A stretch of 64,000 nucleotides of DNA. It comes from Marinobacter sp. CHS3-4 (GTDB lineage Bacteria > Pseudomonadota > Gammaproteobacteria > Pseudomonadales > Oleiphilaceae). The stretch's first letter is position 1. Every line of letters begins with the position of its first letter. Shown here in pieces: positions 1 to 64,000 of the stretch. Where the stretch lies: NCBI RefSeq assembly GCF_030053415.1, contig NZ_JASGBJ010000002.1, positions 124,001 through 188,000 of the forward strand. Direction: 5' to 3'. The translations under genes were made by a program, and so were the position numbers. Below the pieces are notes generated by a model, which was given only the letters and a program-made list of their open reading frames with translations, was not told where the DNA came from and ran no database searches.

Positions 1-577
1 CAGCCAATGCCCGGTTGGCCGCAGAAAAGCGAACGACCAGATCCTCAACGGGTTTCGCCTGAGCGCGCTCCTGAACATTGAAGCGTCTGGCGGCCAATAC
101 GTCGCCGGATTTACTTTCGGTAAGTTGGGCGTCTACCGTGATAACAACGGTTGGTCCGGGCTCCTGGCCATCATGATATTCCAGCTGGAAGGCCGTCAGG
201 TCGCTGATCAGTGAGAGATGACTGTTTGCATCGCTGGTGTCATGAATGACGGCCTGAAAAGCCCCCGCCTGTCTGAGCGCCCCAAGCCAGTAATCCCGAA
301 TAAGCAGTGGCATGGCCTTTGCCCACCTGGCACCTCTGTATGATTGAATCGTGTGATTATCTCGGCGAACCAGAATGCTAGTGCCATTGAGTGGGGCTTC
401 TGTATCCGGCGTGAGAACCCTCAAGGTGAATGGAAGTGGGTCGGGACTGGCTTCAAAATCTGGCGATGCCAGTAAAAACGTCTGTTTGGCGGTCCGTTCC
501 GGGAGCACTGTGCAGCCGCTAACACTCAGAACCAGTATCAACAGCACTGCGGAAAACACGCCGTTATAAAACGTCAT
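1..577 (-). CDS. ABC-type transport auxiliary lipoprotein (PqiC/DUF330-like), 3' end cut by window
   Basis: Reading the minus strand from the ATG at 577 gives a hydrophobic N-terminus ending in the lipobox-like LSVSGC, so the mature protein is predicted to be an outer-membrane lipoprotein. It continues with a PqiC/DUF330-like sequence and stays open to the window edge, so the C-terminus is missing. Its start overlaps the stop of the upstream MCE gene by four bases (ATGA), the usual sign of translational coupling. As the last gene of an MlaE-MlaF-MlaD-type set, it probably acts as the outer-membrane or periplasmic partner of the lipid transporter. Family assignment rests on the lipobox and context. 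Confidence 0.8.
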   Translation of the reverse strand, partial: MTFYNGVFSAVLLILVLSVSGCTVLPERTAKQTFLLASPDFEASPDPLPFTLRVLTPDTEAPLNGTSILVRRDNHTIQSYRGARWAKAMPLLIRDYWLGALRQAGAFQAVIHDTSDANSHLSLISDLTAFQLEYHDGQEPGPTVVITVDAQLTESKSGDVLAARRFNVQERAQAKPVEDLVVRFSAANRALA

Positions 578-1512
578 GGTTGAAACTCCTGCAAAGGTTC
601 TTTGCCAAGTAAAAGGCCAGCAGGGTCTTCCTCAAGACGATCAATCAGGCCGTTCAGGTTAGTCAGTGTTGCTCGCATATCTCTGAGGGCAGGGGCGAGC
701 TCGCCGACACCCTGCATCCCTCGACCGAGTGCCTCCTGGTTATCTGCCAACAGCCTGTCGATTCTGGCGGTCACGAGAGTCAGGGTCTGGGTGGCATCCT
801 GAGCAGAAGCCACAAAGTTCTGAACCTCGTTATCCAACAGGGAACCTGCCTTGTTGCCCACCTTTTGGTAGATGTCCAGCGTTGTTCTGGTTTGCCGGGT
901 GATGTCTTTTAAACGATCAAACACGGCATTCACTTCCTCTCGCTTGGCCATGAGTCCAGAAGACAGTGTCTGAAGGTTTGACAGGCTTTCGGTCAGGTTC
1001 TCAATGTTCTGTTCTGACATAACGCGATTCGAATTGGTCAGCAACTGGTCCAGCTTACCCAGCAGATTCTCGCCTGTTTTCATAAGGGAGTTCAGCGCTG
1101 ACGGCTCCGCATAAATGACCGGTGGGTTGTCGCGAGAGCCTTCAAGAATCGGGCGATCAGGGGTGCCTCCCTCCAATTCGATGCTCATACTGCCTGTGAT
1201 GTTCGTAATTGCCAGTCCGGCCCGGGTATTCTCGCGGATGGGAACCTCGCTGTAGACACGGACAAGCGCGCGCACGTTTCTCGGATCTTTTGGGTCCAGC
1301 CTCAATTGAGCGACATCGCCCACACGAATACCGCTGTATTTGACCGGATTGCCTTCAGTCAGGCCGCTGACTCCTTGCTTAAAGACAATCTCGTAGTGGG
1401 TGTAGTCCTGATTGTTGTCCGAGCTGTTTAGCCAAAGGGCAAAAAACAGCCCGCTGGCAAGGGCTACCAGCGCGAACAGCCCTATCAATACGTGATGTGC
1501 CCTTGGCTCCAT
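574..1512 (-). CDS. MCE (MlaD-like) substrate-binding protein of a lipid ABC transporter
   Basis: A 312-residue protein with one N-terminal membrane anchor (about residues 8-28), an MCE domain (about 40-120, with the segment GNPVKYSGIRVGDV) and a long helical C-terminal part. This is the MlaD/YrbD architecture: MCE proteins form hexameric rings that carry hydrophobic lipids through the periplasm. It lies two bases after the ATPase gene and overlaps the following lipoprotein gene by four bases, so the four genes form one operon. The accompanying auxiliary lipoprotein suggests a PqiB-like paralogue rather than the canonical phospholipid-retrieval mla operon. The real substrate cannot be read from the sequence. 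Confidence 0.9.
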   Translation of the reverse strand: MEPRAHHVLIGLFALVALASGLFFALWLNSSDNNQDYTHYEIVFKQGVSGLTEGNPVKYSGIRVGDVAQLRLDPKDPRNVRALVRVYSEVPIRENTRAGLAITNITGSMSIELEGGTPDRPILEGSRDNPPVIYAEPSALNSLMKTGENLLGKLDQLLTNSNRVMSEQNIENLTESLSNLQTLSSGLMAKREEVNAVFDRLKDITRQTRTTLDIYQKVGNKAGSLLDNEVQNFVASAQDATQTLTLVTARIDRLLADNQEALGRGMQGVGELAPALRDMRATLTNLNGLIDRLEEDPAGLLLGKEPLQEFQP

Positions 1513-1514
1513 GT

Positions 1515-2321
1515 TCAGACTTCCCTTTCATTCGGTGTGGCGGCCAGTCGGCTGCTTCGTCCCCGTGGGCCGTGAAAATAGGCCTTAATCCAGTCGTTAT
1601 CTGTCGATTCAACCACGGATATCTTATCCGAGATCAACACTTTTTTATCTGCCAGAACCGCCACCCGATCGCAACTGGTATATAGCGTATCCAGGTCGTG
1701 TGTCACCAGGAACACAGTGAACCCCAGGGCGTTGCGCAGGGTAACGATCAAGCGGTCAAAAGCGGCGGCCCCGATCGGATCGAGGCCTGCCGTGGGTTCG
1801 TCCAGAAATAGAATTTCGGGATCCAGCACCAGAGCGCGCGCTAATGCGGCACGCTTCACCATGCCCCCGGACAGCATGGCCGGGTACTTGTCCAGTGCGT
1901 CTGAAGACAACCCCACCAGACCCAGTTTTGTTTTGGCAAGATGCTCGGCGTCCTTCCGACTCAAATTGAAATGCTCTATCAGCGGCAGCGCGACGTTCTC
2001 CTGAACGGTCAATGACGTGAAAAGAGCGCCGCCCTGAAACAACACGCCCAGGCGCCTTTCCAGTCTCGATTTCTGGTCGGGCGACAGATCACTCAGCGCC
2101 TGACCAAACAGCCGAATATCCCCCTGATCCGGTTTGTGGAGTCCAACAATGGACCTCAACAGCACAGACTTACCGGTACCAGAACCACCCACAACGCCAA
2201 GGATTTCGCGCCTCTGAACGTCCAGGTTCAGGCTCTCATGAACGACCTGGGTGCCAAATCGGTTATGAAGCCCGCTCACTCTTATGACCTCTGAGCTGTT
2301 CTGCGCGGTCTGGTTTACCAT
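1515..2321 (-). CDS. ABC transporter ATP-binding protein (MlaF-like)
   Basis: A 268-residue ATPase with Walker A GGSGTGKS (residues 45-52), signature LSGGM (150-154) and Walker B ILFLDEP (170-176), followed by the D-loop and a switch histidine in VTHD. All nucleotide-binding elements are intact. In MlaF-type transporters the ATPase dimer drives lipid movement through the MlaE permease. The gene overlaps the end of the permease gene by seven bases and is followed after two bases by the MCE gene. That order (permease, ATPase, MCE) is standard for this class. Confidence 0.93.
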   Translation of the reverse strand: MVNQTAQNSSEVIRVSGLHNRFGTQVVHESLNLDVQRREILGVVGGSGTGKSVLLRSIVGLHKPDQGDIRLFGQALSDLSPDQKSRLERRLGVLFQGGALFTSLTVQENVALPLIEHFNLSRKDAEHLAKTKLGLVGLSSDALDKYPAMLSGGMVKRAALARALVLDPEILFLDEPTAGLDPIGAAAFDRLIVTLRNALGFTVFLVTHDLDTLYTSCDRVAVLADKKVLISDKISVVESTDNDWIKAYFHGPRGRSSRLAATPNEREV

Positions 2322-3439
2322 CCCATCTCCATGAAAAAGATTGCCGCAATGGAGTCCAGCAGGATTACCATAAAAATGGACTGTACCACGGCGGACGTTG
2401 TGTGCTCACCGACAGACTGTGCGCTACCGCGGGTTTTAAAGCCTTCAAGGCAACCGATCATTGCGATCACAAACGCAAACACCGGCGCCTTACTGATGCC
2501 CACATAGAAATGAATAACGCCAATTCGCTCCTGCAGAATGTGCAAAATTTGTGGCAGGGCAATATCCAGCGACACTATGCAAACCAGCGAACCACCAACG
2601 ATGCCGCTGACCATGCCGGTCAACGCCAGAATGGGAAGCGCCACAACCATCGCCATGACACGGGGTACAACCAGCAACTCCATGGGGCTGAGCCCCAGCG
2701 TGCGAATGGCGTCGACTTCTTCATTGGCTTTCATGGAGCCAATCTGAGCCGTGTAAGCACTGGCGGTGCGACCGGCAACCAGGATGGCCGCCAGCATAAC
2801 GCCGAATTCTCGCAGGAAAGAGAAAGCGACCAGGTTCACCGTGTAGATTGTCGCGCCGAAATCCTCGAGAACCGTTGCGCCCAGAAAGGCGACAACGGCC
2901 CCCACCAGAAATGAAAGCAGGGCGACTATCGGTAGGGCATTCAATCCGGTTTGATGAAGGTGGGCAACAAAAGATGTGACGCGCCAGCGACGGGGCTGCC
3001 AGAAAATGGCCAGACATATTTCGATCAGCTGCCCACCGAAGCCAATCAGCAACATGAGCTGATTAACCGCATGAACAATGCGACGACCCATCCGGGCCAG
3101 AGATACCCTGACATCAAAGCCCGCCTGAGACTCTGGCGTAGCGTCATTATCGAGCGACTGGATGACAATGTTGATCATGTCTCGCCGTTCACGACTCATA
3201 GCAGCATCGGTGGATATCAGCTGTTTAATACCGCGAACCCCGAAAAGCTCTACCAGTAACGAGGCGCCGGCAGTATCCAGCTGGTCGATCTCTTCCAGGT
3301 TGGTTTTGTCGAAAACAGAGGATGTATCAATGTGGACAGCGCTAATTCGCGACCTCAGGTCCGCATAGTGGGGCAGGGTCCAGTTGCCGCTGAGAACCAG
3401 TCGGTTACCCTCTACTTTAAGTTCGCCGGCTGACGACAT
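2315..3439 (-). CDS. MlaE-family lipid ABC permease with N-terminal STAS domain
   Basis: 374 residues. The first ~100 residues resemble a STAS domain, and from about residue 130 there are several membrane segments of the MlaE permease fold. The conserved MlaE segment EEVDAIRTLGLSPMELLVVPR is complete. A STAS domain fused to the permease replaces the separate MlaB protein of canonical mla operons, so no mlaB is expected here. The ATG at 3439 is preceded by an AGGTG ribosome-binding site. It is the first gene of the four-gene operon, and its promoter must lie in the 86 bases before the divergent tRNA genes. Confidence 0.9.
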   Translation of the reverse strand: MSSAGELKVEGNRLVLSGNWTLPHYADLRSRISAVHIDTSSVFDKTNLEEIDQLDTAGASLLVELFGVRGIKQLISTDAAMSRERRDMINIVIQSLDNDATPESQAGFDVRVSLARMGRRIVHAVNQLMLLIGFGGQLIEICLAIFWQPRRWRVTSFVAHLHQTGLNALPIVALLSFLVGAVVAFLGATVLEDFGATIYTVNLVAFSFLREFGVMLAAILVAGRTASAYTAQIGSMKANEEVDAIRTLGLSPMELLVVPRVMAMVVALPILALTGMVSGIVGGSLVCIVSLDIALPQILHILQERIGVIHFYVGISKAPVFAFVIAMIGCLEGFKTRGSAQSVGEHTTSAVVQSIFMVILLDSIAAIFFMEMGW

Positions 3440-3480
3440 GTCGTTAACACCTGAAGTAAAACAAAATTTTTAAAAAGTGG

Positions 3481-3508
3481 TTGACGGAAACGGTCGAATC
3501 CGTAGAAT
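3481..3508 (+). promoter_or_regulatory. Sigma-70-type promoter of the tRNA-Gly/tRNA-Cys unit
   Basis: TTGACG (3481-3486) and TAGAAT (3503-3508) are separated by 16 bases. The predicted transcript would start about ten bases before tRNA-Gly. This is a near-consensus promoter, as expected for stable RNA genes. Confidence 0.7.
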
Positions 3509-3525
3509 ACGCCCACGTTGATCAA

Positions 3526-3601
3526 GCGGGAATAGCTCAGTTGGTAGAGCACAACCTTGCCAAGGTTGGGGTCGCGAGTTCGAATCTCGTTTCCCGCTCC
3601 A
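3526..3601 (+). tRNA. tRNA-Gly(GCC)
   Basis: A 76-base cloverleaf. Acceptor GCGGGAA (3526-3532) pairs with TTCCCGC (3591-3597), followed by discriminator T and an encoded CCA (3599-3601). The anticodon loop reads TTGCCAA, giving anticodon GCC for glycine codons. The D-arm (AGCTCAGTTGGTAGAGC) and T-loop (GTTCGAATC) are standard. Confidence 0.97.
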
Positions 3602-3638
3602 ATTCAAGCCTTATCCGATGTCTTTCGGACAGTATCCC

Positions 3639-3712
3639 GGCGCGGTGGCAGAGTGGTTATGCAGCGGACTGCAACTCCGTTAACGCCGGTTCGATTCCGA
3701 CCCGCGCCTCCA
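3639..3712 (+). tRNA. tRNA-Cys(GCA)
   Basis: A 74-base cloverleaf. Acceptor GGCGCGG (3639-3645) pairs with CCGCGCC (3702-3708), followed by discriminator T, which is typical of cysteine tRNAs, and an encoded CCA (3710-3712). The anticodon stem-loop GGACTGCAACTCC gives GCA for cysteine. It lies 37 bases after tRNA-Gly and is probably cotranscribed with it. Confidence 0.96.
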
Positions 3713-3729
3713 TTTTTCTCCAGATTCCG

Positions 3730-4416
3730 TTAACCACCGGATTTCACGACACGAGCGATCGTTGACCTGGAAACCCCTGTTTCACGGCAGATCTCGGACC
3801 AGCTTTTCCCATCCTGCAAAAGCTCCATAATGCGTTCGTGTTTGTGGTGATCGACGGGCCGCCCTTTGTATTTTCCCTGTTCTTTTGCCCTGGCAATTCC
3901 TTGCAATTGTCGACGTCGATGGGTTTGGTAGCCTTGTGAGCTCGAGATTTCCAGCATATCCAGCATGACGCCGGTGAGTTGCTCGGCGACCATCGCCATT
4001 CCACTGTCACCGGTGACCATTGCCCAGGACGACTCGACGTCCAGCGATACCAGCCTGAGTTTCCGTTCCCTGATTTTCTGACGAAAGTGGTCCCAGTCAT
4101 CTTCCAGAAGGTTGGGAAGCGAATGTGCCTGGTTCACTAAAAGCACATCGCCAGGTCTCGCTTCTCTCAACAGCCGGTGCAGTTCCTGTTTCGAATAATT
4201 CGTGGCTTTGCGGGTCGAGCGTCCCTGCGTCGCTATTGCCAGCCCTTTATCACGCAGAAGTCGAAAAAGCCCTGAGCGGTGTTCGGCAGGGCGTTGTTCG
4301 TTGTAATAAACACCAACTCGGTGCCCCTTTTTACGGGCAAATTCCTCGAACGGCGCTTTGCCAGTGGCAGCGCTCGTCCCAGCATCGGAGGAATTCAGGA
4401 AGGCACGTATCAGCAA
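3730..4416 (-). CDS. Serine-recombinase-like protein with degenerate catalytic site and intact HTH
   Basis: 228 residues arranged like a small resolvase/invertase: an N-terminal catalytic-type domain, the linker GIARAKEQGKYKGRP (about 173-187) and a Hin-like helix-turn-helix (about 202-224, ending in GVSRSTIARVV). The serine aligned with the nucleophile is present (Ser10), but the usual R-x-S reads N-S-S. The conserved D-R-L-x-R motif reads A-H-S-L-P (97-101), so the key arginines and aspartate are lost. DNA strand exchange therefore looks unlikely; a DNA-binding role is possible. The start is TTG at 4416, with a weak AAGAG upstream, and an in-frame stop further up excludes a much longer N-terminus. 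The gene converges on the tRNA pair, ending 17 bases from tRNA-Cys. Confidence 0.75.
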   Translation of the reverse strand: MLIRAFLNSSDAGTSAATGKAPFEEFARKKGHRVGVYYNEQRPAEHRSGLFRLLRDKGLAIATQGRSTRKATNYSKQELHRLLREARPGDVLLVNQAHSLPNLLEDDWDHFRQKIRERKLRLVSLDVESSWAMVTGDSGMAMVAEQLTGVMLDMLEISSSQGYQTHRRRQLQGIARAKEQGKYKGRPVDHHKHERIMELLQDGKSWSEICRETGVSRSTIARVVKSGG

Positions 4417-4568
4417 GTCAGCGCTCTTGGTTCGACATGGTTGGTTTTATATTAGTTGAGACTCGCCAAGTGGCAAATGAACACGGCATCGGATGAAAAA
4501 ACGTCTTTTGGTTCGATTAATGCCATCCAAATCGTACCACCTTTCATGGGAAAGGCTTCCGGTGGGTC

Positions 4569-5177
4569 TCAAGCTCTGCCCGTGGCGAGCGCCAAAATAT
4601 CTTCCCTTATTTCGTCCACGCTCTGCTCGGGTCTGACCAGCAAGCGGGCTCGACCCTGGCGATCAAATACATAAACCGCGCCACTGTGTGATACCGCGTA
4701 ATTGCCCTTTTCATCAGGGTCTTCGTAGCCAAAGGTTGTCCGGTAACGCTTGCTGAGTTGCCGCAGATTTTTCTCAGGACCTGTCAGGCCGGTTATGCGA
4801 TCACCGAAGAACTCGACGTAATTTTTGATTCGCTCTGGCGTGTCCCGTTTGGGGTCCACGCTGACAAACAGTATCTCAACGTTCTTTTTAGCCTCGTCTG
4901 GAAGCTCTTTGACGACCCGAGACAGCTTCTGAAGGGTTGTGGGGCAGATGTCCGGGCAGGAGGTAAAGCCGAAAAACATCAATCTAACCGCGCCCGCATT
5001 GGCTTCGGCGGTTACCGGCTCACCGGAGGCGTTGATCAGTTCATATTCAAGCTCCGGCATCAGGCCGCTGATGTCTTTGGCATTCCAATTCCGGTCGCTG
5101 TTCGAGCAACCTGCGATCAGAATCATTAGGCTGAGAACCCAGATGAACCTGTTTTGAACGGTTGCCGGAATGTTCAT
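4569..5177 (-). CDS. SCO1/SenC/PrrC-family copper chaperone lipoprotein
   Basis: 202 residues from the ATG at 5177, which overlaps the stop of ctaG by four bases. A membrane segment ends in lipobox LIAGC (Cys24). The thioredoxin-like fold follows with the copper-binding FTSCPDICP (Cys74, Cys78) and the distal His164 in VSHSG, the three metal ligands of Sco proteins. Sco1 delivers copper or reduces the CuA cysteines during cytochrome oxidase assembly at the outer face of the inner membrane. Pairing with ctaG supports an oxidase-assembly role. No oxidase subunit gene lies nearby. Confidence 0.92.
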   Translation of the reverse strand: MNIPATVQNRFIWVLSLMILIAGCSNSDRNWNAKDISGLMPELEYELINASGEPVTAEANAGAVRLMFFGFTSCPDICPTTLQKLSRVVKELPDEAKKNVEILFVSVDPKRDTPERIKNYVEFFGDRITGLTGPEKNLRQLSKRYRTTFGYEDPDEKGNYAVSHSGAVYVFDRQGRARLLVRPEQSVDEIREDILALATGRA

Positions 5178-6016
5178 TGAGTGACCTCCTTTGCCCGGGC
5201 GTGGGTAGGCCGATTGACATCGTCCCTCATCGCCCTGCGTAAAATTATCAGTATGCCGAGAATGCTCATCATTGCCGGCGGTATCCATGTCAGCAGGCCG
5301 CCTAGTAACTGATCGGTCTCCGGAGGCATTGGCCAGGCACGTCCGCATACTTCGTATACGTCATAAACCATACCTCTAGAGAACACGATGATTGCGCCAA
5401 GAATCATCTGGGGAATAGCTACCACGGCCAAACACAGCATTCGCTTGCCGTAGCCGAGGGCGTTCGTGGTGATGGGAGACCTGGGATCAAAGATAAGCCA
5501 CCAGAACAGCAAACCGTCCAGCAGCATGCTCCAGTTCATGACCCAGTAGAGGTCCCGGCTGAGCATGGCATCAAAGTGTATCGGTGGCCAAAGCCATAAA
5601 TAGATGAGGCCGAAAAACAGAAAAGAGGCCAGCGCCGGTTGTTGCAGCACTCGGTAAATCCACCCGACTGGCGCCAGATACGGTCTTAGTGCCTTTGGAA
5701 TCTGGCGATAAAGGTGTTGCATGACCGGCAATGGGTTGGACAAGGCAATCAGTATTGGTCCCAGGTGGTGAAGAATCAGATGCTGGCCGCGGTGAACGAA
5801 GAACATGTACTGGGAATAGTAATCGAAGCGTGTCTGCATCACCGCATAGCACAGCAGAACGCCTAGACAGAACACAAAAATCCGACCACCGCCCGGGCGT
5901 TCCGATTCCGGCATGCCAAACAGGCCATAGGCGTAAAAACCAAGCACCAGTACATAGGCGAGTATGGTCAGAGGCGAGAAATCGTAGGGAAGCAGGTACT
6001 CTGCGGCGGACATCAT
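5174..6016 (-). CDS. ctaG: CtaG (caa3-type) cytochrome c oxidase assembly membrane protein
   Basis: About 280 residues with several membrane segments and the family features FVHRGQHLILHHLGP and PPIHF, typical of the Caa3_CtaG family, which helps assemble the copper centres of haem-copper oxidases. I chose the ATG at 6016 (next to a second ATG) with AAGG upstream, rather than a TTG further up at 6046. It is coupled to the downstream Sco1 gene by an ATGA overlap. The family is distinct from Cox11, which shares the CtaG name. Confidence 0.85.
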   Translation of the reverse strand: MMSAAEYLLPYDFSPLTILAYVLVLGFYAYGLFGMPESERPGGGRIFVFCLGVLLCYAVMQTRFDYYSQYMFFVHRGQHLILHHLGPILIALSNPLPVMQHLYRQIPKALRPYLAPVGWIYRVLQQPALASFLFFGLIYLWLWPPIHFDAMLSRDLYWVMNWSMLLDGLLFWWLIFDPRSPITTNALGYGKRMLCLAVVAIPQMILGAIIVFSRGMVYDVYEVCGRAWPMPPETDQLLGGLLTWIPPAMMSILGILIILRRAMRDDVNRPTHARAKEVTQ

Positions 6017-6121
6017 CGTTGCCTTGGTCGAGTGGGCCTTGCCCAATAAGGGTCAAAAAAACCAGCAAGAGTGTTGCCGGATTACTGCCGATATTCAAGT
6101 CCCAGCGTGTCGATCCTTGCG

Positions 6122-6784
6122 TTATCTGAGACTTTCGATAATCCGGCTGTTCAGATCCTGCCAGCGGCTGAGCTTTTTGGCCTCGCCGATCCGTTTGTCG
6201 CCGCCTCTGCTGCGATTGAGCCACAGGCCATCGCCGTTAAAGCTGTAGACCGGCACGAGGTCCTTACGTTCCGAGGCCGGCTTGATGTCGCCCGTCAGAT
6301 TGTCCAGTATCAGCGGGTCCGCCAGGGGTGTTGGATACCAGGCCAGTACCATATGAGCCTGATTCAGTTCGAGTGCTTTCACGTAAACAATACGTAACTG
6401 CTCGTCAGGAACGCCCATCGCTTTGAGGGTGAGGTACTTGGCTATGGAGAAATCTTCGCAATCGCCGCCGTTCGTGGCCAAAAGCTCCACAGGTGTCGCC
6501 CAATAGTCTTCCTCTCCCCAGTGACGAATGTCATTAACAAACCGGACCTGGTTGAAAAATGCATTGACTCTCTCGAGCTTGAGGGGGAACGCCCAATCTT
6601 TGCCTTCATCGTTGAGAGTTTGCCAGTCGATAAGTCGCTGACCGGCCTGTTCACCGAATTCGGTCTGAACGTAGCGCAGCAGTTCTTCGCTGATCCTGAC
6701 GCTGGCCAGCGCAATGCCGGTGCAAAGCAGGGTGATTAGCAGGTAGCGTGTAATAGGGGGTAACCGCCTGACCCGTTCTCCCAT
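6122..6784 (-). CDS. LapG-like periplasmic transglutaminase-type cysteine protease (BTLCP)
   Basis: 220 residues. After one N-terminal membrane segment (about 12-30) comes a bacterial transglutaminase-like cysteine protease domain with Cys109 in GGDCEDF, His144 in AHMVLAWY and Asp161 in ILDNL, the catalytic triad of LapG. The acidic residues on both sides of the cysteine match the calcium-binding positions of LapG. LapG proteins cleave the N-terminus of large surface adhesins and are restrained by the c-di-GMP receptor LapD. Neither a lapD nor a giant adhesin gene is in this window. It follows gspC by only seven bases, suggesting cotranscription with a secretion gene. Confidence 0.85.
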   Translation of the reverse strand: MGERVRRLPPITRYLLITLLCTGIALASVRISEELLRYVQTEFGEQAGQRLIDWQTLNDEGKDWAFPLKLERVNAFFNQVRFVNDIRHWGEEDYWATPVELLATNGGDCEDFSIAKYLTLKAMGVPDEQLRIVYVKALELNQAHMVLAWYPTPLADPLILDNLTGDIKPASERKDLVPVYSFNGDGLWLNRSRGGDKRIGEAKKLSRWQDLNSRIIESLR

Positions 6785-6791
6785 AGCCGCC

Positions 6792-7457
6792 TCAGTTGTT
6801 ATTTCTCAGGCGGTTGCGAAGTTGCTCGAGGCGTTTCCGGATCTCTTCCCGGCGGCTGTCGCTGGCGCTGTTACTTTCCGGCCCGCCAAAGCTGGCAGGT
6901 CGAGCTGGTTGCTCGACGTAGCCAGCCTGAGCCGCATTGACGTTTTCCGAGCCTGTGTCATTAACCGCCACATCCATTCCCGAGCGGTCTTCGTCTTCTG
7001 GGAAATACAGGCTTTCCAGTGCGCCTGATCGTTCGATCACAATGCGATCGGGGCGCACGGTTTTTAACGTGGCGTTGCCCGGCAGTTCTTCCCCAACGAT
7101 GTAGGCCTCTGTATTTCTCTTGGCGTCTTCCACAAGAGCGCTTCCGGGAAAATCGCCTGAAGCAGACATGACGCCACGCAGGACCAGTTGCAGGTTGGTC
7201 TCCGGAAGGTTGTCGATATCAGGTTCTTCAACGACTTCAGCCTGATCCTCGTCCCCAAACAGTGATACCTCGCCAAGATTGATATCAGGCGCCTGAGTCG
7301 AGACCGTTCTGGGTTCAGCAGACGTTGTAGCCAAGCCCGCAGCCTGGTTCTGTTCAGCCTGCCAGAATTGATAACCCTGCCAGGAAGTGGACGCCACCAT
7401 GGCCAGTAGGGCGGCGACCGCAAGTAAAAGTGGGAGTCTGGAACTGATCAAGGGCAT
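6792..7457 (-). CDS. gspC: Type II secretion inner-membrane protein GspC (lacks PDZ domain)
   Basis: 221 residues: short cytoplasmic tail, one membrane segment (about 8-26), an acidic linker, the homology region that contacts the secretin (about 85-150, with LQLVLRGVM and AYIVGEEL), then a charged helical C-terminus (about 200-221) in place of a PDZ domain. GspC links the inner-membrane platform to the secretin GspD. Here it is transcribed divergently from gspE-M, with about 150 bases between that must hold both promoters. Only a weak GAGAC precedes the ATG. Confidence 0.85.
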   Translation of the reverse strand: MPLISSRLPLLLAVAALLAMVASTSWQGYQFWQAEQNQAAGLATTSAEPRTVSTQAPDINLGEVSLFGDEDQAEVVEEPDIDNLPETNLQLVLRGVMSASGDFPGSALVEDAKRNTEAYIVGEELPGNATLKTVRPDRIVIERSGALESLYFPEDEDRSGMDVAVNDTGSENVNAAQAGYVEQPARPASFGGPESNSASDSRREEIRKRLEQLRNRLRNNN

Positions 7458-7611
7458 TAAGTGTCTCGGTCTTACGGGCTAACCCGTTAAAAAGTCCACA
7501 GGTTATCAGACTGTAAAGTTTAATTGGCAGTATAGTGTACCGGGTTATTCAGCGGTTCCAATTCCTGTGGTAGCCTTCAAAATTATTTTAAAAATAAGGA
7601 CTCAGGCAACA

Positions 7612-9120
7612 GTGGAGACAGACACCGAAGTACAATCGCAGGATGCGCCGGTCGGCCGCCTTCCTTTCCTGTTTGCGAAGCGCAACGGTGTCATTCTCAC
7701 TCGGGACGACGATGGTGAGGCCATTGTCCTGGTCAAGCCTGGGGCTGGTCACGCTGCTATGGCGGAGGCGAACCGTATTAGTGGAGGCCAGGCCAAATTT
7801 GCCACCATTGATCCTGATCAGTTTGATTCTGCCCTCAACGCTGCCTATCAGAACGATTCTGCCGAAGCCATGCAAATGGTGGAAGGCATTGGCGACGACA
7901 TGGACCTGGCATCGTTGGCGGAATCGGTGCCCGAGACGGAAGACCTGCTAGAGCAGGAAGACGATGCCCCCATCATTCGGCTGATAAATGCCATTCTGAC
8001 AGAAGCCGTAAAAACCAGTGCGTCGGACGTCCACATTGAGACCTACGAAACCCGCCTTGTAGTCCGGTTCCGGGTAGACGGGGTGCTGCGAGAAGTCGTT
8101 CAGCCAAAACGGGCGCTGGCGCCCCTGCTGGTATCCCGGATAAAAGTCATGGCGAAACTGGACATTGCAGAAAAGCGGGTCCCTCAGGACGGCCGTATTG
8201 CATTGCGGGTCGGCGGCCGCGAAATTGATCTTCGGGTGTCCACCATGCCGTCCTCCAGTGGTGAAAGGGTCGTGCTGCGACTGCTCGACAAGCAGGCAGG
8301 AGCGATTCGCCTGGAATCTCTGGGGATGGCGCCAGGCGACCTGAAAACTTTGCGTCGTTTGATTCAGCGCCCTTATGGCATATTGCTGGTGACCGGCCCA
8401 ACCGGTTCGGGTAAATCGACCTCTCTGTATGCGGCTCTTCAGGAGATAAACGATCGCACTCGTAACATTCTGACCGTTGAAGACCCGATTGAATATAACC
8501 TGCCCGGTATTGGTCAGACCCAGGTCAACACCAAAGTCGACATGACGTTTGCGAGGGGGTTGCGGGCCATTCTGCGGCAGGATCCGGATGTGGTCATGAT
8601 TGGTGAGATCCGCGATATAGAAACTGCAGAGATCGCTGTTCAGGCCAGTTTGACCGGCCACCTGGTGTTTTCCACTCTGCATACGAATACCGCCGTGGGC
8701 GCCATTACCCGCCTGATGGACATGGGCATCGAACCGTTTCTGATTTCTTCAAGCCTGGTTGGGCTGGTTGCCCAGCGACTGGTCAGGGTGCTCTGCCCGG
8801 AATGTCGTGAGCCTTATACGCCCACCGAAGAACACTGCGAATTCATCCAGAAGGATCCAGCCAACCCGCCGACTCTGTATCGCGCCACCGGCTGTGAGGC
8901 CTGCAATCAGTTGGGATACCGGGGCCGGATCGGTATTTACGAAGTCGTCGAGGTCAACGAAGAGATCAGCGGACTGATCCACAAACGGGCAGGGGAACTG
9001 GAGCTCGAGCATGAGGCGCGACGCCATGGGCCGAGCATCCATGCCGATGGCGTTCAGAAAATACTGGATGGGGTTACGACGGTTGAAGAAGTGCTCCGTG
9101 TAACCCATCGGAGCCGCTGA
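7612..9120 (+). CDS. gspE: Type II secretion ATPase GspE
   Basis: About 502 residues from the GTG at 7612 (AAGGA 11 bases upstream; an in-frame GTG at 7567 is an alternative). The N-terminal domain is followed by the secretion-ATPase core with Walker [10 protein letters not shown] (262-270), the Asp box, Walker B and His box (STLHTNTA). The zinc-binding tetracysteine CPEC (395-398) and CEAC (428-431) is complete. GspE is the cytoplasmic motor that drives pseudopilus assembly through GspF and GspL. It heads the plus-strand cluster. Confidence 0.96.
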
Positions 9121-9124
9121 ACTC

Positions 9125-10339
9125 ATGCCTGCATTCGAGTACAAAGCGCTTGACCCGAAGGGCAAGCAGAAGAAAGGCGTGATGGAAGCAGACGCGCCAA
9201 GAGCGGTTCGCCAGTTACTGCGTGAGCGGGGCATGACGCCCCTGGAAGTGGAACACGCCACCGAAAAACAGAAGCAAAGCGGTAGCCCTCTTGTCAGCCG
9301 GGGCGCCATCAGTGTTGCTGATCTGGCGTTGATTACTCGACAGCTCGCCACTCTTATCCAGTCGGGTATTCCTATTGAGCAGGCGTTGTCTGCGACTTCC
9401 CGCCAGTCCGACAAGCCTCGAATCCGAAGCATGTTGATCGCCATCCGGGCGAAGGTCATGGAAGGTTATAGCCTGGCCGACAGTCTTGGAGAGTTCCCTC
9501 GCGCTTTTCCCCGGCTTTATCGGTCGACAGTCGCCGCTGGGGAGCATGCGGGGCATCTGGACCTGGTGCTGAATCGTCTGGCGGATTACACCCAGACACG
9601 TCAGGAATCCCGCCAGAAAATCCAGTTGGCTGCCATTTATCCGATCATCCTCAGCATCGTTGCGATCGCCATTGTGGTGTTTTTGCTGACCTACGTGGTA
9701 CCAGACATCATCGATGTGTTCGTTAACCAGGGGCAGGATTTACCCGCACTAACCTCGGCACTGCTGTCTGTGTCAGACTTTATTGTCGATTACGGCATCT
9801 ACGTGGCGCTGGCGATAATACTTGGCATCGTTGGCTTTCGCATGGCAATGAAAAAGCCGGGCTTTCGTATTCGGGTCCATAAAAGGCTCCTTGATACTCC
9901 GCTGTTTGCCAACATGATTCGTGGTGTCAGCACGGCCCAGTACGCCAGCACACTCAGTATTCTGACGACCAGTGGCGTTCCCCTTGTAGAAGCTATGAGA
10001 ATCGCCGGTGAAGTACTTGGCAACGACCATTTGCGGGCAGTGCTGAGGGACGCAGCGCGAAAAGTCAGCGAGGGTGGCTCATTGCATAAGGCGTTGGATC
10101 AGACCGGGTACTTTCCACCCATGATGTTGCACATGATTGCCAGCGGCGAGGCCAGCGGTGAACTGGACAGCATGCTCGAGCGGACAGCGGCCATGCAGGA
10201 AAATGCCTTGCAGGCGAAGATTGCCACCATGGTAGGTCTGTTCGAACCGTTGATGTTGCTGTTCATGGGCGGCGTGGTTCTGGTCATTGTGCTGGGCATC
10301 ATGTTGCCGATTCTGAACATGAGCAATCTGATCGCCTGA
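9125..10339 (+). CDS. gspF: Type II secretion platform protein GspF
   Basis: 404 residues, beginning MPAFEYKALD as in GspF/PilC proteins. Two homologous cytoplasmic domains are separated by a long hydrophobic segment (about 175-200), with another near 220-240 and a last one at the C-terminus. GspF is the inner-membrane platform on which GspE acts. It starts four bases after the gspE stop. Length and architecture are normal. Confidence 0.95.
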   Translation: MPAFEYKALDPKGKQKKGVMEADAPRAVRQLLRERGMTPLEVEHATEKQKQSGSPLVSRGAISVADLALITRQLATLIQSGIPIEQALSATSRQSDKPRIRSMLIAIRAKVMEGYSLADSLGEFPRAFPRLYRSTVAAGEHAGHLDLVLNRLADYTQTRQESRQKIQLAAIYPIILSIVAIAIVVFLLTYVVPDIIDVFVNQGQDLPALTSALLSVSDFIVDYGIYVALAIILGIVGFRMAMKKPGFRIRVHKRLLDTPLFANMIRGVSTAQYASTLSILTTSGVPLVEAMRIAGEVLGNDHLRAVLRDAARKVSEGGSLHKALDQTGYFPPMMLHMIASGEASGELDSMLERTAAMQENALQAKIATMVGLFEPLMLLFMGGVVLVIVLGIMLPILNMSNLIA

Positions 10340-10379
10340 TTGACTCGGCGACACACAATTTATAGAGAGGCAGTAAGCG

Positions 10380-10832
10380 ATGAGGAGCAAACTCTTGAAG
10401 CAAACATCCAAACAACGGGGCTTTACCCTGATTGAAATCATGGTGGTGCTGGTCATTCTGGGCCTTCTGATCGCCATCGTCGCGCCCAATATTATTGGTC
10501 GTGGTGACGAGGCCAGGGTAACGGCAGCGGAAGCCCAAATGAGGAACATTGCTAATGCGCTGGATCTTTACCGTTTGGACAACAGCCATTACCCCTCAAC
10601 CCAACAGGGGTTGGAGGCACTGGTTTCCAAGCCCAGTGGAAGCCCCGAGCCCCGGAACTGGAACCCGGACGGTTATATGAAATCCGTTCCCGTGGACCCC
10701 TGGGGTGCCGAATATCAGTACATCAGCCCAGGCACGGAAGGCCCATATGATCTTTATTCCTTCGGCGCCGACGGACAGGAAGGTGGTGAAGGCGACAACG
10801 CGGACATCAGTGTGTGGCAGGTGCAGAAGTAA
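10380..10832 (+). CDS. gspG: Major pseudopilin GspG
   Basis: 150 residues with the prepilin peptidase site RG/FTLIEIMVVL (cleavage after Gly14, Glu at +5) and a hydrophobic helix that packs into the pseudopilus. The C-terminal part has the GspG signature YPSTQQGLEAL and an acidic calcium-loop region (LYSFGADGQEGGEGD). GspG is the main subunit of the pseudopilus that pushes substrates through the secretin. A GAGG ribosome-binding site precedes the ATG after a 40-base gap from gspF. Confidence 0.96.
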   Translation: MRSKLLKQTSKQRGFTLIEIMVVLVILGLLIAIVAPNIIGRGDEARVTAAEAQMRNIANALDLYRLDNSHYPSTQQGLEALVSKPSGSPEPRNWNPDGYMKSVPVDPWGAEYQYISPGTEGPYDLYSFGADGQEGGEGDNADISVWQVQK

Positions 10833-11387
10833 GTGGGTTTTAGATCACCGCAACGGTCTGCAGGCTTTACGCTGATAGAAATACTGGTCGTTTTGGTGGT
10901 GGTCGGAATGCTGGTTGCGCTGGCCACATTCACGCTCGGCGGAAACTCCTTGCGCCGGGACCTGGACAACGAAGCCCAAAAACTCTTCCTGCTTATGCAA
11001 ACAGTGTCCGAGCAGGCCATTATCAACAACACAGAACTGGGGCTGGTTCTGGAAGAAGATGCCTATCGTTTTGTTGCGTACGATGAGCAGAGGGGCTCCT
11101 GGAAGCCTTCCGGGGAGCGCCTGTATCGCCAGAGAAAAATGCCTGAATGGCTGGTGGTGACGGAGTATATCGAGAACGATGCGCCCAGGCTTGCCAGCTC
11201 AGAGGACGATGAAATTCGGCCAGATATTGTGCTTTTTTCCAGTGGAGAGGCCACACCGTTTGAGCTGGAACTGACTCTCGACTCTCCCAGTGCTGTTAAC
11301 GACGACTATGTTCACCGAATTGTCTCTGACGGAGTATCTCCCATTGAGTGGCAACATCCTGGCAGAGAGGCAAGCGAGGAGCCATGA
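10833..11387 (+). CDS. gspH: Minor pseudopilin GspH
   Basis: 184 residues starting with GTG directly after the gspG stop. The prepilin site is AG/FTLIEILVVL (cleavage after Gly11, Glu at +5), with a GspH-like globular domain after the hydrophobic helix. Minor pseudopilins form or adjoin the tip complex. The end overlaps the gspI start (ATGA). Assignment rests on position between gspG and gspI plus the prepilin motif; sequence identity among GspH proteins is low. Confidence 0.88.
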   Translation: MGFRSPQRSAGFTLIEILVVLVVVGMLVALATFTLGGNSLRRDLDNEAQKLFLLMQTVSEQAIINNTELGLVLEEDAYRFVAYDEQRGSWKPSGERLYRQRKMPEWLVVTEYIENDAPRLASSEDDEIRPDIVLFSSGEATPFELELTLDSPSAVNDDYVHRIVSDGVSPIEWQHPGREASEEP

Positions 11388-11758
11388 GAAAGGCGCAGGG
11401 CTTTACCCTGATTGAGGTGCTGGTCGCTTTGTTGGTTTTCAGCATCATCGCGACGGTGGCTGCCCAAATGAGCAGCCAGTACATATCTACTTACGAACGG
11501 GTTCGTGACAAGACACTCGCGGGCTGGCTCGCCGACAACCAAATCAACGAACTTCGTCTTCAGGAAGCTGCGCCTTCAGTGTCCCAGACCACAGAAGATC
11601 TGGATTATGGCCCGTCACGCTGGCGGGTAGAAACGACCGTTCTGAACACCCAGGATCCGGCAATCAGACGGGTAGAGGTGTCCGTCAGCAAGTTTCGCGG
11701 TGATGGCTCGGAACCGGCCCAGCTGCATTCGCTGTCTGCCTTCGTGGGGACTCAATGA
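11384..11758 (+). CDS. gspI: Minor pseudopilin GspI
   Basis: 124 residues from the ATG at 11384, which has a strong GAGGAG ribosome-binding site and overlaps the gspH stop. The prepilin site QG/FTLIEVLVAL gives cleavage after Gly6. The rest matches the short GspI family (a segment like LAGWLADNQINELRL), and the size is typical. GspI, J and K form the pseudopilus tip. The stop overlaps the gspJ start by four bases. Confidence 0.92.
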   Translation: MRKAQGFTLIEVLVALLVFSIIATVAAQMSSQYISTYERVRDKTLAGWLADNQINELRLQEAAPSVSQTTEDLDYGPSRWRVETTVLNTQDPAIRRVEVSVSKFRGDGSEPAQLHSLSAFVGTQ

Positions 11759-12474
11759 TGCGTAGGGAACGGGGTTTTACGTTACTGGAGGTGCTGATCG
11801 CCATTGGCATTACCGCCGTTGTCGGGCTCGGCGTGTGGCAGGTGCTGTCTGGCATTGTTCAGGCCCGGGATCGCGTGGATGAGTTGGCCGTTCAGTTCGA
11901 AGCCCTGCAGCGCACCATGTTGTTTCTCGAACGCGATATTACCCAGGCGGTTAACCGCCCGGCACGAGACATCTATGGCGATTTTGATTACGCCATGACG
12001 AACCGTGAAGCAGACTACGCATTGATGCTGACTCGACAGGGATGGCGGAACCCGCTCGGAATCCGTCGAAGCACTCTCCAGCGTGTGGGCTGGGAATACA
12101 CCGGCGACACGATCAGGCGTCGTTACTGGGTGTCGCTCGATCAGGGACAGGAAGACGAAAGCCGCGATGTGCTGATGCTTCAGAACGTTACAGATTTCCA
12201 GGTACGCTTTCTGGATGACGAACAGACCTGGCAGGAAAACTGGCCTGGCGATGAGAGCATGGCAGCGCAAACGCTGGGGTCTCGACCCGATATGGGGCTG
12301 CCTTCAGGGTTGGAAGTGATTATCGAGCACGAGCGTTTTGGCTTGCTGACCCGGACGTTCATCCTGCCGAACTTTGATGCGGAGAAAGCCCAAAACGAAA
12401 TCAACGCCAGCTCTGGCGGAGTTGGTGAGGGCGAAGATAACGCCGAAGAATCCGCCGGGGGTAACAGTGGCTAA
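11755..12474 (+). CDS. gspJ: Minor pseudopilin GspJ
   Basis: 239 residues with prepilin site RG/FTLLEVLIAI (cleavage after Gly7, Glu at +5), a GspJ-type globular domain (QFEALQRTMLFLERDITQ is characteristic) and a low-complexity Gly/Glu/Ser-rich tail of about 25 residues. The tail coding sequence overlaps the gspK start by eight bases. GspJ sits in the tip complex with GspI and GspK. Confidence 0.93.
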   Translation: MMRRERGFTLLEVLIAIGITAVVGLGVWQVLSGIVQARDRVDELAVQFEALQRTMLFLERDITQAVNRPARDIYGDFDYAMTNREADYALMLTRQGWRNPLGIRRSTLQRVGWEYTGDTIRRRYWVSLDQGQEDESRDVLMLQNVTDFQVRFLDDEQTWQENWPGDESMAAQTLGSRPDMGLPSGLEVIIEHERFGLLTRTFILPNFDAEKAQNEINASSGGVGEGEDNAEESAGGNSG

Positions 12475-13498
12475 ACCCCAACGAAGCTTGACCAATTCTG
12501 GGCAGCGGGGAGTGGCGTTGATCATGGTGTTGCTTGCCATGGCATTGGTGACCCTGATTGCGGCTGGTATGGCGCCCAAGCAGGAGCTGCGCATTTTCAG
12601 TGCCGGCCACTATCTTGCACAGCAGCAAGGTTACAGTATTGCGCTGGGCGCGGAAGCGTTCGCGAACCGGATTCTTGTCAGAGATTTCGAAGACGACAAG
12701 GAAGACAATGGCCTGGTCGATAGCCTGGACGAACTCTGGGCCTCCAATTCTGCCGTGTTACCGGTTGAGACCACGGAAGAGGGGGATGCCAGGGTCATTG
12801 CCGTTGCCGAGGTGCAAATCGACGGCCTTGGAGGACGGCTAAACCTGAATGATCTGGTTCCCGGAGGCGACAGCGTGGATCCAGTGTCCAAAGACCGATT
12901 CAGTGCCTTGCTGGAGGTGCTGGAGATTACCGAATTTCGAGTGGATGCGCTGATTGACTGGATAGACACCAATGATCAGACCATTACGGCCTATGGCGCA
13001 GAAGACGGGCGATATCTGGTTGCAGACCCTGCCTACCGCGCAGCCAACCAACCGTTCACCAGCGTGACCGAGCTTCGGCTGATTGAAGGCATGACAGAAG
13101 AGGCCTACCGGGCTCTGCTTCCACATGTGGCCGCCTTGCCAGTATCAGGTGCGGGTATTAATGTGAACACGGCAACGGCAGAAGTGATCGCGGCATTGCA
13201 TACTGAGCTGAGTCTGGCACAAGGGAAGGCCGTTGTTGAAAAGCGCGCTGAAGAGCCCTTTGAAACGGTTCAGGAGTTCTTGAAACTGGATGAGTTCGCC
13301 GGGTTAGGACTAAAAACAGCAGGGCTGAAAGTAAACACGCATTTTTTTGAGGTCGTGTCCCGGATTACCTACGATAACAGGGTGGCAAACCTGATCAGCA
13401 CCGTCTATCGAAGCCCGGAAGGCGAGATGCAGACCGTCAGACGAGACACAGGCCAGAAAAATCGAATCACGAAGGAACCGGTCTCCGTTCCTGAATAA
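12467..13498 (+). CDS. gspK: Minor pseudopilin GspK (tip protein)
   Basis: 343 residues from the GTG at 12467, chosen because GGGGG lies just upstream and the N-terminus then fits a prepilin: RG/VALIMVLLAM. Position +5 is not glutamate, as usual for GspK. The large domain contains the GspK-like DWIDTNDQ motif and a helix-hairpin-helix-type region with NVNTATAEVI. GspK caps the pseudopilus. An upstream ATG at 12374 lies inside gspJ and would give an implausible N-terminus. Confidence 0.93.
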   Translation: MAKPQRSLTNSGQRGVALIMVLLAMALVTLIAAGMAPKQELRIFSAGHYLAQQQGYSIALGAEAFANRILVRDFEDDKEDNGLVDSLDELWASNSAVLPVETTEEGDARVIAVAEVQIDGLGGRLNLNDLVPGGDSVDPVSKDRFSALLEVLEITEFRVDALIDWIDTNDQTITAYGAEDGRYLVADPAYRAANQPFTSVTELRLIEGMTEEAYRALLPHVAALPVSGAGINVNTATAEVIAALHTELSLAQGKAVVEKRAEEPFETVQEFLKLDEFAGLGLKTAGLKVNTHFFEVVSRITYDNRVANLISTVYRSPEGEMQTVRRDTGQKNRITKEPVSVPE

Positions 13499-13520
13499 CC
13501 ATAAAGGACTCATACTCAGC

Positions 13521-14825
13521 ATGTCTTACCGCCTCTACGTTAGGCCAACGGCTCCTTTCCAGGGCCCCGACGCTGACCTGGCAGAACAGCGCTTCAACTG
13601 GGCACTGCTGGATGCCAGTGGTGATAGTCAGGCCCATGGAAGCGGGGACAGCCGTGAGACCATTGAGCAGACTCTCGCCCAGAATGACCTGAAAGGGGTA
13701 CGCCTGATCGGTCTGATTCCAGGCGAAGAAGCCCTGTTCTGTCTGGCCGACATACCAGCCAAGCAGAGTCGCTTTATCCAACAGGCGTTGCCGTTTGCCG
13801 TCGAAGAGCAGATCGCCCAGGACATCGAGTCGGTGCATCTGGCGCTTGGCCCTCATACCGAAAATGGTTATCAGGTGGCGGCGATCGATCATCGCCAGAT
13901 GGGTCACTGGATTGAGCTGTTCAGCGGTTGGTCCCACGCAGTTCTGGAAGCGATTTATCCAGATGCTTCTCTGTTGCCAATTACCGACAATGGCTGGTCC
14001 ATTTGCCTGGATGGCGATACGGCCATGATGGCCAATGATCAGGGCGAATGGTTATCCGTGCAGTCCCGGAATCTTGGAATGTTTGTCCAAACCCTGTCGG
14101 CACCGCCGTCGGAAGAAGTGGTCGCGGAAGTTCCGGTGACTCTGTTTGCCACCGAGAATGAGTTTGACCATTCGCAGGCAGACATTGGGTTGCTCAAGGG
14201 TGCCGCGAGGCTTGCCGTAAAAGAGCAGGTTCTGGAGCTGATGCCGTTGGAATTGCTGGCACACGCCCACCACCATCATTTATGCGCACCGATCAATCTT
14301 TGCCAGGGCGGTTACAGCATTCGACGTAAAAAAACCGGTGTTTTTGGGGTCTGGAAACCACTGGTCGCCGTCGCGAGTGTCTGGTTTATCCTGCAGGTTG
14401 CTGTTGAGATCGGGTTTGGGTATTACCACTCGGAAAGAGCGGAGCAGGTTCAGGAACAGGCGATGGGCATCTATCGGGAGTTTTTTCCTAACGATCGCCG
14501 AACCACCGCTGGTAACGTCAGGCGTGTTGTGCAGGGGCAGTTAAACCAGCTTCAGGAACGTGGTACCGATGCGGGTTTTATTGCGCTGATGAAATACACC
14601 GGCAGCGAATACACCAAGCTGGCGGGGGCGGACTCCGTCGTCTTCAACTCGGTTAACTACAGTCAGAACCGGGGTGAACTGGTGGTGGATGTCAGGGCTG
14701 ATTCCTACGGAAAACTCAGCGCGTTGCGAAACGGCCTGTCCGATAAGGGGCTTGAAGCCCAGATTGGTTCGGTGGTTAATGAAGCAGACGGCGCTCGTGG
14801 CCGGTTAACGGTTTCAGGGGGTTGA
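13521..14825 (+). CDS. gspL: Type II secretion assembly protein GspL
   Basis: 434 residues: a large cytoplasmic actin-like domain that binds GspE, one membrane segment at about 278-298, and a periplasmic ferredoxin-like domain that pairs with GspM. The opening YVRPTAPFQG and the ...PFAVEEQIAQDIE segment (LPFAVEE is typical) support the call. It follows gspK after 22 bases, with AAAGGA upstream of the ATG. Confidence 0.92.
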   Translation: MSYRLYVRPTAPFQGPDADLAEQRFNWALLDASGDSQAHGSGDSRETIEQTLAQNDLKGVRLIGLIPGEEALFCLADIPAKQSRFIQQALPFAVEEQIAQDIESVHLALGPHTENGYQVAAIDHRQMGHWIELFSGWSHAVLEAIYPDASLLPITDNGWSICLDGDTAMMANDQGEWLSVQSRNLGMFVQTLSAPPSEEVVAEVPVTLFATENEFDHSQADIGLLKGAARLAVKEQVLELMPLELLAHAHHHHLCAPINLCQGGYSIRRKKTGVFGVWKPLVAVASVWFILQVAVEIGFGYYHSERAEQVQEQAMGIYREFFPNDRRTTAGNVRRVVQGQLNQLQERGTDAGFIALMKYTGSEYTKLAGADSVVFNSVNYSQNRGELVVDVRADSYGKLSALRNGLSDKGLEAQIGSVVNEADGARGRLTVSGG

Positions 14826-14826
14826 T

Positions 14827-15357
14827 ATGTTAGAGCGAATCAAGGAACAACCTCTGGTTGGCAAGTTGACCGCACAGTACGATCAGTTGCCGCGCCGTGA
14901 TCAGCAGGCGCTGATGGTACTGGCGATTGCCGTATTTTTGGGCATACTCTATTTTGCAATCTGGCAGCCGGCGGCGTCCTTTCACGATCAGGCGATCAGT
15001 GATCGGGAGAGCGCAGAACAACTGCTGGCCTGGATGGATACCAACAAACCGGCGCTGCAGCGTTTGGCCGGCGGTGCTTCTGGCCAGTCGGGCAGCAGCG
15101 TCAACAAACCGGAGGACGCACGTGCGTTGATGGCGTTGGTGACACGCACAGCGGGAGATTCCGGACTGGCTTTGCAGCGTTTTGAGCCGAGCGGCGACGA
15201 TGCCATCCGTGTCTGGCTGGATCAGGTTCCCTTCAGTCAGGTTGCCGGTTGGCTTGAACAGCTGAATATCGACAATGGTGTCGAGATTGAACAGGCATCC
15301 ATGGATCGCCAAGATGAACCGGGCATGGTGTCTGTTCGTCTGACTTTGACCATTTAA
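14827..15357 (+). CDS. gspM: Type II secretion protein GspM
   Basis: 176 residues: a short cytoplasmic part with LPRRDQQALMVLAI, one membrane segment (about 33-50) and a periplasmic domain. GspM stabilises GspL in the inner-membrane platform. It begins one base after the gspL stop. It is the last gsp gene; no gspN or prepilin peptidase gene follows. Confidence 0.9.
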   Translation: MLERIKEQPLVGKLTAQYDQLPRRDQQALMVLAIAVFLGILYFAIWQPAASFHDQAISDRESAEQLLAWMDTNKPALQRLAGGASGQSGSSVNKPEDARALMALVTRTAGDSGLALQRFEPSGDDAIRVWLDQVPFSQVAGWLEQLNIDNGVEIEQASMDRQDEPGMVSVRLTLTI

Positions 15358-15372
15358 CAGGATAGTTAAGCG

Positions 15373-16041
15373 ATGACCGCTGGCAAAAGCGAACACAAGA
15401 ACACTTCCGAGCCAACCATCGTGCGCCTCGATGCCAGTGCGCGCAACGAAGCCATTTCCATTCTCGTCCATGCTTATAAAGACGAAGCCACCTTTCAATA
15501 TTTGTTCAACCATCGAAAACCGGGGTATCAACAGAGAGTCAGGGCAACCGTTCGTGAGCTGATTGATCTGTACTTCGAGCTGAATCAGGAGGCCATCGGA
15601 ATACTGGTCAACGACACTCTGGTGGCTGTGGCCTTCATCGGGGATCCCGATTTGCGCCTGAATCTTGGTGGGCAAATAAGCTGGCGCATACGCATGGTGT
15701 TGACCGCCGGCTTTGCGAGCACCAGGCGGTACATTGACTATCATGAGCGTATTAAAGCCCTGTTGCCGCAGCCCCAGGCCCATCAACTTCCGTTGATGGG
15801 CGTGAAACCAGACTATCAGAATCGCGGGTATGGAAGGCTGTTGTTAAAAACCGTGGAAACACTGTGCGCAGAAAACCCTCGCGGTAGCGGACTGGTCCTG
15901 GATACGGGCAATAGCCGCTATCTCCCGTTCTACGAGTCTGAAGGTTTTCGAAGCATTGGCACGGTGCAGCTGGGTGACTTCGAAGACCACGTGCTATTTC
16001 GCGAAGTTCGTGGAACCGAAAAAAACGCAGGTTCCCAGTAA
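15373..16041 (+). CDS. GNAT-family N-acetyltransferase
   Basis: 222 residues. The acetyl-CoA-binding motif A of GNAT proteins is visible as GVKPDYQNRGYGRLLL (about 145-161), followed by the NSRYLPFYESEGF motif B region. The substrate is unknown. The ATG has AGGAT upstream and lies 15 bases after gspM, so it may be read through from the secretion operon, but it has no known secretion role. Confidence 0.85.
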   Translation: MTAGKSEHKNTSEPTIVRLDASARNEAISILVHAYKDEATFQYLFNHRKPGYQQRVRATVRELIDLYFELNQEAIGILVNDTLVAVAFIGDPDLRLNLGGQISWRIRMVLTAGFASTRRYIDYHERIKALLPQPQAHQLPLMGVKPDYQNRGYGRLLLKTVETLCAENPRGSGLVLDTGNSRYLPFYESEGFRSIGTVQLGDFEDHVLFREVRGTEKNAGSQ

Positions 16042-16070
16042 ACCCCATTTCGTCATAATCAGGAGATTCC

Positions 16071-17432
16071 GTGTCTGAGCAGCAGAGTTTTGATCTGATC
16101 GTAATCGGGGCCGGCTCGGGAGGAGTTCGGTTGGCAAGAATGTCCGCTGCCAAAGGAGCAAAGGTAGCCGTCGTGGAATCACGATACCTTGGCGGTACCT
16201 GTGTCAACGTTGGATGTGTGCCCAAAAAACTGTTCGTGTACGGCGCCCATGCCGGCGAAGACATCGAAGACGCAGCCGGCTACGGCTGGCACGTCCCAGA
16301 AGACCAGGTTCGATTCGATTGGGCGCGCCTGGTGGCGAATAAAAATGCGGAAATTGACCGATTGAACGGAATATACGCTCGCATGCTGGACAATGCCGGG
16401 GTAACCGTTATCAATGGCACGGCAACACTGTCGGATGCCAACACCGTCATGGTCAATGACCAGGCTTACACGGCCAAACACATCACCGTTGCGACCGGTA
16501 GCTGGCCATCAATTCCGGACATTCCCGGAAAGGAATGCGTGCTTTCCTCCAATGAGATGTTTTACCTGCCTCAGCTGCCAAGACAGGCCGTCATCTGGGG
16601 CGGTGGCTACATTGCCGTAGAGTTTGCCGGTATTCTTGCCGGGCTGGGTGTGGAGACCACATTGTTGTATCGCGGTGAGCTTTTCCTTCGAGGGTTTGAC
16701 GGCGATGTCCGTCGGTTCATGGCTACGGAAATGGAAAAGAAAGGGGTAAACCTAAAGTTTGGGGTCAATATTGAATCCGTTGAGAACATCGACACCCACT
16801 ACCACGTCCGTCTGACCGACGGTACCCGGCTTACCACCGGGCTGGTAATGGCAGCGACCGGCCGAAAGGCTCTCGTGGAAGGGCTGGGACTCGAAGCGCT
16901 GGGTGTTGAAATGACTCAATCCGGACACATCGCGGTGGATGATCATTTCCAGACTTCTGTGCCTTCCATTACGGCCCTAGGCGATGTAATCGGTACTCCT
17001 CAGCTTACGCCAGTAGCATTGGGGCAGGGCATGGTGCTGTCGCGTCGTCTGTTCGGAGATGGACAGGGAGACATGGATTATTCAAGCATCCCAACCGCGG
17101 TGTTTTGCCAGCCCAACATAGGCACGGTCGGCCTGACAGAAGAGGAAGCTCGCGAGGCCGGGCACAGCCTTCGAATCTACCGCTCCGAATTCAAGCCCAT
17201 GAAGCACACACTTAGCGGTCGCGACGAGAGAGCACTTATGAAACTCGTGGTGGACGACAAATCCGATCAGGTTTTAGGCGCGCATATGGTTGGACCAGAG
17301 GCAGGCGAGATCACTCAGGGATTGGCCGTCGCCATCAAAGCGGGCGCAACAAAAGCCCAGTTCGATAGCACCCTTGGCATTCATCCAACGTCCGCTGAAG
17401 AGTTTGTGACCATGCGCGAGCCAGTAGGGTGA
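16071..17432 (+). CDS. gor: Glutathione-disulfide reductase
   Basis: 453 residues, GTG start with AGGAG upstream. The FAD fold GAGSGG, redox-active Cys44-x4-Cys49 ([13 protein letters not shown]), a second Rossmann motif [11 protein letters not shown] and the downstream arginines that bind the NADPH phosphate ([11 protein letters not shown]) are all present. The C-terminal HPTSAEE supplies His438 and Glu443. It reduces oxidised glutathione with NADPH in the cytoplasm. The stop abuts the stop of the convergent kinase gene with no spacer. Confidence 0.95.
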
Positions 17433-19376
17433 TCAAAGGCTGATCCATCGACTGAGCACCTGCCGCAGGCTTTCTTTCCTGACGGGTTTGGCCATATAGT
17501 CGTTCATTCCCGCTTCCCGGCATTGGGTTTCAGTGCCGGGAAGCGCGTCTGCAGTCAGAGCAATGATCGGGGTACCGCCCTGACCGTTACTTTTCTCCCA
17601 CTCGCGGATGGTTCGAGTGGTTTCGTAGCCATCCATAATCGGCATTTGGCAGTCCATCAGGATCACGTCGTAACCGGCATGATTTGATTGAACAAGATCA
17701 ATTGCTTCCTGGCCGTTAACGGCGGTGTCGGTTTCAAAGCCCAGGCGTTTCAGAAGTGCCTTCGCCACGCGCTGGTTCACAAGATTGTCCTCGACTACCA
17801 GAGCTTTGGAACGTCCATCTGCGTACCCGCCCTGGAAGGTTTTCGCCGGCTCATCGGACGGCTGGTAGGTTGTTAGCTCAAACGGAAGCTCAAACCGGAA
17901 CACGGACCCAACCCCGAGATCCGTTTCCACCTTCACATGGCCGCCCATCAATTCCACCAAGCGCTGAACCAGAGACAGTCCCATTCCGGTTCCGCCATAC
18001 TGTCGACTGTCGGTGGTATCGATTTGTTCAAAAGAATTAAACACGTCCTGAAGACGATCATCTGGAATACCGCGTCCGGAATCCTTGACGGAACAATTAA
18101 GCAGGGCGCAGTTATCTTCAAGATTGATCCAGGTGGCATTGACCTTGATTGAGCCGTCGTTGGTAAATTTGATGGCGTTGTCGATCAGGCCGGAGAGAAT
18201 CTGCCGCAGTCTTGCAGCATCGCCCATCACCATAGCCGGTTCAGGCCAATCACCCTGGAACTCGGTCTCCAGAACCAGACCCTGCTTTTCAGCAATGTGG
18301 CGGTAGCTGGCAGAGCAATTGGAAATGACCTGCTTGAGATCGAAACGACGGTTCTCCAGTTGCAGGGTTCCACGGTCAATGAGGGAATAATCCAGAATGT
18401 CACTGATGACCATCAGCAAGTCTTCGGTGGATTGTTTGGCCGTCAGCAGATAGTCCTTCTGCCGCTCGGTCAACGGGTCCTCCGACACCAGATCAATCAT
18501 GCCGAGCACTCCGTTGAGGGGGGTCCTCAGTTCATGGCTCATGGTGGCGAGAAATTCCGTTTTGGTGCGATTGGCTTGAACCGCCCGCTCCCGGGCTCGC
18601 TCGGTGGAGGCCAGTGTTTCGTCCCTGTCTGCCTTTAGGTTGCTGAGGTGCGCGGCAAGGTCGTTAAAGCGCTCTTCAAGCTCCATGATCTCTCTGGCGG
18701 ACCCCTTTTCGCTCACCGAAACCTGATCGTATTCGCGGTTCGTCAGCCTCTCTACGCGCCTGGTAAGTGCACGAATCGGCGCAATGATGCCACCAAGAAT
18801 GTAATTCACGATCACCATGGTGAACATGAGCAGGAATAAGCCGACCGCCAGTGACGTCCAGATAATGTCCGCTCGTCGTTCAGCCAACCGATCTTTATGA
18901 ACCCCGACCTCTACCGACCCGACTCGCATTGCACCAGAGTCAAAGCCGTATTGTGGCTGGAACCATTCGGATTCCCGATTGCCACCAAGCTCAAGAGGCT
19001 GCTGCAGTATTTCGGATTCAAACACGATGTAGTCGTCCGGAGCGCTGATCGACTGGTCGCCATTAACCGTCGCGAAACCAACTTCCTGGCCGACCACATT
19101 GGATACCCGTATCCAGTCTGCACGGCTTTGTTGAAGCGACTGATCCAGAGTCTGATGAAGTGCTTCTTCGTTACCCGAAACGACGGCATATTCAACCGCC
19201 GGAGCCAGACTGTCTGCCATCATCTGGCTGCTGGCAGCAATTTCCCGACGAGCATCCTCCAGGCGTGCGGAAGTAAAGAACAGCATGAGCACAACGAACA
19301 TGACGATCGCAGGGGCGGCGCCCAGTAGCAGCAACTTCCGGGTAAGTGATGCGTGCTGAACCGGGGACTTATTCAT
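17433..19376 (-). CDS. Hybrid sensor histidine kinase with C-terminal receiver domain
   Basis: 647 residues from the ATG at 19376, which overlaps the end of the upstream gene by eight bases. Order: membrane helix (about 14-36), periplasmic sensor region (37-170), second helix (171-196), HAMP (about 195-250), HisKA with FLATMSHELRTPLNG (His281), HATPase with N- and G-boxes, and a receiver domain with phospho-acceptor Asp575 in ILMDCQMPIMDG. It is complete as a phosphorelay intermediate but needs an external Hpt protein and response regulator, not found here. Being last in a TonB receptor/binding protein operon, it probably responds to that binding protein's ligand. Confidence 0.93.
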   Translation of the reverse strand: MNKSPVQHASLTRKLLLLGAAPAIVMFVVLMLFFTSARLEDARREIAASSQMMADSLAPAVEYAVVSGNEEALHQTLDQSLQQSRADWIRVSNVVGQEVGFATVNGDQSISAPDDYIVFESEILQQPLELGGNRESEWFQPQYGFDSGAMRVGSVEVGVHKDRLAERRADIIWTSLAVGLFLLMFTMVIVNYILGGIIAPIRALTRRVERLTNREYDQVSVSEKGSAREIMELEERFNDLAAHLSNLKADRDETLASTERARERAVQANRTKTEFLATMSHELRTPLNGVLGMIDLVSEDPLTERQKDYLLTAKQSTEDLLMVISDILDYSLIDRGTLQLENRRFDLKQVISNCSASYRHIAEKQGLVLETEFQGDWPEPAMVMGDAARLRQILSGLIDNAIKFTNDGSIKVNATWINLEDNCALLNCSVKDSGRGIPDDRLQDVFNSFEQIDTTDSRQYGGTGMGLSLVQRLVELMGGHVKVETDLGVGSVFRFELPFELTTYQPSDEPAKTFQGGYADGRSKALVVEDNLVNQRVAKALLKRLGFETDTAVNGQEAIDLVQSNHAGYDVILMDCQMPIMDGYETTRTIREWEKSNGQGGTPIIALTADALPGTETQCREAGMNDYMAKPVRKESLRQVLSRWISL

Positions 19377-20358
19377 TGGATTGCGCCCCACGGTTTTGGA
19401 GGCGCTGAATGACAGAATCAATCAATGCTTGCCTCTCTGGAATAGGAATATTCAAAGACCGACCAACCTGGCGGTTTATTTCGATGCCAAAAGCCTCAGG
19501 CCTCTTTGCTGGCGGGAATTCGCCAGTCTGCCAGTAGTGTTGCAGATATTCAGTGGCTGACTCCGCAATTTCACTCAGGGGGGTGAACGAAGAAGCCAGC
19601 GCGCCTGCTTTTACATAAGGTTGGCTCGGCCCGATGACAATAATATTGCGGCGATAGGCTGTCAGGAGGATATGCTTGATGGTGCGCGGGTTATACACGC
19701 CATCGCCCGTTGCGGCCAACAGAAAATCGCCATAGTCCAGGGCGCGAATCAGAGTAGGAATCAGGCGCTCGGTGGATGGAACCACGAAAATTCGGCCCTC
19801 CATACCCAATGATTGCAACTGTTCAAGCACCGGAACGTAAAGATCTTCTGTTTCAGGTCGGGCGAGCATGGCGACACGCGTGGCATAAGGCAGTATGGAT
19901 TTTCCGATGGCCGCCTGTCTTATCAGGGGCGTGTCAGACAGTATTGCAGACACATTCTGGCCTGGCCCCTGTTCGATATCGCTCTCCAGGAAGGCTTTGT
20001 CCGCGAATAGTCCAAGTACTGGTACGCGGGCGTTCTCGCGCCTGACCTGATTGAACGCGTCGGGCCCAAGGGCAATCACCGGCGAGGTATTATCCTGAGA
20101 GGTCTGCCCGGGCGTAAAGGAACGAAGTGCCACGGACTCGGGAAACGCCTCAATCAGCAATTCCGTGATTCGTCGGTTAAGATTGTCATTCTGTGATTCA
20201 GCCACATAGACAATCGAGGAAGGGATAGGGGGATCGCTCCCCGCAAGAGACAGCCCGGCTTGAAACAACGCAAACACAGCCAACAATATCGGGCCAGTGA
20301 CCTTGGTCAGATTGGCCAGCAACTGTTGGCGAATTGTGTTTGAGTGATTTATGTTCAT
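19369..20358 (-). CDS. ABC_sub_bind-type periplasmic binding protein
   Basis: 329 residues with a cleavable N-terminal signal (about 1-40, ending SLAG) and a fold like PF04392 periplasmic binding proteins (segments ...PVIALGPDAFNQVRREN and IKHILLTAYRRNIIVIG). No ABC permease or ATPase gene is adjacent. It sits between a TonB receptor (35 bases upstream) and a hybrid kinase (overlapping), so a ligand-sensing rather than transport role is likely. The ligand is unknown. Confidence 0.8.
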   Translation of the reverse strand: MNINHSNTIRQQLLANLTKVTGPILLAVFALFQAGLSLAGSDPPIPSSIVYVAESQNDNLNRRITELLIEAFPESVALRSFTPGQTSQDNTSPVIALGPDAFNQVRRENARVPVLGLFADKAFLESDIEQGPGQNVSAILSDTPLIRQAAIGKSILPYATRVAMLARPETEDLYVPVLEQLQSLGMEGRIFVVPSTERLIPTLIRALDYGDFLLAATGDGVYNPRTIKHILLTAYRRNIIVIGPSQPYVKAGALASSFTPLSEIAESATEYLQHYWQTGEFPPAKRPEAFGIEINRQVGRSLNIPIPERQALIDSVIQRLQNRGAQSNE

Positions 20359-20393
20359 GCCGTCCGGGGTGTTACATCGTCCTTGATCTGGAT

Positions 20394-22601
20394 TCAGAAC
20401 CGGATGCCAGCTTCAGCATAAAACTGATTCTGGTCGTTGATTATATTGTGGGGGCTCAGGGACGGATCTTCCTCCAGATAGTGTTGCATGGTTAAAGCCA
20501 ATTCATAGCTGTAGCCTTTGGCGTATATATTTCTCGCGATCCTGAAGTCAGCTCGCTCAAAATTATCGAAGCGAAATTCGTCCGCCCAGTAATAAGCTGT
20601 CGAAGCGGTAAGATCGAGCGGCAACTCCTTGATCAAAGCAACACTGCCGGAGTGACGCACTGATAGCCTGCCAAGCAGTGTAACCGCATATTCTTTCTGG
20701 TCATTGCTGCGAGATTCCACGCCAGTATATCGCCCGTCTTGATCTAGGTAAGCGTAGCCTATTCTGAGCTTGGTGCCGGGGACCTCGAATGCGGCTTCAA
20801 GCTCAAATCCTTGTTGATCAAGAGCAACGTTGTTATCAATGGTCCAGTCATCGACGCTTATAACGCCACTGATCATATCTCTCATCTCGTCATTGAAGTA
20901 TCTGGCTTCGAGAGAGAGTGTACCGGACCGCAGATAGAATTGTCCGAAATAGCTTATTTCACGGGAAGTTATGCGCTCTTCTTCAAGTGTTTTCCCATAA
21001 GTGGAAGTCGTTGGATCAACCAAGTCCTCCACCTTGAAACGCGCGCCCTCCAGGAATTCGAACGGCGCAGCGACGTTTCTGGGGCGATAAGACCAATCGG
21101 GTTCTTGTTCAAATGCATCGGGCGTGCGCACTGCTTTTGAGAACACCAGGCGAAGGGTGTGATTCTTTTTCAATATAAAGTTGGCAGCCAATCGGGGCGA
21201 AAAATAACTCTCGTCGGTTGTGGTGGTTTTTTCCCAGTTTCCGCCCGCGTTCAGCGTGAGCCATTGAAACGGGGAATACTCTACATTACCGAACGCTCGC
21301 GTCTGGTAGTTTTGTCCCCGGCCGTTAAATAAGGTTTCCGAACGATAGGTGTCCTCACGGTACCCAATGCCGGATACAATTTTGAAATCGTCAGACACCA
21401 GAAGAGTATCTTCAATTTCTAATTCCAGCCTGGACTCCTCAATATTCTCGTTCAGGCTGGCTCGGAACGGCTGTCCCGTAGGAGGCTCTTGGCATGGGAT
21501 TAATTCAAACGGGCCGTCATTCGGGCCGGGAACATAGCCTGGCAGCAGCTTCACAAACTCTGCTTCAGGAATACAGGCTTCCCATTCTTGACGTCGTTTG
21601 TAGTTTTGGAAAGCGACCTGGATATGAAAGAAGTGGCTGTCAGAGGTGTTGATGTTAAGGCGAGTCTGAAGATAGTAATCTTTCACCAGTATATTGGGGT
21701 CATCGTCTGATCCAACCTTTCCCTCCTTGATCAAATCTTCCTCATCGATTCCGTCGACTACACCCCCACGAAAATCCAGAGAGTAGGCGGGGTTAATCGA
21801 TAACGTGCTGTCGTAATTGAATACATTGAAGTCATAGCCATCGTTGAAGGGGAATAATTCGCCCCCCTCAGACTGCTGATCAAAACCGTTAGATTTACGC
21901 TTTTCGTACGCTAAACGCCAGTCGTAATCGCCATCTTCGTCTGCAACGGAACCAAAAACTCTTTTATATCCGCGGGTACCGGCGACAGCGCGCAGTTCTG
22001 CACCGGCAGAATCTTCCGGCGCGCGAGTTATGATATTGATGGTGCCGAGAAAGGCGTTGATTCCGTACGCAGCGCTGTTAGGCCCACGACTTACTTCGAT
22101 ACGTTCAATCAGTTCAAGCGGAACTGGCATGGTGTTCCAGTCCATGTCAGACAAGTTGGCGCGATACGCAGTTCGTCCATCTACCTGCACCTGCATTCTG
22201 CGCTGCTCATAGTGAACGGTACCGTGGTAGCTGGTAACCGGCTGATTACTGCCAACGTAGTTAACCGTCATGCCGGGAACCAGACGGAACACGTCCACCA
22301 GGTTCATGATGCCCAGTTGCCGGATCATATCTCCAGTAATGATCGAGGTGGTGCCGGGTACGCGGGATTTTGGCTGCCGCAACCTCGTGGTGGTGAGCAC
22401 TTCGGGAATGGGTGTGTGTGTGTTAAAGCTGTCTGCGGAGGCAGACAGGCCATAGCCAAACTGATCTACATCAGAATCTGAGGCTTCCGAGGCGAAGACG
22501 TCACTGGATGCGGCCATAAAACAGGCAACCGACATCGTCACCACACAGGTTGAGCGCCAAGGAGTATCAAAAAGATTAACGCGCCAATTCGTAACGGACA
22601 T
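20394..22601 (-). CDS. TonB-dependent outer-membrane receptor
   Basis: About 735 residues from the ATG at 22601: signal peptide, plug domain (TTSIITGDMIRQLGIMNLVDVFRLVPGM, with GPNSAAYGINAFLGTINI) and a 22-strand-type barrel ending in YAEAGIRF with the terminal phenylalanine needed for barrel assembly. The start is uncertain: an in-frame ATG at 22679 has GAGAG upstream and would add 26 residues. TonB receptors import scarce ligands such as metal chelates. The substrate cannot be assigned. It heads the operon with the binding protein and kinase. Confidence 0.92.
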   Translation of the reverse strand: MSVTNWRVNLFDTPWRSTCVVTMSVACFMAASSDVFASEASDSDVDQFGYGLSASADSFNTHTPIPEVLTTTRLRQPKSRVPGTTSIITGDMIRQLGIMNLVDVFRLVPGMTVNYVGSNQPVTSYHGTVHYEQRRMQVQVDGRTAYRANLSDMDWNTMPVPLELIERIEVSRGPNSAAYGINAFLGTINIITRAPEDSAGAELRAVAGTRGYKRVFGSVADEDGDYDWRLAYEKRKSNGFDQQSEGGELFPFNDGYDFNVFNYDSTLSINPAYSLDFRGGVVDGIDEEDLIKEGKVGSDDDPNILVKDYYLQTRLNINTSDSHFFHIQVAFQNYKRRQEWEACIPEAEFVKLLPGYVPGPNDGPFELIPCQEPPTGQPFRASLNENIEESRLELEIEDTLLVSDDFKIVSGIGYREDTYRSETLFNGRGQNYQTRAFGNVEYSPFQWLTLNAGGNWEKTTTTDESYFSPRLAANFILKKNHTLRLVFSKAVRTPDAFEQEPDWSYRPRNVAAPFEFLEGARFKVEDLVDPTTSTYGKTLEEERITSREISYFGQFYLRSGTLSLEARYFNDEMRDMISGVISVDDWTIDNNVALDQQGFELEAAFEVPGTKLRIGYAYLDQDGRYTGVESRSNDQKEYAVTLLGRLSVRHSGSVALIKELPLDLTASTAYYWADEFRFDNFERADFRIARNIYAKGYSYELALTMQHYLEEDPSLSPHNIINDQNQFYAEAGIRF

Positions 22602-22727
22602 GGGAGTCGATTTATAATCTGCCGAGTGATAAATGTTTTTTTTAACTACTGGCATCCATCCTAAGGGAGTCTGCTTCATTTGTCTCTCGGAAATCGAGAC
22701 GGAATTTTGTAACTGGATAGAATTGTT

Positions 22728-23366
22728 ATGAATTGTTGGGAAATACTTGGCATCGAACCCACTCGGGATCGAGACGCCATTGATCAGGCTTACGAACAAC
22801 AACGAAAGTTTGCGACAGGTGAGGAGCTGGTACTGCTTCAAAAAGCGTATCAGGAAGCCAGTGGTCAGCCTGTGGCAACAGCACCCATTTCAGAAAAAGC
22901 CTCTGAAGAGACCGACGTAGATGAAGCTGACCTGACTACGGAGGAACAACAGATCGTTCGCGAGGTTTGCATTCAGATCAAAGCACTCCTGAACGACTCC
23001 CGCCGGTCGGCAGACGAGGGTATTTGGAAAGCCATTCTTACTGAACCCCCGGCGGATAAGTCTGCCTTGCGCAGCGCCATAGCAGCAAATCTGGAGGCTC
23101 AAATACGGCCGATGGCCGACAATGGAAGCTTTCCACCTTCGGTAGTGGCGTTCCTGGGCGACTGGTTTGGCTGGAACGAACTTCTGGAGAAGGGCGAGCT
23201 GGCGCTGTCCGAGGCAGAATATCAGCAAGCCGCTCAGCAGGGCAGTAAGCTGTCTGCAGAAGAAGACGCTGAGCCACCCATGACGAGTTTCTGGCCGGCG
23301 GTTATCGGTTGGATTGTTGCGCTCGCTGTTTTAGCGGCTTTTTTCGAGGGCATCTTCGGCGGCTGA
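22728..23366 (+). CDS. J-domain-like membrane protein without HPD motif
   Basis: 212 residues. The opening NCWEILGIEPTRDRDAIDQAY looks like the first helices of a J domain, but the domain is short and the HPD tripeptide that activates DnaK is absent. A helical acidic middle follows, then one C-terminal membrane segment (about 190-208) that makes it a predicted tail-anchored protein. Function is unknown. The last 36 bases overlap the end of the convergent transporter gene. It is divergent from the TonB receptor gene. Confidence 0.75.
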   Translation: MNCWEILGIEPTRDRDAIDQAYEQQRKFATGEELVLLQKAYQEASGQPVATAPISEKASEETDVDEADLTTEEQQIVREVCIQIKALLNDSRRSADEGIWKAILTEPPADKSALRSAIAANLEAQIRPMADNGSFPPSVVAFLGDWFGWNELLEKGELALSEAEYQQAAQQGSKLSAEEDAEPPMTSFWPAVIGWIVALAVLAAFFEGIFGG

Positions 23367-24344
23367 ATTCGCCGCCTCTATTTTCTTCCGATATCGCTGC
23401 GCCAGCATGGCGCCGATGACAACCTGGATTTGGTTGTAGCACATGATTGGAAGCACGATCATGCCGAAACCGGGGTGACCTGAAAATAACACCTTTGCCA
23501 TGGGAAGGCCTGACGCAAGGCTTTTTTTGGAGCCGCAAAAAACCACAGCGGCCTCATCTTCCAGTGGCAGCCCCAGTTTTCGCACAACGGCTGTGGCTGC
23601 CGCCATAAAAAAAACAAGCAAAAATACGCACAATCCAATGGTGAGAAGCACCGCCAGAACGGGCAGCTTCTCCCATAGGCCACTGGCCACTGAATGGGAA
23701 AAAGCCGAATAAACCACCAGCCAGATCACGCATTGGTCGTAACGGGTAGAGAGTTTTTCGTGCCTTGCCATGAATCCGCCCAGCCAGGGCCGCAACGCAT
23801 GCCCCAGGGCAAACGGCAGCAATAACTGAAGCACGATGTCTTTCAATGCATCTGCCACAGACAGGCTGCCCGCACCGGAGCTGCTCACCAGCATCAACAA
23901 CAAAAACGGCGTAAGCATCATGCCAAACACGTTGGACGCCGCGGCACTGCAAATCGCTGCAGGCACATTCCCCCGCGCCATCGCTGTGTATGCAATGGAA
24001 GAGGAGACTGCCGACGGTAGAACGCCCAGATAGAGAAAGCCTAGCCCGAGATCTTGCGGCATCCATTGGGGAAGTATCTGGCTGAACTGATAGATAGGGA
24101 TAGCAACCAGGGGAAAGAACACGAAAGTGAATGCCGTGATGATGATGTGCAGGCGCCAATGCGTGGCACCGGCAATGATTTGTGCACGGGATAAGGCGAC
24201 CCCGTGGAGAAAAAACAACAACGCGACGGCAAGCGTGGCAAGCCCCGCCAGAAGATCTGCCGCTGTGCCGGTTACCGGCGCATACGTCGCCAGTACAATC
24301 GCGCCCAACAAGAGAAGGGTAAAAGGATCAACCCGAAATTTCAC
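23331..24344 (-). CDS. Bile acid:sodium symporter (BASS)-family transporter
   Basis: 337 residues with about ten membrane segments and family features such as FLHGVALSR near the start and FCGSKKSLASGLPMAK in the second half, the conserved sodium-binding crossover region of the SBF-like group. It probably moves an organic anion across the inner membrane with sodium. It starts with GTG 12 bases after the monooxygenase stop, so the two genes are likely cotranscribed. Confidence 0.88.
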   Translation of the reverse strand: MKFRVDPFTLLLLGAIVLATYAPVTGTAADLLAGLATLAVALLFFLHGVALSRAQIIAGATHWRLHIIITAFTFVFFPLVAIPIYQFSQILPQWMPQDLGLGFLYLGVLPSAVSSSIAYTAMARGNVPAAICSAAASNVFGMMLTPFLLLMLVSSSGAGSLSVADALKDIVLQLLLPFALGHALRPWLGGFMARHEKLSTRYDQCVIWLVVYSAFSHSVASGLWEKLPVLAVLLTIGLCVFLLVFFMAAATAVVRKLGLPLEDEAAVVFCGSKKSLASGLPMAKVLFSGHPGFGMIVLPIMCYNQIQVVIGAMLAQRYRKKIEAANSAAEDALEKSR

Positions 24345-24356
24345 AGGTCCGGTTTC

Positions 24357-25844
24357 TCACGATGATCTTGCGGGGCTGATAAAGTCATAGTCATCGGGAT
24401 CAAATTCGGTGGTGCTTCTTCGGTACGTGAAGGTGAAACCTGGCCAGTTTATCGTGTTCTTGCCGTTGCTATCGAGGTACCAGGAACTGCATCCGGATTC
24501 CCAGACGCTTTTCGCCAACCGACGTTGTATCTGCGACGAATACCGCTTCAAACGCTCTTCTTTAATATCCATGGCCAAGTCAGGCGCCTGACCTAATTGA
24601 CGTATACAGCTAAGGACATACCGCACCTGAGACTCAAGCATGAACACGATGCTATTGTGAGCCAAGTTGGTGTTGGGCCCATACAACATAAAGAAATTGG
24701 GAAACCCGGAAATACTGATGCCTTTGAATGCCTCTGCGCCGTGAGACCAGGCTTCGTTCAGAGATAGACCATTACGGCCTTCTACCGTGATCGGTGACAG
24801 AAACTCTGAAGCCGCAAAGCCTGTGCCCAGTATAATCGCATCGACGCGATGGATGGCCCCGTCGCTGGTAACGATACCATCGGGAACAATCCGTTCAATA
24901 TCCGCGGTAATCAGGTCTACGTGTTCCTGGTCGACCGCTTTGTACCAATCATTGGAGATCAGGATCCGTTTGCAACCAATCTGGTAGTCGGGAATCAGGT
25001 CGCGGCGTTTCTGAGGATTGCTGACCTCGCTTCGCGCAAACCGTTTTGCCTGCCAGGCGAAGAGATTTAAAAGGCCTTTGAAGCGTGTGAACGCAAGAGC
25101 TCGACTCTCATTTTTCCAGTAAATCAGGGAACGGTAAATGCGATCCCAAATGGGCAGGCGTTGAAACAATGCATGTTCCCAGGCTTTGAATGGCCGATCG
25201 GGTTTTGGTAACACCCAGGCAGCTGAACGCTGAAACAGGCTGAGCGAGGCAACCTTGGGCACAATTTCCGGAACAAACTGTATCGCGCTGGCGCCGGTGC
25301 CAATAACCGCAACCTGTTTTCCTTTCAGCGAATAGTTGTGATCCCAGCGTGCAGAATGAAACAGCTTGCCCTGAAAGCTATCGATGCCGGGGATCTTTGG
25401 CCAGGCGGGCTGATTCAGCTGACCAGTCGCGGTGACCAGGACGGTCGCCCTGAAAACATCTCCCGAACGCGTTTCGACAATCCATTCGTTCGTGGAATCG
25501 TCGAACGCGGCTTTGCTGACTTCCTGATTACACTGTATGTGGGGTGCTAACTGGTACTTGTCCACGCAGTGGCGCATGTAATCCAGAATTTCAGGTTGCA
25601 GGCCGAATTTGCGCGTCCAATCGTGTTTGGGCTCGAAGGAAAATGAGTATAAATGCGATTGAACATCGCACGCCGCACCGGGGTAGGTATTGTCACGCCA
25701 GGTACCACCGACGGATGGCGCTTTTTCCAGGAGTGTGAACTGATCAAATCCGGCATTTTTCAGCTGTATGGCCATGCACAGGCCACCGAAACCGGTACCG
25801 ATAATGATGACAGAAGGTGTTTGGCGGCTCGATTGAGTCGTCAT
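24357..25844 (-). CDS. Flavin monooxygenase of the Baeyer-Villiger type
   Basis: 495 residues with FAD motif GTGFGG (16-21), the class B fingerprint FxGxxxHxxxW as FQGKLFHSARWD (157-168), and a NADPH Rossmann motif GTGASA (182-187). Such enzymes insert one oxygen atom into ketones or oxidise heteroatoms, using FAD and NADPH in the cytoplasm. The last fingerprint position is Asp instead of Pro, as in many divergent members. An AGGG site precedes the ATG. The substrate is unknown. Confidence 0.88.
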   Translation of the reverse strand: MTTQSSRQTPSVIIIGTGFGGLCMAIQLKNAGFDQFTLLEKAPSVGGTWRDNTYPGAACDVQSHLYSFSFEPKHDWTRKFGLQPEILDYMRHCVDKYQLAPHIQCNQEVSKAAFDDSTNEWIVETRSGDVFRATVLVTATGQLNQPAWPKIPGIDSFQGKLFHSARWDHNYSLKGKQVAVIGTGASAIQFVPEIVPKVASLSLFQRSAAWVLPKPDRPFKAWEHALFQRLPIWDRIYRSLIYWKNESRALAFTRFKGLLNLFAWQAKRFARSEVSNPQKRRDLIPDYQIGCKRILISNDWYKAVDQEHVDLITADIERIVPDGIVTSDGAIHRVDAIILGTGFAASEFLSPITVEGRNGLSLNEAWSHGAEAFKGISISGFPNFFMLYGPNTNLAHNSIVFMLESQVRYVLSCIRQLGQAPDLAMDIKEERLKRYSSQIQRRLAKSVWESGCSSWYLDSNGKNTINWPGFTFTYRRSTTEFDPDDYDFISPARSS

Positions 25845-25952
25845 TCCGTATCCCTTTGAGTGTTATTGTCTGGAACTTGGCACACAAAGAGTATACGACG
25901 CACACACCAATGCACAGTTGGCTTAAATCGCCATTGCGAGTGGTCAGATCGA

Positions 25953-26921
25953 TCAGAACCGGATGAGGGCAGAGCCCCAGGTGAACCCTCCGCCGAAGGC
26001 CTCCAGAAGCAGCACTTCGTTACGTTTAATGCGCCCATCCCGAACAGCAACGTCTAACGCCAGCGGAATAGAAGCGGCCGATGTATTGCCATGCTGGTCT
26101 ACCGTAACCACCACATTATCCATCGACATATTCAGCTTTCGGGCGGTTGCGGTAATGATTCTCAAGTTAGCCTGGTGTGGCACCAACCAATCGATATCGG
26201 ATTTCTGCATTTGATTCGCGTCCAGCGTTTCGTCGACTATCTTGCCCAACGTGTTCACCGCAATGCGAAACACCTCATTGCCTTTCATGTGCACATGGCC
26301 TTTGCCAGCCCGGACCTGATCAAATCCGTCGCCGATTCCGTAAGGAACGTGCAGAAGGTTTTCGTACTGCCCATCGGCGTGGATGTGTGTCGACAGGATG
26401 CCTGTTTCTTCGCTTGCCTCCAGCACGACAGCGCCCGCGCCATCGCCAAACAACACGCAAGTGCCACGATCTTCCCAATCCAGAATCCGGGAAAAGAGCT
26501 CTGCACCAACCACCAATGCTTTCTTGCTGCTGTGGGTTTTTACAAACTTGTCGGCCACGGATAGCGCATACACAAAACCACTGCAGACTGCCTGGATATC
26601 AAACGCAGGGCAGCCGTGAATGCCAAGACGAGCCTGGAGAATGCAGGCCGAGCTGGGAAAAATCTTGTCCGGGGTGGAGGTGGCAAAAACAATCAGATCA
26701 ATGTCTTGCGCATTGACGCCAGCCGCCTCAATTGCGCGAAGGGAGGCCTGTTCTGCAAGGTCGACCGTTGTCTGGCCTTCAATGGCAATGTGGCGCTGTG
26801 CAATGCCGGTTCTCTCGCGGATCCATTCATCCGTGGTATCCACGAGCTTTTCAAGCTCCCGGTTGGTCAAAACATTGTCGGGAAGATAGGAACCTGTGCC
26901 GGCAATTCGCGCAAAGGTCAT
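25953..26921 (-). CDS. 3-oxoacyl-ACP synthase III (FabH-like)
   Basis: 322 residues with the full ketoacyl synthase III triad: Cys113 in AVCSGF, His249 in PHQAN, Asn279 in GNTSAAS. Length and the C-terminal [13 protein letters not shown] match FabH, which condenses acetyl-CoA with malonyl-ACP to start fatty-acid synthesis. The usual fab cluster partners (plsX, fabD, fabG) are absent, so it may be a second, specialised copy. AAGGAT lies upstream of the ATG. The monooxygenase gene follows after 108 bases on the same strand. Confidence 0.9.
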
Positions 26922-27183
26922 ACGCTTTATCCTTCAGATCGATGGGGCGTTTTATGTCGACTGCATCGCCATCGTAACCCTTAGGATCGTGCGTCAGCTA
27001 TTAGCGGTTTGTCATAGGTGAATGGCTGGGGGACAGCGAATATTTCAGGGGGTGAGGGCACTCCGTATATCTCCGTAAGTGTTTCCAAGTATGGGGAATG
27101 CTGGCCAATTTCCATACAATAGCAAGCTATTAAAAACACGTTCTGGCGACGCCAGAGACAGAGACTTGACGGAGAATAGACTG

Positions 27184-27339
27184 ATGAGAAAAGCTGTTTA
27201 CGCTTACAGAGGCTGGCGCAAAAAAAGAGACTTCATCCAGTTGGTGCTGACCAAAGACAGCCGGCTGCTGACTGACGTTGGATACCCGCCTGAAATTGTT
27301 CAGCAGCGCCTCAGCACGCCCTTCTGGAAGTTCGCCTGA
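27184..27339 (+). CDS. DUF1127 small protein
   Basis: 51 residues from the ATG at 27184 with GGAG upstream. The arginine/lysine-rich start RGWRKKRDFIQL, then TKDSRLLTDVGYPPEIV and the ending TPFWKF follow the DUF1127 pattern (L..D..LL.DIG......PFW). Some DUF1127 proteins bind RNA and influence phosphate or stress responses, but this one's role is unknown. Monocistronic, convergent with the next gene. Confidence 0.75.
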   Translation: MRKAVYAYRGWRKKRDFIQLVLTKDSRLLTDVGYPPEIVQQRLSTPFWKFA

Positions 27340-27358
27340 TCAAACGGGTCGGACAAGG

Positions 27359-28312
27359 TCAGACCATCCAGCCGAACAGGAAGTCGAAGACCCTTGTCAG
27401 CACATTGCCGCTGCTTTCAGGTTCCTCTGAAGCAGCGGCCGACTCTGCATTGGAAGCCACACCAGCTGCTGTCGGTTCCTGAGGCAAAGCGTCCTCTATC
27501 TCGGCAGAATTGCCCGCAAGCGTTGCGTCCACGTCAGCCTGGGGCGCCTCAGATTCCACTTCCACCTCTGCAATGCCAGTCTCGCTGTTATCACTAAAAC
27601 CAAAACTTGAAGTGATTTTGACCGGTTCAGAATCGGGCTCGGCTTCCGCAGATACGTCAGGCTGTTGCTCCGGCACAGGGCTGGGGTCAACGCTGGCCAC
27701 TTTGGCTTTCGACTGCACTGGCTCGGGCTCAGGTTTTGTCTTAGTGACTGGTTCAGCGGCTACCACTTTCGGCTCCGGCTGAGAGGTCTGCTCGTCACTC
27801 GCTATAATTTCCACGGGCTGCGAATCGGGCTCGGGGGCCTTTTCTATCTCTGGCTCGGGTGCGCTCACGACTGCAGGTTCAGGTGCCGGTTTCGGTTTCG
27901 GCTCTGGTGGTTTTTCGGCAACTTTCGTCCAAGATTGCTGATATCGGTCTTCGGAAAGCCCAAGTTCGGAAAGGGCGGCTGCACGGCTTGCAACTGCGTT
28001 ACCGCCAACAACCTGTGACGACCTGGCAGAGATTCCCAGTGCTTCCAGGGTCTTTGCATCCAGCTCACCCGTAGACGTCAGCCCTGAATGGTCGGCCTGG
28101 TACTGTTTGACCGCATTGCGAAGCTGCTCGTCAATCCAACCGTCGGCCTGACCAATGGTATATCCGGCACCGTACAGTGCATTTTCCGCGGCAAACACGG
28201 CCTGCACGGAAACGGCATGGGCGGCCGGGCTAATCAACAGCGCGGCGGCGATGGGTGCACTTTTCAAAAGATGTCCAACAATCAGTCGGCGGCTCATGAG
28301 ACGATACTCCAT
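27359..28312 (-). CDS. Secreted peptidoglycan-binding domain protein with Pro/Glu-rich repeats
   Basis: 317 residues: signal peptide (about 1-33), a PG_binding_1-like domain (about 34-95, with QADGWIDEQLRNAVKQYQ), then a ~170-residue low-complexity stretch rich in Pro, Glu and Lys (PEPKPKPAPEP and variants), and a short hydrophobic C-terminus ending FDFLFGWMV. The proline/glutamate stretch would act as an extended spacer. This suggests a cell-wall-associated spacer or scaffold; no catalytic domain is seen. An internal ATG six codons in is an alternative start. Confidence 0.75.
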   Translation of the reverse strand: MEYRLMSRRLIVGHLLKSAPIAAALLISPAAHAVSVQAVFAAENALYGAGYTIGQADGWIDEQLRNAVKQYQADHSGLTSTGELDAKTLEALGISARSSQVVGGNAVASRAAALSELGLSEDRYQQSWTKVAEKPPEPKPKPAPEPAVVSAPEPEIEKAPEPDSQPVEIIASDEQTSQPEPKVVAAEPVTKTKPEPEPVQSKAKVASVDPSPVPEQQPDVSAEAEPDSEPVKITSSFGFSDNSETGIAEVEVESEAPQADVDATLAGNSAEIEDALPQEPTAAGVASNAESAAASEEPESSGNVLTRVFDFLFGWMV

Positions 28313-28480
28313 GGAATGCTTGCGATGCGTTATTGTTGAGTTTTCAAAGTATCAGCAATTCCAGGGTCAACCCATGACGCAGTTAACAATTGCAGAAAAG
28401 TAATGTTCTGTTTCAAAAGGTAGCTGCGGCAGATAATTTAGATCAGATGGTGTATCTCTGTGCCAACACAGAGTAAGTTT

Positions 28481-29644
28481 ATGCTCCGAAAAGATGCCAC
28501 CCAGAGGTTGTTTGTGCTGTCTAAGGCTTCGATTGCAGTTCTTTTGTTGAGTATTCTTTCGTACCCGCTGTCTCTAAACGCCGAACAGGCTGCCCCCGTC
28601 GATGTTGTTTTTCTATCCCCGGACGATTCCCGTTTCTGGCAGATGACCGGCGGCTTCATGCAGGCCGTGGCCGAAGATCTGGACGTAAACCTGACGATTT
28701 ACACTGACATCAGCGAAAATCGCTTCAGCTATCGGGATCTGTTGAAAAAGGTTTTGCAGTCAGGCGAGCTTCCAGATTACGTGTTATTGATGTGCAAGGA
28801 AAAAGTTACCTATGACATGCTGGAAATGATCGGAGAAGCCGGTGTAAAGGCGTTCACCTTCAATACCGACGTTCCAGATGACGAGTTGCGTCTGACGGGA
28901 ATGCCCCGGGAAAAAATGGCGCATTGGATCGGGCATCTTTCACCTGACAATCATTCGGCGGGCCTCAATCTTGCTGATCGGCTGTATGAGCGCTTCAAGG
29001 ACGAGCACGGAACTTCCCCATCAAAGATGGTGGGGCTTTCCGGATCACGTGACTCTTCAGCATCCATTGATCGGAACCGGGGCTTCAACGCAATGCTCGC
29101 GGTTCACCCATCGTTGGAAGGGCAACTACTCTTCGCGAACTGGAGCGAAACCGAGGCGGTTGCAAAAACCATCAGATTGTTTGAGCGATACCCTGAGTTG
29201 GACCTCATATGGAGTGCCAGTGACGGTATGGCATTGGGAGCGATAACCGCTGCTGAGCAAAAAGGCAGGGTTCCCGGGGAAGATGTTTTGATTGGCGGCG
29301 TTGACTGGGAAACGCGTGCTCTGGACGAAATCGAAAACGGTCGCCTTGAGCTAAGCCTGGGCCGCCATTTCATGGGTGGCGGTCTGGCCTTGTTGCTCAT
29401 CAGGGATTACCACTCTGGATATGATTTTAATCGAGAGCCGCCCGCCACGCTCAGCTATCAGTTTGTTGAAGCCAATCGAGACAACCTGGAATCGATTCGC
29501 AATATCCTGGATCGGGCGCAATGGGCACAGACGGACTTCCGGAAATTCAGCCGACAGTTCAACGAAGCCCTGAGAGGCAGCCCTGTATCGGCCTCCGGCA
29601 TTCTGGATGACTTCATGTCTGCCATGTCGCCAGGAATACGTTGA
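28481..29644 (+). CDS. Periplasmic sugar-type binding protein (Peripla_BP_4-like), orphan
   Basis: 387 residues from the ATG at 28481 (a GTG at 28460 would add seven). Signal peptide ends near SLNA. The rest looks like a two-lobe type I periplasmic binding protein: VDVVFLSPDDSRFWQMTGGFMQ at the start, ...ASDGMALGAITAAEQKG and VLIGGVDW in the second lobe. There is no permease, ATPase or kinase next to it, so transport or sensing partner genes must be elsewhere. Ligand unknown. Confidence 0.8.
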   Translation: MLRKDATQRLFVLSKASIAVLLLSILSYPLSLNAEQAAPVDVVFLSPDDSRFWQMTGGFMQAVAEDLDVNLTIYTDISENRFSYRDLLKKVLQSGELPDYVLLMCKEKVTYDMLEMIGEAGVKAFTFNTDVPDDELRLTGMPREKMAHWIGHLSPDNHSAGLNLADRLYERFKDEHGTSPSKMVGLSGSRDSSASIDRNRGFNAMLAVHPSLEGQLLFANWSETEAVAKTIRLFERYPELDLIWSASDGMALGAITAAEQKGRVPGEDVLIGGVDWETRALDEIENGRLELSLGRHFMGGGLALLLIRDYHSGYDFNREPPATLSYQFVEANRDNLESIRNILDRAQWAQTDFRKFSRQFNEALRGSPVSASGILDDFMSAMSPGIR

Positions 29645-29762
29645 GATGACTGGCGGCTAGCTCAATTGAACGGAATTGATTAACAGATGGTGAGGAAACC
29701 AGGCTGAAAAAAGTTGTACATTTATAGCCAGTGAATCTCACCCTGGTATTGATGGAGACTGT

Positions 29763-31334
29763 ATGAAAGGAACCCTTGCGCTGCTGGTTATCTGCCTTCC
29801 ACTCTCGGCCCAGGCAAAGGTGACGTCTGCAACTGTTTATCCTTCCCATGCGCAGCTGGTCTGGGAAGAGCAGGCCCAGTTGAAGGCCGGCAGCGGAAAA
29901 CTGACGCTCGCCGGACTACCTCTTGCTATGCAGGAACACACACTGACTGCTGAAATCCGCGGTGTGCAGGGTGCGAGTATCCAGCGAGTGCAGGTTCAAC
30001 AGGTGGAGCAGGCCGAGGTTGTTGCAGAAAAAACACGGGAGTTACAGCAACAGCTTCGCGACGTTGAGAACAGCATTGGCAGGCAGGAAGACCAGATTCG
30101 AGCCTGGAATCAGCAAGTCAACCTGATGACAGGTGCAGCGGAAACCCCGGGTGAGCTTAAAGCATCCGAATTGGAACAGCTTGCTCAAACCGTTCAGAGA
30201 ACCACGCTTGACGCTCTAAGCCAGGTGAGGGCCATTCGGCAGGGCATGATCGATGATATCGCCGAAAGGGACCGCCTGAAGCGAGAGTTGGCAGCAACCC
30301 AGCAAAATGCCCGGGCGACGAAAACGGTGACGATCACCTATCAGGCGGCTCAAACTGGCCAGGCGACAGCAAGGCTCACCTATCAGACGAATGGAGCGAA
30401 TTGGCGGAGCCAATACAACGCCCGGTTAAGCACGGATGACAACGGCGAAACGGGCACACTGACATTGGAGCACCTGGCCGTTATTCGTCAGAACACGGGA
30501 TCAGACTGGAACAATGTCGAACTGACGCTTTCAACCGCTAATGCCCGACAAGGTACCGATATTCCACCTCTGGTGCCCTGGATCGTATCGCCAGAAACAC
30601 CATCACTTTACCGCGCGAAAGGCGCTCTCCAGACAACCATGGACAGCCCTCAATTTGAGGAGAGCCGAGTTGCGGAACCAAACGCAGCGAGCGTTCATAA
30701 CGCCGGCGCCTACACTCAAAGCTTTGTCGTAACATCGCCCGTCACGATTGAAAGCGACAATTCTGGACAATTCGTGAACGTGGCCAGCCATGATGTTCCG
30801 GTTAAGGTGGAAACCCGAGTATTTCCAGCGATGGATCTGACGGGCTTCGTTCACGCAACCGGCACATTTGAAGCCGAAATAACCCTGCCTGCGGGTTCGG
30901 TAAGCCTTTATCGTGATGGCCAGTCTGTGGGCAGTTCGCACATGCAAACGCTGGCTTCTGGTGAGGAACTTGCTATTGGTTTTGGGGTTAATGACCGAAT
31001 AACTGCCGAAAAGGTCAGCGAAGAGGACCAGAAAGGAGAGCAAGGCGTGTTTAAAGGCGAAAAGTACATCCGACAGGTCAATCGTTACGACATCACCAAT
31101 CACCATAGTCAGCCTGTGACCGTGCGTGTTTTTGACCGTTTACCGGTTTCACGTCAGGACGATCTGACCGTCGAGGCCCTGGAGATCACTTCGCCGGTTA
31201 CCCGGAACTATCAGGAAAACAAAGGGATATTGTCGTGGGAGAGAGTCATCAAGCCCGGCAACACCATAAGCCTGAAGGCAGGGTTTGAGCTGCGCGTCCC
31301 CGAGGATTCTGAGCTTCCCTTTGAGTTCCAGTAA
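29763..31334 (+). CDS. DUF4139 (DUF4140) domain protein, MuiA-like
   Basis: 523 residues with a short signal peptide (about 1-18, ending AQA), an N-terminal DUF4140-like part, a coiled coil (about 85-125), and the DUF4139 beta-rich domain with TYQTNGANWRSQYNARL and the ending FELRVPEDSELPFEF. Such proteins are exported; some were described as mucoidy inhibitor MuiA. Molecular function is not known. A GGAG site precedes the ATG. Monocistronic. Confidence 0.85.
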   Translation: MKGTLALLVICLPLSAQAKVTSATVYPSHAQLVWEEQAQLKAGSGKLTLAGLPLAMQEHTLTAEIRGVQGASIQRVQVQQVEQAEVVAEKTRELQQQLRDVENSIGRQEDQIRAWNQQVNLMTGAAETPGELKASELEQLAQTVQRTTLDALSQVRAIRQGMIDDIAERDRLKRELAATQQNARATKTVTITYQAAQTGQATARLTYQTNGANWRSQYNARLSTDDNGETGTLTLEHLAVIRQNTGSDWNNVELTLSTANARQGTDIPPLVPWIVSPETPSLYRAKGALQTTMDSPQFEESRVAEPNAASVHNAGAYTQSFVVTSPVTIESDNSGQFVNVASHDVPVKVETRVFPAMDLTGFVHATGTFEAEITLPAGSVSLYRDGQSVGSSHMQTLASGEELAIGFGVNDRITAEKVSEEDQKGEQGVFKGEKYIRQVNRYDITNHHSQPVTVRVFDRLPVSRQDDLTVEALEITSPVTRNYQENKGILSWERVIKPGNTISLKAGFELRVPEDSELPFEFQ

Positions 31335-31432
31335 TCCAATTACCCTCGCCGTCAGTAAGGGTGATCTAACGGTTGAAACTAATTCTTCAACTCGCCAAAA
31401 CTTCATCTGGAGGGTTGATACCGCTCAAGAAG

Positions 31433-31451
31433 TCGCGGGACCAGCCCGCGA
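31433..31451. repeat. Inverted repeat (hairpin) between the DUF4139 gene and mqo
   Basis: TCGCGGG (31433-31439) and CCCGCGA (31445-31451) flank a 5-base loop. No T-run follows on the plus strand, so it is not a classic terminator. It may be an operator or an mRNA structure ahead of mqo, 100 bases before its start. Confidence 0.4.
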
Positions 31452-31550
31452 AACCCTCTACAGTGGGCGTTGCACCCCGAAGCATGATAGTTTTACACCA
31501 CGGAAAGTGGCTGACTTACATCAGAAAATTCAGAATTGCAGGAATCCATT

Positions 31551-33011
31551 ATGAAAGTGGTCATCATCGGTGCCGGCATTATGGGCACCACTCTGGCTGT
31601 TCTTGCCAAGGAAATGTTGCCAGACCTTGAGGTCACCATCCTGGAGCGCCTCAGTGCACCGGGTGCAGGCAACTCATGGGCCTTCAATAATGCAGGCACA
31701 GGGCACGAGGCCAATTGTGAGCTCAACTACACGCCGGTGGATGAAGAGGTCATTTCGGTTGAAAAGGCCCTGAAAATCCATGCTCAATTTAACGTCGCCA
31801 AGCAGTTCTGGGCGCACCTGGTTGAGAACGGCGCTATCAAGGATCCGACGACTTTCATCAATCAAACCAAGCATTGCACGATTGTTTCTGAATCTTCGAT
31901 TGAAGAATTGAGACTTCGCTACAACGAAATGTCGGCCCATCATTTCTTCGAAAACATGCAGTTTTCAGAAGATTTTGACCAAATCAAAAGCTGGATTCCC
32001 TACACGATGGAAGGGCGCCCGCGTAGCGAAAAGATGGCGGCGACGGTGATTGAAACCGGCACCGACGTGAATTTCGGCGCCTTGACCGAACAGATGGCCC
32101 GGCATGCTGTCGACGATCTGGGTGTGCATATCGAGTACGGGACCCATGTAAGGCGTGTGCACAAGAGCCCAGCAGGAAGCTGGCTGCTTGAAACCGACAG
32201 CAATGGCTCGCAGGTGCAGTACAAAGCCGACGTGCTGTTTGTCGGCGCGGGTGGTGGTGCATTTCCGCTGCTAAAGAAAAGCCACCAGCCCTTTCGCAGT
32301 CGCTATGCAGGTTTCCCTGTTGGGGGGCGTTTCCTTCAGGCGGCCATCACCGAAGAGCAGGCTGGCCACTACAAAGCTAAGACCTATGGCAAAGCGAAAG
32401 TGGGTGCTCCGCCGATGTCCGTTCCACATCTGGACTTACGCGTGGTCGATGGTCAGCATTATCTGTTGTTCGGTCCATTCGCGTCTTTCAAACCTGTCCT
32501 TGAAAAGGGCCGCGGTTTCTTTGACTACCTCTGCTCTATGCGCTTGCATGACCTTCCGGGCCTACTCAACGTAGCACTGGAGCACTTCCCACTGGTGAAA
32601 TACCTGGTGTCTGAAACCTTCAAAGGGCCCAAGAGCATGTTCGAGGAGTTGGACAGCTTTGCGCCGGGCCTCAGCAAAAAGTTTAACTGGAAGCCAATAG
32701 AAGCAGGTCAGCGGGTTCAGATCATCAAAGACGGTGACTTGCAGATGGGCACCGAGATTATCGTTTCACAGGATAAAACGTACGGTACGCTTCTGGGTGC
32801 CTCGCCCGGTGCCTCAGTGTCACCTGAGGTCATGCTACGGTGCCTGGAGCAGCTATTCCCGTCTGCTATGGAGAAGGAAGAAGTCCAGAAGAAGAAGAAG
32901 GCTATTTTCCCCGAAGATAATCTGGAAACACTGGCTGAAAAAGCCGATCGTTATCGAGAAGTCCGGGACGCAGCCAATTCCAAGCTTGGCATCAAGTCGT
33001 CAATGTCCTAA
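31551..33011 (+). CDS. mqo: Malate:quinone oxidoreductase
   Basis: 486 residues from the ATG at 31551, which has AGGA seven bases upstream. The FAD motif is GAGIMGTTL, followed by the Mqo signature NSWAFNNAGTGHEANCELNYTP. The protein oxidises malate to oxaloacetate and passes electrons directly to quinone at the inner membrane, replacing or complementing NAD-dependent malate dehydrogenase in the TCA cycle. Length is normal. A clear terminator follows, so the gene is monocistronic. Confidence 0.95.
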   Translation: MKVVIIGAGIMGTTLAVLAKEMLPDLEVTILERLSAPGAGNSWAFNNAGTGHEANCELNYTPVDEEVISVEKALKIHAQFNVAKQFWAHLVENGAIKDPTTFINQTKHCTIVSESSIEELRLRYNEMSAHHFFENMQFSEDFDQIKSWIPYTMEGRPRSEKMAATVIETGTDVNFGALTEQMARHAVDDLGVHIEYGTHVRRVHKSPAGSWLLETDSNGSQVQYKADVLFVGAGGGAFPLLKKSHQPFRSRYAGFPVGGRFLQAAITEEQAGHYKAKTYGKAKVGAPPMSVPHLDLRVVDGQHYLLFGPFASFKPVLEKGRGFFDYLCSMRLHDLPGLLNVALEHFPLVKYLVSETFKGPKSMFEELDSFAPGLSKKFNWKPIEAGQRVQIIKDGDLQMGTEIIVSQDKTYGTLLGASPGASVSPEVMLRCLEQLFPSAMEKEEVQKKKKAIFPEDNLETLAEKADRYREVRDAANSKLGIKSSMS

Positions 33012-33028
33012 GCGAGATATCGTTACGC

Positions 33029-33051
33029 GGGGCCCAAGAGCCCCGTTTTTC
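33029..33051 (+). terminator. Intrinsic terminator of mqo
   Basis: CGGGGC (33029-33034), loop CCAAGA and GCCCCG (33041-33046) form a perfect 6-bp GC stem followed by TTTTT (33047-33051), 17 bases after the mqo stop. Confidence 0.9.
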
Positions 33052-33203
33052 ATTCCCAATAAGTCGCCTATTTGAGCTTCAGCGGCGATTAGAGTGGTTA
33101 CCGGTTCGCAAAACGGAAGGCGCTGGACTTGGACGCCATTTGCGAATGGGCGCTTGGTAAGTAATCAGTTATGCTGAAAAAAGTCAGTTAGAGGAAAGTA
33201 ACC

Positions 33204-33614
33204 ATGAAGCGAAGTCAGTTTCTCCAGGATTTGATAAAAAACCTCTCTCCCAATCTGGACTCGACACTCTACGTCTACTGCACAGTGGCTCGAGCCAAGT
33301 ATGGCGAGTTGGAAAAACTGAAACCCATTGTCAGCATCGCTGAACTGGAAGGGCTGACCCTGGTCATTCCTTTAGAACAGGCCAAAGCAGAGGGCCTTGA
33401 TTATTACAGGGTTTTCCGTCGCATCACGCTCAAGGGACATTCCAGCCTTGAGGCGCTTGGCCTGACGTCTGTAGTAACCAGCTTACTCGCAGAGCGGGGC
33501 ATAACGACCAACGTCATCGCCGGGTTCTATCACGACCACGTGTTTGTGCCCAGTGATCGCATTGATGAGGCGATGGAAGCACTCTTGGAGTTGGCCAGCC
33601 AGCCCGAGGGTTAA
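33204..33614 (+). CDS. ACT-domain (ACT_3-like) protein
   Basis: 136 residues. The segments VYCTVARAKYGELEKLKP, LEGLTLVIPLEQA, FRRITLKGHSSLEALGLT and FYHDHVFVP match the DUF2241/ACT_3 family of small proteins with two ACT-like folds, which in other proteins bind amino acids. Function in this family is not established. GAGGAAAG lies upstream of the ATG. Confidence 0.8.
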   Translation: MKRSQFLQDLIKNLSPNLDSTLYVYCTVARAKYGELEKLKPIVSIAELEGLTLVIPLEQAKAEGLDYYRVFRRITLKGHSSLEALGLTSVVTSLLAERGITTNVIAGFYHDHVFVPSDRIDEAMEALLELASQPEG

Positions 33615-33638
33615 ATCCGGGCCTGTATCCCGTCCGGT

Positions 33639-34793
33639 TCAGTCGTTCGCACGGTAAAATGCACGGCTTTTTTCGTAGACGGTTGTCATATCGACTACCG
33701 CGAATCCCAGCCCTGATTCATGCACAAAGAACGTATGCTGCTCATCCTGGGGTAGGCTCTGCCAATATTCCGGAATGCTGCTGTCTCGTTGGTCGATGGC
33801 AGGGTAATTGGGGTGCTGAAAGTAGCCGGTTTCAGTGTGGTCGTAGTAAACGGGACGTGCGTCAGTCGAGGCCATCAGGGTGTAGCGCTGTAAACCAGGA
33901 TAGGTGGCTGCCAAGGCGATGACGCAGAGAAGGGCAGCCAGGCCGAGGCGCTCTGTGCGTGGCGCCCCGCTCCCCAGCTGGATGCCCAACACACCTGCCA
34001 GCAATCCCGCAGATACAAAGGGCCACAATGGCATGTCACCAATGACCAGGTAGTTGGTAAGCAGCAAATAGTCGACGAGGGCATAGCTGCTGAGCACCGC
34101 CAGAAGCGTTAATTGCACGACCATGCCTTTGTGTTTCAATAGGTTGAAGTGGTTGGCCAGTGGGCCCGTTCGATCGGCAGGGCTGGACGTAAGTTCCACA
34201 TTGCCTGTGGTGCTGGAAAGCGCTTCGACAAGAGGCGCCTGGTTAACGAGGGCTTCAACTCTCGTCTTGGGTTTTCCAAACGCACTGCCAATGCCAATGC
34301 GGTGATCGGGGTGGCCCACTTTCAAAAAATTATAGGGCTGCAGCTGATAAGTCCGAGTATCCGTAACGAGGCTGAGTCTTGACTGCTGAAGCGCCTGAGC
34401 CATATTCCGGAATCCCGTAACGGGAGTCAGTTCAATACTGCGGATCGAGTGCAACGGCACCCGGTGCTTGCCGGTGGTAAAGCCCATCAGCCCGAGACCG
34501 GTAAACCTCGGGATATGAATATTGAGATTCTCGCTGTCCAGCTCCAACCAAACCTGACGATTGGCAAACGCCACGATGCTGCCAAGCAACAGGCATAAGC
34601 CGATTAGATGCACTTCGAAAATGACATCGCCATCCTCGTCCAGGAAAAGCTTGCTTAAGCTGAACTCTCCGTCGTCAGCCACGTTGAGTAGCAGAATACT
34701 TCCGAGCATAAACGCGAGCAGGCCGCCGATGCCTCCATACAGGTGGCTGGTTTTGAGAATACTGGCAGAGTAACGAAATCGTTGTTTTCCCAT
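33639..34793 (-). CDS. Uncharacterised integral membrane protein
   Basis: 384 residues with four or more membrane segments (about 20-37, 62-78, 225-250, 255-275, 285-305). The middle soluble part resembles a membrane PH-like domain by pattern only (QVWLELDSENLNIHIPRFTG...). The C-terminal ~80 residues are soluble (EYWQSLPQDEQHTFFVHESG). I do not recognise a family. It is convergent with the ACT gene and divergent from the SelO gene. Confidence 0.6.
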   Translation of the reverse strand: MGKQRFRYSASILKTSHLYGGIGGLLAFMLGSILLLNVADDGEFSLSKLFLDEDGDVIFEVHLIGLCLLLGSIVAFANRQVWLELDSENLNIHIPRFTGLGLMGFTTGKHRVPLHSIRSIELTPVTGFRNMAQALQQSRLSLVTDTRTYQLQPYNFLKVGHPDHRIGIGSAFGKPKTRVEALVNQAPLVEALSSTTGNVELTSSPADRTGPLANHFNLLKHKGMVVQLTLLAVLSSYALVDYLLLTNYLVIGDMPLWPFVSAGLLAGVLGIQLGSGAPRTERLGLAALLCVIALAATYPGLQRYTLMASTDARPVYYDHTETGYFQHPNYPAIDQRDSSIPEYWQSLPQDEQHTFFVHESGLGFAVVDMTTVYEKSRAFYRAND

Positions 34794-34897
34794 GGCTTAC
34801 TGTCATCCCTGAATCTGTATCCGTGAAGCGGGTATCTATGATAAACGGGAAGGGTAGAATGATCTAACATCCGGCATTGTTTATTAAAGGAGCCTCT

Positions 34898-36613
34898 ATG
34901 ACACAGCGACGTCACCGGGAAACGCCCTCCACGGTCGTGGCCCTCGACGATCTCGCACCGCTGGCAGACTATTCATTCATGGACACGCTCAATGCCGATC
35001 CTGAAGGGAGACCGAATGGCGCCGACCATGCGCCACGGCAAGTGTTCTCTGGCCACTATGTTCCGGTCGAGCCAACGCCGATCGAACATCCGGAATACGT
35101 AGCGCACGGAAAAGGTCTGTTCCAGGAGTTGGGTTTTGCCGACGCCCTGGCGCAGTCCGATGACTTTGTTCGCATGTTCTCTGGGGACTTGTCAGATGTG
35201 CCTGAACCTCTGCGCAGCGTCGGTTGGGCGTGCGGTTATGCCCTTTCTATCTACGGCAACGAATTCTACCAACAGTGCCCCTTCCAGACTGGCAATGGCT
35301 ACGGCGACGGCCGAGCAATTTCGGTGCTTGAAGCCGTCATTAATGGGCAACGCTGGGAAATGCAGCTCAAAGGCGCAGGGCGCACTCCTTATTGCCGGGG
35401 AGCGGACGGTCGCGCCGTTCTCAGATCCAGTATCCGGGAGTTTCTGGCGCAGGAGCATATGCATGCGCTTGGTGTGCCAACGTCTCGGTCTCTGAGCCTG
35501 TACGTGTCAAAGACCGAGCACGTTAGGCGCCCCTGGTATTCAGAGGGTTCACGCTCAATCGACCCGGATATCCTCATTTCCGAGCCGGTCGCGATTTCGA
35601 CGCGTGTTGCACCGTCGTTCATTCGGGTAGGGCAGCTTGAGCTTTTCGGTCGTCGTGCCCGGAAACAGGAGCATCCGAAGGCAATGGAGGAGCTGGAGCA
35701 GCTCGTCTTGCATCTGATCGACCGTGAATACGGTGATGTGATCGATCAATCACTGACCACTGCTGAAAAAGTCGTCTTGCTTGCACGCAAATTTCGAAGC
35801 CGACTGACCTCGCTTGTGGCGAACTGGATACGTGTCGGCTATTGCCAGGGTAACTTCAACAGCGACAACTGCGCTGCAGGCGGCTTTACGCTCGACTATG
35901 GCCCCTTCGGGTTCATTGATGTCTTCGATCCGCAATACCAGCCGTGGACGGGGGGTGGGCAGCATTTTGCCTTTCTGAACCAGCCAGCGGCGGCCGAACG
36001 CAACTTTCACTCCTTTTGCTCTGCAGTGCGGCCCTTACTGGCAGGACATCCAGACGGCTTGCAGCAGCTGGACGAGATTCAAAGTGGTTTCCCGAACGTG
36101 ATGCAAGCGCAGATGGAGGAAATGTGGGCGACCAAACTTGGAATCGACACCTTTGACGTCGACCTATTCAGGGAACTTGCAGCCTTGATGATGCAGACAC
36201 CTGTCGATTATACGATCTTCTTCCGGGAGCTATCGTCCTTGCCAGATGACATCGAGCCACTAAGAAAGAGTTTCTATAAAGACCCGGCCTATTCTGAAGA
36301 CACAGAAACGAGAGACAAGCGCTGGTCGGCCTGGCTTAAAAAATGGCATTCGCTCAGGCGTCAAGGTGGTCCTGAGGAAGTATCGAGCGAGATGAAGCGC
36401 GTTAACCCGAAGTACAGTTTGAGAGACTGGCTGGTTGTGCCCGCTTACCAGCAAGCGGCAAACGGAGACTACACGTTGCTGAGGGAACTGCAGGATGTGA
36501 TGACGCAGCCCTACGCCGAGCAATCAGAAAACACAGAGCGAAAATACTACCGACTGAAGCCGCTAGAGCTCTTTGAGATTGGTGGGTCGTCGCACTACAG
36601 TTGTTCGTCGTGA
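34898..36613 (+). CDS. SelO/YdiU-family protein AMPylase, divergent subgroup
   Basis: 571 residues from the ATG at 34898, which has AGGAG upstream. The pseudokinase-fold AMPylase motifs are there: [20 protein letters not shown], then an active-site Asp-Asn pair in FNSDN and the metal-binding Asp in [13 protein letters not shown]. The usual GFCHGVMNTDN segment reads [11 protein letters not shown], so the family's histidine is Gln. The C-terminus ends SCSS, like the conserved Cys of SelO. SelO transfers AMP to protein hydroxyls, linked to redox stress. The last 19 bases overlap the convergent lipase gene. Confidence 0.88.
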
Positions 36614-37389
36614 GGGGGCACCGCTCCCTCCCCGCTGAAGCTCGCTGTTTCCAGAAATTTGCGGATCAATTGGAAAACCTCTTCAGAGTGTCGGATGCTG
36701 ACATGGTTGGCGTCAACTGCCCTGAAATCCCGCATTTCTGGTAAAAAAGTCGATTCCACAGAAACTGTTCCGTCGTGGGGCTGTGGAAGGTCGGTGTGCG
36801 GTACCCAGGCCGTCCAGGGGCTGTTGCTTGTACCGGCAATCACGCCCACGTCGACAGTCAATGGTTCAAGATTTCTCAGCGGGCTATCAGAGGCCTGGCT
36901 CAACTCCAATCCGGCTGGTCCCAGTATGTGTCTCGCCAACGGCCAGTCCTCGAAACGGCTGACCAGGACAGAGCCCTGGTTCGGAGGACTCAGCATTACC
37001 AACCGTCCTCCGCGAGGCAAAGTGCGCCCCTGCAAGTAGGTTCTTGCGATGATACCGCCCATCGAGTGGGTCACCAGATGAACGGGACCGTCCACCATGC
37101 TCTCACAGCGCGCAATGGCTGGCCTGAGGTCTTCTTCTGCAAGCCTGGACAGGGATTTGCTCGTTGAATCGTAGTCGACGTTCACGACACCATAGCCCGC
37201 GTCCGTCAGCGACCACTCAAGTGGCAACATCGCGAGATTGGAGCGCCACAACCCATGCGCCAGCACGACGCACTCGTCCTGCTGGCTCACCGCATCCTCA
37301 TCCGGCATTGAAACGCGGGTACTGCAGCCGCTGAACGCCACCAGGCTGATAAGAACAAATAAACCCAGGTTAGGGCGAAGATACTCCAA
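36595..37389 (-). CDS. Alpha/beta-hydrolase (lipase-like) lipoprotein
   Basis: 264 residues. The lipobox FSGC (Cys22) predicts a lipoprotein. The hydrolase part shows the oxyanion HG (45-46), nucleophile elbow THSMGG (Ser109) and a C-terminal histidine in DANHVSI, consistent with a triglyceride lipase/esterase of the PGAP1-like group. Substrate unknown. Its end overlaps the convergent SelO gene by 19 bases. Confidence 0.85.
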
Positions 37390-37402
37390 CTTTAATGAAA
37401 GG

Positions 37403-37987
37403 CTATTTCAGCCAACCGCCGGCGCGAAGGAGCTTGGCTCTTTGCTCGGTAGTTAAAACCTCTCGGATATCCTGTTGAGCTTCAACCTGCAACTCGGTGA
37501 TCTCCTTGATAACGTCGAAAACCCTTTGCTGCTGATCATTGATATCATCTGCATCCAGCTCATCGAGGGTATACAGCTCCTGTAACTTAAGCGATTCCTC
37601 GTACCTTTCGACCTTCAGTTCCTGAAGCTCTGAGCGCAGTTCTTTTTGAATCCCGGCAATCTCTGTAAGCTGTTCATCGTCAAGACCGAGCTCCACTAAT
37701 GGCCCACCAACCATCGCCCCGGAGCCGTGCGCGCCATGATGCATGCCGTTCTGGCCCTGCATACCATGATGCATTCCGTCCTGGCCATGCATGCCATGGT
37801 GTCCCTGATAGCCATTTCCATGGTGGTACTGGTGTTGCATTCCTGGTGTTTTCCCGTCAGCAGACTGACTTGTGTCAGATCCAGAAGAAGACGGAACTTC
37901 GTGTGCGTGGGCCATAAAAGCAGCAGTGGTAAGACCCAAGCAGAAAGCCATGGGTAACCGGTTTCGGAAGTACTTCTGAAGTTTCAT
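37403..37987 (-). CDS. Spy/CpxP-like periplasmic protein with His/Met-rich linker
   Basis: 194 residues: signal peptide (about 1-28, ending AHA), a stretch of about 45 residues very rich in His, Met and Gly (about 49-93), then an all-helical domain with the LTTEQRAKL motif near the C-terminus, as in the Spy/CpxP LTxxQ family. Such proteins act as periplasmic chaperones or metal-linked stress sensors. The His/Met cluster suggests copper or zinc binding, but that is inference. No cpxRA or metal-resistance gene is next to it. Confidence 0.75.
   Translation of the reverse strand: MKLQKYFRNRLPMAFCLGLTTAAFMAHAHEVPSSSGSDTSQSADGKTPGMQHQYHHGNGYQGHHGMHGQDGMHHGMQGQNGMHHGAHGSGAMVGGPLVELGLDDEQLTEIAGIQKELRSELQELKVERYEESLKLQELYTLDELDADDINDQQQRVFDVIKEITELQVEAQQDIREVLTTEQRAKLLRAGGWLK
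37735..37806. repeat. 30-bp imperfect tandem repeat inside the Spy-like gene
   Basis: Two adjacent 30-base units, 37735-37764 and 37765-37794, each starting CATGATGCAT, plus a diverged partial third unit. Each encodes ten residues of the His/Met-rich linker, so its length may vary between strains. Confidence 0.8.
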
Positions 37988-38303
37988 TTTCTGCCCTCGT
38001 TGTCTAGTGGGTGAGACAGCCAGATATATTTTCTTGAGTTTAGTACATACGAGTTGATTTCAAGATTGGCTGAGCGGTCGAGAGGACATGAAAGTGCTTC
38101 ACAAATACTTCCGCATTCTGCTTGCTATTCCGAAACTATGTGCAATCCTCAAGTAACTACGTGAACGGACGTATCAACGGAGCGTGCTTAGCGCGGCCCT
38201 TCTTCAGCTGAAGTTTGCTGAGACTTCTGCGCCCATACGGGCGACCCCGGTTCCTTTGAGGGAAGCCCTAAAACAAATCATGCATATGATCAGGGCCACA
38301 ATA
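37988..38303. other. Intergenic region without clear gene (316 bases)
   Basis: The divergent promoters of the Spy-like gene and the secreted protein at 38304 must lie here. A 22-codon reading frame (38088-38156) starts after GAGAGG, but the site is only two bases from the ATG and the product is not recognisable. I see no tRNA, clear terminator or repeat. Confidence 0.5.
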
Positions 38304-38774
38304 ATGAAAAGGATATCTATCGGCGCCATGGGCGCTCTCGCATTCTGTTCAGCGTTCTCTGTCCTCGCAGATACCGAGAAAGTCGACAGCGCGCTCTATT
38401 GGGTACAAATCGCCCCGGGGCAGACTGTTGATATGCCAAGTGGAGCAAAAGGGAAAACGGTCATCAGAAACCATGCCACCGTGGTTCAGGCGAACGGCAA
38501 CGTCGCTAGCCAGTGGTGTACTGGACACCAGGGAGTGGATGGCTCCGGAGCAGCGGGAGGGGCCGGTTACTGCACAAGTATCTATGACAATGGGGACATG
38601 GTGTATTTTTCCTATTTGCTTGGTGCGGAAGATGAGCCGGCGACCTGGACCGTGATGGGCGGTACGGGCGCCTATGAGGGCGCAACCGGTAGCGGAACGT
38701 CGACCATTACGTCACAGCGAGCTGATGGCCGGGCATGGACCAGCCAGGCTCGGGGAAGCATCACGACCAAATAA
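38304..38774 (+). CDS. Secreted protein of unknown function
   Basis: 156 residues from the ATG at 38304, giving a clean signal peptide (about 1-22, ending VLA). The mature protein is Gly/Thr/Ser-rich with GTGAYEGATGSGTSTI, a pattern seen in allene-oxide-cyclase-like beta-barrels, and two cysteines around the segment CTGHQGVDGSGAAGGAGYC. I can only say it is an exported beta-rich protein. An upstream ATG at 38184 would add forty residues before the signal peptide and is less likely. Confidence 0.65.
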   Translation: MKRISIGAMGALAFCSAFSVLADTEKVDSALYWVQIAPGQTVDMPSGAKGKTVIRNHATVVQANGNVASQWCTGHQGVDGSGAAGGAGYCTSIYDNGDMVYFSYLLGAEDEPATWTVMGGTGAYEGATGSGTSTITSQRADGRAWTSQARGSITTK

Positions 38775-38835
38775 ATGGTTTGAACGGGGCGGGGCTTACG
38801 AGCGCCCGCTCACCAGCGACCTTTAGGAGAAATGA

Positions 38836-39357
38836 ATGATGCGTTTACTAGTTGCTCTCGTTATCACAGTCGTTGCTTTGTCTGCTCATGCTGGCAAGCA
38901 CACTATGAAGGCTAATGCCGATCTCATTGGTAATTCAGGAGATGTAATCGGCGAGGCTCATCTGATGCAAGGACCACATGGCGTTTTGATTCATGTTCGG
39001 GTCACTGGATTGGAACCTGGCAAGCATGGACTCCATCTTCATAGCCACGGCGACTGTCTGCCGGAAACTGGCTTTAAATCTGCGCAGGGGCATGTAGGAA
39101 AAGTAAAAGATGCTCACGGGCTGATGAATCCAAAAGGGCCGGAACCGGGTGATCTGCCCAATATCTTCGTAGGCGCAGACGGTGTTGGCGAAATGGAGGC
39201 GTTTACGTCGCTCGTATCGTTGAAAGGCGGTAAGCATGGGCTGCTGGATGAAGATGGTTCGACGTTTATCATTCATCAGAACGCCGATGACCACATCACA
39301 CAACCGATCGGTGGCGCTGGCCCACGAGTTGCGTGCGGTACGATTCGTGCGAATTGA
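38836..39357 (+). CDS. sodC: Cu/Zn superoxide dismutase with an altered zinc ligand
   Basis: 173 residues with a signal peptide (about 1-19). Copper ligands His67 and His69 (GLHLH), bridging His86 and His147 are present, as are the disulfide cysteines Cys74 and Cys167 and the ending GGAGPRVACGTI. The zinc site has His86, His94 and Asp106, but the third histidine (HxGDL in the family) is Glu103 in GPEPGDL. The enzyme removes superoxide in the periplasm. The change may weaken zinc binding. GGAG precedes the tandem ATGs. Confidence 0.88.
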   Translation: MMRLLVALVITVVALSAHAGKHTMKANADLIGNSGDVIGEAHLMQGPHGVLIHVRVTGLEPGKHGLHLHSHGDCLPETGFKSAQGHVGKVKDAHGLMNPKGPEPGDLPNIFVGADGVGEMEAFTSLVSLKGGKHGLLDEDGSTFIIHQNADDHITQPIGGAGPRVACGTIRAN

Positions 39358-39418
39358 CCAGCGCGGGTAGTTCATCGAACTGGTAGCGGCTGCTGCCATT
39401 CGTGTCGAGGCCCTCAGG

Positions 39419-40660
39419 TCAGTCCTTGCTGTTTAGGGGGCCGAACACCTCGATTCTGGCGTGCTCTAGTTTTTTCGTCATTTCCTCTACATCACCGGTC
39501 GTGATGAATTCTGCCATCAACGGAGTGGCCAGTTTGTCAAAAGCAGGCAGCGTATCTCTATCGAAGAACTGCGCAACTCCCTCCGCCCGCCTCAACAATC
39601 TGGCACCTTCTTGAATGAATCGGTCGTCTCCAACACGGCCGTCCTTATTGGGGGGAAGGTAGCCCAACCCCTCATTAAGAGAGGATTGAACATCGGCGCG
39701 CGCGATGAAGCGAAGGAACGCTTTTGCTTCTTCTACTTTTGGGGTGCTTTTGGGAATCATGAATACGTCTGTAGGCGCATTCTCATAGTAGGGCATGTCT
39801 TCGTTTATTTTGGGGAAGGGCATAAAACCGATGTCCTCAACCAGCGGGTCGCCAGTCGGCCACCTGCTGGCAACAAAATTACCGAGCAAAAGAAATCCGA
39901 TTTTATTCCTGTAAAAAAGAGGGAGTTCGCCATCCCAGTTGTGAAGTTTGTGGTCCTGATTATAGAAGTCGCGATCTATTAACTTCTTCCACTCATTCAG
40001 GACCCTTTGTACCCTTTCATCATGAAAGGACACTTTTCCATTCAGCAGGTTAAGATGAAATTCCAGGCCATTTATGCGCAGGTCAATGTAATCGAACCAG
40101 GCAGCAGCGGGCCAATTCTGTTTCGATCCGATACCAATGGGAGTAATGCCAGCTTCCTTCATTCTGGCTAGAACGTTCAGAAAGGATTCCCAGTCGTCAG
40201 GCACTCCACCAAATCGTTCAACCATTGTTTTCCGATAGAAAATGCCCCAGTGATAATAGGCAAACGGAATTGCATAGACGTCTCCGTCGAGCGTTACACC
40301 TGGCTTTACGTGTAAAAACTGATCGTCATAATTCTGTGCTTCCCAAACCTCGGTAATTGGCAAAATCAAACCTCTTCCTGCATAGCCATACAGGCGTTGC
40401 GAGGCACTCCAAAACATCACATCAGGCGTATCCTTGCCCTCTATCAACCAGACAGGGACTTTCCGCTTATAAGCGAGATCTGACTCGACGACCGATGTCA
40501 CCCTGATACCGGTTTCAACGTAAAACTGGTCAAAAATCTGCTCGAATCTGTCTCTCTGATTGGGCTGGAGTTGAAGGCTGACACGAATACCCTCGGCATA
40601 CAGTAGCGTCGGCGCGCAGCAAAGGAGAAATACGATATAGAGTAGGGCCCTGAATTCCAT
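39419..40660 (-). CDS. Extracellular solute-binding protein family 1 (orphan)
   Basis: 413 residues from the ATG at 40660, chosen because it gives a signal peptide ending LLYA. The mature part has the family 1 pattern: EQIFDQFYVETGIRV, then PDVMFWSASQRLYGYA, GVTLDGDVYAIPFAYYHWGI and a C-terminal helical lobe. Such proteins usually bind oligosaccharides and work with MalFG-type permeases, none of which is present here. It may serve sensing or a transporter encoded elsewhere. Convergent with sodC, 61 bases apart. Confidence 0.82.
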   Translation of the reverse strand: MEFRALLYIVFLLCCAPTLLYAEGIRVSLQLQPNQRDRFEQIFDQFYVETGIRVTSVVESDLAYKRKVPVWLIEGKDTPDVMFWSASQRLYGYAGRGLILPITEVWEAQNYDDQFLHVKPGVTLDGDVYAIPFAYYHWGIFYRKTMVERFGGVPDDWESFLNVLARMKEAGITPIGIGSKQNWPAAAWFDYIDLRINGLEFHLNLLNGKVSFHDERVQRVLNEWKKLIDRDFYNQDHKLHNWDGELPLFYRNKIGFLLLGNFVASRWPTGDPLVEDIGFMPFPKINEDMPYYENAPTDVFMIPKSTPKVEEAKAFLRFIARADVQSSLNEGLGYLPPNKDGRVGDDRFIQEGARLLRRAEGVAQFFDRDTLPAFDKLATPLMAEFITTGDVEEMTKKLEHARIEVFGPLNSKD

Positions 40661-40852
40661 CGTCTCGTACCTGAGTCTGCCCGGAACACATCGTCTCAAA
40701 AGTATAGACGCAATAAAGAATCTCACCGTGCAATTCAACTGGACTGAAACTCGTCCCGCAGCTTTAAATAACGATGCAGCGTCCGGCTGCTATTCTTGTA
40801 AATGCGCAAGTGAACAATCTCGATTCCTCATTCAAGGCCGTGGAGAAACTGC

Positions 40853-41482
40853 ATGACGCTTGCAATCGCTTCGAGGGTGGCTGGGCACGCAAAACCGGGG
40901 AAGATCAGGTTGCTGCTGCTCAGTCTGTTTGTGGGTAGTCTGATTCTGGCTTTGATCATGACCTGGGTCGCACACGCTCTTGATAGGGAAGAAGCCGAGA
41001 TGCATCGACTGACCGAGACCATCTTGGCGACCGAAGGTGACGTGAGGCAGTTGCGCGCAATGTTAGGAGAACCTGACTATGAGTCCACCAGCCTATTCTG
41101 GGGCATGTACTCAAAATCTCTGCTGATGGCCGGGAAAAGTGACCACCTTATACAGCGCGCAATTGCACAAGGGTTGAACCACACCCAGGGATGGGAGTTC
41201 ATCCGCCTGGTTGAGAACGTTGAGCCCTACGTTATGGGATATACCTCTCAGCAAATCAGCGCATACCAGCGACTGATCGCAGGCTTCAAGGATCCTGCAC
41301 TAGAGTTCGATAGTGACTTTGTCGTTTTGTGGAAAACCTGTATCGACAGCTTTGCCAACAGGTATGACGGATACACCGGCAGGATTCTGTATTACCAGGA
41401 TGTGCTGCGGTGGGAAGACAAAACACTCTGTCCGGGATTGAAAGATCGGGCGCATCGTATGCTCCAGCATGCACAACTGTAA
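40853..41482 (+). CDS. Uncharacterised single-pass membrane protein
   Basis: 209 residues with one N-terminal membrane segment (about 18-42) and a soluble, mostly helical domain of about 165 residues. I recognise no family motif. GGAGAAA lies upstream of the ATG. It is divergent from the solute-binding protein gene, sharing the 192-base gap between them; functional coupling is possible but unproven. Confidence 0.6.
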   Translation: MTLAIASRVAGHAKPGKIRLLLLSLFVGSLILALIMTWVAHALDREEAEMHRLTETILATEGDVRQLRAMLGEPDYESTSLFWGMYSKSLLMAGKSDHLIQRAIAQGLNHTQGWEFIRLVENVEPYVMGYTSQQISAYQRLIAGFKDPALEFDSDFVVLWKTCIDSFANRYDGYTGRILYYQDVLRWEDKTLCPGLKDRAHRMLQHAQL

Positions 41483-41565
41483 TTGGACGACCACATCAAA
41501 ATACCGCACCGCCTCAGGTCCTCAATGAACAACCTCACTGTTGTCGAAGCAGGGGCGTTTCGAGT

Positions 41566-42039
41566 TCACAGGGTTTTCTGCAACTTCTGACTGTACCGCC
41601 TGAGCTTCCGAGTGGTTTCAGCCCAGTCGTCTTCTCCCACAAGATCCGTAAACTCCTTGTGAGCCTCTTCCCATTTAATCAAAGCCTCAGAATAGATTTC
41701 TTCACCCTCAGCCGTAAGTGACAGCCCAAGCGACCGTTTGTTGCCGGTGGGCTTGGTCTGCAGCAAGCCTTTCGATATCAGTTTTTCGACCGTACGCTGG
41801 AGCGATGTACGCTCCATGCCAAGCAGCTCCGCCAGCTCGTTGATCGAGTTTGGCGGGTAGAGTTTGATCGCATTCAGAATCGAAAATTGAGTAATGCGAA
41901 GCCCGGTTTCTGCCAGCTTGTTGTTGTAATGGCGGGTGACCAGCCTGGAAAAAACCCGCGAGTAAAGCGCCGCACATGTTTTCCCGATATCCAGAGGGGA
42001 GATCAGATCTGCATTCAGTGCATCCGACATAAAATTCAT
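41566..42039 (-). CDS. MarR-family transcriptional regulator
   Basis: 157 residues with a central winged helix-turn-helix (about 60-100: SINELAELLGMERTSLQRTVEKL, then KPTGNKRSLGLSLT as wing). A palindrome, GTGTATATACAC, lies only 12 bases before its ATG, so autorepression is likely. The same palindrome stands before the divergent hydrolase and again before the transporter operon. MarR proteins typically release DNA on binding phenolic or lipophilic ligands. Ligand unknown. AAAGAGG precedes the ATG. Confidence 0.9.
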   Translation of the reverse strand: MNFMSDALNADLISPLDIGKTCAALYSRVFSRLVTRHYNNKLAETGLRITQFSILNAIKLYPPNSINELAELLGMERTSLQRTVEKLISKGLLQTKPTGNKRSLGLSLTAEGEEIYSEALIKWEEAHKEFTDLVGEDDWAETTRKLRRYSQKLQKTL

Positions 42040-42048
42040 GGCCTCTTT

Positions 42049-42064
42049 AGGTGTATATACACTT
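42049..42064. promoter_or_regulatory. MarR operator 1 (upstream of marR)
   Basis: Contains GTGTATATACAC with right arm ACACTT (AGGTGTATATACACTT). It ends ten bases before the marR ATG, the place for autorepression. Confidence 0.75.
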
Positions 42065-42135
42065 AGCGTAATCCAAAATCCTTGGGCATGTCCATGGCGC
42101 TCAAAAATTCCTCTATAAAATCCATCAAAAAAGGG

Positions 42136-42163
42136 TTGCCTTTTTACTTGAAGTGTATATACA
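42136..42163 (+). promoter_or_regulatory. Promoter of the alpha/beta-hydrolase gene, overlapped by operator 2
   Basis: TTGCCT (42136-42141) and TATACA (42158-42163) are 16 bases apart. The -10 box lies inside the MarR palindrome, so a bound repressor would block RNA polymerase. Confidence 0.55.
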
Positions 42164-42166
42164 CTT
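42151..42166. promoter_or_regulatory. MarR operator 2 (upstream of the hydrolase)
   Basis: AAGTGTATATACACTT is a perfect 16-base palindrome. It is the best copy of the three and lies about 55 bases before the hydrolase start. Confidence 0.8.
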
Positions 42167-42221
42167 TAATCAGCGGCCCTATCAACGGCAATGCACCCGA
42201 ATCTAAAAACGGAGGTATAAG

Positions 42222-43067
42222 GTGATGACATTCTCAATGAAGCTGTTCAGATTCTCGTTCGGCACATACAGTCGGGCGCTGCCCGCCAAAGCTGCCCAAA
42301 AAGCGGTTGGTTTGATGACAAGCCCCCGCATCAGTGAAGAAAAGCGGAACGCTGTCAGGGCGCAGTTTAACTACAGCACGGCGCTGAAGCGGGGCGGGAC
42401 GCTGTCTGTTTACGGGCAGGGGTCGAAAAGCATCTTGCTGCTGCACGGCTGGTCAGGTTGGGTTGGGCAGTTTTCGGATCTGCTGAACCAGCTCGACCCT
42501 GCTGAGTACACCATCCTTGCGGTCAACCCGATGGGGCACGGCGATTCCTACGCTAATGAGTCTCACCCAGGGCGTTTTATTGAGGCTGTTCTCGATACCT
42601 ATGAGTTCATTGGAAAAAACATTGATGTAGCCATCGGTCACTCCCTCGGATCAGCCGCGCTGGTATACGTACAGGCGGTCAAGCAATGCTTTAATCGCCT
42701 TGCCCTGGTTTCCGGGCCTGCCTCCATCGAAGGAGTTCTCAACCGCTTCGCTTCGTTTTTGGATCTGGGCGAAAGCAGTAGGGACATCTTCATCCGAAAG
42801 ATGGAGGGCAAGGTCGGTCTGACCATCGACCAACTAGACCTGGTTAAGCTTGCCCCTTCGATCAAGCAACCGGTTCTGCTGTTTCACGATCGCGATGACA
42901 GAGAGATTCCAGCAAGCGATTCTCACGAGCTGGATAAAGCGTTTCCAAGAAGCCGTCTCGTCGAAACTCGGGAAAACGGTCATAACCGGATCCTGAAAGA
43001 TGACATTGTCATCACCGAAATTCTGGAATTCCTCGGCCCCGTTCAAGAGGTGCGGAAAGCGTCCTGA
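42222..43067 (+). CDS. Alpha/beta-fold hydrolase
   Basis: 281 residues, GTG start at 42222 or the next codon ATG at 42225; GGAGG at 42211-42215 serves either. Fold elements: LLLHGWSGW (oxyanion), nucleophile elbow GHSLGS (Ser141), acid in HDRDDREIP, and catalytic His in ENGHNRIL. Substrate unknown, perhaps an ester or lipid given the locus. It is transcribed alone, since a terminator follows, and is controlled by MarR operator 2. Confidence 0.85.
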   Translation: MMTFSMKLFRFSFGTYSRALPAKAAQKAVGLMTSPRISEEKRNAVRAQFNYSTALKRGGTLSVYGQGSKSILLLHGWSGWVGQFSDLLNQLDPAEYTILAVNPMGHGDSYANESHPGRFIEAVLDTYEFIGKNIDVAIGHSLGSAALVYVQAVKQCFNRLALVSGPASIEGVLNRFASFLDLGESSRDIFIRKMEGKVGLTIDQLDLVKLAPSIKQPVLLFHDRDDREIPASDSHELDKAFPRSRLVETRENGHNRILKDDIVITEILEFLGPVQEVRKAS

Positions 43068-43088
43068 ATTTTGATTAGGTAATCGGTG

Positions 43089-43111
43089 TGGCGTATCGAC
43101 GCCATTTTTTT
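43089..43111 (+). terminator. Intrinsic terminator after the hydrolase gene
   Basis: TGGCGT (43089-43094), loop ATCG, ACGCCA (43099-43104), then seven T (43105-43111). It separates the hydrolase from the transporter operon. Confidence 0.85.
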
Positions 43112-43121
43112 AAAGCTTTAT

Positions 43122-43136
43122 AGTGTATATACACTT
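43122..43136. promoter_or_regulatory. MarR operator 3 (upstream of the RND-LolA fusion)
   Basis: AGTGTATATACACTT lies 11 bases before the ATG of the transporter and next to its GGGAGGAG ribosome-binding site. Being so close, a bound repressor would block the start of transcription or elongation. Confidence 0.78.
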
Positions 43137-43147
43137 AGGGAGGAGCA

Positions 43148-46100
43148 ATGGCTCAGGAAATTTCCACGCATGGGGAACGGCACACGCGTGCTTATGGCTT
43201 CTTCTTGCGCGTAATCCAGTTGCGCTGGCTAACACTTATTACGGCGCTGTTTATGGTGGTCGGCCTCGGAAGTCAGCTCGGAACGCTGAAAAAGAATACC
43301 CAGGCGGATGCATTTATCGATGAAAACGAGCCTGCACTGGTGTACCGGAAAGCTGTCGAGCGCATTTTTAACCTTAAGGACCCCCTTGTGCTTGCTGTCG
43401 CCAACAGCGGCGAGAAGGGCATCTACAACCGGGAAAGCCTTGAACTGGTGCGCTGGCTGACCAATGCCCTGGCCTCTGTTGAAAATATTGATCCTCAGGG
43501 GATTACGAGCCTCGCCACGGAAAGCAATATTGAGGGCGATACGTTTGGCATGGAGGTTCGAGAATTCCTTGATGGCCCCCTGAGCGACGCGCACATCGCC
43601 TGGATAAAAAACGGCATCAGACATTTCCCCCTCTATGAGGGCAGTCTGGTTGCTGCAGACGGCTCAATGACGCTTGTTATCGCCGAACTGTTGGACCAAG
43701 AGCAGGCAGAAGCTACCTATCAGGCCGTCACTACCTTAATAGAACAGGCACCCACTGGGTCGAACGACGTTCATGTAGCAGGAGAGGGTGCCGTAGTCGG
43801 GTTTTTATCAGAGTACATCGACCGAGACGCCAAGAGACTGAATCCTCTTGCGGCACTCATCATCACTGCTGTTCTGGTCGTTGCGTTTTTTTCCTTACGA
43901 GCTGCTTTGATCCCCAACTTGATTGTGCTGGGGACCGTTGCTGTGACACTTGGCGCGATGGCCTCCAGCGGCACTGAGTTTTTCGTCATCACCAATGGAC
44001 TCATTGTTTGCATGATTGGCATTGCCGTGGCGGACTCCATTCATATTTTTTCCGAGTATTACGAAACGCAGGCAGCCGATCCTTCCTTGCAGCGCGCCGA
44101 TGCGATTGCGATTTCGATGGCCAGAATCTGGCGTCCCGTCACGCTGACGACGCTAACCACGGCAGCGGGTTTCCTTGCGCTTTACCCCACAAACGACATG
44201 CCGCCCATGCAATTCTTTGGAGTGTTTGGCGCATTTGCCGTGTTTGTCGCCGGAATTCTCAGTTTGTTCGTCACGCCCTCACTGCTTTCCTTCGTCAAAC
44301 TGAAGCCCAGTCGTGCTTTCAAGCATCAGAGTAATCAGCGTCAGAGCCGTGGAATCTTGAAGGTCCTGTCCCATGTCGCGCTGGAGCATCCCAGGAAGGT
44401 TCTGGGTGGCGGAATGTTGGTAGCCGCAATTTCCTTGGTTGGCGCGACAAAGGTCATTGTGAATGAGGAACGGATTGAAAATTTCCAGCCATATGAAGCG
44501 ATTTACGTGGCTGACAAGGCCATCAATCGGGCTATGGACGGTACTTATTTCCTGGATGTGGTGATTGAAACGCCTGAAGCTGAAGGAATATATGACCCTG
44601 GCGTTCTTTCAAAAATCAATGAGCTACAAACATTCCTCGAACAACAAACTGAAGTACATGGCACGACGTCCATCGTTGATTACATCAAGCAGATGCACAA
44701 AGCCGTCAATGAAGACGACGCCCGGTTCTATTCCTTGCCGGACGACAAGAACCTGATTGCCCAATTGTTTCTTCTTTATACTGCTTCTGGTGATCCAACC
44801 GATTTCGAGGAGCGGGTGGATTCTCAGCGCCAGACTGCTCTTGTTAGGGCCAGCCTGAAAGAAGGTTCTTATCTGCTGTCTCAATCCCTGGTTCCGAAAC
44901 TTGAGCGCTATCTGCAATCCCAGTTTAACGGTGAAGTCACGGCGCAGATCAGTGGTCGAATCAACGTAGACTATCACTGGATTGGCGGTATTGCCGAAAC
45001 CCATCTGAACAGCGTGATCGTCTCTTTTGTGGCCGTATTTTTGATGGCGGCACTGCTTTTCCGATCCATCGTCGGCGCCTTGATGGCTGGCATACCCGTC
45101 GGTCTTTCAATCCTGGTGATTTACGGTGTAATGGGACTGAAGGGAATCTGGCTGGGCGTCGGCACATCCATGTTCGCCGCTATCGCCATCGGCCTGAGTG
45201 TCGATTTCGCCATCCACACCATTGAGCGCCTCAAACAACTCTCGCCCCAGAGTACTGACGCGTCGATGAAACAGCAGATCGCCGGTCTGTTTATGTCCAC
45301 TGGCAGGGCTCTCTGGTTCAATCTTCTGGCGGTTGCTTTGGGCTTTGGCGTGTTGATGACCAGCAAGGTCCCGCCACTGATCAATTTTGGAGCTCTGGTG
45401 GCACTGGCCGTATCGATCGCATTCCTCGCCAGTTTGCTGGTGCTTCCTGCAATCGTTTACATCTTCAAACCGCGATTTATATTCAATCCAAATGGCAGTT
45501 TCTGGAAAACCAGCCTCATCCTTGTAGCAATCCTTCTCGTAGGGACGCTCGCCAAAACGGCCGTTGCGTCAGAGGAAGCGCCTGAGGTTGGACAGATCAT
45601 CGAGCAAATGAATACTCGGCCGGAGGGGACTTCGGTTCAGCGAGATATGAAGATCACGCTCACGGATAGTCGCGGGAGCGTTCGCGAAGAGCAAACTCGC
45701 GCCTTTCGTCGCTACTTTGGCGAGACCAAGAAAACCGTCATCTTTTACACAAAGCCGGGCACGGTCGCGGGCACCGCATTTTTGACCTGGGATTATGCAG
45801 AGTCACAGAGGGACGATGACCAGTGGCTCTACCTCCCCGCACTACGGAAAGTACGCCGCATCTCGGCTTCCGACCGTGGGGATTACTTCCTCGGCACGGA
45901 CTTTACGTATGAGGAGATCAAAAAGGAGAGCAAGATCGCTGCGGAGGACTATCGCTTCTCCCTTCTGGGTGAAGCGCAGGTCGACGGCCATCACACCTGG
46001 AAAGTGGAGGCCACACCGGTTTCCGCGGAAGTCAGCAATGCTCTGGGTTATGGAAAGGTGGTGCTGTGGATCGATTCGACAGTTTGGATCCCCAGAAAGA

Positions 46101-46309
46101 ACGAGTACTGGGACGTCAACGGGAATTTCCTGAAGACCGTCTACGCCCGAAACATCGAAAACATTGATGGCATCTGGGCGGTAAGCGAACTTGAAGCGGT
46201 GAACCAGAAAACGGGTCACAGCACCCGCATCCAATTCGAGAACACGGATTACGGAGCTGAAGTACCTGCTCGCTTGTTCGAACAACATGCGTTGAAGCGG
46301 GGGTATTGA
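43148..46309 (+). CDS. MMPL/RND-family exporter fused to a LolA-like lipoprotein-sorting domain
   Basis: 1053 residues. Residues 1 to ~785 are a HpnN/MMPL-type transporter: two halves with a large periplasmic loop and about six membrane helices each, including AVADSIHIF and GLSVDFAIH in the repeated helix 4 region. Residues ~785-807 form a hydrophobic stretch ending KTAVA that looks like a retained signal peptide. Residues 808-1053 match the LolA-like outer-membrane lipoprotein-sorting family: WLYLPALRKVRRIS, GTDFTYEEIKKES, NGNFLKTVYARNI. In most relatives, as I recall, these are separate proteins. It probably exports a hydrophobic substrate across the inner membrane and hands it to the periplasmic domain. 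It is the first gene of the operon. Confidence 0.88.
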   Translation: MAQEISTHGERHTRAYGFFLRVIQLRWLTLITALFMVVGLGSQLGTLKKNTQADAFIDENEPALVYRKAVERIFNLKDPLVLAVANSGEKGIYNRESLELVRWLTNALASVENIDPQGITSLATESNIEGDTFGMEVREFLDGPLSDAHIAWIKNGIRHFPLYEGSLVAADGSMTLVIAELLDQEQAEATYQAVTTLIEQAPTGSNDVHVAGEGAVVGFLSEYIDRDAKRLNPLAALIITAVLVVAFFSLRAALIPNLIVLGTVAVTLGAMASSGTEFFVITNGLIVCMIGIAVADSIHIFSEYYETQAADPSLQRADAIAISMARIWRPVTLTTLTTAAGFLALYPTNDMPPMQFFGVFGAFAVFVAGILSLFVTPSLLSFVKLKPSRAFKHQSNQRQSRGILKVLSHVALEHPRKVLGGGMLVAAISLVGATKVIVNEERIENFQPYEAIYVADKAINRAMDGTYFLDVVIETPEAEGIYDPGVLSKINELQTFLEQQTEVHGTTSIVDYIKQMHKAVNEDDARFYSLPDDKNLIAQLFLLYTASGDPTDFEERVDSQRQTALVRASLKEGSYLLSQSLVPKLERYLQSQFNGEVTAQISGRINVDYHWIGGIAETHLNSVIVSFVAVFLMAALLFRSIVGALMAGIPVGLSILVIYGVMGLKGIWLGVGTSMFAAIAIGLSVDFAIHTIERLKQLSPQSTDASMKQQIAGLFMSTGRALWFNLLAVALGFGVLMTSKVPPLINFGALVALAVSIAFLASLLVLPAIVYIFKPRFIFNPNGSFWKTSLILVAILLVGTLAKTAVASEEAPEVGQIIEQMNTRPEGTSVQRDMKITLTDSRGSVREEQTRAFRRYFGETKKTVIFYTKPGTVAGTAFLTWDYAESQRDDDQWLYLPALRKVRRISASDRGDYFLGTDFTYEEIKKESKIAAEDYRFSLLGEAQVDGHHTWKVEATPVSAEVSNALGYGKVVLWIDSTVWIPRKNEYWDVNGNFLKTVYARNIENIDGIWAVSELEAVNQKTGHSTRIQFENTDYGAEVPARLFEQHALKRGY

Positions 46310-46310
46310 A

Positions 46311-47573
46311 ATGAAACGCTTCACTCAAGTTATCGCCCTCGTAAATTTGATTGGTATCGGTCCGTTCGCTAGCGCGATGGATCTGGAGCATGCGTCTCTT
46401 GTGAGCTTCGAGAGTGCCTATACTCATGAATCTGGCACCTGGCAGAAACAGGAACTGATCTGGCGGCCAGAGTGGACTGCCCGGTTTAACTCGGGTGCCC
46501 GTCTCACACTGTTGGGAGAAGCACGCATGGATGCAGAGGATAATCTTGATCCAGGCCAGCCACGGCAGCCCTTTAGGGCAGGGCTCACTCGTAAGAACTT
46601 CCCCGATGACCGTATCGACCTGGAGCTCAGAGAACTCTATCTGGATCATTACCTGGCGGACACCTATCTCCGAGTGGGTAAACAGCAGATTGTCTGGGGC
46701 CAGGCAGATGGCTTGAGAGTGCTGGATGTGATCAACCCATTGAGCTACCGCGAGTTCATCTTGCCCGACATCGAGCATCGCAGAATCCCTCTGTGGTCTG
46801 CGCTGGCGGAAATTCCAGTCGAGGAATGGACGGCGCAAATTGTCTGGATTCCCGACGCCACGGTCACCGAAAGCCCGCTGCCGGGAGCATCCTATTCCGT
46901 CATTCCAGACCCTTTTGGCAAGGGCAGGTTAACGGTGGATCGCCCGGAATCACTTGAGCAGAGCGATGTTGGTTTCAGGCTATCGAGCTTTCAGAAGGGA
47001 TGGGATCTGACGCTGAATTATCTGTACCACACCATTGATGATCCGCTGATCCGTTTCGATTCCGCAGAGCGAAGGGTCCTCGCAAGCTACAACCGTTCAC
47101 ACCTCATTGGAGCCACTGCCTCAAAACCCTTCGGCAGTATGACGTTGCGCTCTGAAATCGGGGTCGAGACCGAAAAACGATTTTTCGATACCGCCTCAGG
47201 GAATGTCATTGAGTCTGAGGTTGCATCTTATGTCCTTGGCCTGGATTTCAGTGGCTTCGCCGACTGGTTTATCAGCGGCCAGCTGTTTCAAACCCACCGT
47301 TTCAACCACCTGAGCGGCACCGAACGCTCCAGTGAAATGGTGACATTGCTGTTACGTCGGGATGCTTTTAACAACGCGCTTCAGCTGGAGGCGTTGAGCA
47401 TCTATGACGTAGACGTTAAGGATTCATTGATACAGCTGGAAGCGGAATACACCGCTGCAACCAACGTGGTCATCCGGGCGGGCTCTGACCTCTTCTTTGG
47501 AGAGCGAAGCGGCACTTTTGGCCAGTTCCGGGATGAAAGCCGGATTACAGCCGGCTTCACCCTGAGTTTTTAA
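46311..47573 (+). CDS. DUF1302-like outer-membrane beta-barrel protein
   Basis: 420 residues with a signal peptide (about 1-22) and alternating beta-strand pattern ending in TAGFTLSF with terminal Phe. The motif LRVGKQQIVWGQADGLRVLDVINPLSYREF is typical of DUF1302 barrels, which often accompany MMPL transporters and LolA-like proteins. It starts one base after the fusion's stop codon, so coupled expression is likely. It is the best candidate for the outer-membrane end of this export system. Confidence 0.85.
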   Translation: MKRFTQVIALVNLIGIGPFASAMDLEHASLVSFESAYTHESGTWQKQELIWRPEWTARFNSGARLTLLGEARMDAEDNLDPGQPRQPFRAGLTRKNFPDDRIDLELRELYLDHYLADTYLRVGKQQIVWGQADGLRVLDVINPLSYREFILPDIEHRRIPLWSALAEIPVEEWTAQIVWIPDATVTESPLPGASYSVIPDPFGKGRLTVDRPESLEQSDVGFRLSSFQKGWDLTLNYLYHTIDDPLIRFDSAERRVLASYNRSHLIGATASKPFGSMTLRSEIGVETEKRFFDTASGNVIESEVASYVLGLDFSGFADWFISGQLFQTHRFNHLSGTERSSEMVTLLLRRDAFNNALQLEALSIYDVDVKDSLIQLEAEYTAATNVVIRAGSDLFFGERSGTFGQFRDESRITAGFTLSF

Positions 47574-47604
47574 CGAATAACATTCTTAACACAGGAGATT
47601 AATA

Positions 47605-48033
47605 ATGTTAGATAAAGCACTGATCACATTTGGGATAGTTCTTTACGCGGTTGTCGTTCCTTACCTGGAAATAAACGATACCCACGTCTTCAATTCTGCC
47701 TGGGTCGCTCATGCAAAATTGCATGAGGTGTGGCAGTTGATCACGAACTCATCGCTTGGAGCCGTTGCTCTGTGGTTGACCTGGTTTACTGCCGACGGAA
47801 GAGGCAAGGCAAGCCTTATCGCCTTACTGGTAACCGGGGGCTTCCTCGCCGCGTTTGCCATGCAGGATCTTTATGGAGGATCCATGGTTCACCCAGATGG
47901 CACCGAAAAAACAGCCTTTGGCATCAACGTTGGTGTTCTGGGTTTTGGCTGGGTATTTCTTAGCTCCCTGTTTACGTTGGCGAGGGCAGCAAAAGACGCT
48001 TCCGCAAAGGCACAATCAGGAGTCTACCAATGA
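47605..48033 (+). CDS. Small four-helix membrane protein, unknown
   Basis: 142 residues with four predicted membrane segments (about 5-22, 44-62, 70-88, 105-125). No motif recognised. AGGAG lies upstream of the ATG and the stop overlaps the MAPEG start (ATGA). Operon position suggests a role in the same membrane process. Confidence 0.65.
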   Translation: MLDKALITFGIVLYAVVVPYLEINDTHVFNSAWVAHAKLHEVWQLITNSSLGAVALWLTWFTADGRGKASLIALLVTGGFLAAFAMQDLYGGSMVHPDGTEKTAFGINVGVLGFGWVFLSSLFTLARAAKDASAKAQSGVYQ

Positions 48034-48449
48034 GCAACCAGCTGATTCTTTACCCGGTGCTGGCCCATATGTTTCTGGTATTTGGTCTGTATATCCTTCT
48101 GGGCAAACGAAAGTCTGCCGCTCGACGCAGCAAAACCGTCGACTTGAAGAAAGCAGCTCTGGATACGAATGCATGGCCTGGCGACGTTATTCAAGTGTCC
48201 AACTGCATCACTAACCAGTTTCAAACACCGGTCATTTTCTATGTGCTTGCGATGATTCTTTTAACTCAGGAGTTCACCAACGTTTATACCCTTGGGCTTG
48301 CCTGGGTATTCGTCCTTGCGCGTTACACTCACGCCTATGTGCACGTAGGCAGTAATTATGTGCCGATGCGATTACGATTCTTCTTGATCGCAACGCTCTC
48401 ACTCTTAATCCTGACCGGGATGGTGATGGTGCTTCTTCTGATGCAATGA
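48030..48449 (+). CDS. MAPEG-family membrane protein
   Basis: 139 residues, four membrane helices, with the MAPEG-like features QVSNCITNQFQTPVIFYVLAM and ARYTHAYVHVGSNYVPMR. MAPEG proteins include glutathione transferases and eicosanoid-metabolising enzymes, and bacterial members are mostly uncharacterised. Its start overlaps the preceding stop by four bases. A lipid- or xenobiotic-modifying role would fit the locus but is inference. Confidence 0.82.
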   Translation: MSNQLILYPVLAHMFLVFGLYILLGKRKSAARRSKTVDLKKAALDTNAWPGDVIQVSNCITNQFQTPVIFYVLAMILLTQEFTNVYTLGLAWVFVLARYTHAYVHVGSNYVPMRLRFFLIATLSLLILTGMVMVLLLMQ

Positions 48450-48543
48450 ACTTTTCATCAATCCAAACGCAAACGAAGAACCCAAATTTATCGAGATGCC
48501 ATCACAGTGATAGGCGCGACAGAAAAGACCGGAGATACGGAAT

Positions 48544-48984
48544 ATGCAAATGAATGTGATTGCGCTTGTAGTCGGCACCATCATTGCTGCGATAGTTATC
48601 GGGAAGCTGGGACGCGCTCGCTCTGCTAACAGCATCAAACTTTACGCAGTTTTCCTGGCAACATTTCCTGTCTATTACTTCGTTTTCGCAGTTTGGGCAG
48701 GGGATTTTGATGCACTCTTTAAAGAAATACTGGTGAGTCTCGGATTTTTATCCCTTGCCATCATTGCCCACAAGTCAAAAAGCCTTGCCAGTCTTATTGT
48801 GCTCGCCGTCGGATACATAGGGCATGCCATCTATGATGTGGCTCATGATGAACTATTCATTAACTCCGGTACGCCCAACTGGTGGCCGGAGTTCTGCGGC
48901 GCTGTCGACGTCATTATTGGGGCGTACTTGCTGTACATCGTGCACGTGACACTGCATGGGCGGGGAAAATCGCGAGAGGGATAA
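48544..48984 (+). CDS. DUF6010-like membrane protein
   Basis: 146 residues, four predicted helices, with the conserved-looking HAIYDVAHDELFINSGTPNW and WPEFCGAVDVIIGAYL. Family function is unknown. GGAGATACGG precedes the ATG. It lies 94 bases after the MAPEG gene and is probably the last gene of the operon or its own unit. Confidence 0.65.
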   Translation: MQMNVIALVVGTIIAAIVIGKLGRARSANSIKLYAVFLATFPVYYFVFAVWAGDFDALFKEILVSLGFLSLAIIAHKSKSLASLIVLAVGYIGHAIYDVAHDELFINSGTPNWWPEFCGAVDVIIGAYLLYIVHVTLHGRGKSREG

Positions 48985-49031
48985 GGGAACGGTTTCCAAC
49001 AATAAGCAGTTCTTCTTTCTGGATTCCACGA

Positions 49032-49862
49032 CTAACCAATCGTGGTTGTGCTCAGTTTCTTCCATTCTCTGGGAGTCAGGCCGGTATTTTTTTTGAACGC
49101 ACGAGCAAATGCCGATGGATCCTCATAGCCAACTTCGAGGCCTATGAGGGACATTGGCAGATCTTTCTTGATCCGTTTTTTTGCCGCTGCAATCCTTGCA
49201 TTTTGCACATATTCACCGGGGCTCATTCCCAGTAGATTCTTAAAATTCTGGATAAAACTGGAACGGGACATGGCCACCACTTCCGCCAATTTATCGACCG
49301 TTAGATCCTGACTAAGATTAGCGTCGATAAAATTGATGACCTTACTCATCTGGCGATCTGCCAGCGCTGCCAGCATTCCTTTGTTCGAATTGCCGCCGGA
49401 GACAATATGCCTTAATACATTCACAAAAATGAGCTCCACGAGTCGATTCATGACCGCATCTCGACCTTCGTGGTTCGTTTCCGCTTCAGTAAAGAGAACC
49501 TCTACAAAAGCGCCCAATCCCGGCACGGAGTCTAAGGGTAGGGTAACGGTGGCCGGCAGGGCCTCTAAAACTGGGTGTCGTTCCCCGATCTGAAATTTAA
49601 TTGAAGCACAGACCATCTCAGCGCCACTGCGATCTGCACCAAAGAGCCGGTGGGGCTGGGGCTTTACCGAAAAAATCAGAGTTGGTTCACTAAGCGTGCT
49701 TTTTTCGCCATTTGCACCAGTGATTTCCAGCACCCCCGACCGGAGCACATGAATGTAGCCGGTTCCTTCATCTTCAAACGACGCAAGTCCGCAGAGCTGC
49801 CCTCGGAAAAACACCCCTGCGTTCACATTCAATTGTTCGAGTATGAAAGATAGCCTGTCCAT
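49032..49862 (-). CDS. AraC-family regulator with cupin_6-like sensor domain
   Basis: 276 residues. The N-terminal half resembles a cupin ligand-binding domain (LRSGVLEITGANGEKSTLSEPTLIFSVKPQPHRLFGAD). The C-terminal half is an AraC double helix-turn-helix (about 175-275: LSQDLTVDKLAEVVAMSRSSF, VGYEDPSAFARAFKKNTGLTPREWK). Lies eight bases after the DUF1348 gene on the same strand, so the pair is likely an operon. Effector unknown. Confidence 0.9.
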   Translation of the reverse strand: MDRLSFILEQLNVNAGVFFRGQLCGLASFEDEGTGYIHVLRSGVLEITGANGEKSTLSEPTLIFSVKPQPHRLFGADRSGAEMVCASIKFQIGERHPVLEALPATVTLPLDSVPGLGAFVEVLFTEAETNHEGRDAVMNRLVELIFVNVLRHIVSGGNSNKGMLAALADRQMSKVINFIDANLSQDLTVDKLAEVVAMSRSSFIQNFKNLLGMSPGEYVQNARIAAAKKRIKKDLPMSLIGLEVGYEDPSAFARAFKKNTGLTPREWKKLSTTTIG

Positions 49863-49870
49863 AATAAGTA

Positions 49871-50341
49871 TCAGATTCCCAAGTCACTTAGACCAGGATG
49901 ATCATCCGGTCTTCTGCCAAGAGACCAACGAAACAGCCTGTCTGATTCCTTGATCGGACTGTCATTGATAGACGCAAACCGGTTTTTCATCAGACCGTTC
50001 GCGTCAAATTCCCAGTTTTCGTTGCCATAGGATCGAAACCAGTTCCCGCTGTCATCGTGCCATTCGTAAGCATACCTTACAGCGATCCGGTCGTCTGAAA
50101 ATGCCCATAACTCTTTGATCAGGCGGTAATCCAGCTCACGATTCCACTTTCGGGTTAAAAATTCCTCTACCTCTGTACGGCCATTTGCGAATTCTGCTCG
50201 ATTTCTCCAGCGCGTGTCCTCAGTGTAAGCAAGCTTAACTTTGGCTGGATCTCTGCTGTTCCATCCATCCTCCGCAAGACGAACTTTTTTTATAGCAGCC
50301 TCGCGGTCAAAGGGCGGAATTGGCGGGCGTTCGTTGCTCAT
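49871..50341 (-). CDS. DUF1348 (NTF2-like) protein
   Basis: 156 residues from the ATG at 50341, preferred over the adjacent ATG at 50344 because GGAG is then seven bases away. [12 protein letters not shown]-like and [18 protein letters not shown] segments and [19 protein letters not shown] match DUF1348 in the NTF2-like fold, often annotated near reductases. Function unknown. It is divergent from the tetR gene, whose operators lie between them. Confidence 0.85.
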
Positions 50342-50372
50342 CATTGATCTCCATTGAAAGCAAAATAAAAAC

Positions 50373-50388
50373 TAGACCGGTTGGTCTA
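50373..50388. promoter_or_regulatory. TetR-type operator, copy 1
   Basis: TAGACCGGTTGGTCTA is a near-perfect 16-base palindrome. It lies 25 bases (centre to centre) from copy 2. Confidence 0.75.
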
Positions 50389-50397
50389 TTTTGATTA

Positions 50398-50413
50398 TAG
50401 ACAGATCTGTCTA
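50398..50413. promoter_or_regulatory. TetR-type operator, copy 2
   Basis: TAGACAGATCTGTCTA is a perfect palindrome sharing the TAGAC...GTCTA half sites with copy 1. Both lie between the DUF1348 and tetR genes, so both promoters are likely controlled. Confidence 0.8.
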
Positions 50414-50452
50414 TATCTAGCAACATAGGCCAGTCAAAGATGGGGGGAAGAA

Positions 50453-51022
50453 ATGGGACGACGGCAGCATTTGATCGACACGGCATTGAAACTGTTTTAC
50501 GAGCAGGGGATTCATGCCACCGGTATCAATCAGGTCCTGGATGTAGCTCAGGTCGCAAAGCAGACGCTTTATAATCACTTTGAGAGCAAAGACAGCCTTG
50601 TTGAAGCGGCAGTTGTGCATCGCGACTTTGTTTTCTATGGCTGGCTGGCTGATCGATTGAGCCAGTGCGCAGCCGGCAAGGAAGCCCTACTGGAGGTATT
50701 CGATGCCATTCACGACTGGTTTAACAATAAAGTTCCCATGCTAAACCGCTTTTGCGGATGCTTCTTCATTAACACTTGTGGCGAGTTCAGTGACCCGGAA
50801 CATGAGGTACACAAGCGTTGCGCTGAGCACAAAGCACGGGTGTTTGAGCTCTTGCTCGGCCACGCCAGGAAAGTGACCCGCTCCGAGGCCGAGGCCAAAA
50901 ATCTGGCCTATGCACTCTCGTTATTGAAGGAAGGGGCCACGATCAAAGCACATGTTGAGGGCGATCTCGAAGCCGCTCTGTCAGCAAAGCAGATCGCCGC
51001 CAGAATGATCTCATCACACTGA
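50453..51022 (+). CDS. TetR-family transcriptional regulator
   Basis: 189 residues with an N-terminal TetR HTH (about 1-50: GIHATGINQVLDVAQVAKQTLYNHF) and a helical ligand domain with LNRFCGCFFINTCGEF, a TetR_C_16/YcdC-like pattern. GGGGGAAG precedes the ATG. Two palindromes ahead of it suggest it represses itself and the divergent DUF1348-AraC pair. Effector unknown. Confidence 0.9.
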   Translation: MGRRQHLIDTALKLFYEQGIHATGINQVLDVAQVAKQTLYNHFESKDSLVEAAVVHRDFVFYGWLADRLSQCAAGKEALLEVFDAIHDWFNNKVPMLNRFCGCFFINTCGEFSDPEHEVHKRCAEHKARVFELLLGHARKVTRSEAEAKNLAYALSLLKEGATIKAHVEGDLEAALSAKQIAARMISSH

Positions 51023-51075
51023 TTCAGGCTGCGTTGAGACCAACGGATCTTAGCGATACCGTGTAAGAGAAACGT

Positions 51076-51294
51076 TTATTCCTGAGCGTTTTTGCGAGGC
51101 CCCCCGGCCGACCACTTACCTAGCAAGAAAACGAAAAATGGCACGCAGTAGGTCAGTACAGCTGGTAACCAACGAATTTCATCGTGTCCCAACAGGGCAT
51201 CCAGTTGATTAATGACCAATAGAACGGTACCAACCAGCAGAGCTACTTTTATTGCTTGCCGGGTGTGACGTTTAAACAATACGAGCAGTGGCAT
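51076..51294 (-). CDS. NrtS-like small membrane protein
   Basis: 72 residues from the ATG at 51294, with GAGGAGG six bases upstream. Two membrane helices and the pattern AIKVALLVGTVLLVINQLDALLG...WLPAVLTYCVPF resemble the NrtS nitrate/nitrite transporter family. The start lies inside the end of the upstream oxidoreductase gene (23-base overlap). Nitrate transport is inferred from family resemblance; no nitrate reductase gene is near. Confidence 0.6.
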   Translation of the reverse strand: MPLLVLFKRHTRQAIKVALLVGTVLLVINQLDALLGHDEIRWLPAVLTYCVPFFVFLLGKWSAGGPRKNAQE

Positions 51295-52702
51295 AAACAT
51301 CCTCCTCATTCTGCGCTGTATCCAGCTGCGCGGCCGCATCTCTGAAGGCTGTGCGCACGCCCTCTTCAACCACCGGGTGGTAAAACGGCATCGCTAGAAT
51401 TTCACCCACTGTGAGAGACTGTTGGACCGCCCAGGACAAAAGATGACCTATGTGCTCGGCTGCAGGGCCGAACATTTCGGCACCCAAAAAGATACCAGTG
51501 CGTTTCTCCACATAGACCTTAAGCATGCCTTGATTTTTTGCCATGACGCGGCTGCGACCCTGATTATGAAAGCCCACCTTGCCCGTAACAAAACTCTGCT
51601 CTTTCAGTTGCTGGGCTCGTTTTCCTACGCTAGAAATTTGTGGGTCGGAGAAGACTACACCCAGACCGGCGCGGCGATGGCCGACCTCAACCAAGGGAAA
51701 AACGCCCGCGTTACGACCCGCTATGCGCCCCTCATCTGAAGCTTCATGCAGGAGGGGGATTTCATTGTTAACATCACCCGCAATGAAAACATGGGGCAGG
51801 CTGGTCTGAAGGGTGTGCCGGTCAAATACAGGCACGCCACGACCATCTAGAACCAATCCCGTTTTCTCTAAATCGAGCTTGTCGGTATTCGGAACTCGTC
51901 CGGTCGCCGCAAGCACGTAGTCCACATCTTCCTTTCGCTGGACGCCAGTTGCATCGCGGTAGGCGAGCCTGACCCCGGAAGGGGTCAACTCCGTTCCGAG
52001 GACCTCAGCATTCAATCTCAGGTCAAATTCGGACTGGAATGTGGCGGCCGCGATACCGCGGATCTCTGGATCGCCTATACCGCCTATCGAATCACCGCGC
52101 GCCAGCATCGTAACGTTTACACCCAGGCGGCTCAGGGCCTGTCCCAGTTCAAGCCCAATCACGCCGGCACCAACAACGAGCACGGATTTCGGGAGTTGCT
52201 CCAGCTCGAAAATATCATCATTAATGACAACTCGATTGCCAGCACCCTCGAGTACTTGGGGAATAGAAGGCCTCGACCCGGTTGCGATGACAATCCGTTT
52301 GGCAATGATTTCGAGACCGTTATCGATCAATAGCCTGTGAGCGTCCAAAAACCGCGCGTACCCACGAACTTTGTGCTTATCATCGAACCCATCGACGTCG
52401 TTTTCGACGAATCCAACGAACCGATCACGCTCAGCCTTTACCCGCGCCATAACAGCTGCGCCATTGACCTCCACGGAAGGCACATTCACTCCAAAAATTT
52501 CTGCATGGCCGGCAGCATGGGCTGCTTCAGCTGCCGCTATAAGGAGTTTGCTCGGCATGCAGCCCACACGCGCACAGGTTGTGCCGTAGGGACCGCCTTC
52601 GATAAGCGCAATACTGTCGGTATGTTTTCGAGCCTCTCGATAGGCGCTCATCCCCGCCGTACCGGCACCAATAATCGCAACATCAACGTTCCGCTTGAGC
52701 AT
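51272..52702 (-). CDS. Pyridine nucleotide-disulfide oxidoreductase (dihydrolipoyl dehydrogenase-like)
   Basis: 476 residues from the ATG at 52702 with GGAGAAAG upstream. FAD motif GAGTAG, redox Cys43-x4-Cys48 (TTCARVGCMPSK), second Rossmann GAGVIGLELGQAL, and C-terminal FYHPVVEEG with the base histidine. It is closest in pattern to orphan Lpd/mercuric-reductase-type proteins rather than a complex-bound E3. The glutaredoxin-like gene just upstream suggests a thiol redox role. Confidence 0.85.
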   Translation of the reverse strand: MLKRNVDVAIIGAGTAGMSAYREARKHTDSIALIEGGPYGTTCARVGCMPSKLLIAAAEAAHAAGHAEIFGVNVPSVEVNGAAVMARVKAERDRFVGFVENDVDGFDDKHKVRGYARFLDAHRLLIDNGLEIIAKRIVIATGSRPSIPQVLEGAGNRVVINDDIFELEQLPKSVLVVGAGVIGLELGQALSRLGVNVTMLARGDSIGGIGDPEIRGIAAATFQSEFDLRLNAEVLGTELTPSGVRLAYRDATGVQRKEDVDYVLAATGRVPNTDKLDLEKTGLVLDGRGVPVFDRHTLQTSLPHVFIAGDVNNEIPLLHEASDEGRIAGRNAGVFPLVEVGHRRAGLGVVFSDPQISSVGKRAQQLKEQSFVTGKVGFHNQGRSRVMAKNQGMLKVYVEKRTGIFLGAEMFGPAAEHIGHLLSWAVQQSLTVGEILAMPFYHPVVEEGVRTAFRDAAAQLDTAQNEEDVYATARIV

Positions 52703-52752
52703 TTCTTTCTCCAATCTTTTCCGTTGCACCATTCGCACTGTTATTGAGCTTC

Positions 52753-53019
52753 TCAAGCTGCTCGGCGTCTTAGGTATTGAATGATTGCTTGAGACTCATA
52801 GAGCCAATGCGACTGACCATTAGAGTCAATTCTGAGGCAGGGGACCTGGGCTTTACCTCCGCCTTTGACCAGCTCTTCTCGATACGCCGAGTTACCTGCG
52901 ATATTGCGCAGCTCTACTTCGGTGTCGATAGAGTTCAGCGCGCCCAAGGTGACCTGGCAGAAAGGGCAACCGGGCTGATGGTAGAGAGTCAAAGAAGTGA
53001 TCTTAGGATTGAATGACAT
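52753..53019 (-). CDS. Glutaredoxin/GST-N-like thiol protein
   Basis: 88 residues from the ATG at 53019, GGAGG upstream. CPFC (Cys18, Cys21) and the ending LYESQAIIQYLRRR give a glutaredoxin or glutathione-transferase N-domain. It has the dithiol active site of glutaredoxins. Cytoplasmic. It precedes the disulfide oxidoreductase by about 50 bases on the same strand. Confidence 0.85.
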   Translation of the reverse strand: MSFNPKITSLTLYHQPGCPFCQVTLGALNSIDTEVELRNIAGNSAYREELVKGGGKAQVPCLRIDSNGQSHWLYESQAIIQYLRRRAA

Positions 53020-53192
53020 TAGCAATTTCCTCCGCTGTGTTTGTTAACGGTATTGTCATTGCAAATGTCAGGGATAAGGCGGCAGAAAGTTCATAAAAAT
53101 GGGCTAAGTGTTCAGTAGAAGCACCAGGGAAGGTTTGAGAAACGATTGAATGCCTGACAATGCGTCTCTTCGGAACGCTGAAACTCTTGCAA

Positions 53193-54098
53193 TCAAGTCA
53201 GGCTTAATTCATTAGAGAGCCGTTGTGCCATCAGGTCGATAAAACTTCGCACCTTTGAAGAGGACAGTCGACTTTCTCTGTGCACGATGTGAATCGGAAT
53301 CCTTGGCAATTCATAATTCTCCAGGACGACCTTGAGCCGCCCCGCCTTCAGCTCATCGGCTACCTGGTAGGAGATCACCCTTGTAATACCGAAGCTTTCC
53401 AAGGCGGCATTAATCGCTGCTTGGTTCGTGGAGACCATTAATCTTGGATGAATATGAAACGCCGTCTTCCTACCTTTCAGGTCAAATTTCCAGTCGTGCG
53501 ACATACTTCCGGACTGAGACGAAATCAAGGTGTGATTTTTTAGATCGTCCAGGTTTTGAGGTATGCCGCGTTGTGACAAATAGTCTGGCGAGGCGACCAG
53601 CAATACCCGAACATGCCCGACTTTTTTCGCTCTCATGCTGGAATCCGGCAACACGCCTATCCGTATTCCTACATCGAAACCCTCCTCGAGTAAATTCACC
53701 ACCCGATCAAGGAAAATGGCTTCAACCTGGGTTTGTGGATAGCGATTGAGGTATTCAACCAGGCCAGGAACGATATAGCGCTGACCAAAAAGAACCGGAG
53801 CTGTCACGCTCAGAAGCCCCTTGGGCTCCGAGTTGATCCCTATTACGGCTTCATTGGCCAGTTCGATATCCTGGATAATTCGGCGTGCGTCCTCCAGATA
53901 ACGTGAGCCTGCGTCGGTTGTTTTGACGATGCGCGTGGTCCTGGTGAAAAGCATGACCCCTAGCTCGCTTTCGAGCGCTGCGACGGCTCGAGTAACGGCT
54001 GGGGGCGACATGTTTAATCGTCGGCTGGCTGGTGCAAACCCTCCTTCCTCCGCCACCGCGACAAACACTTTCATGAGATGAAGTTGATCCATAGACAT
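53193..54098 (-). CDS. LysR-family transcriptional regulator
   Basis: 301 residues with an N-terminal winged HTH (about 1-60: SRRLNMSPPAVTRAVAALESELGVMLFTRTTR) and a substrate-binding domain. Divergent from the AhpD-like gene with a perfect inverted repeat between them. It probably activates that operon in response to an unknown ligand. Confidence 0.92.
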   Translation of the reverse strand: MSMDQLHLMKVFVAVAEEGGFAPASRRLNMSPPAVTRAVAALESELGVMLFTRTTRIVKTTDAGSRYLEDARRIIQDIELANEAVIGINSEPKGLLSVTAPVLFGQRYIVPGLVEYLNRYPQTQVEAIFLDRVVNLLEEGFDVGIRIGVLPDSSMRAKKVGHVRVLLVASPDYLSQRGIPQNLDDLKNHTLISSQSGSMSHDWKFDLKGRKTAFHIHPRLMVSTNQAAINAALESFGITRVISYQVADELKAGRLKVVLENYELPRIPIHIVHRESRLSSSKVRSFIDLMAQRLSNELSLT

Positions 54099-54127
54099 TC
54101 CCGGTCATTCCAGTGATTGGCGCCCTG

Positions 54128-54150
54128 ATTATTCCGCTATTAGGAATAAT
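54128..54150. promoter_or_regulatory. LysR-type operator candidate
   Basis: ATTATTCC (54128-54135) and GGAATAAT (54143-54150) are perfect 8-base inverted arms around a 7-base spacer. It lies 30 bases before the LysR start and 118 before the AhpD-like start. Confidence 0.7.
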
Positions 54151-54267
54151 GTATTGTGAATTTCGGGTATTCTTTAATCAAGGGTTTTTGGCCAAACTTG
54201 CTCTCGTCGGCGAATGAAAGCTTTCGCTAGATCGCCTAAACCACCATTAATTATTAAGGAGCAGACC

Positions 54268-54813
54268 ATGAGCAGAATTAACCTAGTCACCAATGAGCAT
54301 GCCAGCGATGAACAAAAAGAGCTTTATTCGGCCATTCACGGCCAGTTGGGCATGGTGCCGAATTTCCTGAAAATATTTGCGAACTCGCCTGCAGCACTTC
54401 GTGCTTTCCTGGGTCTGCACGGAATCGCAAGCGAAGGAACTCTTGATCCAAAAACCCGTGAACGAATCGCGTTAGGCCTGGCTGAGCAGAATGAATGTCA
54501 ATATTGCGTGTCTGCACATACTGCAATCGGCCGTAAAGCAGGGCTGTCAAACGATGAAATCGAAGCGAACAGGGCCGGAGGAAGCCAGGATGCAAAAGCA
54601 GCGGTCGCAGTAAAATTTGCCAGATCTCTCGCTGAGCATAACGGCGCCGTTTCTACCGCTGAACTCCTGGAAGTTCGGGCTGCGGGCTACGACGATGCCG
54701 ACATCGTCGAAATAATTACGCATGTCGGGATGAACGTACTCACCAATATCCTGGGAAAAGCCAGCCGGGTGGAAATCGATTTTCCCAAGATAGAGCTAAA
54801 TACAGCGGCATAG
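54268..54813 (+). CDS. Carboxymuconolactone decarboxylase/AhpD-like protein
   Basis: 181 residues from the ATG at 54268 with AGGAG upstream. The active-site motif ECQYCVSAH (Cys77, Cys80, His84) marks the AhpD branch, which uses a redox CxxC. Probably a peroxidase-linked or electrophile-detoxifying reductase; the natural substrate is unknown. The reductase fusion follows after 89 bases. Confidence 0.88.
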   Translation: MSRINLVTNEHASDEQKELYSAIHGQLGMVPNFLKIFANSPAALRAFLGLHGIASEGTLDPKTRERIALGLAEQNECQYCVSAHTAIGRKAGLSNDEIEANRAGGSQDAKAAVAVKFARSLAEHNGAVSTAELLEVRAAGYDDADIVEIITHVGMNVLTNILGKASRVEIDFPKIELNTAA

Positions 54814-54902
54814 TAGTAATCATTTGATCAAATTGTTGTTAACGCCGCGCTTTGGTTTTCAAAATATTAAGCGCGGTTCTTCAGCTCAGCGAGGCCAACG
54901 TC

Positions 54903-56510
54903 ATGCCACATAAATATGCGCAAATAGCTTTTACGGACAGCGTTAGGCAAGTCCAAATTGAGCAAAACAGCCGGTCTGGCTACGCCAAAATGGACCAGGG
55001 CGAAGACTATAACCATTTATTGAGCCAGCACGAAGCTGACTTTATCCAGGAGAGAGATAGCTTCTACATGGCCAGTGTCAGCGAGACCAACTGGCCCTAT
55101 CTGCAACATCGTGGTGGGCCGAAAGGTTTTATGCGGGTACTGGATGCGTCAACGCTGGGGTTCGCAGATTTTAGCGGCAATAGACAATATGTAAGTACCG
55201 GAAACTTTCAGACGAACGATCGAATCGCTCTGTTTTTTATGGATTACCCCAATAAACGGCGCCTGAAACTCATGGGCCGGGTGGAGCTGGTACCTAATCA
55301 GGACTGGGAAACCCTCGCGAAACTGGAGGTAGACCATTACCGAGCAAATGTAGAGAGAGCTTTTCTGATTCATGTAGAGGCATTTGACTGGAATTGCCCG
55401 CAGCATATTACGCCAAGGTTTACCGAGCAGGAGTTAGAGCGCCTGATTGCGCCGTTGGCGTCTGAAAATGAAAGGTTGAAGCAGCAAGTAAAGCGCGCTC
55501 AAACGCCCATACAACATCTGGATGAAAATGGCTTGGATGACCGAAAGGCGATGGGAGACGGAGAGCTGCCGCTGGTCATTAGTGGCATTCGGCAGTTGAC
55601 GCCAAGGGTCCGGGCCTACGAGTTAAGAGATCCGGGTGGTAAAGCGTTGCCTGCCGTAAATGCGGGCTCTCACTTGCGAGTTCCCGTCCGTTTAAAAAGC
55701 GGGGAGCTGGTAGAGCGTCATTATTCTATTTGTTCCAATCCGAGACGAAGGGATATTTATGAGATCGCGGTCTTAAAGGACGAAAATGGGCAGGGCGGGT
55801 CAGTAGCACTGCATGAAACGTATCATTTGGGAATGCAGTTGAATTGCCATCCGGCGGAAAACCATTTCTCGTTACACCAAGATAGACGACCTGCGGTTTT
55901 ATTGGCAGGAGGTATTGGTATTACTCCCATCAAAGCGATGGCACAAGCTTTAGAAGCTCGCGGCTCACGTTTTAATTTGCATTATGCCGGCCGCGGAAAA
56001 ATGGAAATGGCGTTTAGAGATCGCCTGGAAAGAGCTTTTCCAAGCGAGATATCTCTTTATGACAGTCAGACACGGAAGTTAGATGTCAGGCATGTCATGG
56101 CGAGCGCTGACCCAGACAGTGTCTTTTACGTGTGTGGACCACAAAGCTTGATTGATACAGTGCTGGACGAAGGCAGGCAGCTTTCTATCGATGCTGATCG
56201 AATTCGCTACGAGCGTTTCAGTGCTGCGAAGATTGATAATTCAAACGCATTTACAGTTCACTTGGCGAATTCCGGTAAACAGATCCACGTGGACAAACAG
56301 ACCAGTCTTCTTGACGCGCTGCTTGAGAACGGCATTGATCATCCCTTCAGCTGTAAAACCGGAGACTGTAAAACCTGTGCGGTCAAAGTCCTGGATGGTG
56401 AAGTTGATCATGCCGATAACTGTTTGAGTGAAACTGAAAGAACAGTTGAGCGGGTAATGTGTCCTTGTGTCTCAAGAGCCAAGGGATCGAGTCTGAAACT
56501 AAACTTGTAG
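54903..56510 (+). CDS. Fusion: pyridoxamine-phosphate-oxidase-like domain + ferredoxin reductase + 2Fe-2S
   Basis: 535 residues. About 1-190 is a PNPOx-like flavin-binding domain (NWPYLQHRGGPKGFMRVLD, LFFMDYPNKRRLKLMGR). About 220-445 is an FAD/NAD reductase (RHYSICSNP, LLAGGIGITPIKAMAQAL, VFYVCGP), and 455-535 a 2Fe-2S domain with CKTGDCKTC (484-492) and the last Cys at 522. It resembles a phthalate-dioxygenase-reductase tail on a flavin domain. Expected to pass electrons from NAD(P)H to a flavin or iron-sulphur partner. Substrate unknown. GAGG precedes the ATG. Confidence 0.85.
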   Translation: MPHKYAQIAFTDSVRQVQIEQNSRSGYAKMDQGEDYNHLLSQHEADFIQERDSFYMASVSETNWPYLQHRGGPKGFMRVLDASTLGFADFSGNRQYVSTGNFQTNDRIALFFMDYPNKRRLKLMGRVELVPNQDWETLAKLEVDHYRANVERAFLIHVEAFDWNCPQHITPRFTEQELERLIAPLASENERLKQQVKRAQTPIQHLDENGLDDRKAMGDGELPLVISGIRQLTPRVRAYELRDPGGKALPAVNAGSHLRVPVRLKSGELVERHYSICSNPRRRDIYEIAVLKDENGQGGSVALHETYHLGMQLNCHPAENHFSLHQDRRPAVLLAGGIGITPIKAMAQALEARGSRFNLHYAGRGKMEMAFRDRLERAFPSEISLYDSQTRKLDVRHVMASADPDSVFYVCGPQSLIDTVLDEGRQLSIDADRIRYERFSAAKIDNSNAFTVHLANSGKQIHVDKQTSLLDALLENGIDHPFSCKTGDCKTCAVKVLDGEVDHADNCLSETERTVERVMCPCVSRAKGSSLKLNL

Positions 56511-56516
56511 TTTTTT
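56496..56516 (+). terminator. Weak terminator at the end of the fusion gene
   Basis: AAACTA (56496-56501) and TAGTTT (56508-56513) can pair, with a T-run to 56516. The stem is short and A/T-rich and includes the stop codon, so it may not be efficient. Confidence 0.3.
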
Positions 56517-56758
56517 AGGTGCTACATCGTGCACGTCAAATTAATGGAGCGCCGGCATGCGTGATAGAGCGATACACGCTCGTCGAGCGCTGACCTTTTA
56601 GCCTTGATATTTGCGATTCTTGTCTTCTAGTTTTCTTGCAGTGTCGTCGAAAGCTAAAAACTCGACGCACGACGGCAATTTCCAGAATCACCTTCCCTGA
56701 TAGTTTCTATTTAACTAAAACAAACAGCCTTGATAGGCACCAAATAGGAGCTATCCAG

Positions 56759-58573
56759 ATGTTCAAGCCTGCTTTAGGTTTTGCTGCCCTTGCTGCTTTG
56801 AGTCCGCTAGTAGCGACCGCAGCCCCCACCCAGGTCTTCTGGGGCGATACACACCTGCACACTTCCTTGTCTGGCGATGCGTTCGCCATGGGGAACGAAA
56901 CCGCAGATCCCGACACCGCTTACCGTTTCGCCAAGGGTCAGCCGGTAGTGCATCCCTATAACCGTGTCCGGGTTCAGCTGGACCGTCCTTTGGACTTCCT
57001 GGTGGTTGCCGATCACGCCGCTTACATGGGCCTGATGCAGCAAGTCCGTGATGAAAGTGACCTGCTTGAGGGCAGTGAAAATGGGCAGCGTCTGATCGAC
57101 CTGTGGAAGAACAAAGGTTCAAAGGCCGTTTACTACGATGCGGCCGGCTCCATCGTTCGCGACAAACCCTATCAGGATTTGCTGAAAGACAGCATGCGTG
57201 AACCCGTCTGGAATCGGATTGTCGAAGCTGCCGAGGACAACAACGAGCCCGGTAAATTTACCGCGTTCATTGGCTGGGAGTGGACGTCTTTTCCAAACGG
57301 CGCAAACCTGCACCGTGTTGTCTTTACAGATACCGGTGGAGAAGTTGCCAAGCAGTTTCTGCCTTATTCAACAACTGATAGCAGCAAGCCTGAAGATCTG
57401 TGGAACTGGCTTGACCAGACTTCCGGGTCAACCGGCGCGGACTTCGTGGCAATTCCGCATAACTCCAATATCAGTAAAGGCATGATGTTTAACGACGTGG
57501 ACAGCAATGGTCATCCCATCACGGCCAGCTATGCCCGCACTCGTATGCGCTGGGAACCCATCGTAGAAGTAACCCAGGTAAAGGGTGATTCAGAGGCTCA
57601 TCCCGATCTCTCGCCGAATGACCCCTTTGCTGATTTCGAAACCTTCGAGCACGTGATGTCGTTTGGTGCGAAGGAAGAAAAAGAATTTGACCAGGTAGGC
57701 AACTACGCCCGCAGTGCGCTCAAGCGCGGTCTCCAGATTGAAGACCGTACCGGCGTTAACCCCTACAAGTTTGGCATGATTGGTTCCACCGACTCTCATA
57801 CTGGCCTGGCTTCGGCGGATGAGCCCAATTTCTGGGGCAAGTTCGGTGTTGATTCCATTCCGGAAAACAAAGACCGAGAAACGACACCGGGAGCCAGCGG
57901 CTGGGCAATGTCTGCTGCAGGCCTGGTGGGAGCCTGGGCGGAAGAAAACTCTCGCGAGTCCCTTTTCGCCGCGTTCAAGCGCAAGGAAGTGTATGCCACT
58001 ACCGGTCCGCGAATGCAGGTTCGCATGTTCGGTGGCTTTGATTTCAACGAGAGCGATCTCCAAAAGAATAACCTGGCAGAAGTCGGCTATGACAAGGGCG
58101 TACCCATGGGCGGCGACTTGCTGGACGCTCCCGAAGGTGAAGCACCGCGTTTCCTGATTCAGGCGGTGAAAGATCCTGTTGGCGCCAATCTGGACCGGGT
58201 CCAGGTGGTTAAAGGCTGGCTGGACGAGGAGGGCAACAGCCATGAACAGGTGTTCAACGTTGCATTGTCTGACGGACGTGAAGATCGCGGTAACGACACC
58301 AAGCCCGTTGGTAGCACAGTTGATCTGAAAACCGGCCGTTACACCAATACCATCGGCGCAGAGGAGTTGGTGACAGTCTGGACCGATCCTGAGTTTGATG
58401 CCGATCAGCGAGCGTTCTATTACGTGCGTGTTCTGCAGATCCCGACTGCGCGTCACACGACTCTGGACGCCCTGGCATTGGGCAAGCCAAGAAATACGAT
58501 TGCCTACCGGACGGTGATTCAGGAAAGAGCCTATTCCTCACCCATCTGGTACACCCCGGGTAAAGGAAACTAG
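56759..58573 (+). CDS. DUF3604 protein, predicted metal-dependent phosphoesterase-like
   Basis: 604 residues from the ATG at 56759 with AGGAG upstream. Signal peptide (about 1-22, ending TAA). The family motifs WGDTHLHTSLSGD, VVADHAAYMG, PHNSNISKG and GSTDSHTG give PHP-like metal-ligand histidines and aspartates. Exported. Activity is not established; PHP-like metal hydrolase is inference from motifs. It leads an operon with a parvulin and a HupE protein, three bases and 20 overlapping bases apart. Confidence 0.9.
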   Translation: MFKPALGFAALAALSPLVATAAPTQVFWGDTHLHTSLSGDAFAMGNETADPDTAYRFAKGQPVVHPYNRVRVQLDRPLDFLVVADHAAYMGLMQQVRDESDLLEGSENGQRLIDLWKNKGSKAVYYDAAGSIVRDKPYQDLLKDSMREPVWNRIVEAAEDNNEPGKFTAFIGWEWTSFPNGANLHRVVFTDTGGEVAKQFLPYSTTDSSKPEDLWNWLDQTSGSTGADFVAIPHNSNISKGMMFNDVDSNGHPITASYARTRMRWEPIVEVTQVKGDSEAHPDLSPNDPFADFETFEHVMSFGAKEEKEFDQVGNYARSALKRGLQIEDRTGVNPYKFGMIGSTDSHTGLASADEPNFWGKFGVDSIPENKDRETTPGASGWAMSAAGLVGAWAEENSRESLFAAFKRKEVYATTGPRMQVRMFGGFDFNESDLQKNNLAEVGYDKGVPMGGDLLDAPEGEAPRFLIQAVKDPVGANLDRVQVVKGWLDEEGNSHEQVFNVALSDGREDRGNDTKPVGSTVDLKTGRYTNTIGAEELVTVWTDPEFDADQRAFYYVRVLQIPTARHTTLDALALGKPRNTIAYRTVIQERAYSSPIWYTPGKGN

Positions 58574-58576
58574 GCC

Positions 58577-59443
58577 ATGCTGGGTAAACTGTTAAAAGAT
58601 CCGTTGGTGCATTTCACCCTGGCCGGCATGGCCCTGTTCGCAGGCTACTATGCGGTCGGTGGTCAGGAAGATCAGCTAGATGAAACCACCATTGTGGTAG
58701 ATCGCAGCGCTCTATTGACGTTTATCCAGTATCGATCAAAAGCGTTCGACGCCGAGCAGGCAAATGAGAAATTGGCCTCTATGAACGAGCAGAAGCGGAA
58801 GGAGCTGATTCGCGACTACGTTCGCGAGGAGGCACTGTTCCGAGAAGCCAAGTTGCTGGGAATGATGGAGAACGACTATATCGTTCGTCGTCGCTCGGTG
58901 CAGAAGCTCGAGTTCATTGCTCAGGGTGTCGCCGAGAGACTGGGTGAAGTGAATGACCAAGAGCTGACGGCTTATTTTGAGAAATTCCGTGACGATTATT
59001 ACGTGTCTCCTTCTTACAGCTTCACTCACGTTTTCATCAAAGATGGCGTGGATAATCCTGAGCTGAGGGCAAAGGCTCTACTGGAGAAGTTGAACGCAGA
59101 AAGGGTGGGCAATGCAGATGCGACGCCTTTTGGTGATCGTTTCCTTTACCACCGCAACTACGTGGAAAGAACACCCGACTTTATTGCCAGCCATTTCGGC
59201 AACCGGTTCAAAGACGGCCTTTCCCAGTTAGAAGCAAGCGTAGAGCGCTGGCAGGGGCCTATCGTGTCCAAATATGGTCTGCACCTGATCAAATTGAACG
59301 CCTATCGTCCCGGACGCGCGCCGGAGCTGGCTGAAGTTCGTCATCAGGTCGAAAGTGATTTCCTTCGCTGGCAGAAGATTCAGCAGCAGGAAGTGGCCAT
59401 TCAGGGAATAGTGGAGCGGTACGATGTGGAAACTCGCCTTTAA
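58577..59443 (+). CDS. Membrane-anchored parvulin-type peptidyl-prolyl isomerase
   Basis: 288 residues with an N-terminal membrane anchor (about 10-29) and a periplasmic helical part followed by a parvulin-like domain (about 150-255: YVSPSYSFTHVFIKD, PIVSKYGLHLIKL). Resembles SurA/PpiD-type chaperones in layout. It lies three bases after DUF3604 and overlaps the HupE start by 20 bases, so it probably folds or matures the neighbouring exported proteins. Confidence 0.88.
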   Translation: MLGKLLKDPLVHFTLAGMALFAGYYAVGGQEDQLDETTIVVDRSALLTFIQYRSKAFDAEQANEKLASMNEQKRKELIRDYVREEALFREAKLLGMMENDYIVRRRSVQKLEFIAQGVAERLGEVNDQELTAYFEKFRDDYYVSPSYSFTHVFIKDGVDNPELRAKALLEKLNAERVGNADATPFGDRFLYHRNYVERTPDFIASHFGNRFKDGLSQLEASVERWQGPIVSKYGLHLIKLNAYRPGRAPELAEVRHQVESDFLRWQKIQQQEVAIQGIVERYDVETRL

Positions 59444-60398
59444 ACGGCTGCTGATTGCTGCCCTGATTCTGACGCCGTGCCTTACCCTCGCACACGATGC
59501 GCGGCCACTGTTCGTCCAGATCAATGAATCAGGCGGCACAGGCGCTGGCATTCACCAGTACACGGTGAAGCTTCAGGTGCCACCTACCGTTGTAACGGGT
59601 AATAGGCCATATCTTTCGCTGCCGGAAATCTGCACGGCAGAGCGGATGGGCGTTATCACTCAGCTGAAATGCAGTGCGCCTTTAACCGGTCAGGCCCTTA
59701 CTATTGGATGGCCAGAACACAACCCGTCTATCAGCACTTTAATCCGGGTGAGCCTGGCATCGGGCGAGAGCTATCAGCAGCTACTGGGCCCTGATGAGAA
59801 TAACTGGCAGGTTCCCGCAGAGAGAGATTCCCTTGCGGTCGTTAGCGAGTACAGCGTGCTGGGCATCGAGCATATTCTCATGGGTTGGGATCATTTGCTG
59901 TTCCTGCTATGCCTGATCTTTATAGCCGGTAATTTCAGGCGCATCCTGATCACGATATCTGGTTTTACCGTGGCCCACTCGTTGACGCTGGTGCTCACCA
60001 CCCTGGGCCTGATCCGGCTGCCGATTGCCCCGGTCGAGGCCGTGATTGCACTGAGCATTCTGTTTCTGGCGACCGAGATCATCCGCGACCGGCGCGATAC
60101 ACTGGCCTGGAGATACCCGGTTGCCGTCTCGACCTTGTTCGGGTTGATTCACGGTTTCGGTTTTGCGTCTGTATTGCAGGAAATTGGGTTGCCCCAGAAT
60201 GACCTTGGGCTGGCATTATTGTTCTTCAATATCGGCGTGGAGCTCGGTCAGATTCTTTTTGTGGCCGCAATTATGGCCGCTTTTGCGGTTCTCCGGCGGA
60301 TCGAAACGTTTCCGCTGGCCCGAGCGCAAGGCGTCCTCGTGTATGGTGCTGGCAGCTTGGCGGCATTCTGGACCCTGGAGCGAGTTTCTGGATTTTAA
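59424..60398 (+). CDS. HupE/UreJ-family membrane protein
   Basis: 324 residues: signal peptide (about 1-23), a periplasmic N-terminal domain, then about seven membrane segments from ~150 with the HupE/UreJ_2 motif IEHILMGWDHLLFLL and a second LIHGFGFASVLQE. HupE and UreJ proteins transport nickel in hydrogenase/urease systems; no such enzyme is near, so metal identity is open. It ends the DUF3604 operon. Confidence 0.88.
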   Translation: MWKLAFKRLLIAALILTPCLTLAHDARPLFVQINESGGTGAGIHQYTVKLQVPPTVVTGNRPYLSLPEICTAERMGVITQLKCSAPLTGQALTIGWPEHNPSISTLIRVSLASGESYQQLLGPDENNWQVPAERDSLAVVSEYSVLGIEHILMGWDHLLFLLCLIFIAGNFRRILITISGFTVAHSLTLVLTTLGLIRLPIAPVEAVIALSILFLATEIIRDRRDTLAWRYPVAVSTLFGLIHGFGFASVLQEIGLPQNDLGLALLFFNIGVELGQILFVAAIMAAFAVLRRIETFPLARAQGVLVYGAGSLAAFWTLERVSGF

Positions 60399-60407
60399 TA
60401 CTTTGAG

Positions 60408-61343
60408 CTAGGAAGTATCTGACAGAGCTTCTCTCATTTTCAGAGTCACCAGTACCGTATTGAGGTGCGGCACCTCAATGTTGTAGCGCTTGGCAATTTC
60501 AACCACGTTGCCCAGAATGGCATCCCTTTCGATCGGTCGGTTATTCAGATAATCGAGCGCCATGCTGTTTTTGTAGGGCGGCATCTTGCGGGTGCCTTCT
60601 ATCAGCTTATCAACCGCGTCTTTGGACATCTGGTAGCCATCGGCCGCCGCCACATCCATCACTTCACTGATCATCGCCCTGATCAAATATTCGCCGCCCT
60701 TGGCGTCAAGCATGGTTTTTGTGTCGGCGCCGTTTGCTATCACTGACAATGGATTAAAGGCGGTATTCCATAAGCACTTCCTCCAGCGTTCTCGCACGAC
60801 GGCTTCGGTTAACTTTACTTTTATGCCAGCGCCGGTGAACAGGCTGGACAGGCGTTCACAGTGATCGTCCACCCCTTGGGGATAACGCCCCATCACCAAC
60901 TGTCCGTACGAGGTATGCTCAACCACACCCGGATCGGTCCGGCTGACAGCGATGAATGCCAGGCAACTAATCAAAGGATTGTCCGGGAACGCTTCAGCCA
61001 GTTCGCGTTCAATGTCGATGCCGTTTTCAATAAGGACGAGGGCTGTCTCTTTGCCCATCCAGGGACGTACCAGGGCAGCCCGATCGGTTTGCGGGAGTAC
61101 CTTTACGCACAGGAACAGGTAGTCCGGAGTTTCCCTGGGGGTGTCACCGTCCCGGTACACATTATCCGGTTGGAAGGACAGGTCGCCCATCGTGCTGTTG
61201 ACTCGGATGCCGTGATCTTTCACAACCTCGTATTCGGAGCGCAGTACCAGGCTCACCCGGCATCCGGCTCTCTTTAAGAGGGCACCGTAAAAGCTGCCGA
61301 TGGCCCCGGCGCCTACGACAAGAACCTCAGGTTTATCCGTCAT
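60408..61343 (-). CDS. Ketopantoate reductase (PanE/ApbA) family protein
   Basis: 311 residues with Rossmann GAGAIGS (11-17) and the family's ENGID and WRKCLWNTAFNPLS segments with the catalytic lysine and asparagine. PanE reduces ketopantoate to pantoate with NADPH in vitamin B5 synthesis; members also reduce other 2-ketoacids. No pan gene adjoins. AAGGAG precedes the ATG. Its gene is separated from the alcohol dehydrogenase gene by a terminator. Confidence 0.85.
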   Translation of the reverse strand: MTDKPEVLVVGAGAIGSFYGALLKRAGCRVSLVLRSEYEVVKDHGIRVNSTMGDLSFQPDNVYRDGDTPRETPDYLFLCVKVLPQTDRAALVRPWMGKETALVLIENGIDIERELAEAFPDNPLISCLAFIAVSRTDPGVVEHTSYGQLVMGRYPQGVDDHCERLSSLFTGAGIKVKLTEAVVRERWRKCLWNTAFNPLSVIANGADTKTMLDAKGGEYLIRAMISEVMDVAAADGYQMSKDAVDKLIEGTRKMPPYKNSMALDYLNNRPIERDAILGNVVEIAKRYNIEVPHLNTVLVTLKMREALSDTS

Positions 61344-61452
61344 TGAACCGAACTCCTTTCTTTTTGTTTCGGGGGTTCAGGGGGCAGTTGCAGTTTGAAG
61401 ACTGTTTGCCTCAGATGCCAGTTGACCTTGCTATAGCCGGGAAGTCGCACAT

Positions 61453-61480
61453 AAAAAAGCCACTGCGGTGCAGTGGCTTT
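61453..61480 (-). terminator. Intrinsic terminator after the alcohol dehydrogenase gene
   Basis: On the minus strand AAAGCCACTGC and GCAGTGGCTTT (plus 61456-61466 and 61470-61480) form an 11-bp stem with loop ACC, ending in a run of T (complement of 61453-61458). It lies 22 bases after the stop codon. Confidence 0.9.
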
Positions 61481-61501
61481 GAGCGTGCTGTTGATGAGCC
61501 G

Positions 61502-62584
61502 CTATTGGCCAGGCTTGACCAGTATCTTCACGTCGTACTCAGGCTTAGCGAGGCGCTCGAACGCGTCGGCCATGCCGTCGAGGGAGACGGTATCGGAAAT
61601 CAGGGCAGATGCCTCAAGATTTCCTTCGGCCAGGTTATGCAACGTTGCGCCAAACTCTTCCGGGCTGTAGAAGCTGGCAAAGCGAATATCCAGTTCTTTC
61701 AGAATCGGGAATGCCGGGACCATGGTGTCTTTCTCCATGCACAAGCCGACAACGACAACACGGGCACCAAATGGCGCACCAGCACAAATGTTCTGGATCA
61801 GCCCGGGTACACCCACGCATTCGAAGATCAATGAGGGCTTGAGGCCGTCGCCGCCAAACAGGGGAGAGACAGGTCCGTTCTCGTCGCCATTTGAGGTTGC
61901 CGCAGCTTCTGCCCAACTCTGATAAGGCGAGTTCTCTGCCGGGTTTACCACCACATCCGCACCCACCTTTTTGGCCAGTTCACGACGCGCCTTTGAAAAG
62001 TCAGACGCCACGATGGGTCCGATTTTCATCATTTTCAGGATGGCGATAATGGCAAGCCCGATAGGGCCACAACCGATAACCAGGGGCACATGGTTCTGGT
62101 TCGGCTCACCACGGTTAACTGCATGCTGGGCCACAGCCATAGGCTCGGTCAGTGATGCAATATCCGGGTCGAGACCGTTTGGCACTTTCATGGTCAAGCG
62201 TCCATCAACCAGCAGGTGCTCGGAAAACCCGCCCGGGATACCAGGCGTGCCGAAGCCCACCATGCGCAGGCCATCTTCTCGAAGGAGGAAGGGCAGGGAA
62301 ACGACCTTATCACCCTCTTTAAAAGGCGATTCGGGCATGCGGCTCTCAAGCACTTCACCCACAAATTCATGACCCATCAGAATAGGTTGGTCTGTGTCGA
62401 CGATGGAGGTTCCGACGATCTGGCGGGAACTTTCTGCCAGCTCGTGGGAGTGATGCAGGCAGTGAAGATCAGAGCCACAGATGCCGCAAACAAGCGATTT
62501 GACCAGCAGCTCGTTTTCACGGGGTTTGGGGTCTGGAAGGTCAACAATTTTCAGGGCGTCCTGCTGGACGATAGCGCTTCTCAT
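61502..62584 (-). CDS. Zinc-dependent medium-chain alcohol dehydrogenase, no structural-zinc lobe
   Basis: 360 residues. Catalytic zinc ligands are suggested by CGICGSDLH and GHEFVGE; the NAD(P) Rossmann motif is GCGPIGLA. The segment after GHE that normally carries four cysteines for the structural zinc has none. Substrate unknown, probably an alcohol or ketone. GAGGAC precedes the ATG. Probably cotranscribed from the cupin gene upstream. Confidence 0.88.
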   Translation of the reverse strand: MRSAIVQQDALKIVDLPDPKPRENELLVKSLVCGICGSDLHCLHHSHELAESSRQIVGTSIVDTDQPILMGHEFVGEVLESRMPESPFKEGDKVVSLPFLLREDGLRMVGFGTPGIPGGFSEHLLVDGRLTMKVPNGLDPDIASLTEPMAVAQHAVNRGEPNQNHVPLVIGCGPIGLAIIAILKMMKIGPIVASDFSKARRELAKKVGADVVVNPAENSPYQSWAEAAATSNGDENGPVSPLFGGDGLKPSLIFECVGVPGLIQNICAGAPFGARVVVVGLCMEKDTMVPAFPILKELDIRFASFYSPEEFGATLHNLAEGNLEASALISDTVSLDGMADAFERLAKPEYDVKILVKPGQ

Positions 62585-62765
62585 AAAATGTCCTCTTAGT
62601 CTTGTTTTTCAACGCTGCTTAGTAGCCAGCGATACGGTCTCGAGGGTGCCGGGTGGATGATTCCACTCCAGGGTGGCGATAACGGAGAACTGTGAGAAGC
62701 GAGTAACATCGCTTTAAAAAGATACGACCACAGTGTCGCGCAAGCCAACCAGTGAGACCGCTTCG

Positions 62766-62785
62766 GAGCCGGCAATAGCCGGCTC
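62766..62785 (-). repeat. Strong hairpin between the cupin and alcohol dehydrogenase genes
   Basis: GAGCCGGC and GCCGGCTC form a perfect 8-bp stem with loop AATA on the plus strand (equivalent on the minus strand). It has no T-run on either side, so it is more likely a processing or attenuating hairpin. Confidence 0.5.
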
Positions 62786-62798
62786 TTGCTACCCATTG

Positions 62799-63314
62799 TT
62801 AAAGTGAAACCATGTCAGCGTAGTCAGGGAAGGGCGCCTTGATGTATACGGAAGGCTTCAGGCCTCGATCTGCAATTGCCCCTTCGATCATGGCGATAAT
62901 TGAACTTGCATCCATGGTGCTGTGGTAGTTGCCCTCGTCATCAAAATTCACGTTGGCACCCTGAACAACCATGACCATTTCTGTGACTTCAGAGTTGTCG
63001 GCTGGTACTTCAAGGGTATGAACGCTTCCGCCCGGCTCGAACAGGTAGGAACCAGCGATCTGAGGCTGATCTTTATGCTCTACGTAGTTCCAGCGGCCTG
63101 ACAATGTCCACAAGTGAACGGTACCGGTGTGGTAATGGGTGGGCAGCTTTACGCCCGGTGCCATGTAGGCGCGAACAACCCAGGTGCCATTGCATGGGTC
63201 CAGCATTAGAGGCTGGACATCCAGGCCTGGCACGAGAATGTCTTTGTATATGGGCGAGTCTTTGACGTTAAGCGTCAGTAGTTCTGTGTTGCTTTGTACG
63301 GTGACGGGTAGCAT
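62799..63314 (-). CDS. 2,4'-dihydroxyacetophenone dioxygenase-family cupin
   Basis: 171 residues with a cupin fold and metal-binding histidines in LPTHYHTGTVHLW and GSVHTLEVP. The family contains 2,4'-dihydroxyacetophenone dioxygenase, which cleaves an aromatic ketone using non-haem iron. Actual substrate is unknown. AAGGAG precedes the ATG. It precedes the alcohol dehydrogenase and follows the AraC gene on the same strand. Confidence 0.82.
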   Translation of the reverse strand: MLPVTVQSNTELLTLNVKDSPIYKDILVPGLDVQPLMLDPCNGTWVVRAYMAPGVKLPTHYHTGTVHLWTLSGRWNYVEHKDQPQIAGSYLFEPGGSVHTLEVPADNSEVTEMVMVVQGANVNFDDEGNYHSTMDASSIIAMIEGAIADRGLKPSVYIKAPFPDYADMVSL

Positions 63315-63449
63315 GAGCTTCTCCTTCTGGTTTTGTTGTAACTGTCAGAAGTATCTTGTGCTTTGGGAGAAGCTCATGGTTTCTCTTTTCACGACAAAGA
63401 TTTGATAATTAAACCTCGGTTTTTGCCGTTAAAGAGCCTAAGGTTTCGT

Positions 63450-64000
63450 TTATTTAGACAGGGCCAGTTCCTCTCTGATGGCCTTTGGAGACTTGCCGAA
63501 CCAGCGAATGCAGGCACGGTTAAAAGAGCTCTGCTGACCGTAGCCAACGAGGCCAGCGACCTGACTGATTGGCATGTCGCCTTCTTTTAAATAATCCTCG
63601 GCCAACTCGCGTCGGATCTCTTCAACCATTTCCTCGAAAACAACGTCTTCTTTCTTGAGAGCCCTTTGCAGTGTTCTTTCACTGACGGCCATATGGCGGG
63701 CAATCAGAGAAATCGTGCATCTTCTTTCGGCGGGTAAGAGAGAAATGAGCAAAGAGCGCACGTTGTTCTTCAGCGAGTTCACCGTGCTGTCCATCTTGCT
63801 GGCCACGTATTCTTCCATGGTGTTCAAGATCACCGGGTCATGTGTTGGTATCGCCCGGTTAAGATCTTCGGCATCAATCAGAACGGCATTGGAGCGTGAA
63901 TTGAAGGTAACCCGGTTATTAAAAACCGTTCTGTAACGAGCCGCCGGGCTGATGCGCGCATGCCGGAATTGCACCGGGAACGTTTTGTCATTTTGGCCAA
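63450..64000 (-). CDS. AraC-family regulator, 5' end cut by window
   Basis: Open to the window edge on the minus strand. The C-terminal AraC HTH is clear (about 100 residues: RHMAVSERTLQRALKKEDV, then GYGQQSSFNRACIRWFGKSPKAIR). Preceding residues FNNRVTFNSRSNAVLIDAEDL resemble an Arabinose_bd sensor region of AraC/OruR-type regulators. Likely controls the cupin/dehydrogenase genes. Confidence 0.88.
   Translation of the reverse strand, partial: GQNDKTFPVQFRHARISPAARYRTVFNNRVTFNSRSNAVLIDAEDLNRAIPTHDPVILNTMEEYVASKMDSTVNSLKNNVRSLLISLLPAERRCTISLIARHMAVSERTLQRALKKEDVVFEEMVEEIRRELAEDYLKEGDMPISQVAGLVGYGQQSSFNRACIRWFGKSPKAIREELALSK

Follow-up and report, generated by a model that had tools for sequence, protein, structure and literature searches.

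In the gene neighbourhoods compared here, the core of the export system proposed for this locus is two genes, an RND-LolA fusion and a DUF1302-type outer-membrane beta-barrel, and is smaller than the six-gene set originally proposed. Judged from sequence, this core belongs to a real, conserved, MarR-linked envelope unit, for which export is the most likely role. The locus lies in the 64,000-nucleotide stretch of Marinobacter sp. CHS3-4 DNA that was analysed (the window), and all seven reading frames, MarR through the DUF6010-like gene, are located where the original prediction placed them. The features are as follows.

41566-42039, minus strand: MarR-family regulator (Pfam MarR_2, E 2e-10, above the gathering score), divergent from its neighbours
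42049-42064, no strand: predicted operator O1, AGGTGTATATACACTT, 10 bp ahead of the MarR start
42151-42166, no strand: predicted operator O2, AAGTGTATATACACTT (a perfect palindrome), ahead of the hydrolase
42222-43067, plus strand: alpha/beta hydrolase (Pfam, E 4e-13), serine nucleophile motif GHSLG
43088-43105, plus strand: terminator-like hairpin 3' of the hydrolase, consensus match only
43121-43136, no strand: predicted operator O3, TAGTGTATATACACTT, 12 bp ahead of the pump start
43148-46309, plus strand: RND-LolA fusion, 1053 aa, internal stop absent
43148-45472, plus strand: residues 1-775 of the fusion, the RND/MMPL pump part (Pfam MMPL)
45497-45568, plus strand: signal-peptide-like segment inside the fusion (residues 784-807), with a predicted cut at AVA|SEE (A807/S808)
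45569-46309, plus strand: LolA-like periplasmic carrier part, residues 808-1053 (PF17131, E 6e-57)
46311-47573, plus strand: DUF1302-type outer-membrane beta-barrel (DUF1302, E 8e-8; ~18 strands)
47605-48033, plus strand: four-helix membrane protein (DUF6640 match, below cut-off)
48030-48449, plus strand: MAPEG protein (Pfam MAPEG, E 2e-16), passenger
48544-48984, plus strand: DUF6010-like membrane protein (family match E 0.09, below cut-off), passenger

The families assigned to MarR, the hydrolase, the fusion (MMPL plus LolA_like), the barrel (DUF1302) and the MAPEG protein were confirmed, and the DUF6010-like label is weak because its match does not reach the cut-off. The DUF6640 label of the four-helix protein is likewise weak.

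The nearest named relatives of the pump are those of M. salinexigens, M. alexandrii and M. maritimus (72-74% identity). Its two MMPL stretches (PF03176) score 108.5 bits (E 4e-31), above the gathering score, and the HAE3 model TIGR00921 scores 194.9 bits against a cut-off of 351.9 (E 2e-57), which makes the pump related to the curated model and outside it. Asp296 and Asp686, on two central helices, are invariant in the homologue alignment, and an invariant central-helix Asp suits proton-driven transport as known for RND pumps. In a structure model of the fusion that is poor to moderate (pTM 0.53), the fold of the pump half resembles those of MmpL, HpnN and NPC1. The carrier half scores 192.6 bits against LolA_like (PF17131; gathering score 30), with a partial secondary match to DUF1329 (E 5e-14), and is similar to P. 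gingivalis LolA3 (9tp6), with a TM-score of 0.86 by target length and 34% identity.

The linker that follows the last pump helix is highly variable across 44 homologues, yet 93% of these have Ala at position -1 and 86% have a small residue at position -3. An [AVSTGC]xA site lies past the hydrophobic stretch in 43/44 fused homologues, with Lys/Arg upstream in 41/44, and the features of a signal-peptidase-I substrate are all present (a charged start, a hydrophobic core and small residues at -3/-1). When [AVST]xA was counted near other membrane helices, the motif alone was not rare, and thus the argument for a cut site rests on column conservation and spacing in a variable linker. The length of the charge-free run did not discriminate between a signal peptide and a true helix, the ranges of the two overlapping. 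A conserved ATG start for the carrier inside the fusion was considered and rejected, because only 10/44 homologues have a Met at the core or a short way upstream. Split forms also exist, in which pump and carrier are adjacent genes and the carrier, secreted on its own, has a normal signal peptide at its start; split and fused forms interleave in the tree, where well-supported branches force at least two changes. The simplest reading is that the linker is probably a retained, still-cut signal peptide that frees a soluble carrier, since a cut-type site conserved in 43 of the 44 fusions suggests cleavage into a pump and a free carrier. Alternatively, the signal-like segment could stay uncut as a 13th membrane helix, tethering the carrier. 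Use of the cut site, as the reading of a retained signal peptide has it, would make this fusion an uncommon example of a membrane pump that is processed so as to set its own carrier free.

The barrel scores 32.1 bits against DUF1302 (PF06980; gathering score 23.2), and this match is partial (143-360 of 541). It carries the conserved motif GKQQxVWGxADG...NPxxxREF, and a profile alignment to a classical DUF1302 protein covers the GKQ/GRQ...WG...NP motif region alone, at low probability. The partial score and the motif-only alignment point to a divergent member of DUF1302. The beta-barrel model, of moderate confidence (pLDDT 73), has the alginate exporter AlgE as its best fold match, and a search of the barrel sequence against solved structures returned no match.

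The loci compared consisted of 20 named loci and 40 more that were collected by searching Marinobacter and the order to which it belongs; a phylum-wide search gave further, more distant matches, which were left out of the locus set. The barrel gene lies 3' of the pump on the same strand in 53/55 pump loci, the loci and homologues counted being related sequences and not independent, and the pump-barrel pair is kept across Gamma- and Alphaproteobacteria. The proposal that pump, periplasmic carrier and outer-membrane barrel belong together is thereby borne out as a conserved unit. The neighbours of the pump in the 55 loci are MarR (at least 34), the hydrolase (11) and the four-helix gene (3); among these loci neither another pump neighbour of comparable frequency nor a recurrent biosynthetic neighbour that would name the cargo was found. 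Within Marinobacter the pump is patchy, occurring in 12/124 genomes, with nine close copies, and all of the close copies (9/9) are in genomes carrying MarR (P = 8e-10).

The original prediction had joined six genes into one export pathway, with the MAPEG protein and the hydrolase modifying the cargo, and had named rare co-occurrence of these genes in other genomes as the finding that would speak against it. Co-occurrence holds for the core (53/55) and not for the MAPEG and DUF6010-like tail. The gaps between the six genes are short, all lie on one strand, and the four-helix and MAPEG pair recurs once in Marinobacter (L115, in genome G102); however, that recurring pair has no pump with it, and the MAPEG and DUF6010-like genes stand beside the pump in no relative, and we regard a six-gene pathway as very improbable. 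Without a pump, the G102 pair suggests that these two genes may form a small unit of their own. A MAPEG gene adjoins the pump in no other locus among the related loci, and its association with close pump copies across Marinobacter was not seen (P = 0.09). The DUF6010-like gene is present in 2/124 genomes and is unlinked to the pump in the other one. Both were dropped as candidates for the core, since no related locus has either of them next to the pump. The four-helix gene was downgraded as a core candidate by co-occurrence: it occurs in 13/124 Marinobacter genomes, only 5 of them with the pump. Its place in the set survives in a few close Marinobacter relatives, where it is linked to the pump (it is truncated in G049), but its other copies lie in another setting, among stress genes, and it is at best an optional local associate, weak and limited to Marinobacter.

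A palindrome, AAGTGTATATACACTT, was exposed by comparison of the intergenic DNA of relatives. It occurs three times in the window, where shuffled sequence would give 0.01 matches. When a 14-base version was sought in the 3.72-Mb genome, at most one mismatch being allowed, only O1, O2 and O3 were found, and allowing up to two mismatches in the 14-base core added a single two-mismatch site. The core TGYATATACA is found ahead of the pump in 32/38 loci with MarR nearby, against 2/14 without (P = 6e-6), and occurs 36 times in the other 930 kb; in one of the two MarR-less loci with the core (L051), MarR is about 14 kb off. A second clade has a shifted variant of the palindrome, ACATGCATATACATG. The conserved operator near MarR, the hydrolase and the pump agrees with the predicted control by MarR, whose binding we infer from sequence. 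Autoregulation is similarly inferred from O1, near the MarR start. The terminator-like hairpin between the hydrolase and the pump suggests that these are probably separate transcription units, and the arrangement looks like a small regulon, in which two units stand alongside the regulator, rather than a single operon.

Among 34 distinct pump-linked MarR homologues, Cys22, Arg32, Tyr38, Gln51, Arg82, Gly112 and Trp123 are invariant. The nearest solved structure is 4fx0 (Rv0880 of M. tuberculosis), in which a Cys is aligned to Cys22, a residue thus common to the two proteins; Rv0880 has no known tie to the present module. An OhrR profile gave a weak match to MarR (E 0.0075), and in a hand alignment we take Cys22 to lie about two residues ahead of the reactive-Cys position of OhrR. 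A thiol switch at this MarR is an attractive possibility.

The hydrolase gene is present in 17/124 Marinobacter genomes, among them 15/16 of those having MarR, even pump-less ones (P = 3e-16). At seven loci it lies away from any pump and the operator is kept close upstream, with 1-2 mismatches. Genomes G056 and G108 are the only hydrolase genomes without MarR, and the same two lack the operator at the hydrolase. Because of its co-occurrence with MarR and the operator kept away from the pump, the hydrolase is, on sequence evidence, a genuine member of the regulon. Its inclusion in the original set was apt in the sense that it shares a regulon with MarR and the pump; the wider module family manages without it.

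Taken as a whole, the module is probably dedicated to the export, on induction by a ligand, of a hydrophobic compound that is toxic or bound for the cell surface. MarR would bind AAGTGTATATACACTT, as operator conservation suggests, and keep its own gene, the hydrolase gene and the pump unit repressed until it is released by a compound that is hydrophobic or reacts with thiols and that may be sensed at Cys22 or close by. Fold and family suggest that the proton-driven RND pump would then draw the compound out of the inner membrane and pass it on to the LolA-like carrier, which would shield it through the periplasm as far as the DUF1302-type barrel for release. Pump and carrier would be translated as one chain, from which signal peptidase I would probably free the carrier by cutting at AVA|SEE, and the hydrolase would probably degrade the same ester-like compound.

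Traffic in the opposite direction, in which the barrel would admit long alkanes or hydrophobic food and the pump and carrier would handle it inward or assemble the barrel, seems unlikely to us. Alkane users are well known within Marinobacter (AupA/AupB), but RND/MMPL pumps of known direction export, an alkane-degradation gene recurs nowhere beside the module in the 55 loci, and MarR with a hydrolase is a better match for detoxification. In favour of uptake is the pair TOL_3187 and TOL_3188 of Thalassolituus oleivorans, for which such a role has been proposed and which were both induced with n-C28 as the growth substrate (PMC6304351).

We find it slightly less likely still that the pump and carrier would place one of the cell's own lipids or lipoproteins in the outer membrane, in the manner of HpnN or Lol, with the barrel as receptor. 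The folds are like those of HpnN, MmpL and LolA3, and acyl chains are bound by the LolA family. A patchy distribution (12 of the 124 Marinobacter genomes) and a private MarR switch are nevertheless unlike housekeeping, a lipid-synthesis gene is linked in none of the 55 loci, and P. gingivalis LolA3 interacted only very weakly with LolB (PMC13103446).

We hold it to be possible rather than probable that pump and carrier are a polyprotein which signal peptidase I cuts within the envelope, to give equal amounts of the two, and that this two-gene route across the envelope, with a thiol-sensing MarR and its operator, represents a class of exporters for hydrophobic compounds that is common in marine Alpha- and Gammaproteobacteria and has gone unrecognised. 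As a compact and probably inducible unit with a predicted operator, the pump, carrier and barrel should be transferable to a laboratory strain for testing. The operator would also serve as a direct reporter handle for the natural inducer and hence for the cargo.

The architecture has published relatives, and the original view that this was not a nameable system was too strong, given AmeABCD and TOL_3187/3188. The HpnN and MmpL lipid transporters have fold and family in common with the pump half, but have neither a fused LolA domain nor a partner DUF1302 barrel. LolA3 (9tp6, PMC13103446) has the same fold as the carrier; it is a stand-alone protein that is not fused to a pump and is without an assigned function. 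A search of the literature on RND-LolA fusions found the Thalassolituus proteomics paper alone and no account of them as a system. TOL_3187, likened to the fusion here by its published domain content, has two MMPL domains and a LolA-like domain, with the gene of the porin-like TOL_3188 directly downstream, as here; in the passages describing the pair, TOL_3187 was 42-fold up on the alkane n-C28 and TOL_3188 was seen only there, alkane uptake and porin delivery are proposed, and MarR, an operator and a cleavage site do not figure (PMC6304351). Judged by domain content, the two-gene unit has thus been seen already in proteomics.

The other relative is AmeABCD of Castellaniella defragrans, in which an HAE3-type RND pump, a LolA-superfamily protein and a DUF1302 barrel are encoded together, as here, and whose deletion led to lower monoterpene tolerance and higher dye accumulation, which supports a role in exporting apolar compounds such as monoterpenes or in protecting against them (PMC6394551). 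The source genome also holds a classical Ame-like four-gene set (L128) at C2:188.8-198.1 kb, just past the window edge, with an esterase and then a wax ester synthase gene 3' of it. AmeABCD is made of four separate genes with a separate DUF1329 protein, whereas here a PF17131 carrier is fused to the pump and no separate DUF1329 gene was found in the pump-barrel unit. The AmeABCD barrel is about 600 aa against 420 aa here, and its BNR/YCF48 protein, AmeC, is absent from the present module: none was found in the region and none is recurrent beside the pump in the 55 loci. The module is further set apart from AmeABCD by a MarR with its own operator in control, and as a whole it would operate as a compact AmeABCD.

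The four-helix gene (DUF6640-like) and the MAPEG gene were also found adjoining, with no pump beside them, in a Marinobacter genome, and it is possible that the pair constitutes a two-gene membrane unit. Beside the pump of another genome, the four-helix gene ends prematurely after about 50 residues, a truncation which suggests that it is dispensable there. Within Marinobacter, a variable set of redox and stress genes repeatedly surrounds the hydrolase, with the pump present or absent. These genes encode DUF1348, TetR, a pyridine nucleotide-disulphide oxidoreductase, a glutaredoxin-like protein, LysR/AraC regulators, and an LpxR-like outer-membrane protein.

L115:9168-10062, adjoining four-helix and MAPEG genes (G102)
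L050, about 7008-7157, truncated four-helix gene (G049)
window 49032-52756, also L105-L109, L112 and L114, variable redox/stress neighbourhood

Unusual arrangements of pump and barrel were observed at two loci. One carries a second, distant RND gene 3' of the barrel; at the other, an internal pump stretch (residues 459-603) runs on into the barrel sequence, which may reflect faulty assembly or a copy in decay.

L069:4426-6864, second RND gene (G188)
L028:9001-10659, pump and barrel joined in one open frame

Beyond the class, small-genome relatives (family f78, phylum search) have at most three distant pump matches each, and in several cases a separate LolA-like gene lies immediately 5' of the pump, whereas in the window it is fused downstream.

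A classical Ame-like cluster, resembling AmeABCD (monoterpene efflux) of Castellaniella defragrans, was found directly past the window end.

G000:C2:188839-198117 (L128:2780-12117), Ame-like cluster

It contains DUF1302, DUF1329, BNR/YCF48, and RND genes, and is followed downstream by an esterase-like hydrolase and then a wax ester synthase/DGAT. Thus, both kinds of system are present in one genome, with a spacing of about 20 kb.

Follow-up and report, generated by a model that had tools for sequence, protein, structure and literature searches.

Recurrent fusion of an MMPL/RND exporter to a LolA-like carrier through a conserved, predicted signal peptidase I site

Introduction

A single gene of Marinobacter sp. 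CHS3-4 joins a membrane exporter to a LolA-like domain, and the question that this locus raises is whether the product works as one tethered machine or is cut into two proteins. The gene lies in a stretch of 64,000 nucleotides (contig NZ_JASGBJ010000002.1, positions 124,001 to 188,000), here called the window, to whose numbering all of its coordinates refer. The original prediction, made from the DNA alone, held that a separately exported LolA-like protein had been welded to an MMPL transporter, that its signal peptide had become a relic serving as a thirteenth helix, and that the LolA-like domain was thereby placed at the exit of the pump. In the rhizobial FbcH cytochrome b/c1 polyprotein, a bacterial membrane protein is fused to a signal-peptide-bearing partner and the product is cut by signal peptidase. 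Our searches of open-licence PMC papers found no report of a LolA-like + MMPL/RND fusion, or of the cleavage of one.

Results

A single intact gene encodes an exporter and a LolA-like carrier

An ORF check of the window gave 1053 uninterrupted codons at 43148..46309 on the + strand. A Pfam profile search matched both of the halves that had been proposed, an MMPL exporter in residues 1-785 and a LolA-like domain in residues 808-1053. The exporter part proper, residues 1-779 (43148..45484, +), carries a duplicated MMPL match (PF03176, two stretches, E 4e-31, 108.5 bits against a cut-off of 20.5); the TIGR00921 and HpnN models also matched it, both below cut-off. Hydropathy and the helices of an AlphaFold2 model assigned it 12 membrane helices and two large loops on the periplasmic side, and the hydropathy profile contained, besides the expected exporter helices, one further hydrophobic segment that ends in AVA at residues 805-807, exactly where it had been described. 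Among 20 fused proteins, the acidic residue D296 in TM4 is nearly invariant and D686 in TM10 is invariant; by analogy with MmpL3, the two are candidate proton-relay residues. The carrier part, residues 808-1053 (45569..46306, +; 246 residues after the predicted cleavage), matched the LolA_like family (PF17131) at residues 860-1051 (E 6e-57, 192.6 bits against a cut-off of 30), and a weaker DUF1329 match overlapped the same region. Within its own genome the fused protein gave eight matches, and the carrier part was covered by this gene alone.

When the entire protein was searched against 124 genus genomes (E <= 1e-75), 14 carried a relative, in every case a fused one. The eight nearest genus orthologues are 63-74% identical to the window protein, and one of those eight genomes is assembled as a single contig. 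Across the order, 34 of 293 genomes had a match at E <= 1e-60 and 16 of the 293 carried a fused gene, which was also found in 19 of 80 named loci (the best 80 of 593 stretches), a count that leaves out L116, whose exporter and carrier ORFs overlap but are out of frame with each other. Since a fused ORF of similar length recurs across the genus, the order and the named loci, and since the ORF itself is intact, a frameshift or assembly error at the fusion was ruled out, and the MMPL exporter-LolA_like fusion at 43148..46309 was confirmed as genuine. A search with the carrier domain alone gave a match in 31 of 97 related genomes, and 11 of the 49 matches listed sit in frames of more than 1000 aa. 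In the phylum, PF17131 was found in 112 of 299 genomes and, among the matches listed, a frame of more than 1000 aa occurred only in the window; by this survey the fusion is therefore a minority form, and most lineages keep two genes. Three genomes of the order (G447, G534 and G540) have the split genes side by side, with exporters 50-52% identical to that of the window. Because such split pairs survive among close relatives, we concluded that the fused gene originated from two separate genes, in agreement with the proposal that the carrier was once encoded on its own. The genus also contains two Acinetobacter-type fused proteins (L047, 3236-6436, and L048, 3285-6497), with GWSA|EQ at the join. 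Two database hits (H21 and H22), recorded as "Acinetobacter phage MD-2021a", matched 95% of the length of the exporter-carrier query and are probably bacterial DNA within a phage record.

Fusion has occurred more than once

A tree was built by a quick method from 94 non-redundant systems (40 fused and 54 split), which remained of 59 fused and 96 split entries after removal of duplicates and of entries cut by a locus end; 46 carrier entries with no exporter found upstream were omitted. On this tree, which has six long end branches and 27 rows of odd composition, the fused/split label changes at least seven times, and five of the changes are forced by well-supported branches. A single origin of the fusion was rejected by an AU test (p 5.8e-6) run on 39 of the 94 rows, chosen by hand, with no mixture model. 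The Acinetobacter baumannii fusion (L053) and the window fusion fall in different parts of the tree, by which the former is independent of the latter.

Many split pairs share a reading frame, with a stop-to-start gap of 6-18 nt (for example L098, L196, L054, L185 and L188), and the loss of one stop codon would therefore fuse them. The pair in L054 is located on a Pseudoalteromonas plasmid, with a gap of 12 nt, beside a gamma-mobile-trio element. The abundance of pairs one stop codon from fusion, together with the repeated changes of label, would suit a neutral explanation, in which recent or recurrent stop-codon loss between in-frame neighbours produced the join and the motif found there reflects shared history without consequence. 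We consider this very unlikely, as all 14 carriers among the 124 genus genomes are fused and, in an all-fused clade whose branches are long and whose linker varies greatly, the alanine that would precede the cut is nonetheless kept in every row (see below).

The fused gene belongs to a three-part module

One nucleotide past the stop codon of the fused gene starts a gene for a DUF1302 protein (46311..47573, +; PF06980, E 8e-8), a probable outer-membrane barrel and the third component of the system. A DUF1302 relative was present in 72 of the 80 named loci (again the best 80 of 593 stretches), in the orders exporter-carrier-barrel, carrier-exporter-barrel and carrier-barrel-exporter, and a Haliovirga entry from the plasmid collection had the order barrel-exporter-carrier. 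Hosts of the module include Gamma-, Alpha- and Zetaproteobacteria, Bacteroidota, Campylobacterota, Spirochaetota, Fibrobacterota and Fusobacteriota. Judged by gene content and order, the window system belongs to a widespread MMPL + LolA_like + DUF1302 module, here in a form with one gene fewer.

The structural model of the carrier (pLDDT 92) has as its nearest solved structure 9tp6, LolA3 of Porphyromonas gingivalis (34% identity, TM-score 0.9), so that profile and fold agree on LolA_like membership. The fold, the name of family PF17131 and the presence of solved LolA structures further down the match list could suggest a carrier that is LolA in the strict sense, a lipoprotein chaperone for which the pump replaces LolCDE. 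We regard that reading as extremely improbable. A classical chaperone would be close in fold and would have LolCDE and LolB as partners, whereas TM-scores to classical LolA were ~0.4-0.5, against 0.9 to LolA3, and the carrier's regular neighbours are MMPL and DUF1302 proteins. Moreover, P. gingivalis LolA3 hardly binds LolB and is without the conserved arginine, according to the part of the report cited here (PMC13103446), and the cited part of a second report describes no observed phenotype for a lolA3 deletion in Flavobacterium johnsoniae (PMC11885536).

The join retains a predicted signal peptidase I site

Exporter and carrier are connected by a putative internal signal peptide, residues 783-807 (45494..45568, +), ending in AVA at the predicted signal peptidase I site AVA807|S808 (codons 805-807, 45560..45568, +). 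An A-x-A motif is present in nine of nine genus orthologues, the window included, with V, F, S or N as the middle residue. We defined a strict site as A/V/S/T-x-A with no P at +1 and polar sequence after it, sought after the hydrophobic core, and we used TM1 and TM7 as controls, which run in the same direction as the join segment and likewise precede periplasmic domains. A strict site followed the join in 30 of the 40 non-redundant fused proteins, compared with a mean of 13.9 and a maximum of 24 in 2000 shuffles, the mean marking the specificity of the rule as modest. In the same 40 proteins it followed TM1 in three and TM7 in three, both below the shuffled expectation of about 8; TM7 of the split relatives was followed by one in 12 of 54, against 8.7 by shuffling. 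The genuine signal peptides of the split relatives had a strict site in 30 of 54, and the fused joins are therefore no worse. Under a looser rule (any A/V/S/T-x-A up to the start of the domain) the counts were 37 of 40 fused and 37 of 54 split, and the median distance from site to domain was 7 residues in fused and 6 in split proteins. A matrix trained on the split signal peptides gave fused joins a median of 6.7 versus 8.2 for the split ones (p 0.16) and placed them above TM1 and TM7 (2.9 and 2.2; p 7e-8), although in several rows matrix and strict rule picked different sites.

The deep all-fused clade provided a closer view, in a MAFFT alignment of 20 rows for which the motif was not named beforehand. 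Alanine occupies -1 in 20 of 20, and no other column is invariant from the exporter's last helix to the carrier; position -3 is small or aliphatic (A in 10, V in 6), and positions -2, -4 and -5 are highly variable. An internal -3/-1 site of the signal peptidase I type has been conserved after fusion, with L047 and L048 as exceptions. A relic signal peptide predicts a decayed cleavage motif and, since the motif is intact, the description of this segment as a relic is not supported.

In the original prediction, an uncleaved thirteenth helix holds the LolA-like domain at the periplasmic exit of the pump. Such a tether would be consistent with the character of the fused segments, whose median hydrophobic run (17.5, versus 14 in free signal peptides) and 19-mer hydrophobicity (2.01 versus 1.74) are closer to those of TM1 and TM7 (runs of 17 and 18; 2.19 and 2.07); longer and more hydrophobic segments could slow cleavage. 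L047 and L048, which have no canonical site under the strict or the loose rule, may by their sequences be truly tethered. For the family as a whole we judge tethering to be unlikely. Since the signal peptidase I motif was conserved after fusion, release of the carrier is the likelier outcome: strict sites are enriched at the join and rare after TM1 and TM7 of the same proteins, and the one residue that stays fixed while the rest of the join varies is the -1 alanine. AlphaFold2 recovered the exporter helices and the carrier fold and left residues 782-812 unstructured (pLDDT <50) with no thirteenth helix, a result that also speaks against a tether but weighs little, because the 20-row alignment used for this model of the fused protein is shallow and gappy at the join. 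Two elements of the earlier picture survive: a hydrophobic piece could remain on the exporter's C-terminus after cleavage, and the LolA-like domain would lie in the periplasm. The conserved motif argues against that piece as an anchor for the carrier, and against tethering of the domain at the pump exit. As the cut exporter may keep the signal peptide as its thirteenth helix, what chiefly separates the two readings is the freedom of the carrier. Internal re-initiation was rejected as a general source of free carrier, as a candidate start that is in frame and accompanied by a Shine-Dalgarno-like stretch was found at the join in only five of the 40 fused genes and not in that of the window.

Neighbouring genes and a candidate operator

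Profile matches identified an alpha/beta hydrolase as the first gene of a probable operon (42222..43067, +) and a divergent MarR-family regulator (41566..42039, -). An ORF of similar size occupies the hydrolase position in L039 and L040, and an alpha/beta hydrolase also lies beside the module in L042. A palindrome, AGTGTATATACACTT, occurs with one mismatch at 42050..42064 (+) and exactly at 42152..42166 (+) and 43122..43136 (+), the last copy just ahead of the fused gene. Searched at <=2 mismatches across the 3.7-Mb genome, it occurs nowhere outside these three places, and L039 has two copies at equivalent places. The three palindromes are probable operators of the MarR protein, which would then control both the hydrolase and the fused gene. 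At 38836-39357 the window has a gene that resembles Cu-Zn superoxide dismutases and comes near the SodCCaul model, below its cut-off.

Discussion

The fusion, its recurrence, the three-part module and the conservation of the cleavage motif, all directly observed, are consistent with a polyprotein in which exporter and carrier are co-synthesised and signal peptidase I is predicted to cut after Ala807 (AVA|SEE); on the sequence evidence we consider this quite likely. Specifically, residues 1-779 would form a 12-helix MMPL/RND exporter with its own C-terminus in the cytoplasm, residues ~783-807 would act as an internal signal peptide that engages the Sec machinery again, and the rest of the chain would pass into the periplasm. 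A cut after Ala807 would free a 246-residue periplasmic LolA_like carrier, just the product for which relatives with two genes have a separate ORF. The exporter may then load a hydrophobic substrate, possibly lipid- or lipopeptide-like, onto the carrier, which would hand it to the DUF1302 barrel encoded by the next gene. With synthesis as a single chain, the two parts would be supplied 1:1 and the carrier would be set free next to its pump. In its general form, that an RND exporter and its carrier were fused several times independently (Marinobacter-type and Acinetobacter-type lineages among them) around a live internal signal peptide with a built-in 1:1 supply, the proposal also appears likely.

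The closest functional context comes from A. baumannii, where L053 (5374-9024) encodes Polyketide_cyc2, MMPL and LolA_like domains as one chain in a lipopeptide cluster. We matched this cluster to the published A1S_0112-0119 lipopeptide operon by gene order and by the ORF sizes of 0117-0119; the ORFs after the fused gene have 424, 621 and 255 aa, and the sizes given in the cited part of PMC5376624 are 424, 621 and 254. As in the window, A1S_0116/A1S_0117 of the lipopeptide Ac-505 operon comprise a fused MMPL + LolA_like protein followed by a barrel-like protein, and a site, SHA|DE, is retained at the join. Unlike the window protein, to which it is 25.8% identical, the A. baumannii protein has an extra N-terminal Polyketide_cyc2 (SRPBCC) domain. 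Loss of a1s_0116 impaired surface motility and pellicles, and the cited parts of these reports describe an RND pump with no mention of the LolA-like part (PMC7997844, PMC11002903). In G935, an ORF that starts like the Polyketide_cyc2 domain is a separate small gene (L236, 1498-1941) between an ORF that we judged by sequence to be NRPS-like and a fused exporter-carrier gene. By analogy, the A. baumannii and G935 contexts hint at amphiphilic products.

Split MMPL + LolA_like pairs, such as P. gingivalis PG1175-81, comprise the same two families as two genes, the carrier having its own N-terminal signal peptide. In P. gingivalis and Prevotella intermedia, MMPL/LolA-like operons containing both genes rise under iron limitation, according to the cited part of PMC10434189. 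LolA3 (PGN0947, 9tp6) and the carrier of the PG1175-81 operon served as separate comparisons, and we do not assume that they are identical. The HAE RND lipid exporters HpnN and MmpL3 share the MMPL family with the window exporter, and the cited part of PMC8277102 does not mention a C-terminal LolA-like part in them.

To our knowledge, few bacterial polyproteins are cut by signal peptidase at an internal signal. FbcH is likewise a polyprotein cut by signal peptidase and differs in being part of a respiratory complex. If the proposal holds, a second, periplasmic protein would be hidden in many genes now annotated as one MMPL transporter, the exporter gene of the A. baumannii lipopeptide operon among them. 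The MMPL + LolA_like + DUF1302 module would then be a candidate route from inner to outer membrane for hydrophobic products across many phyla, for which the fusion reveals which carrier pairs with which pump.
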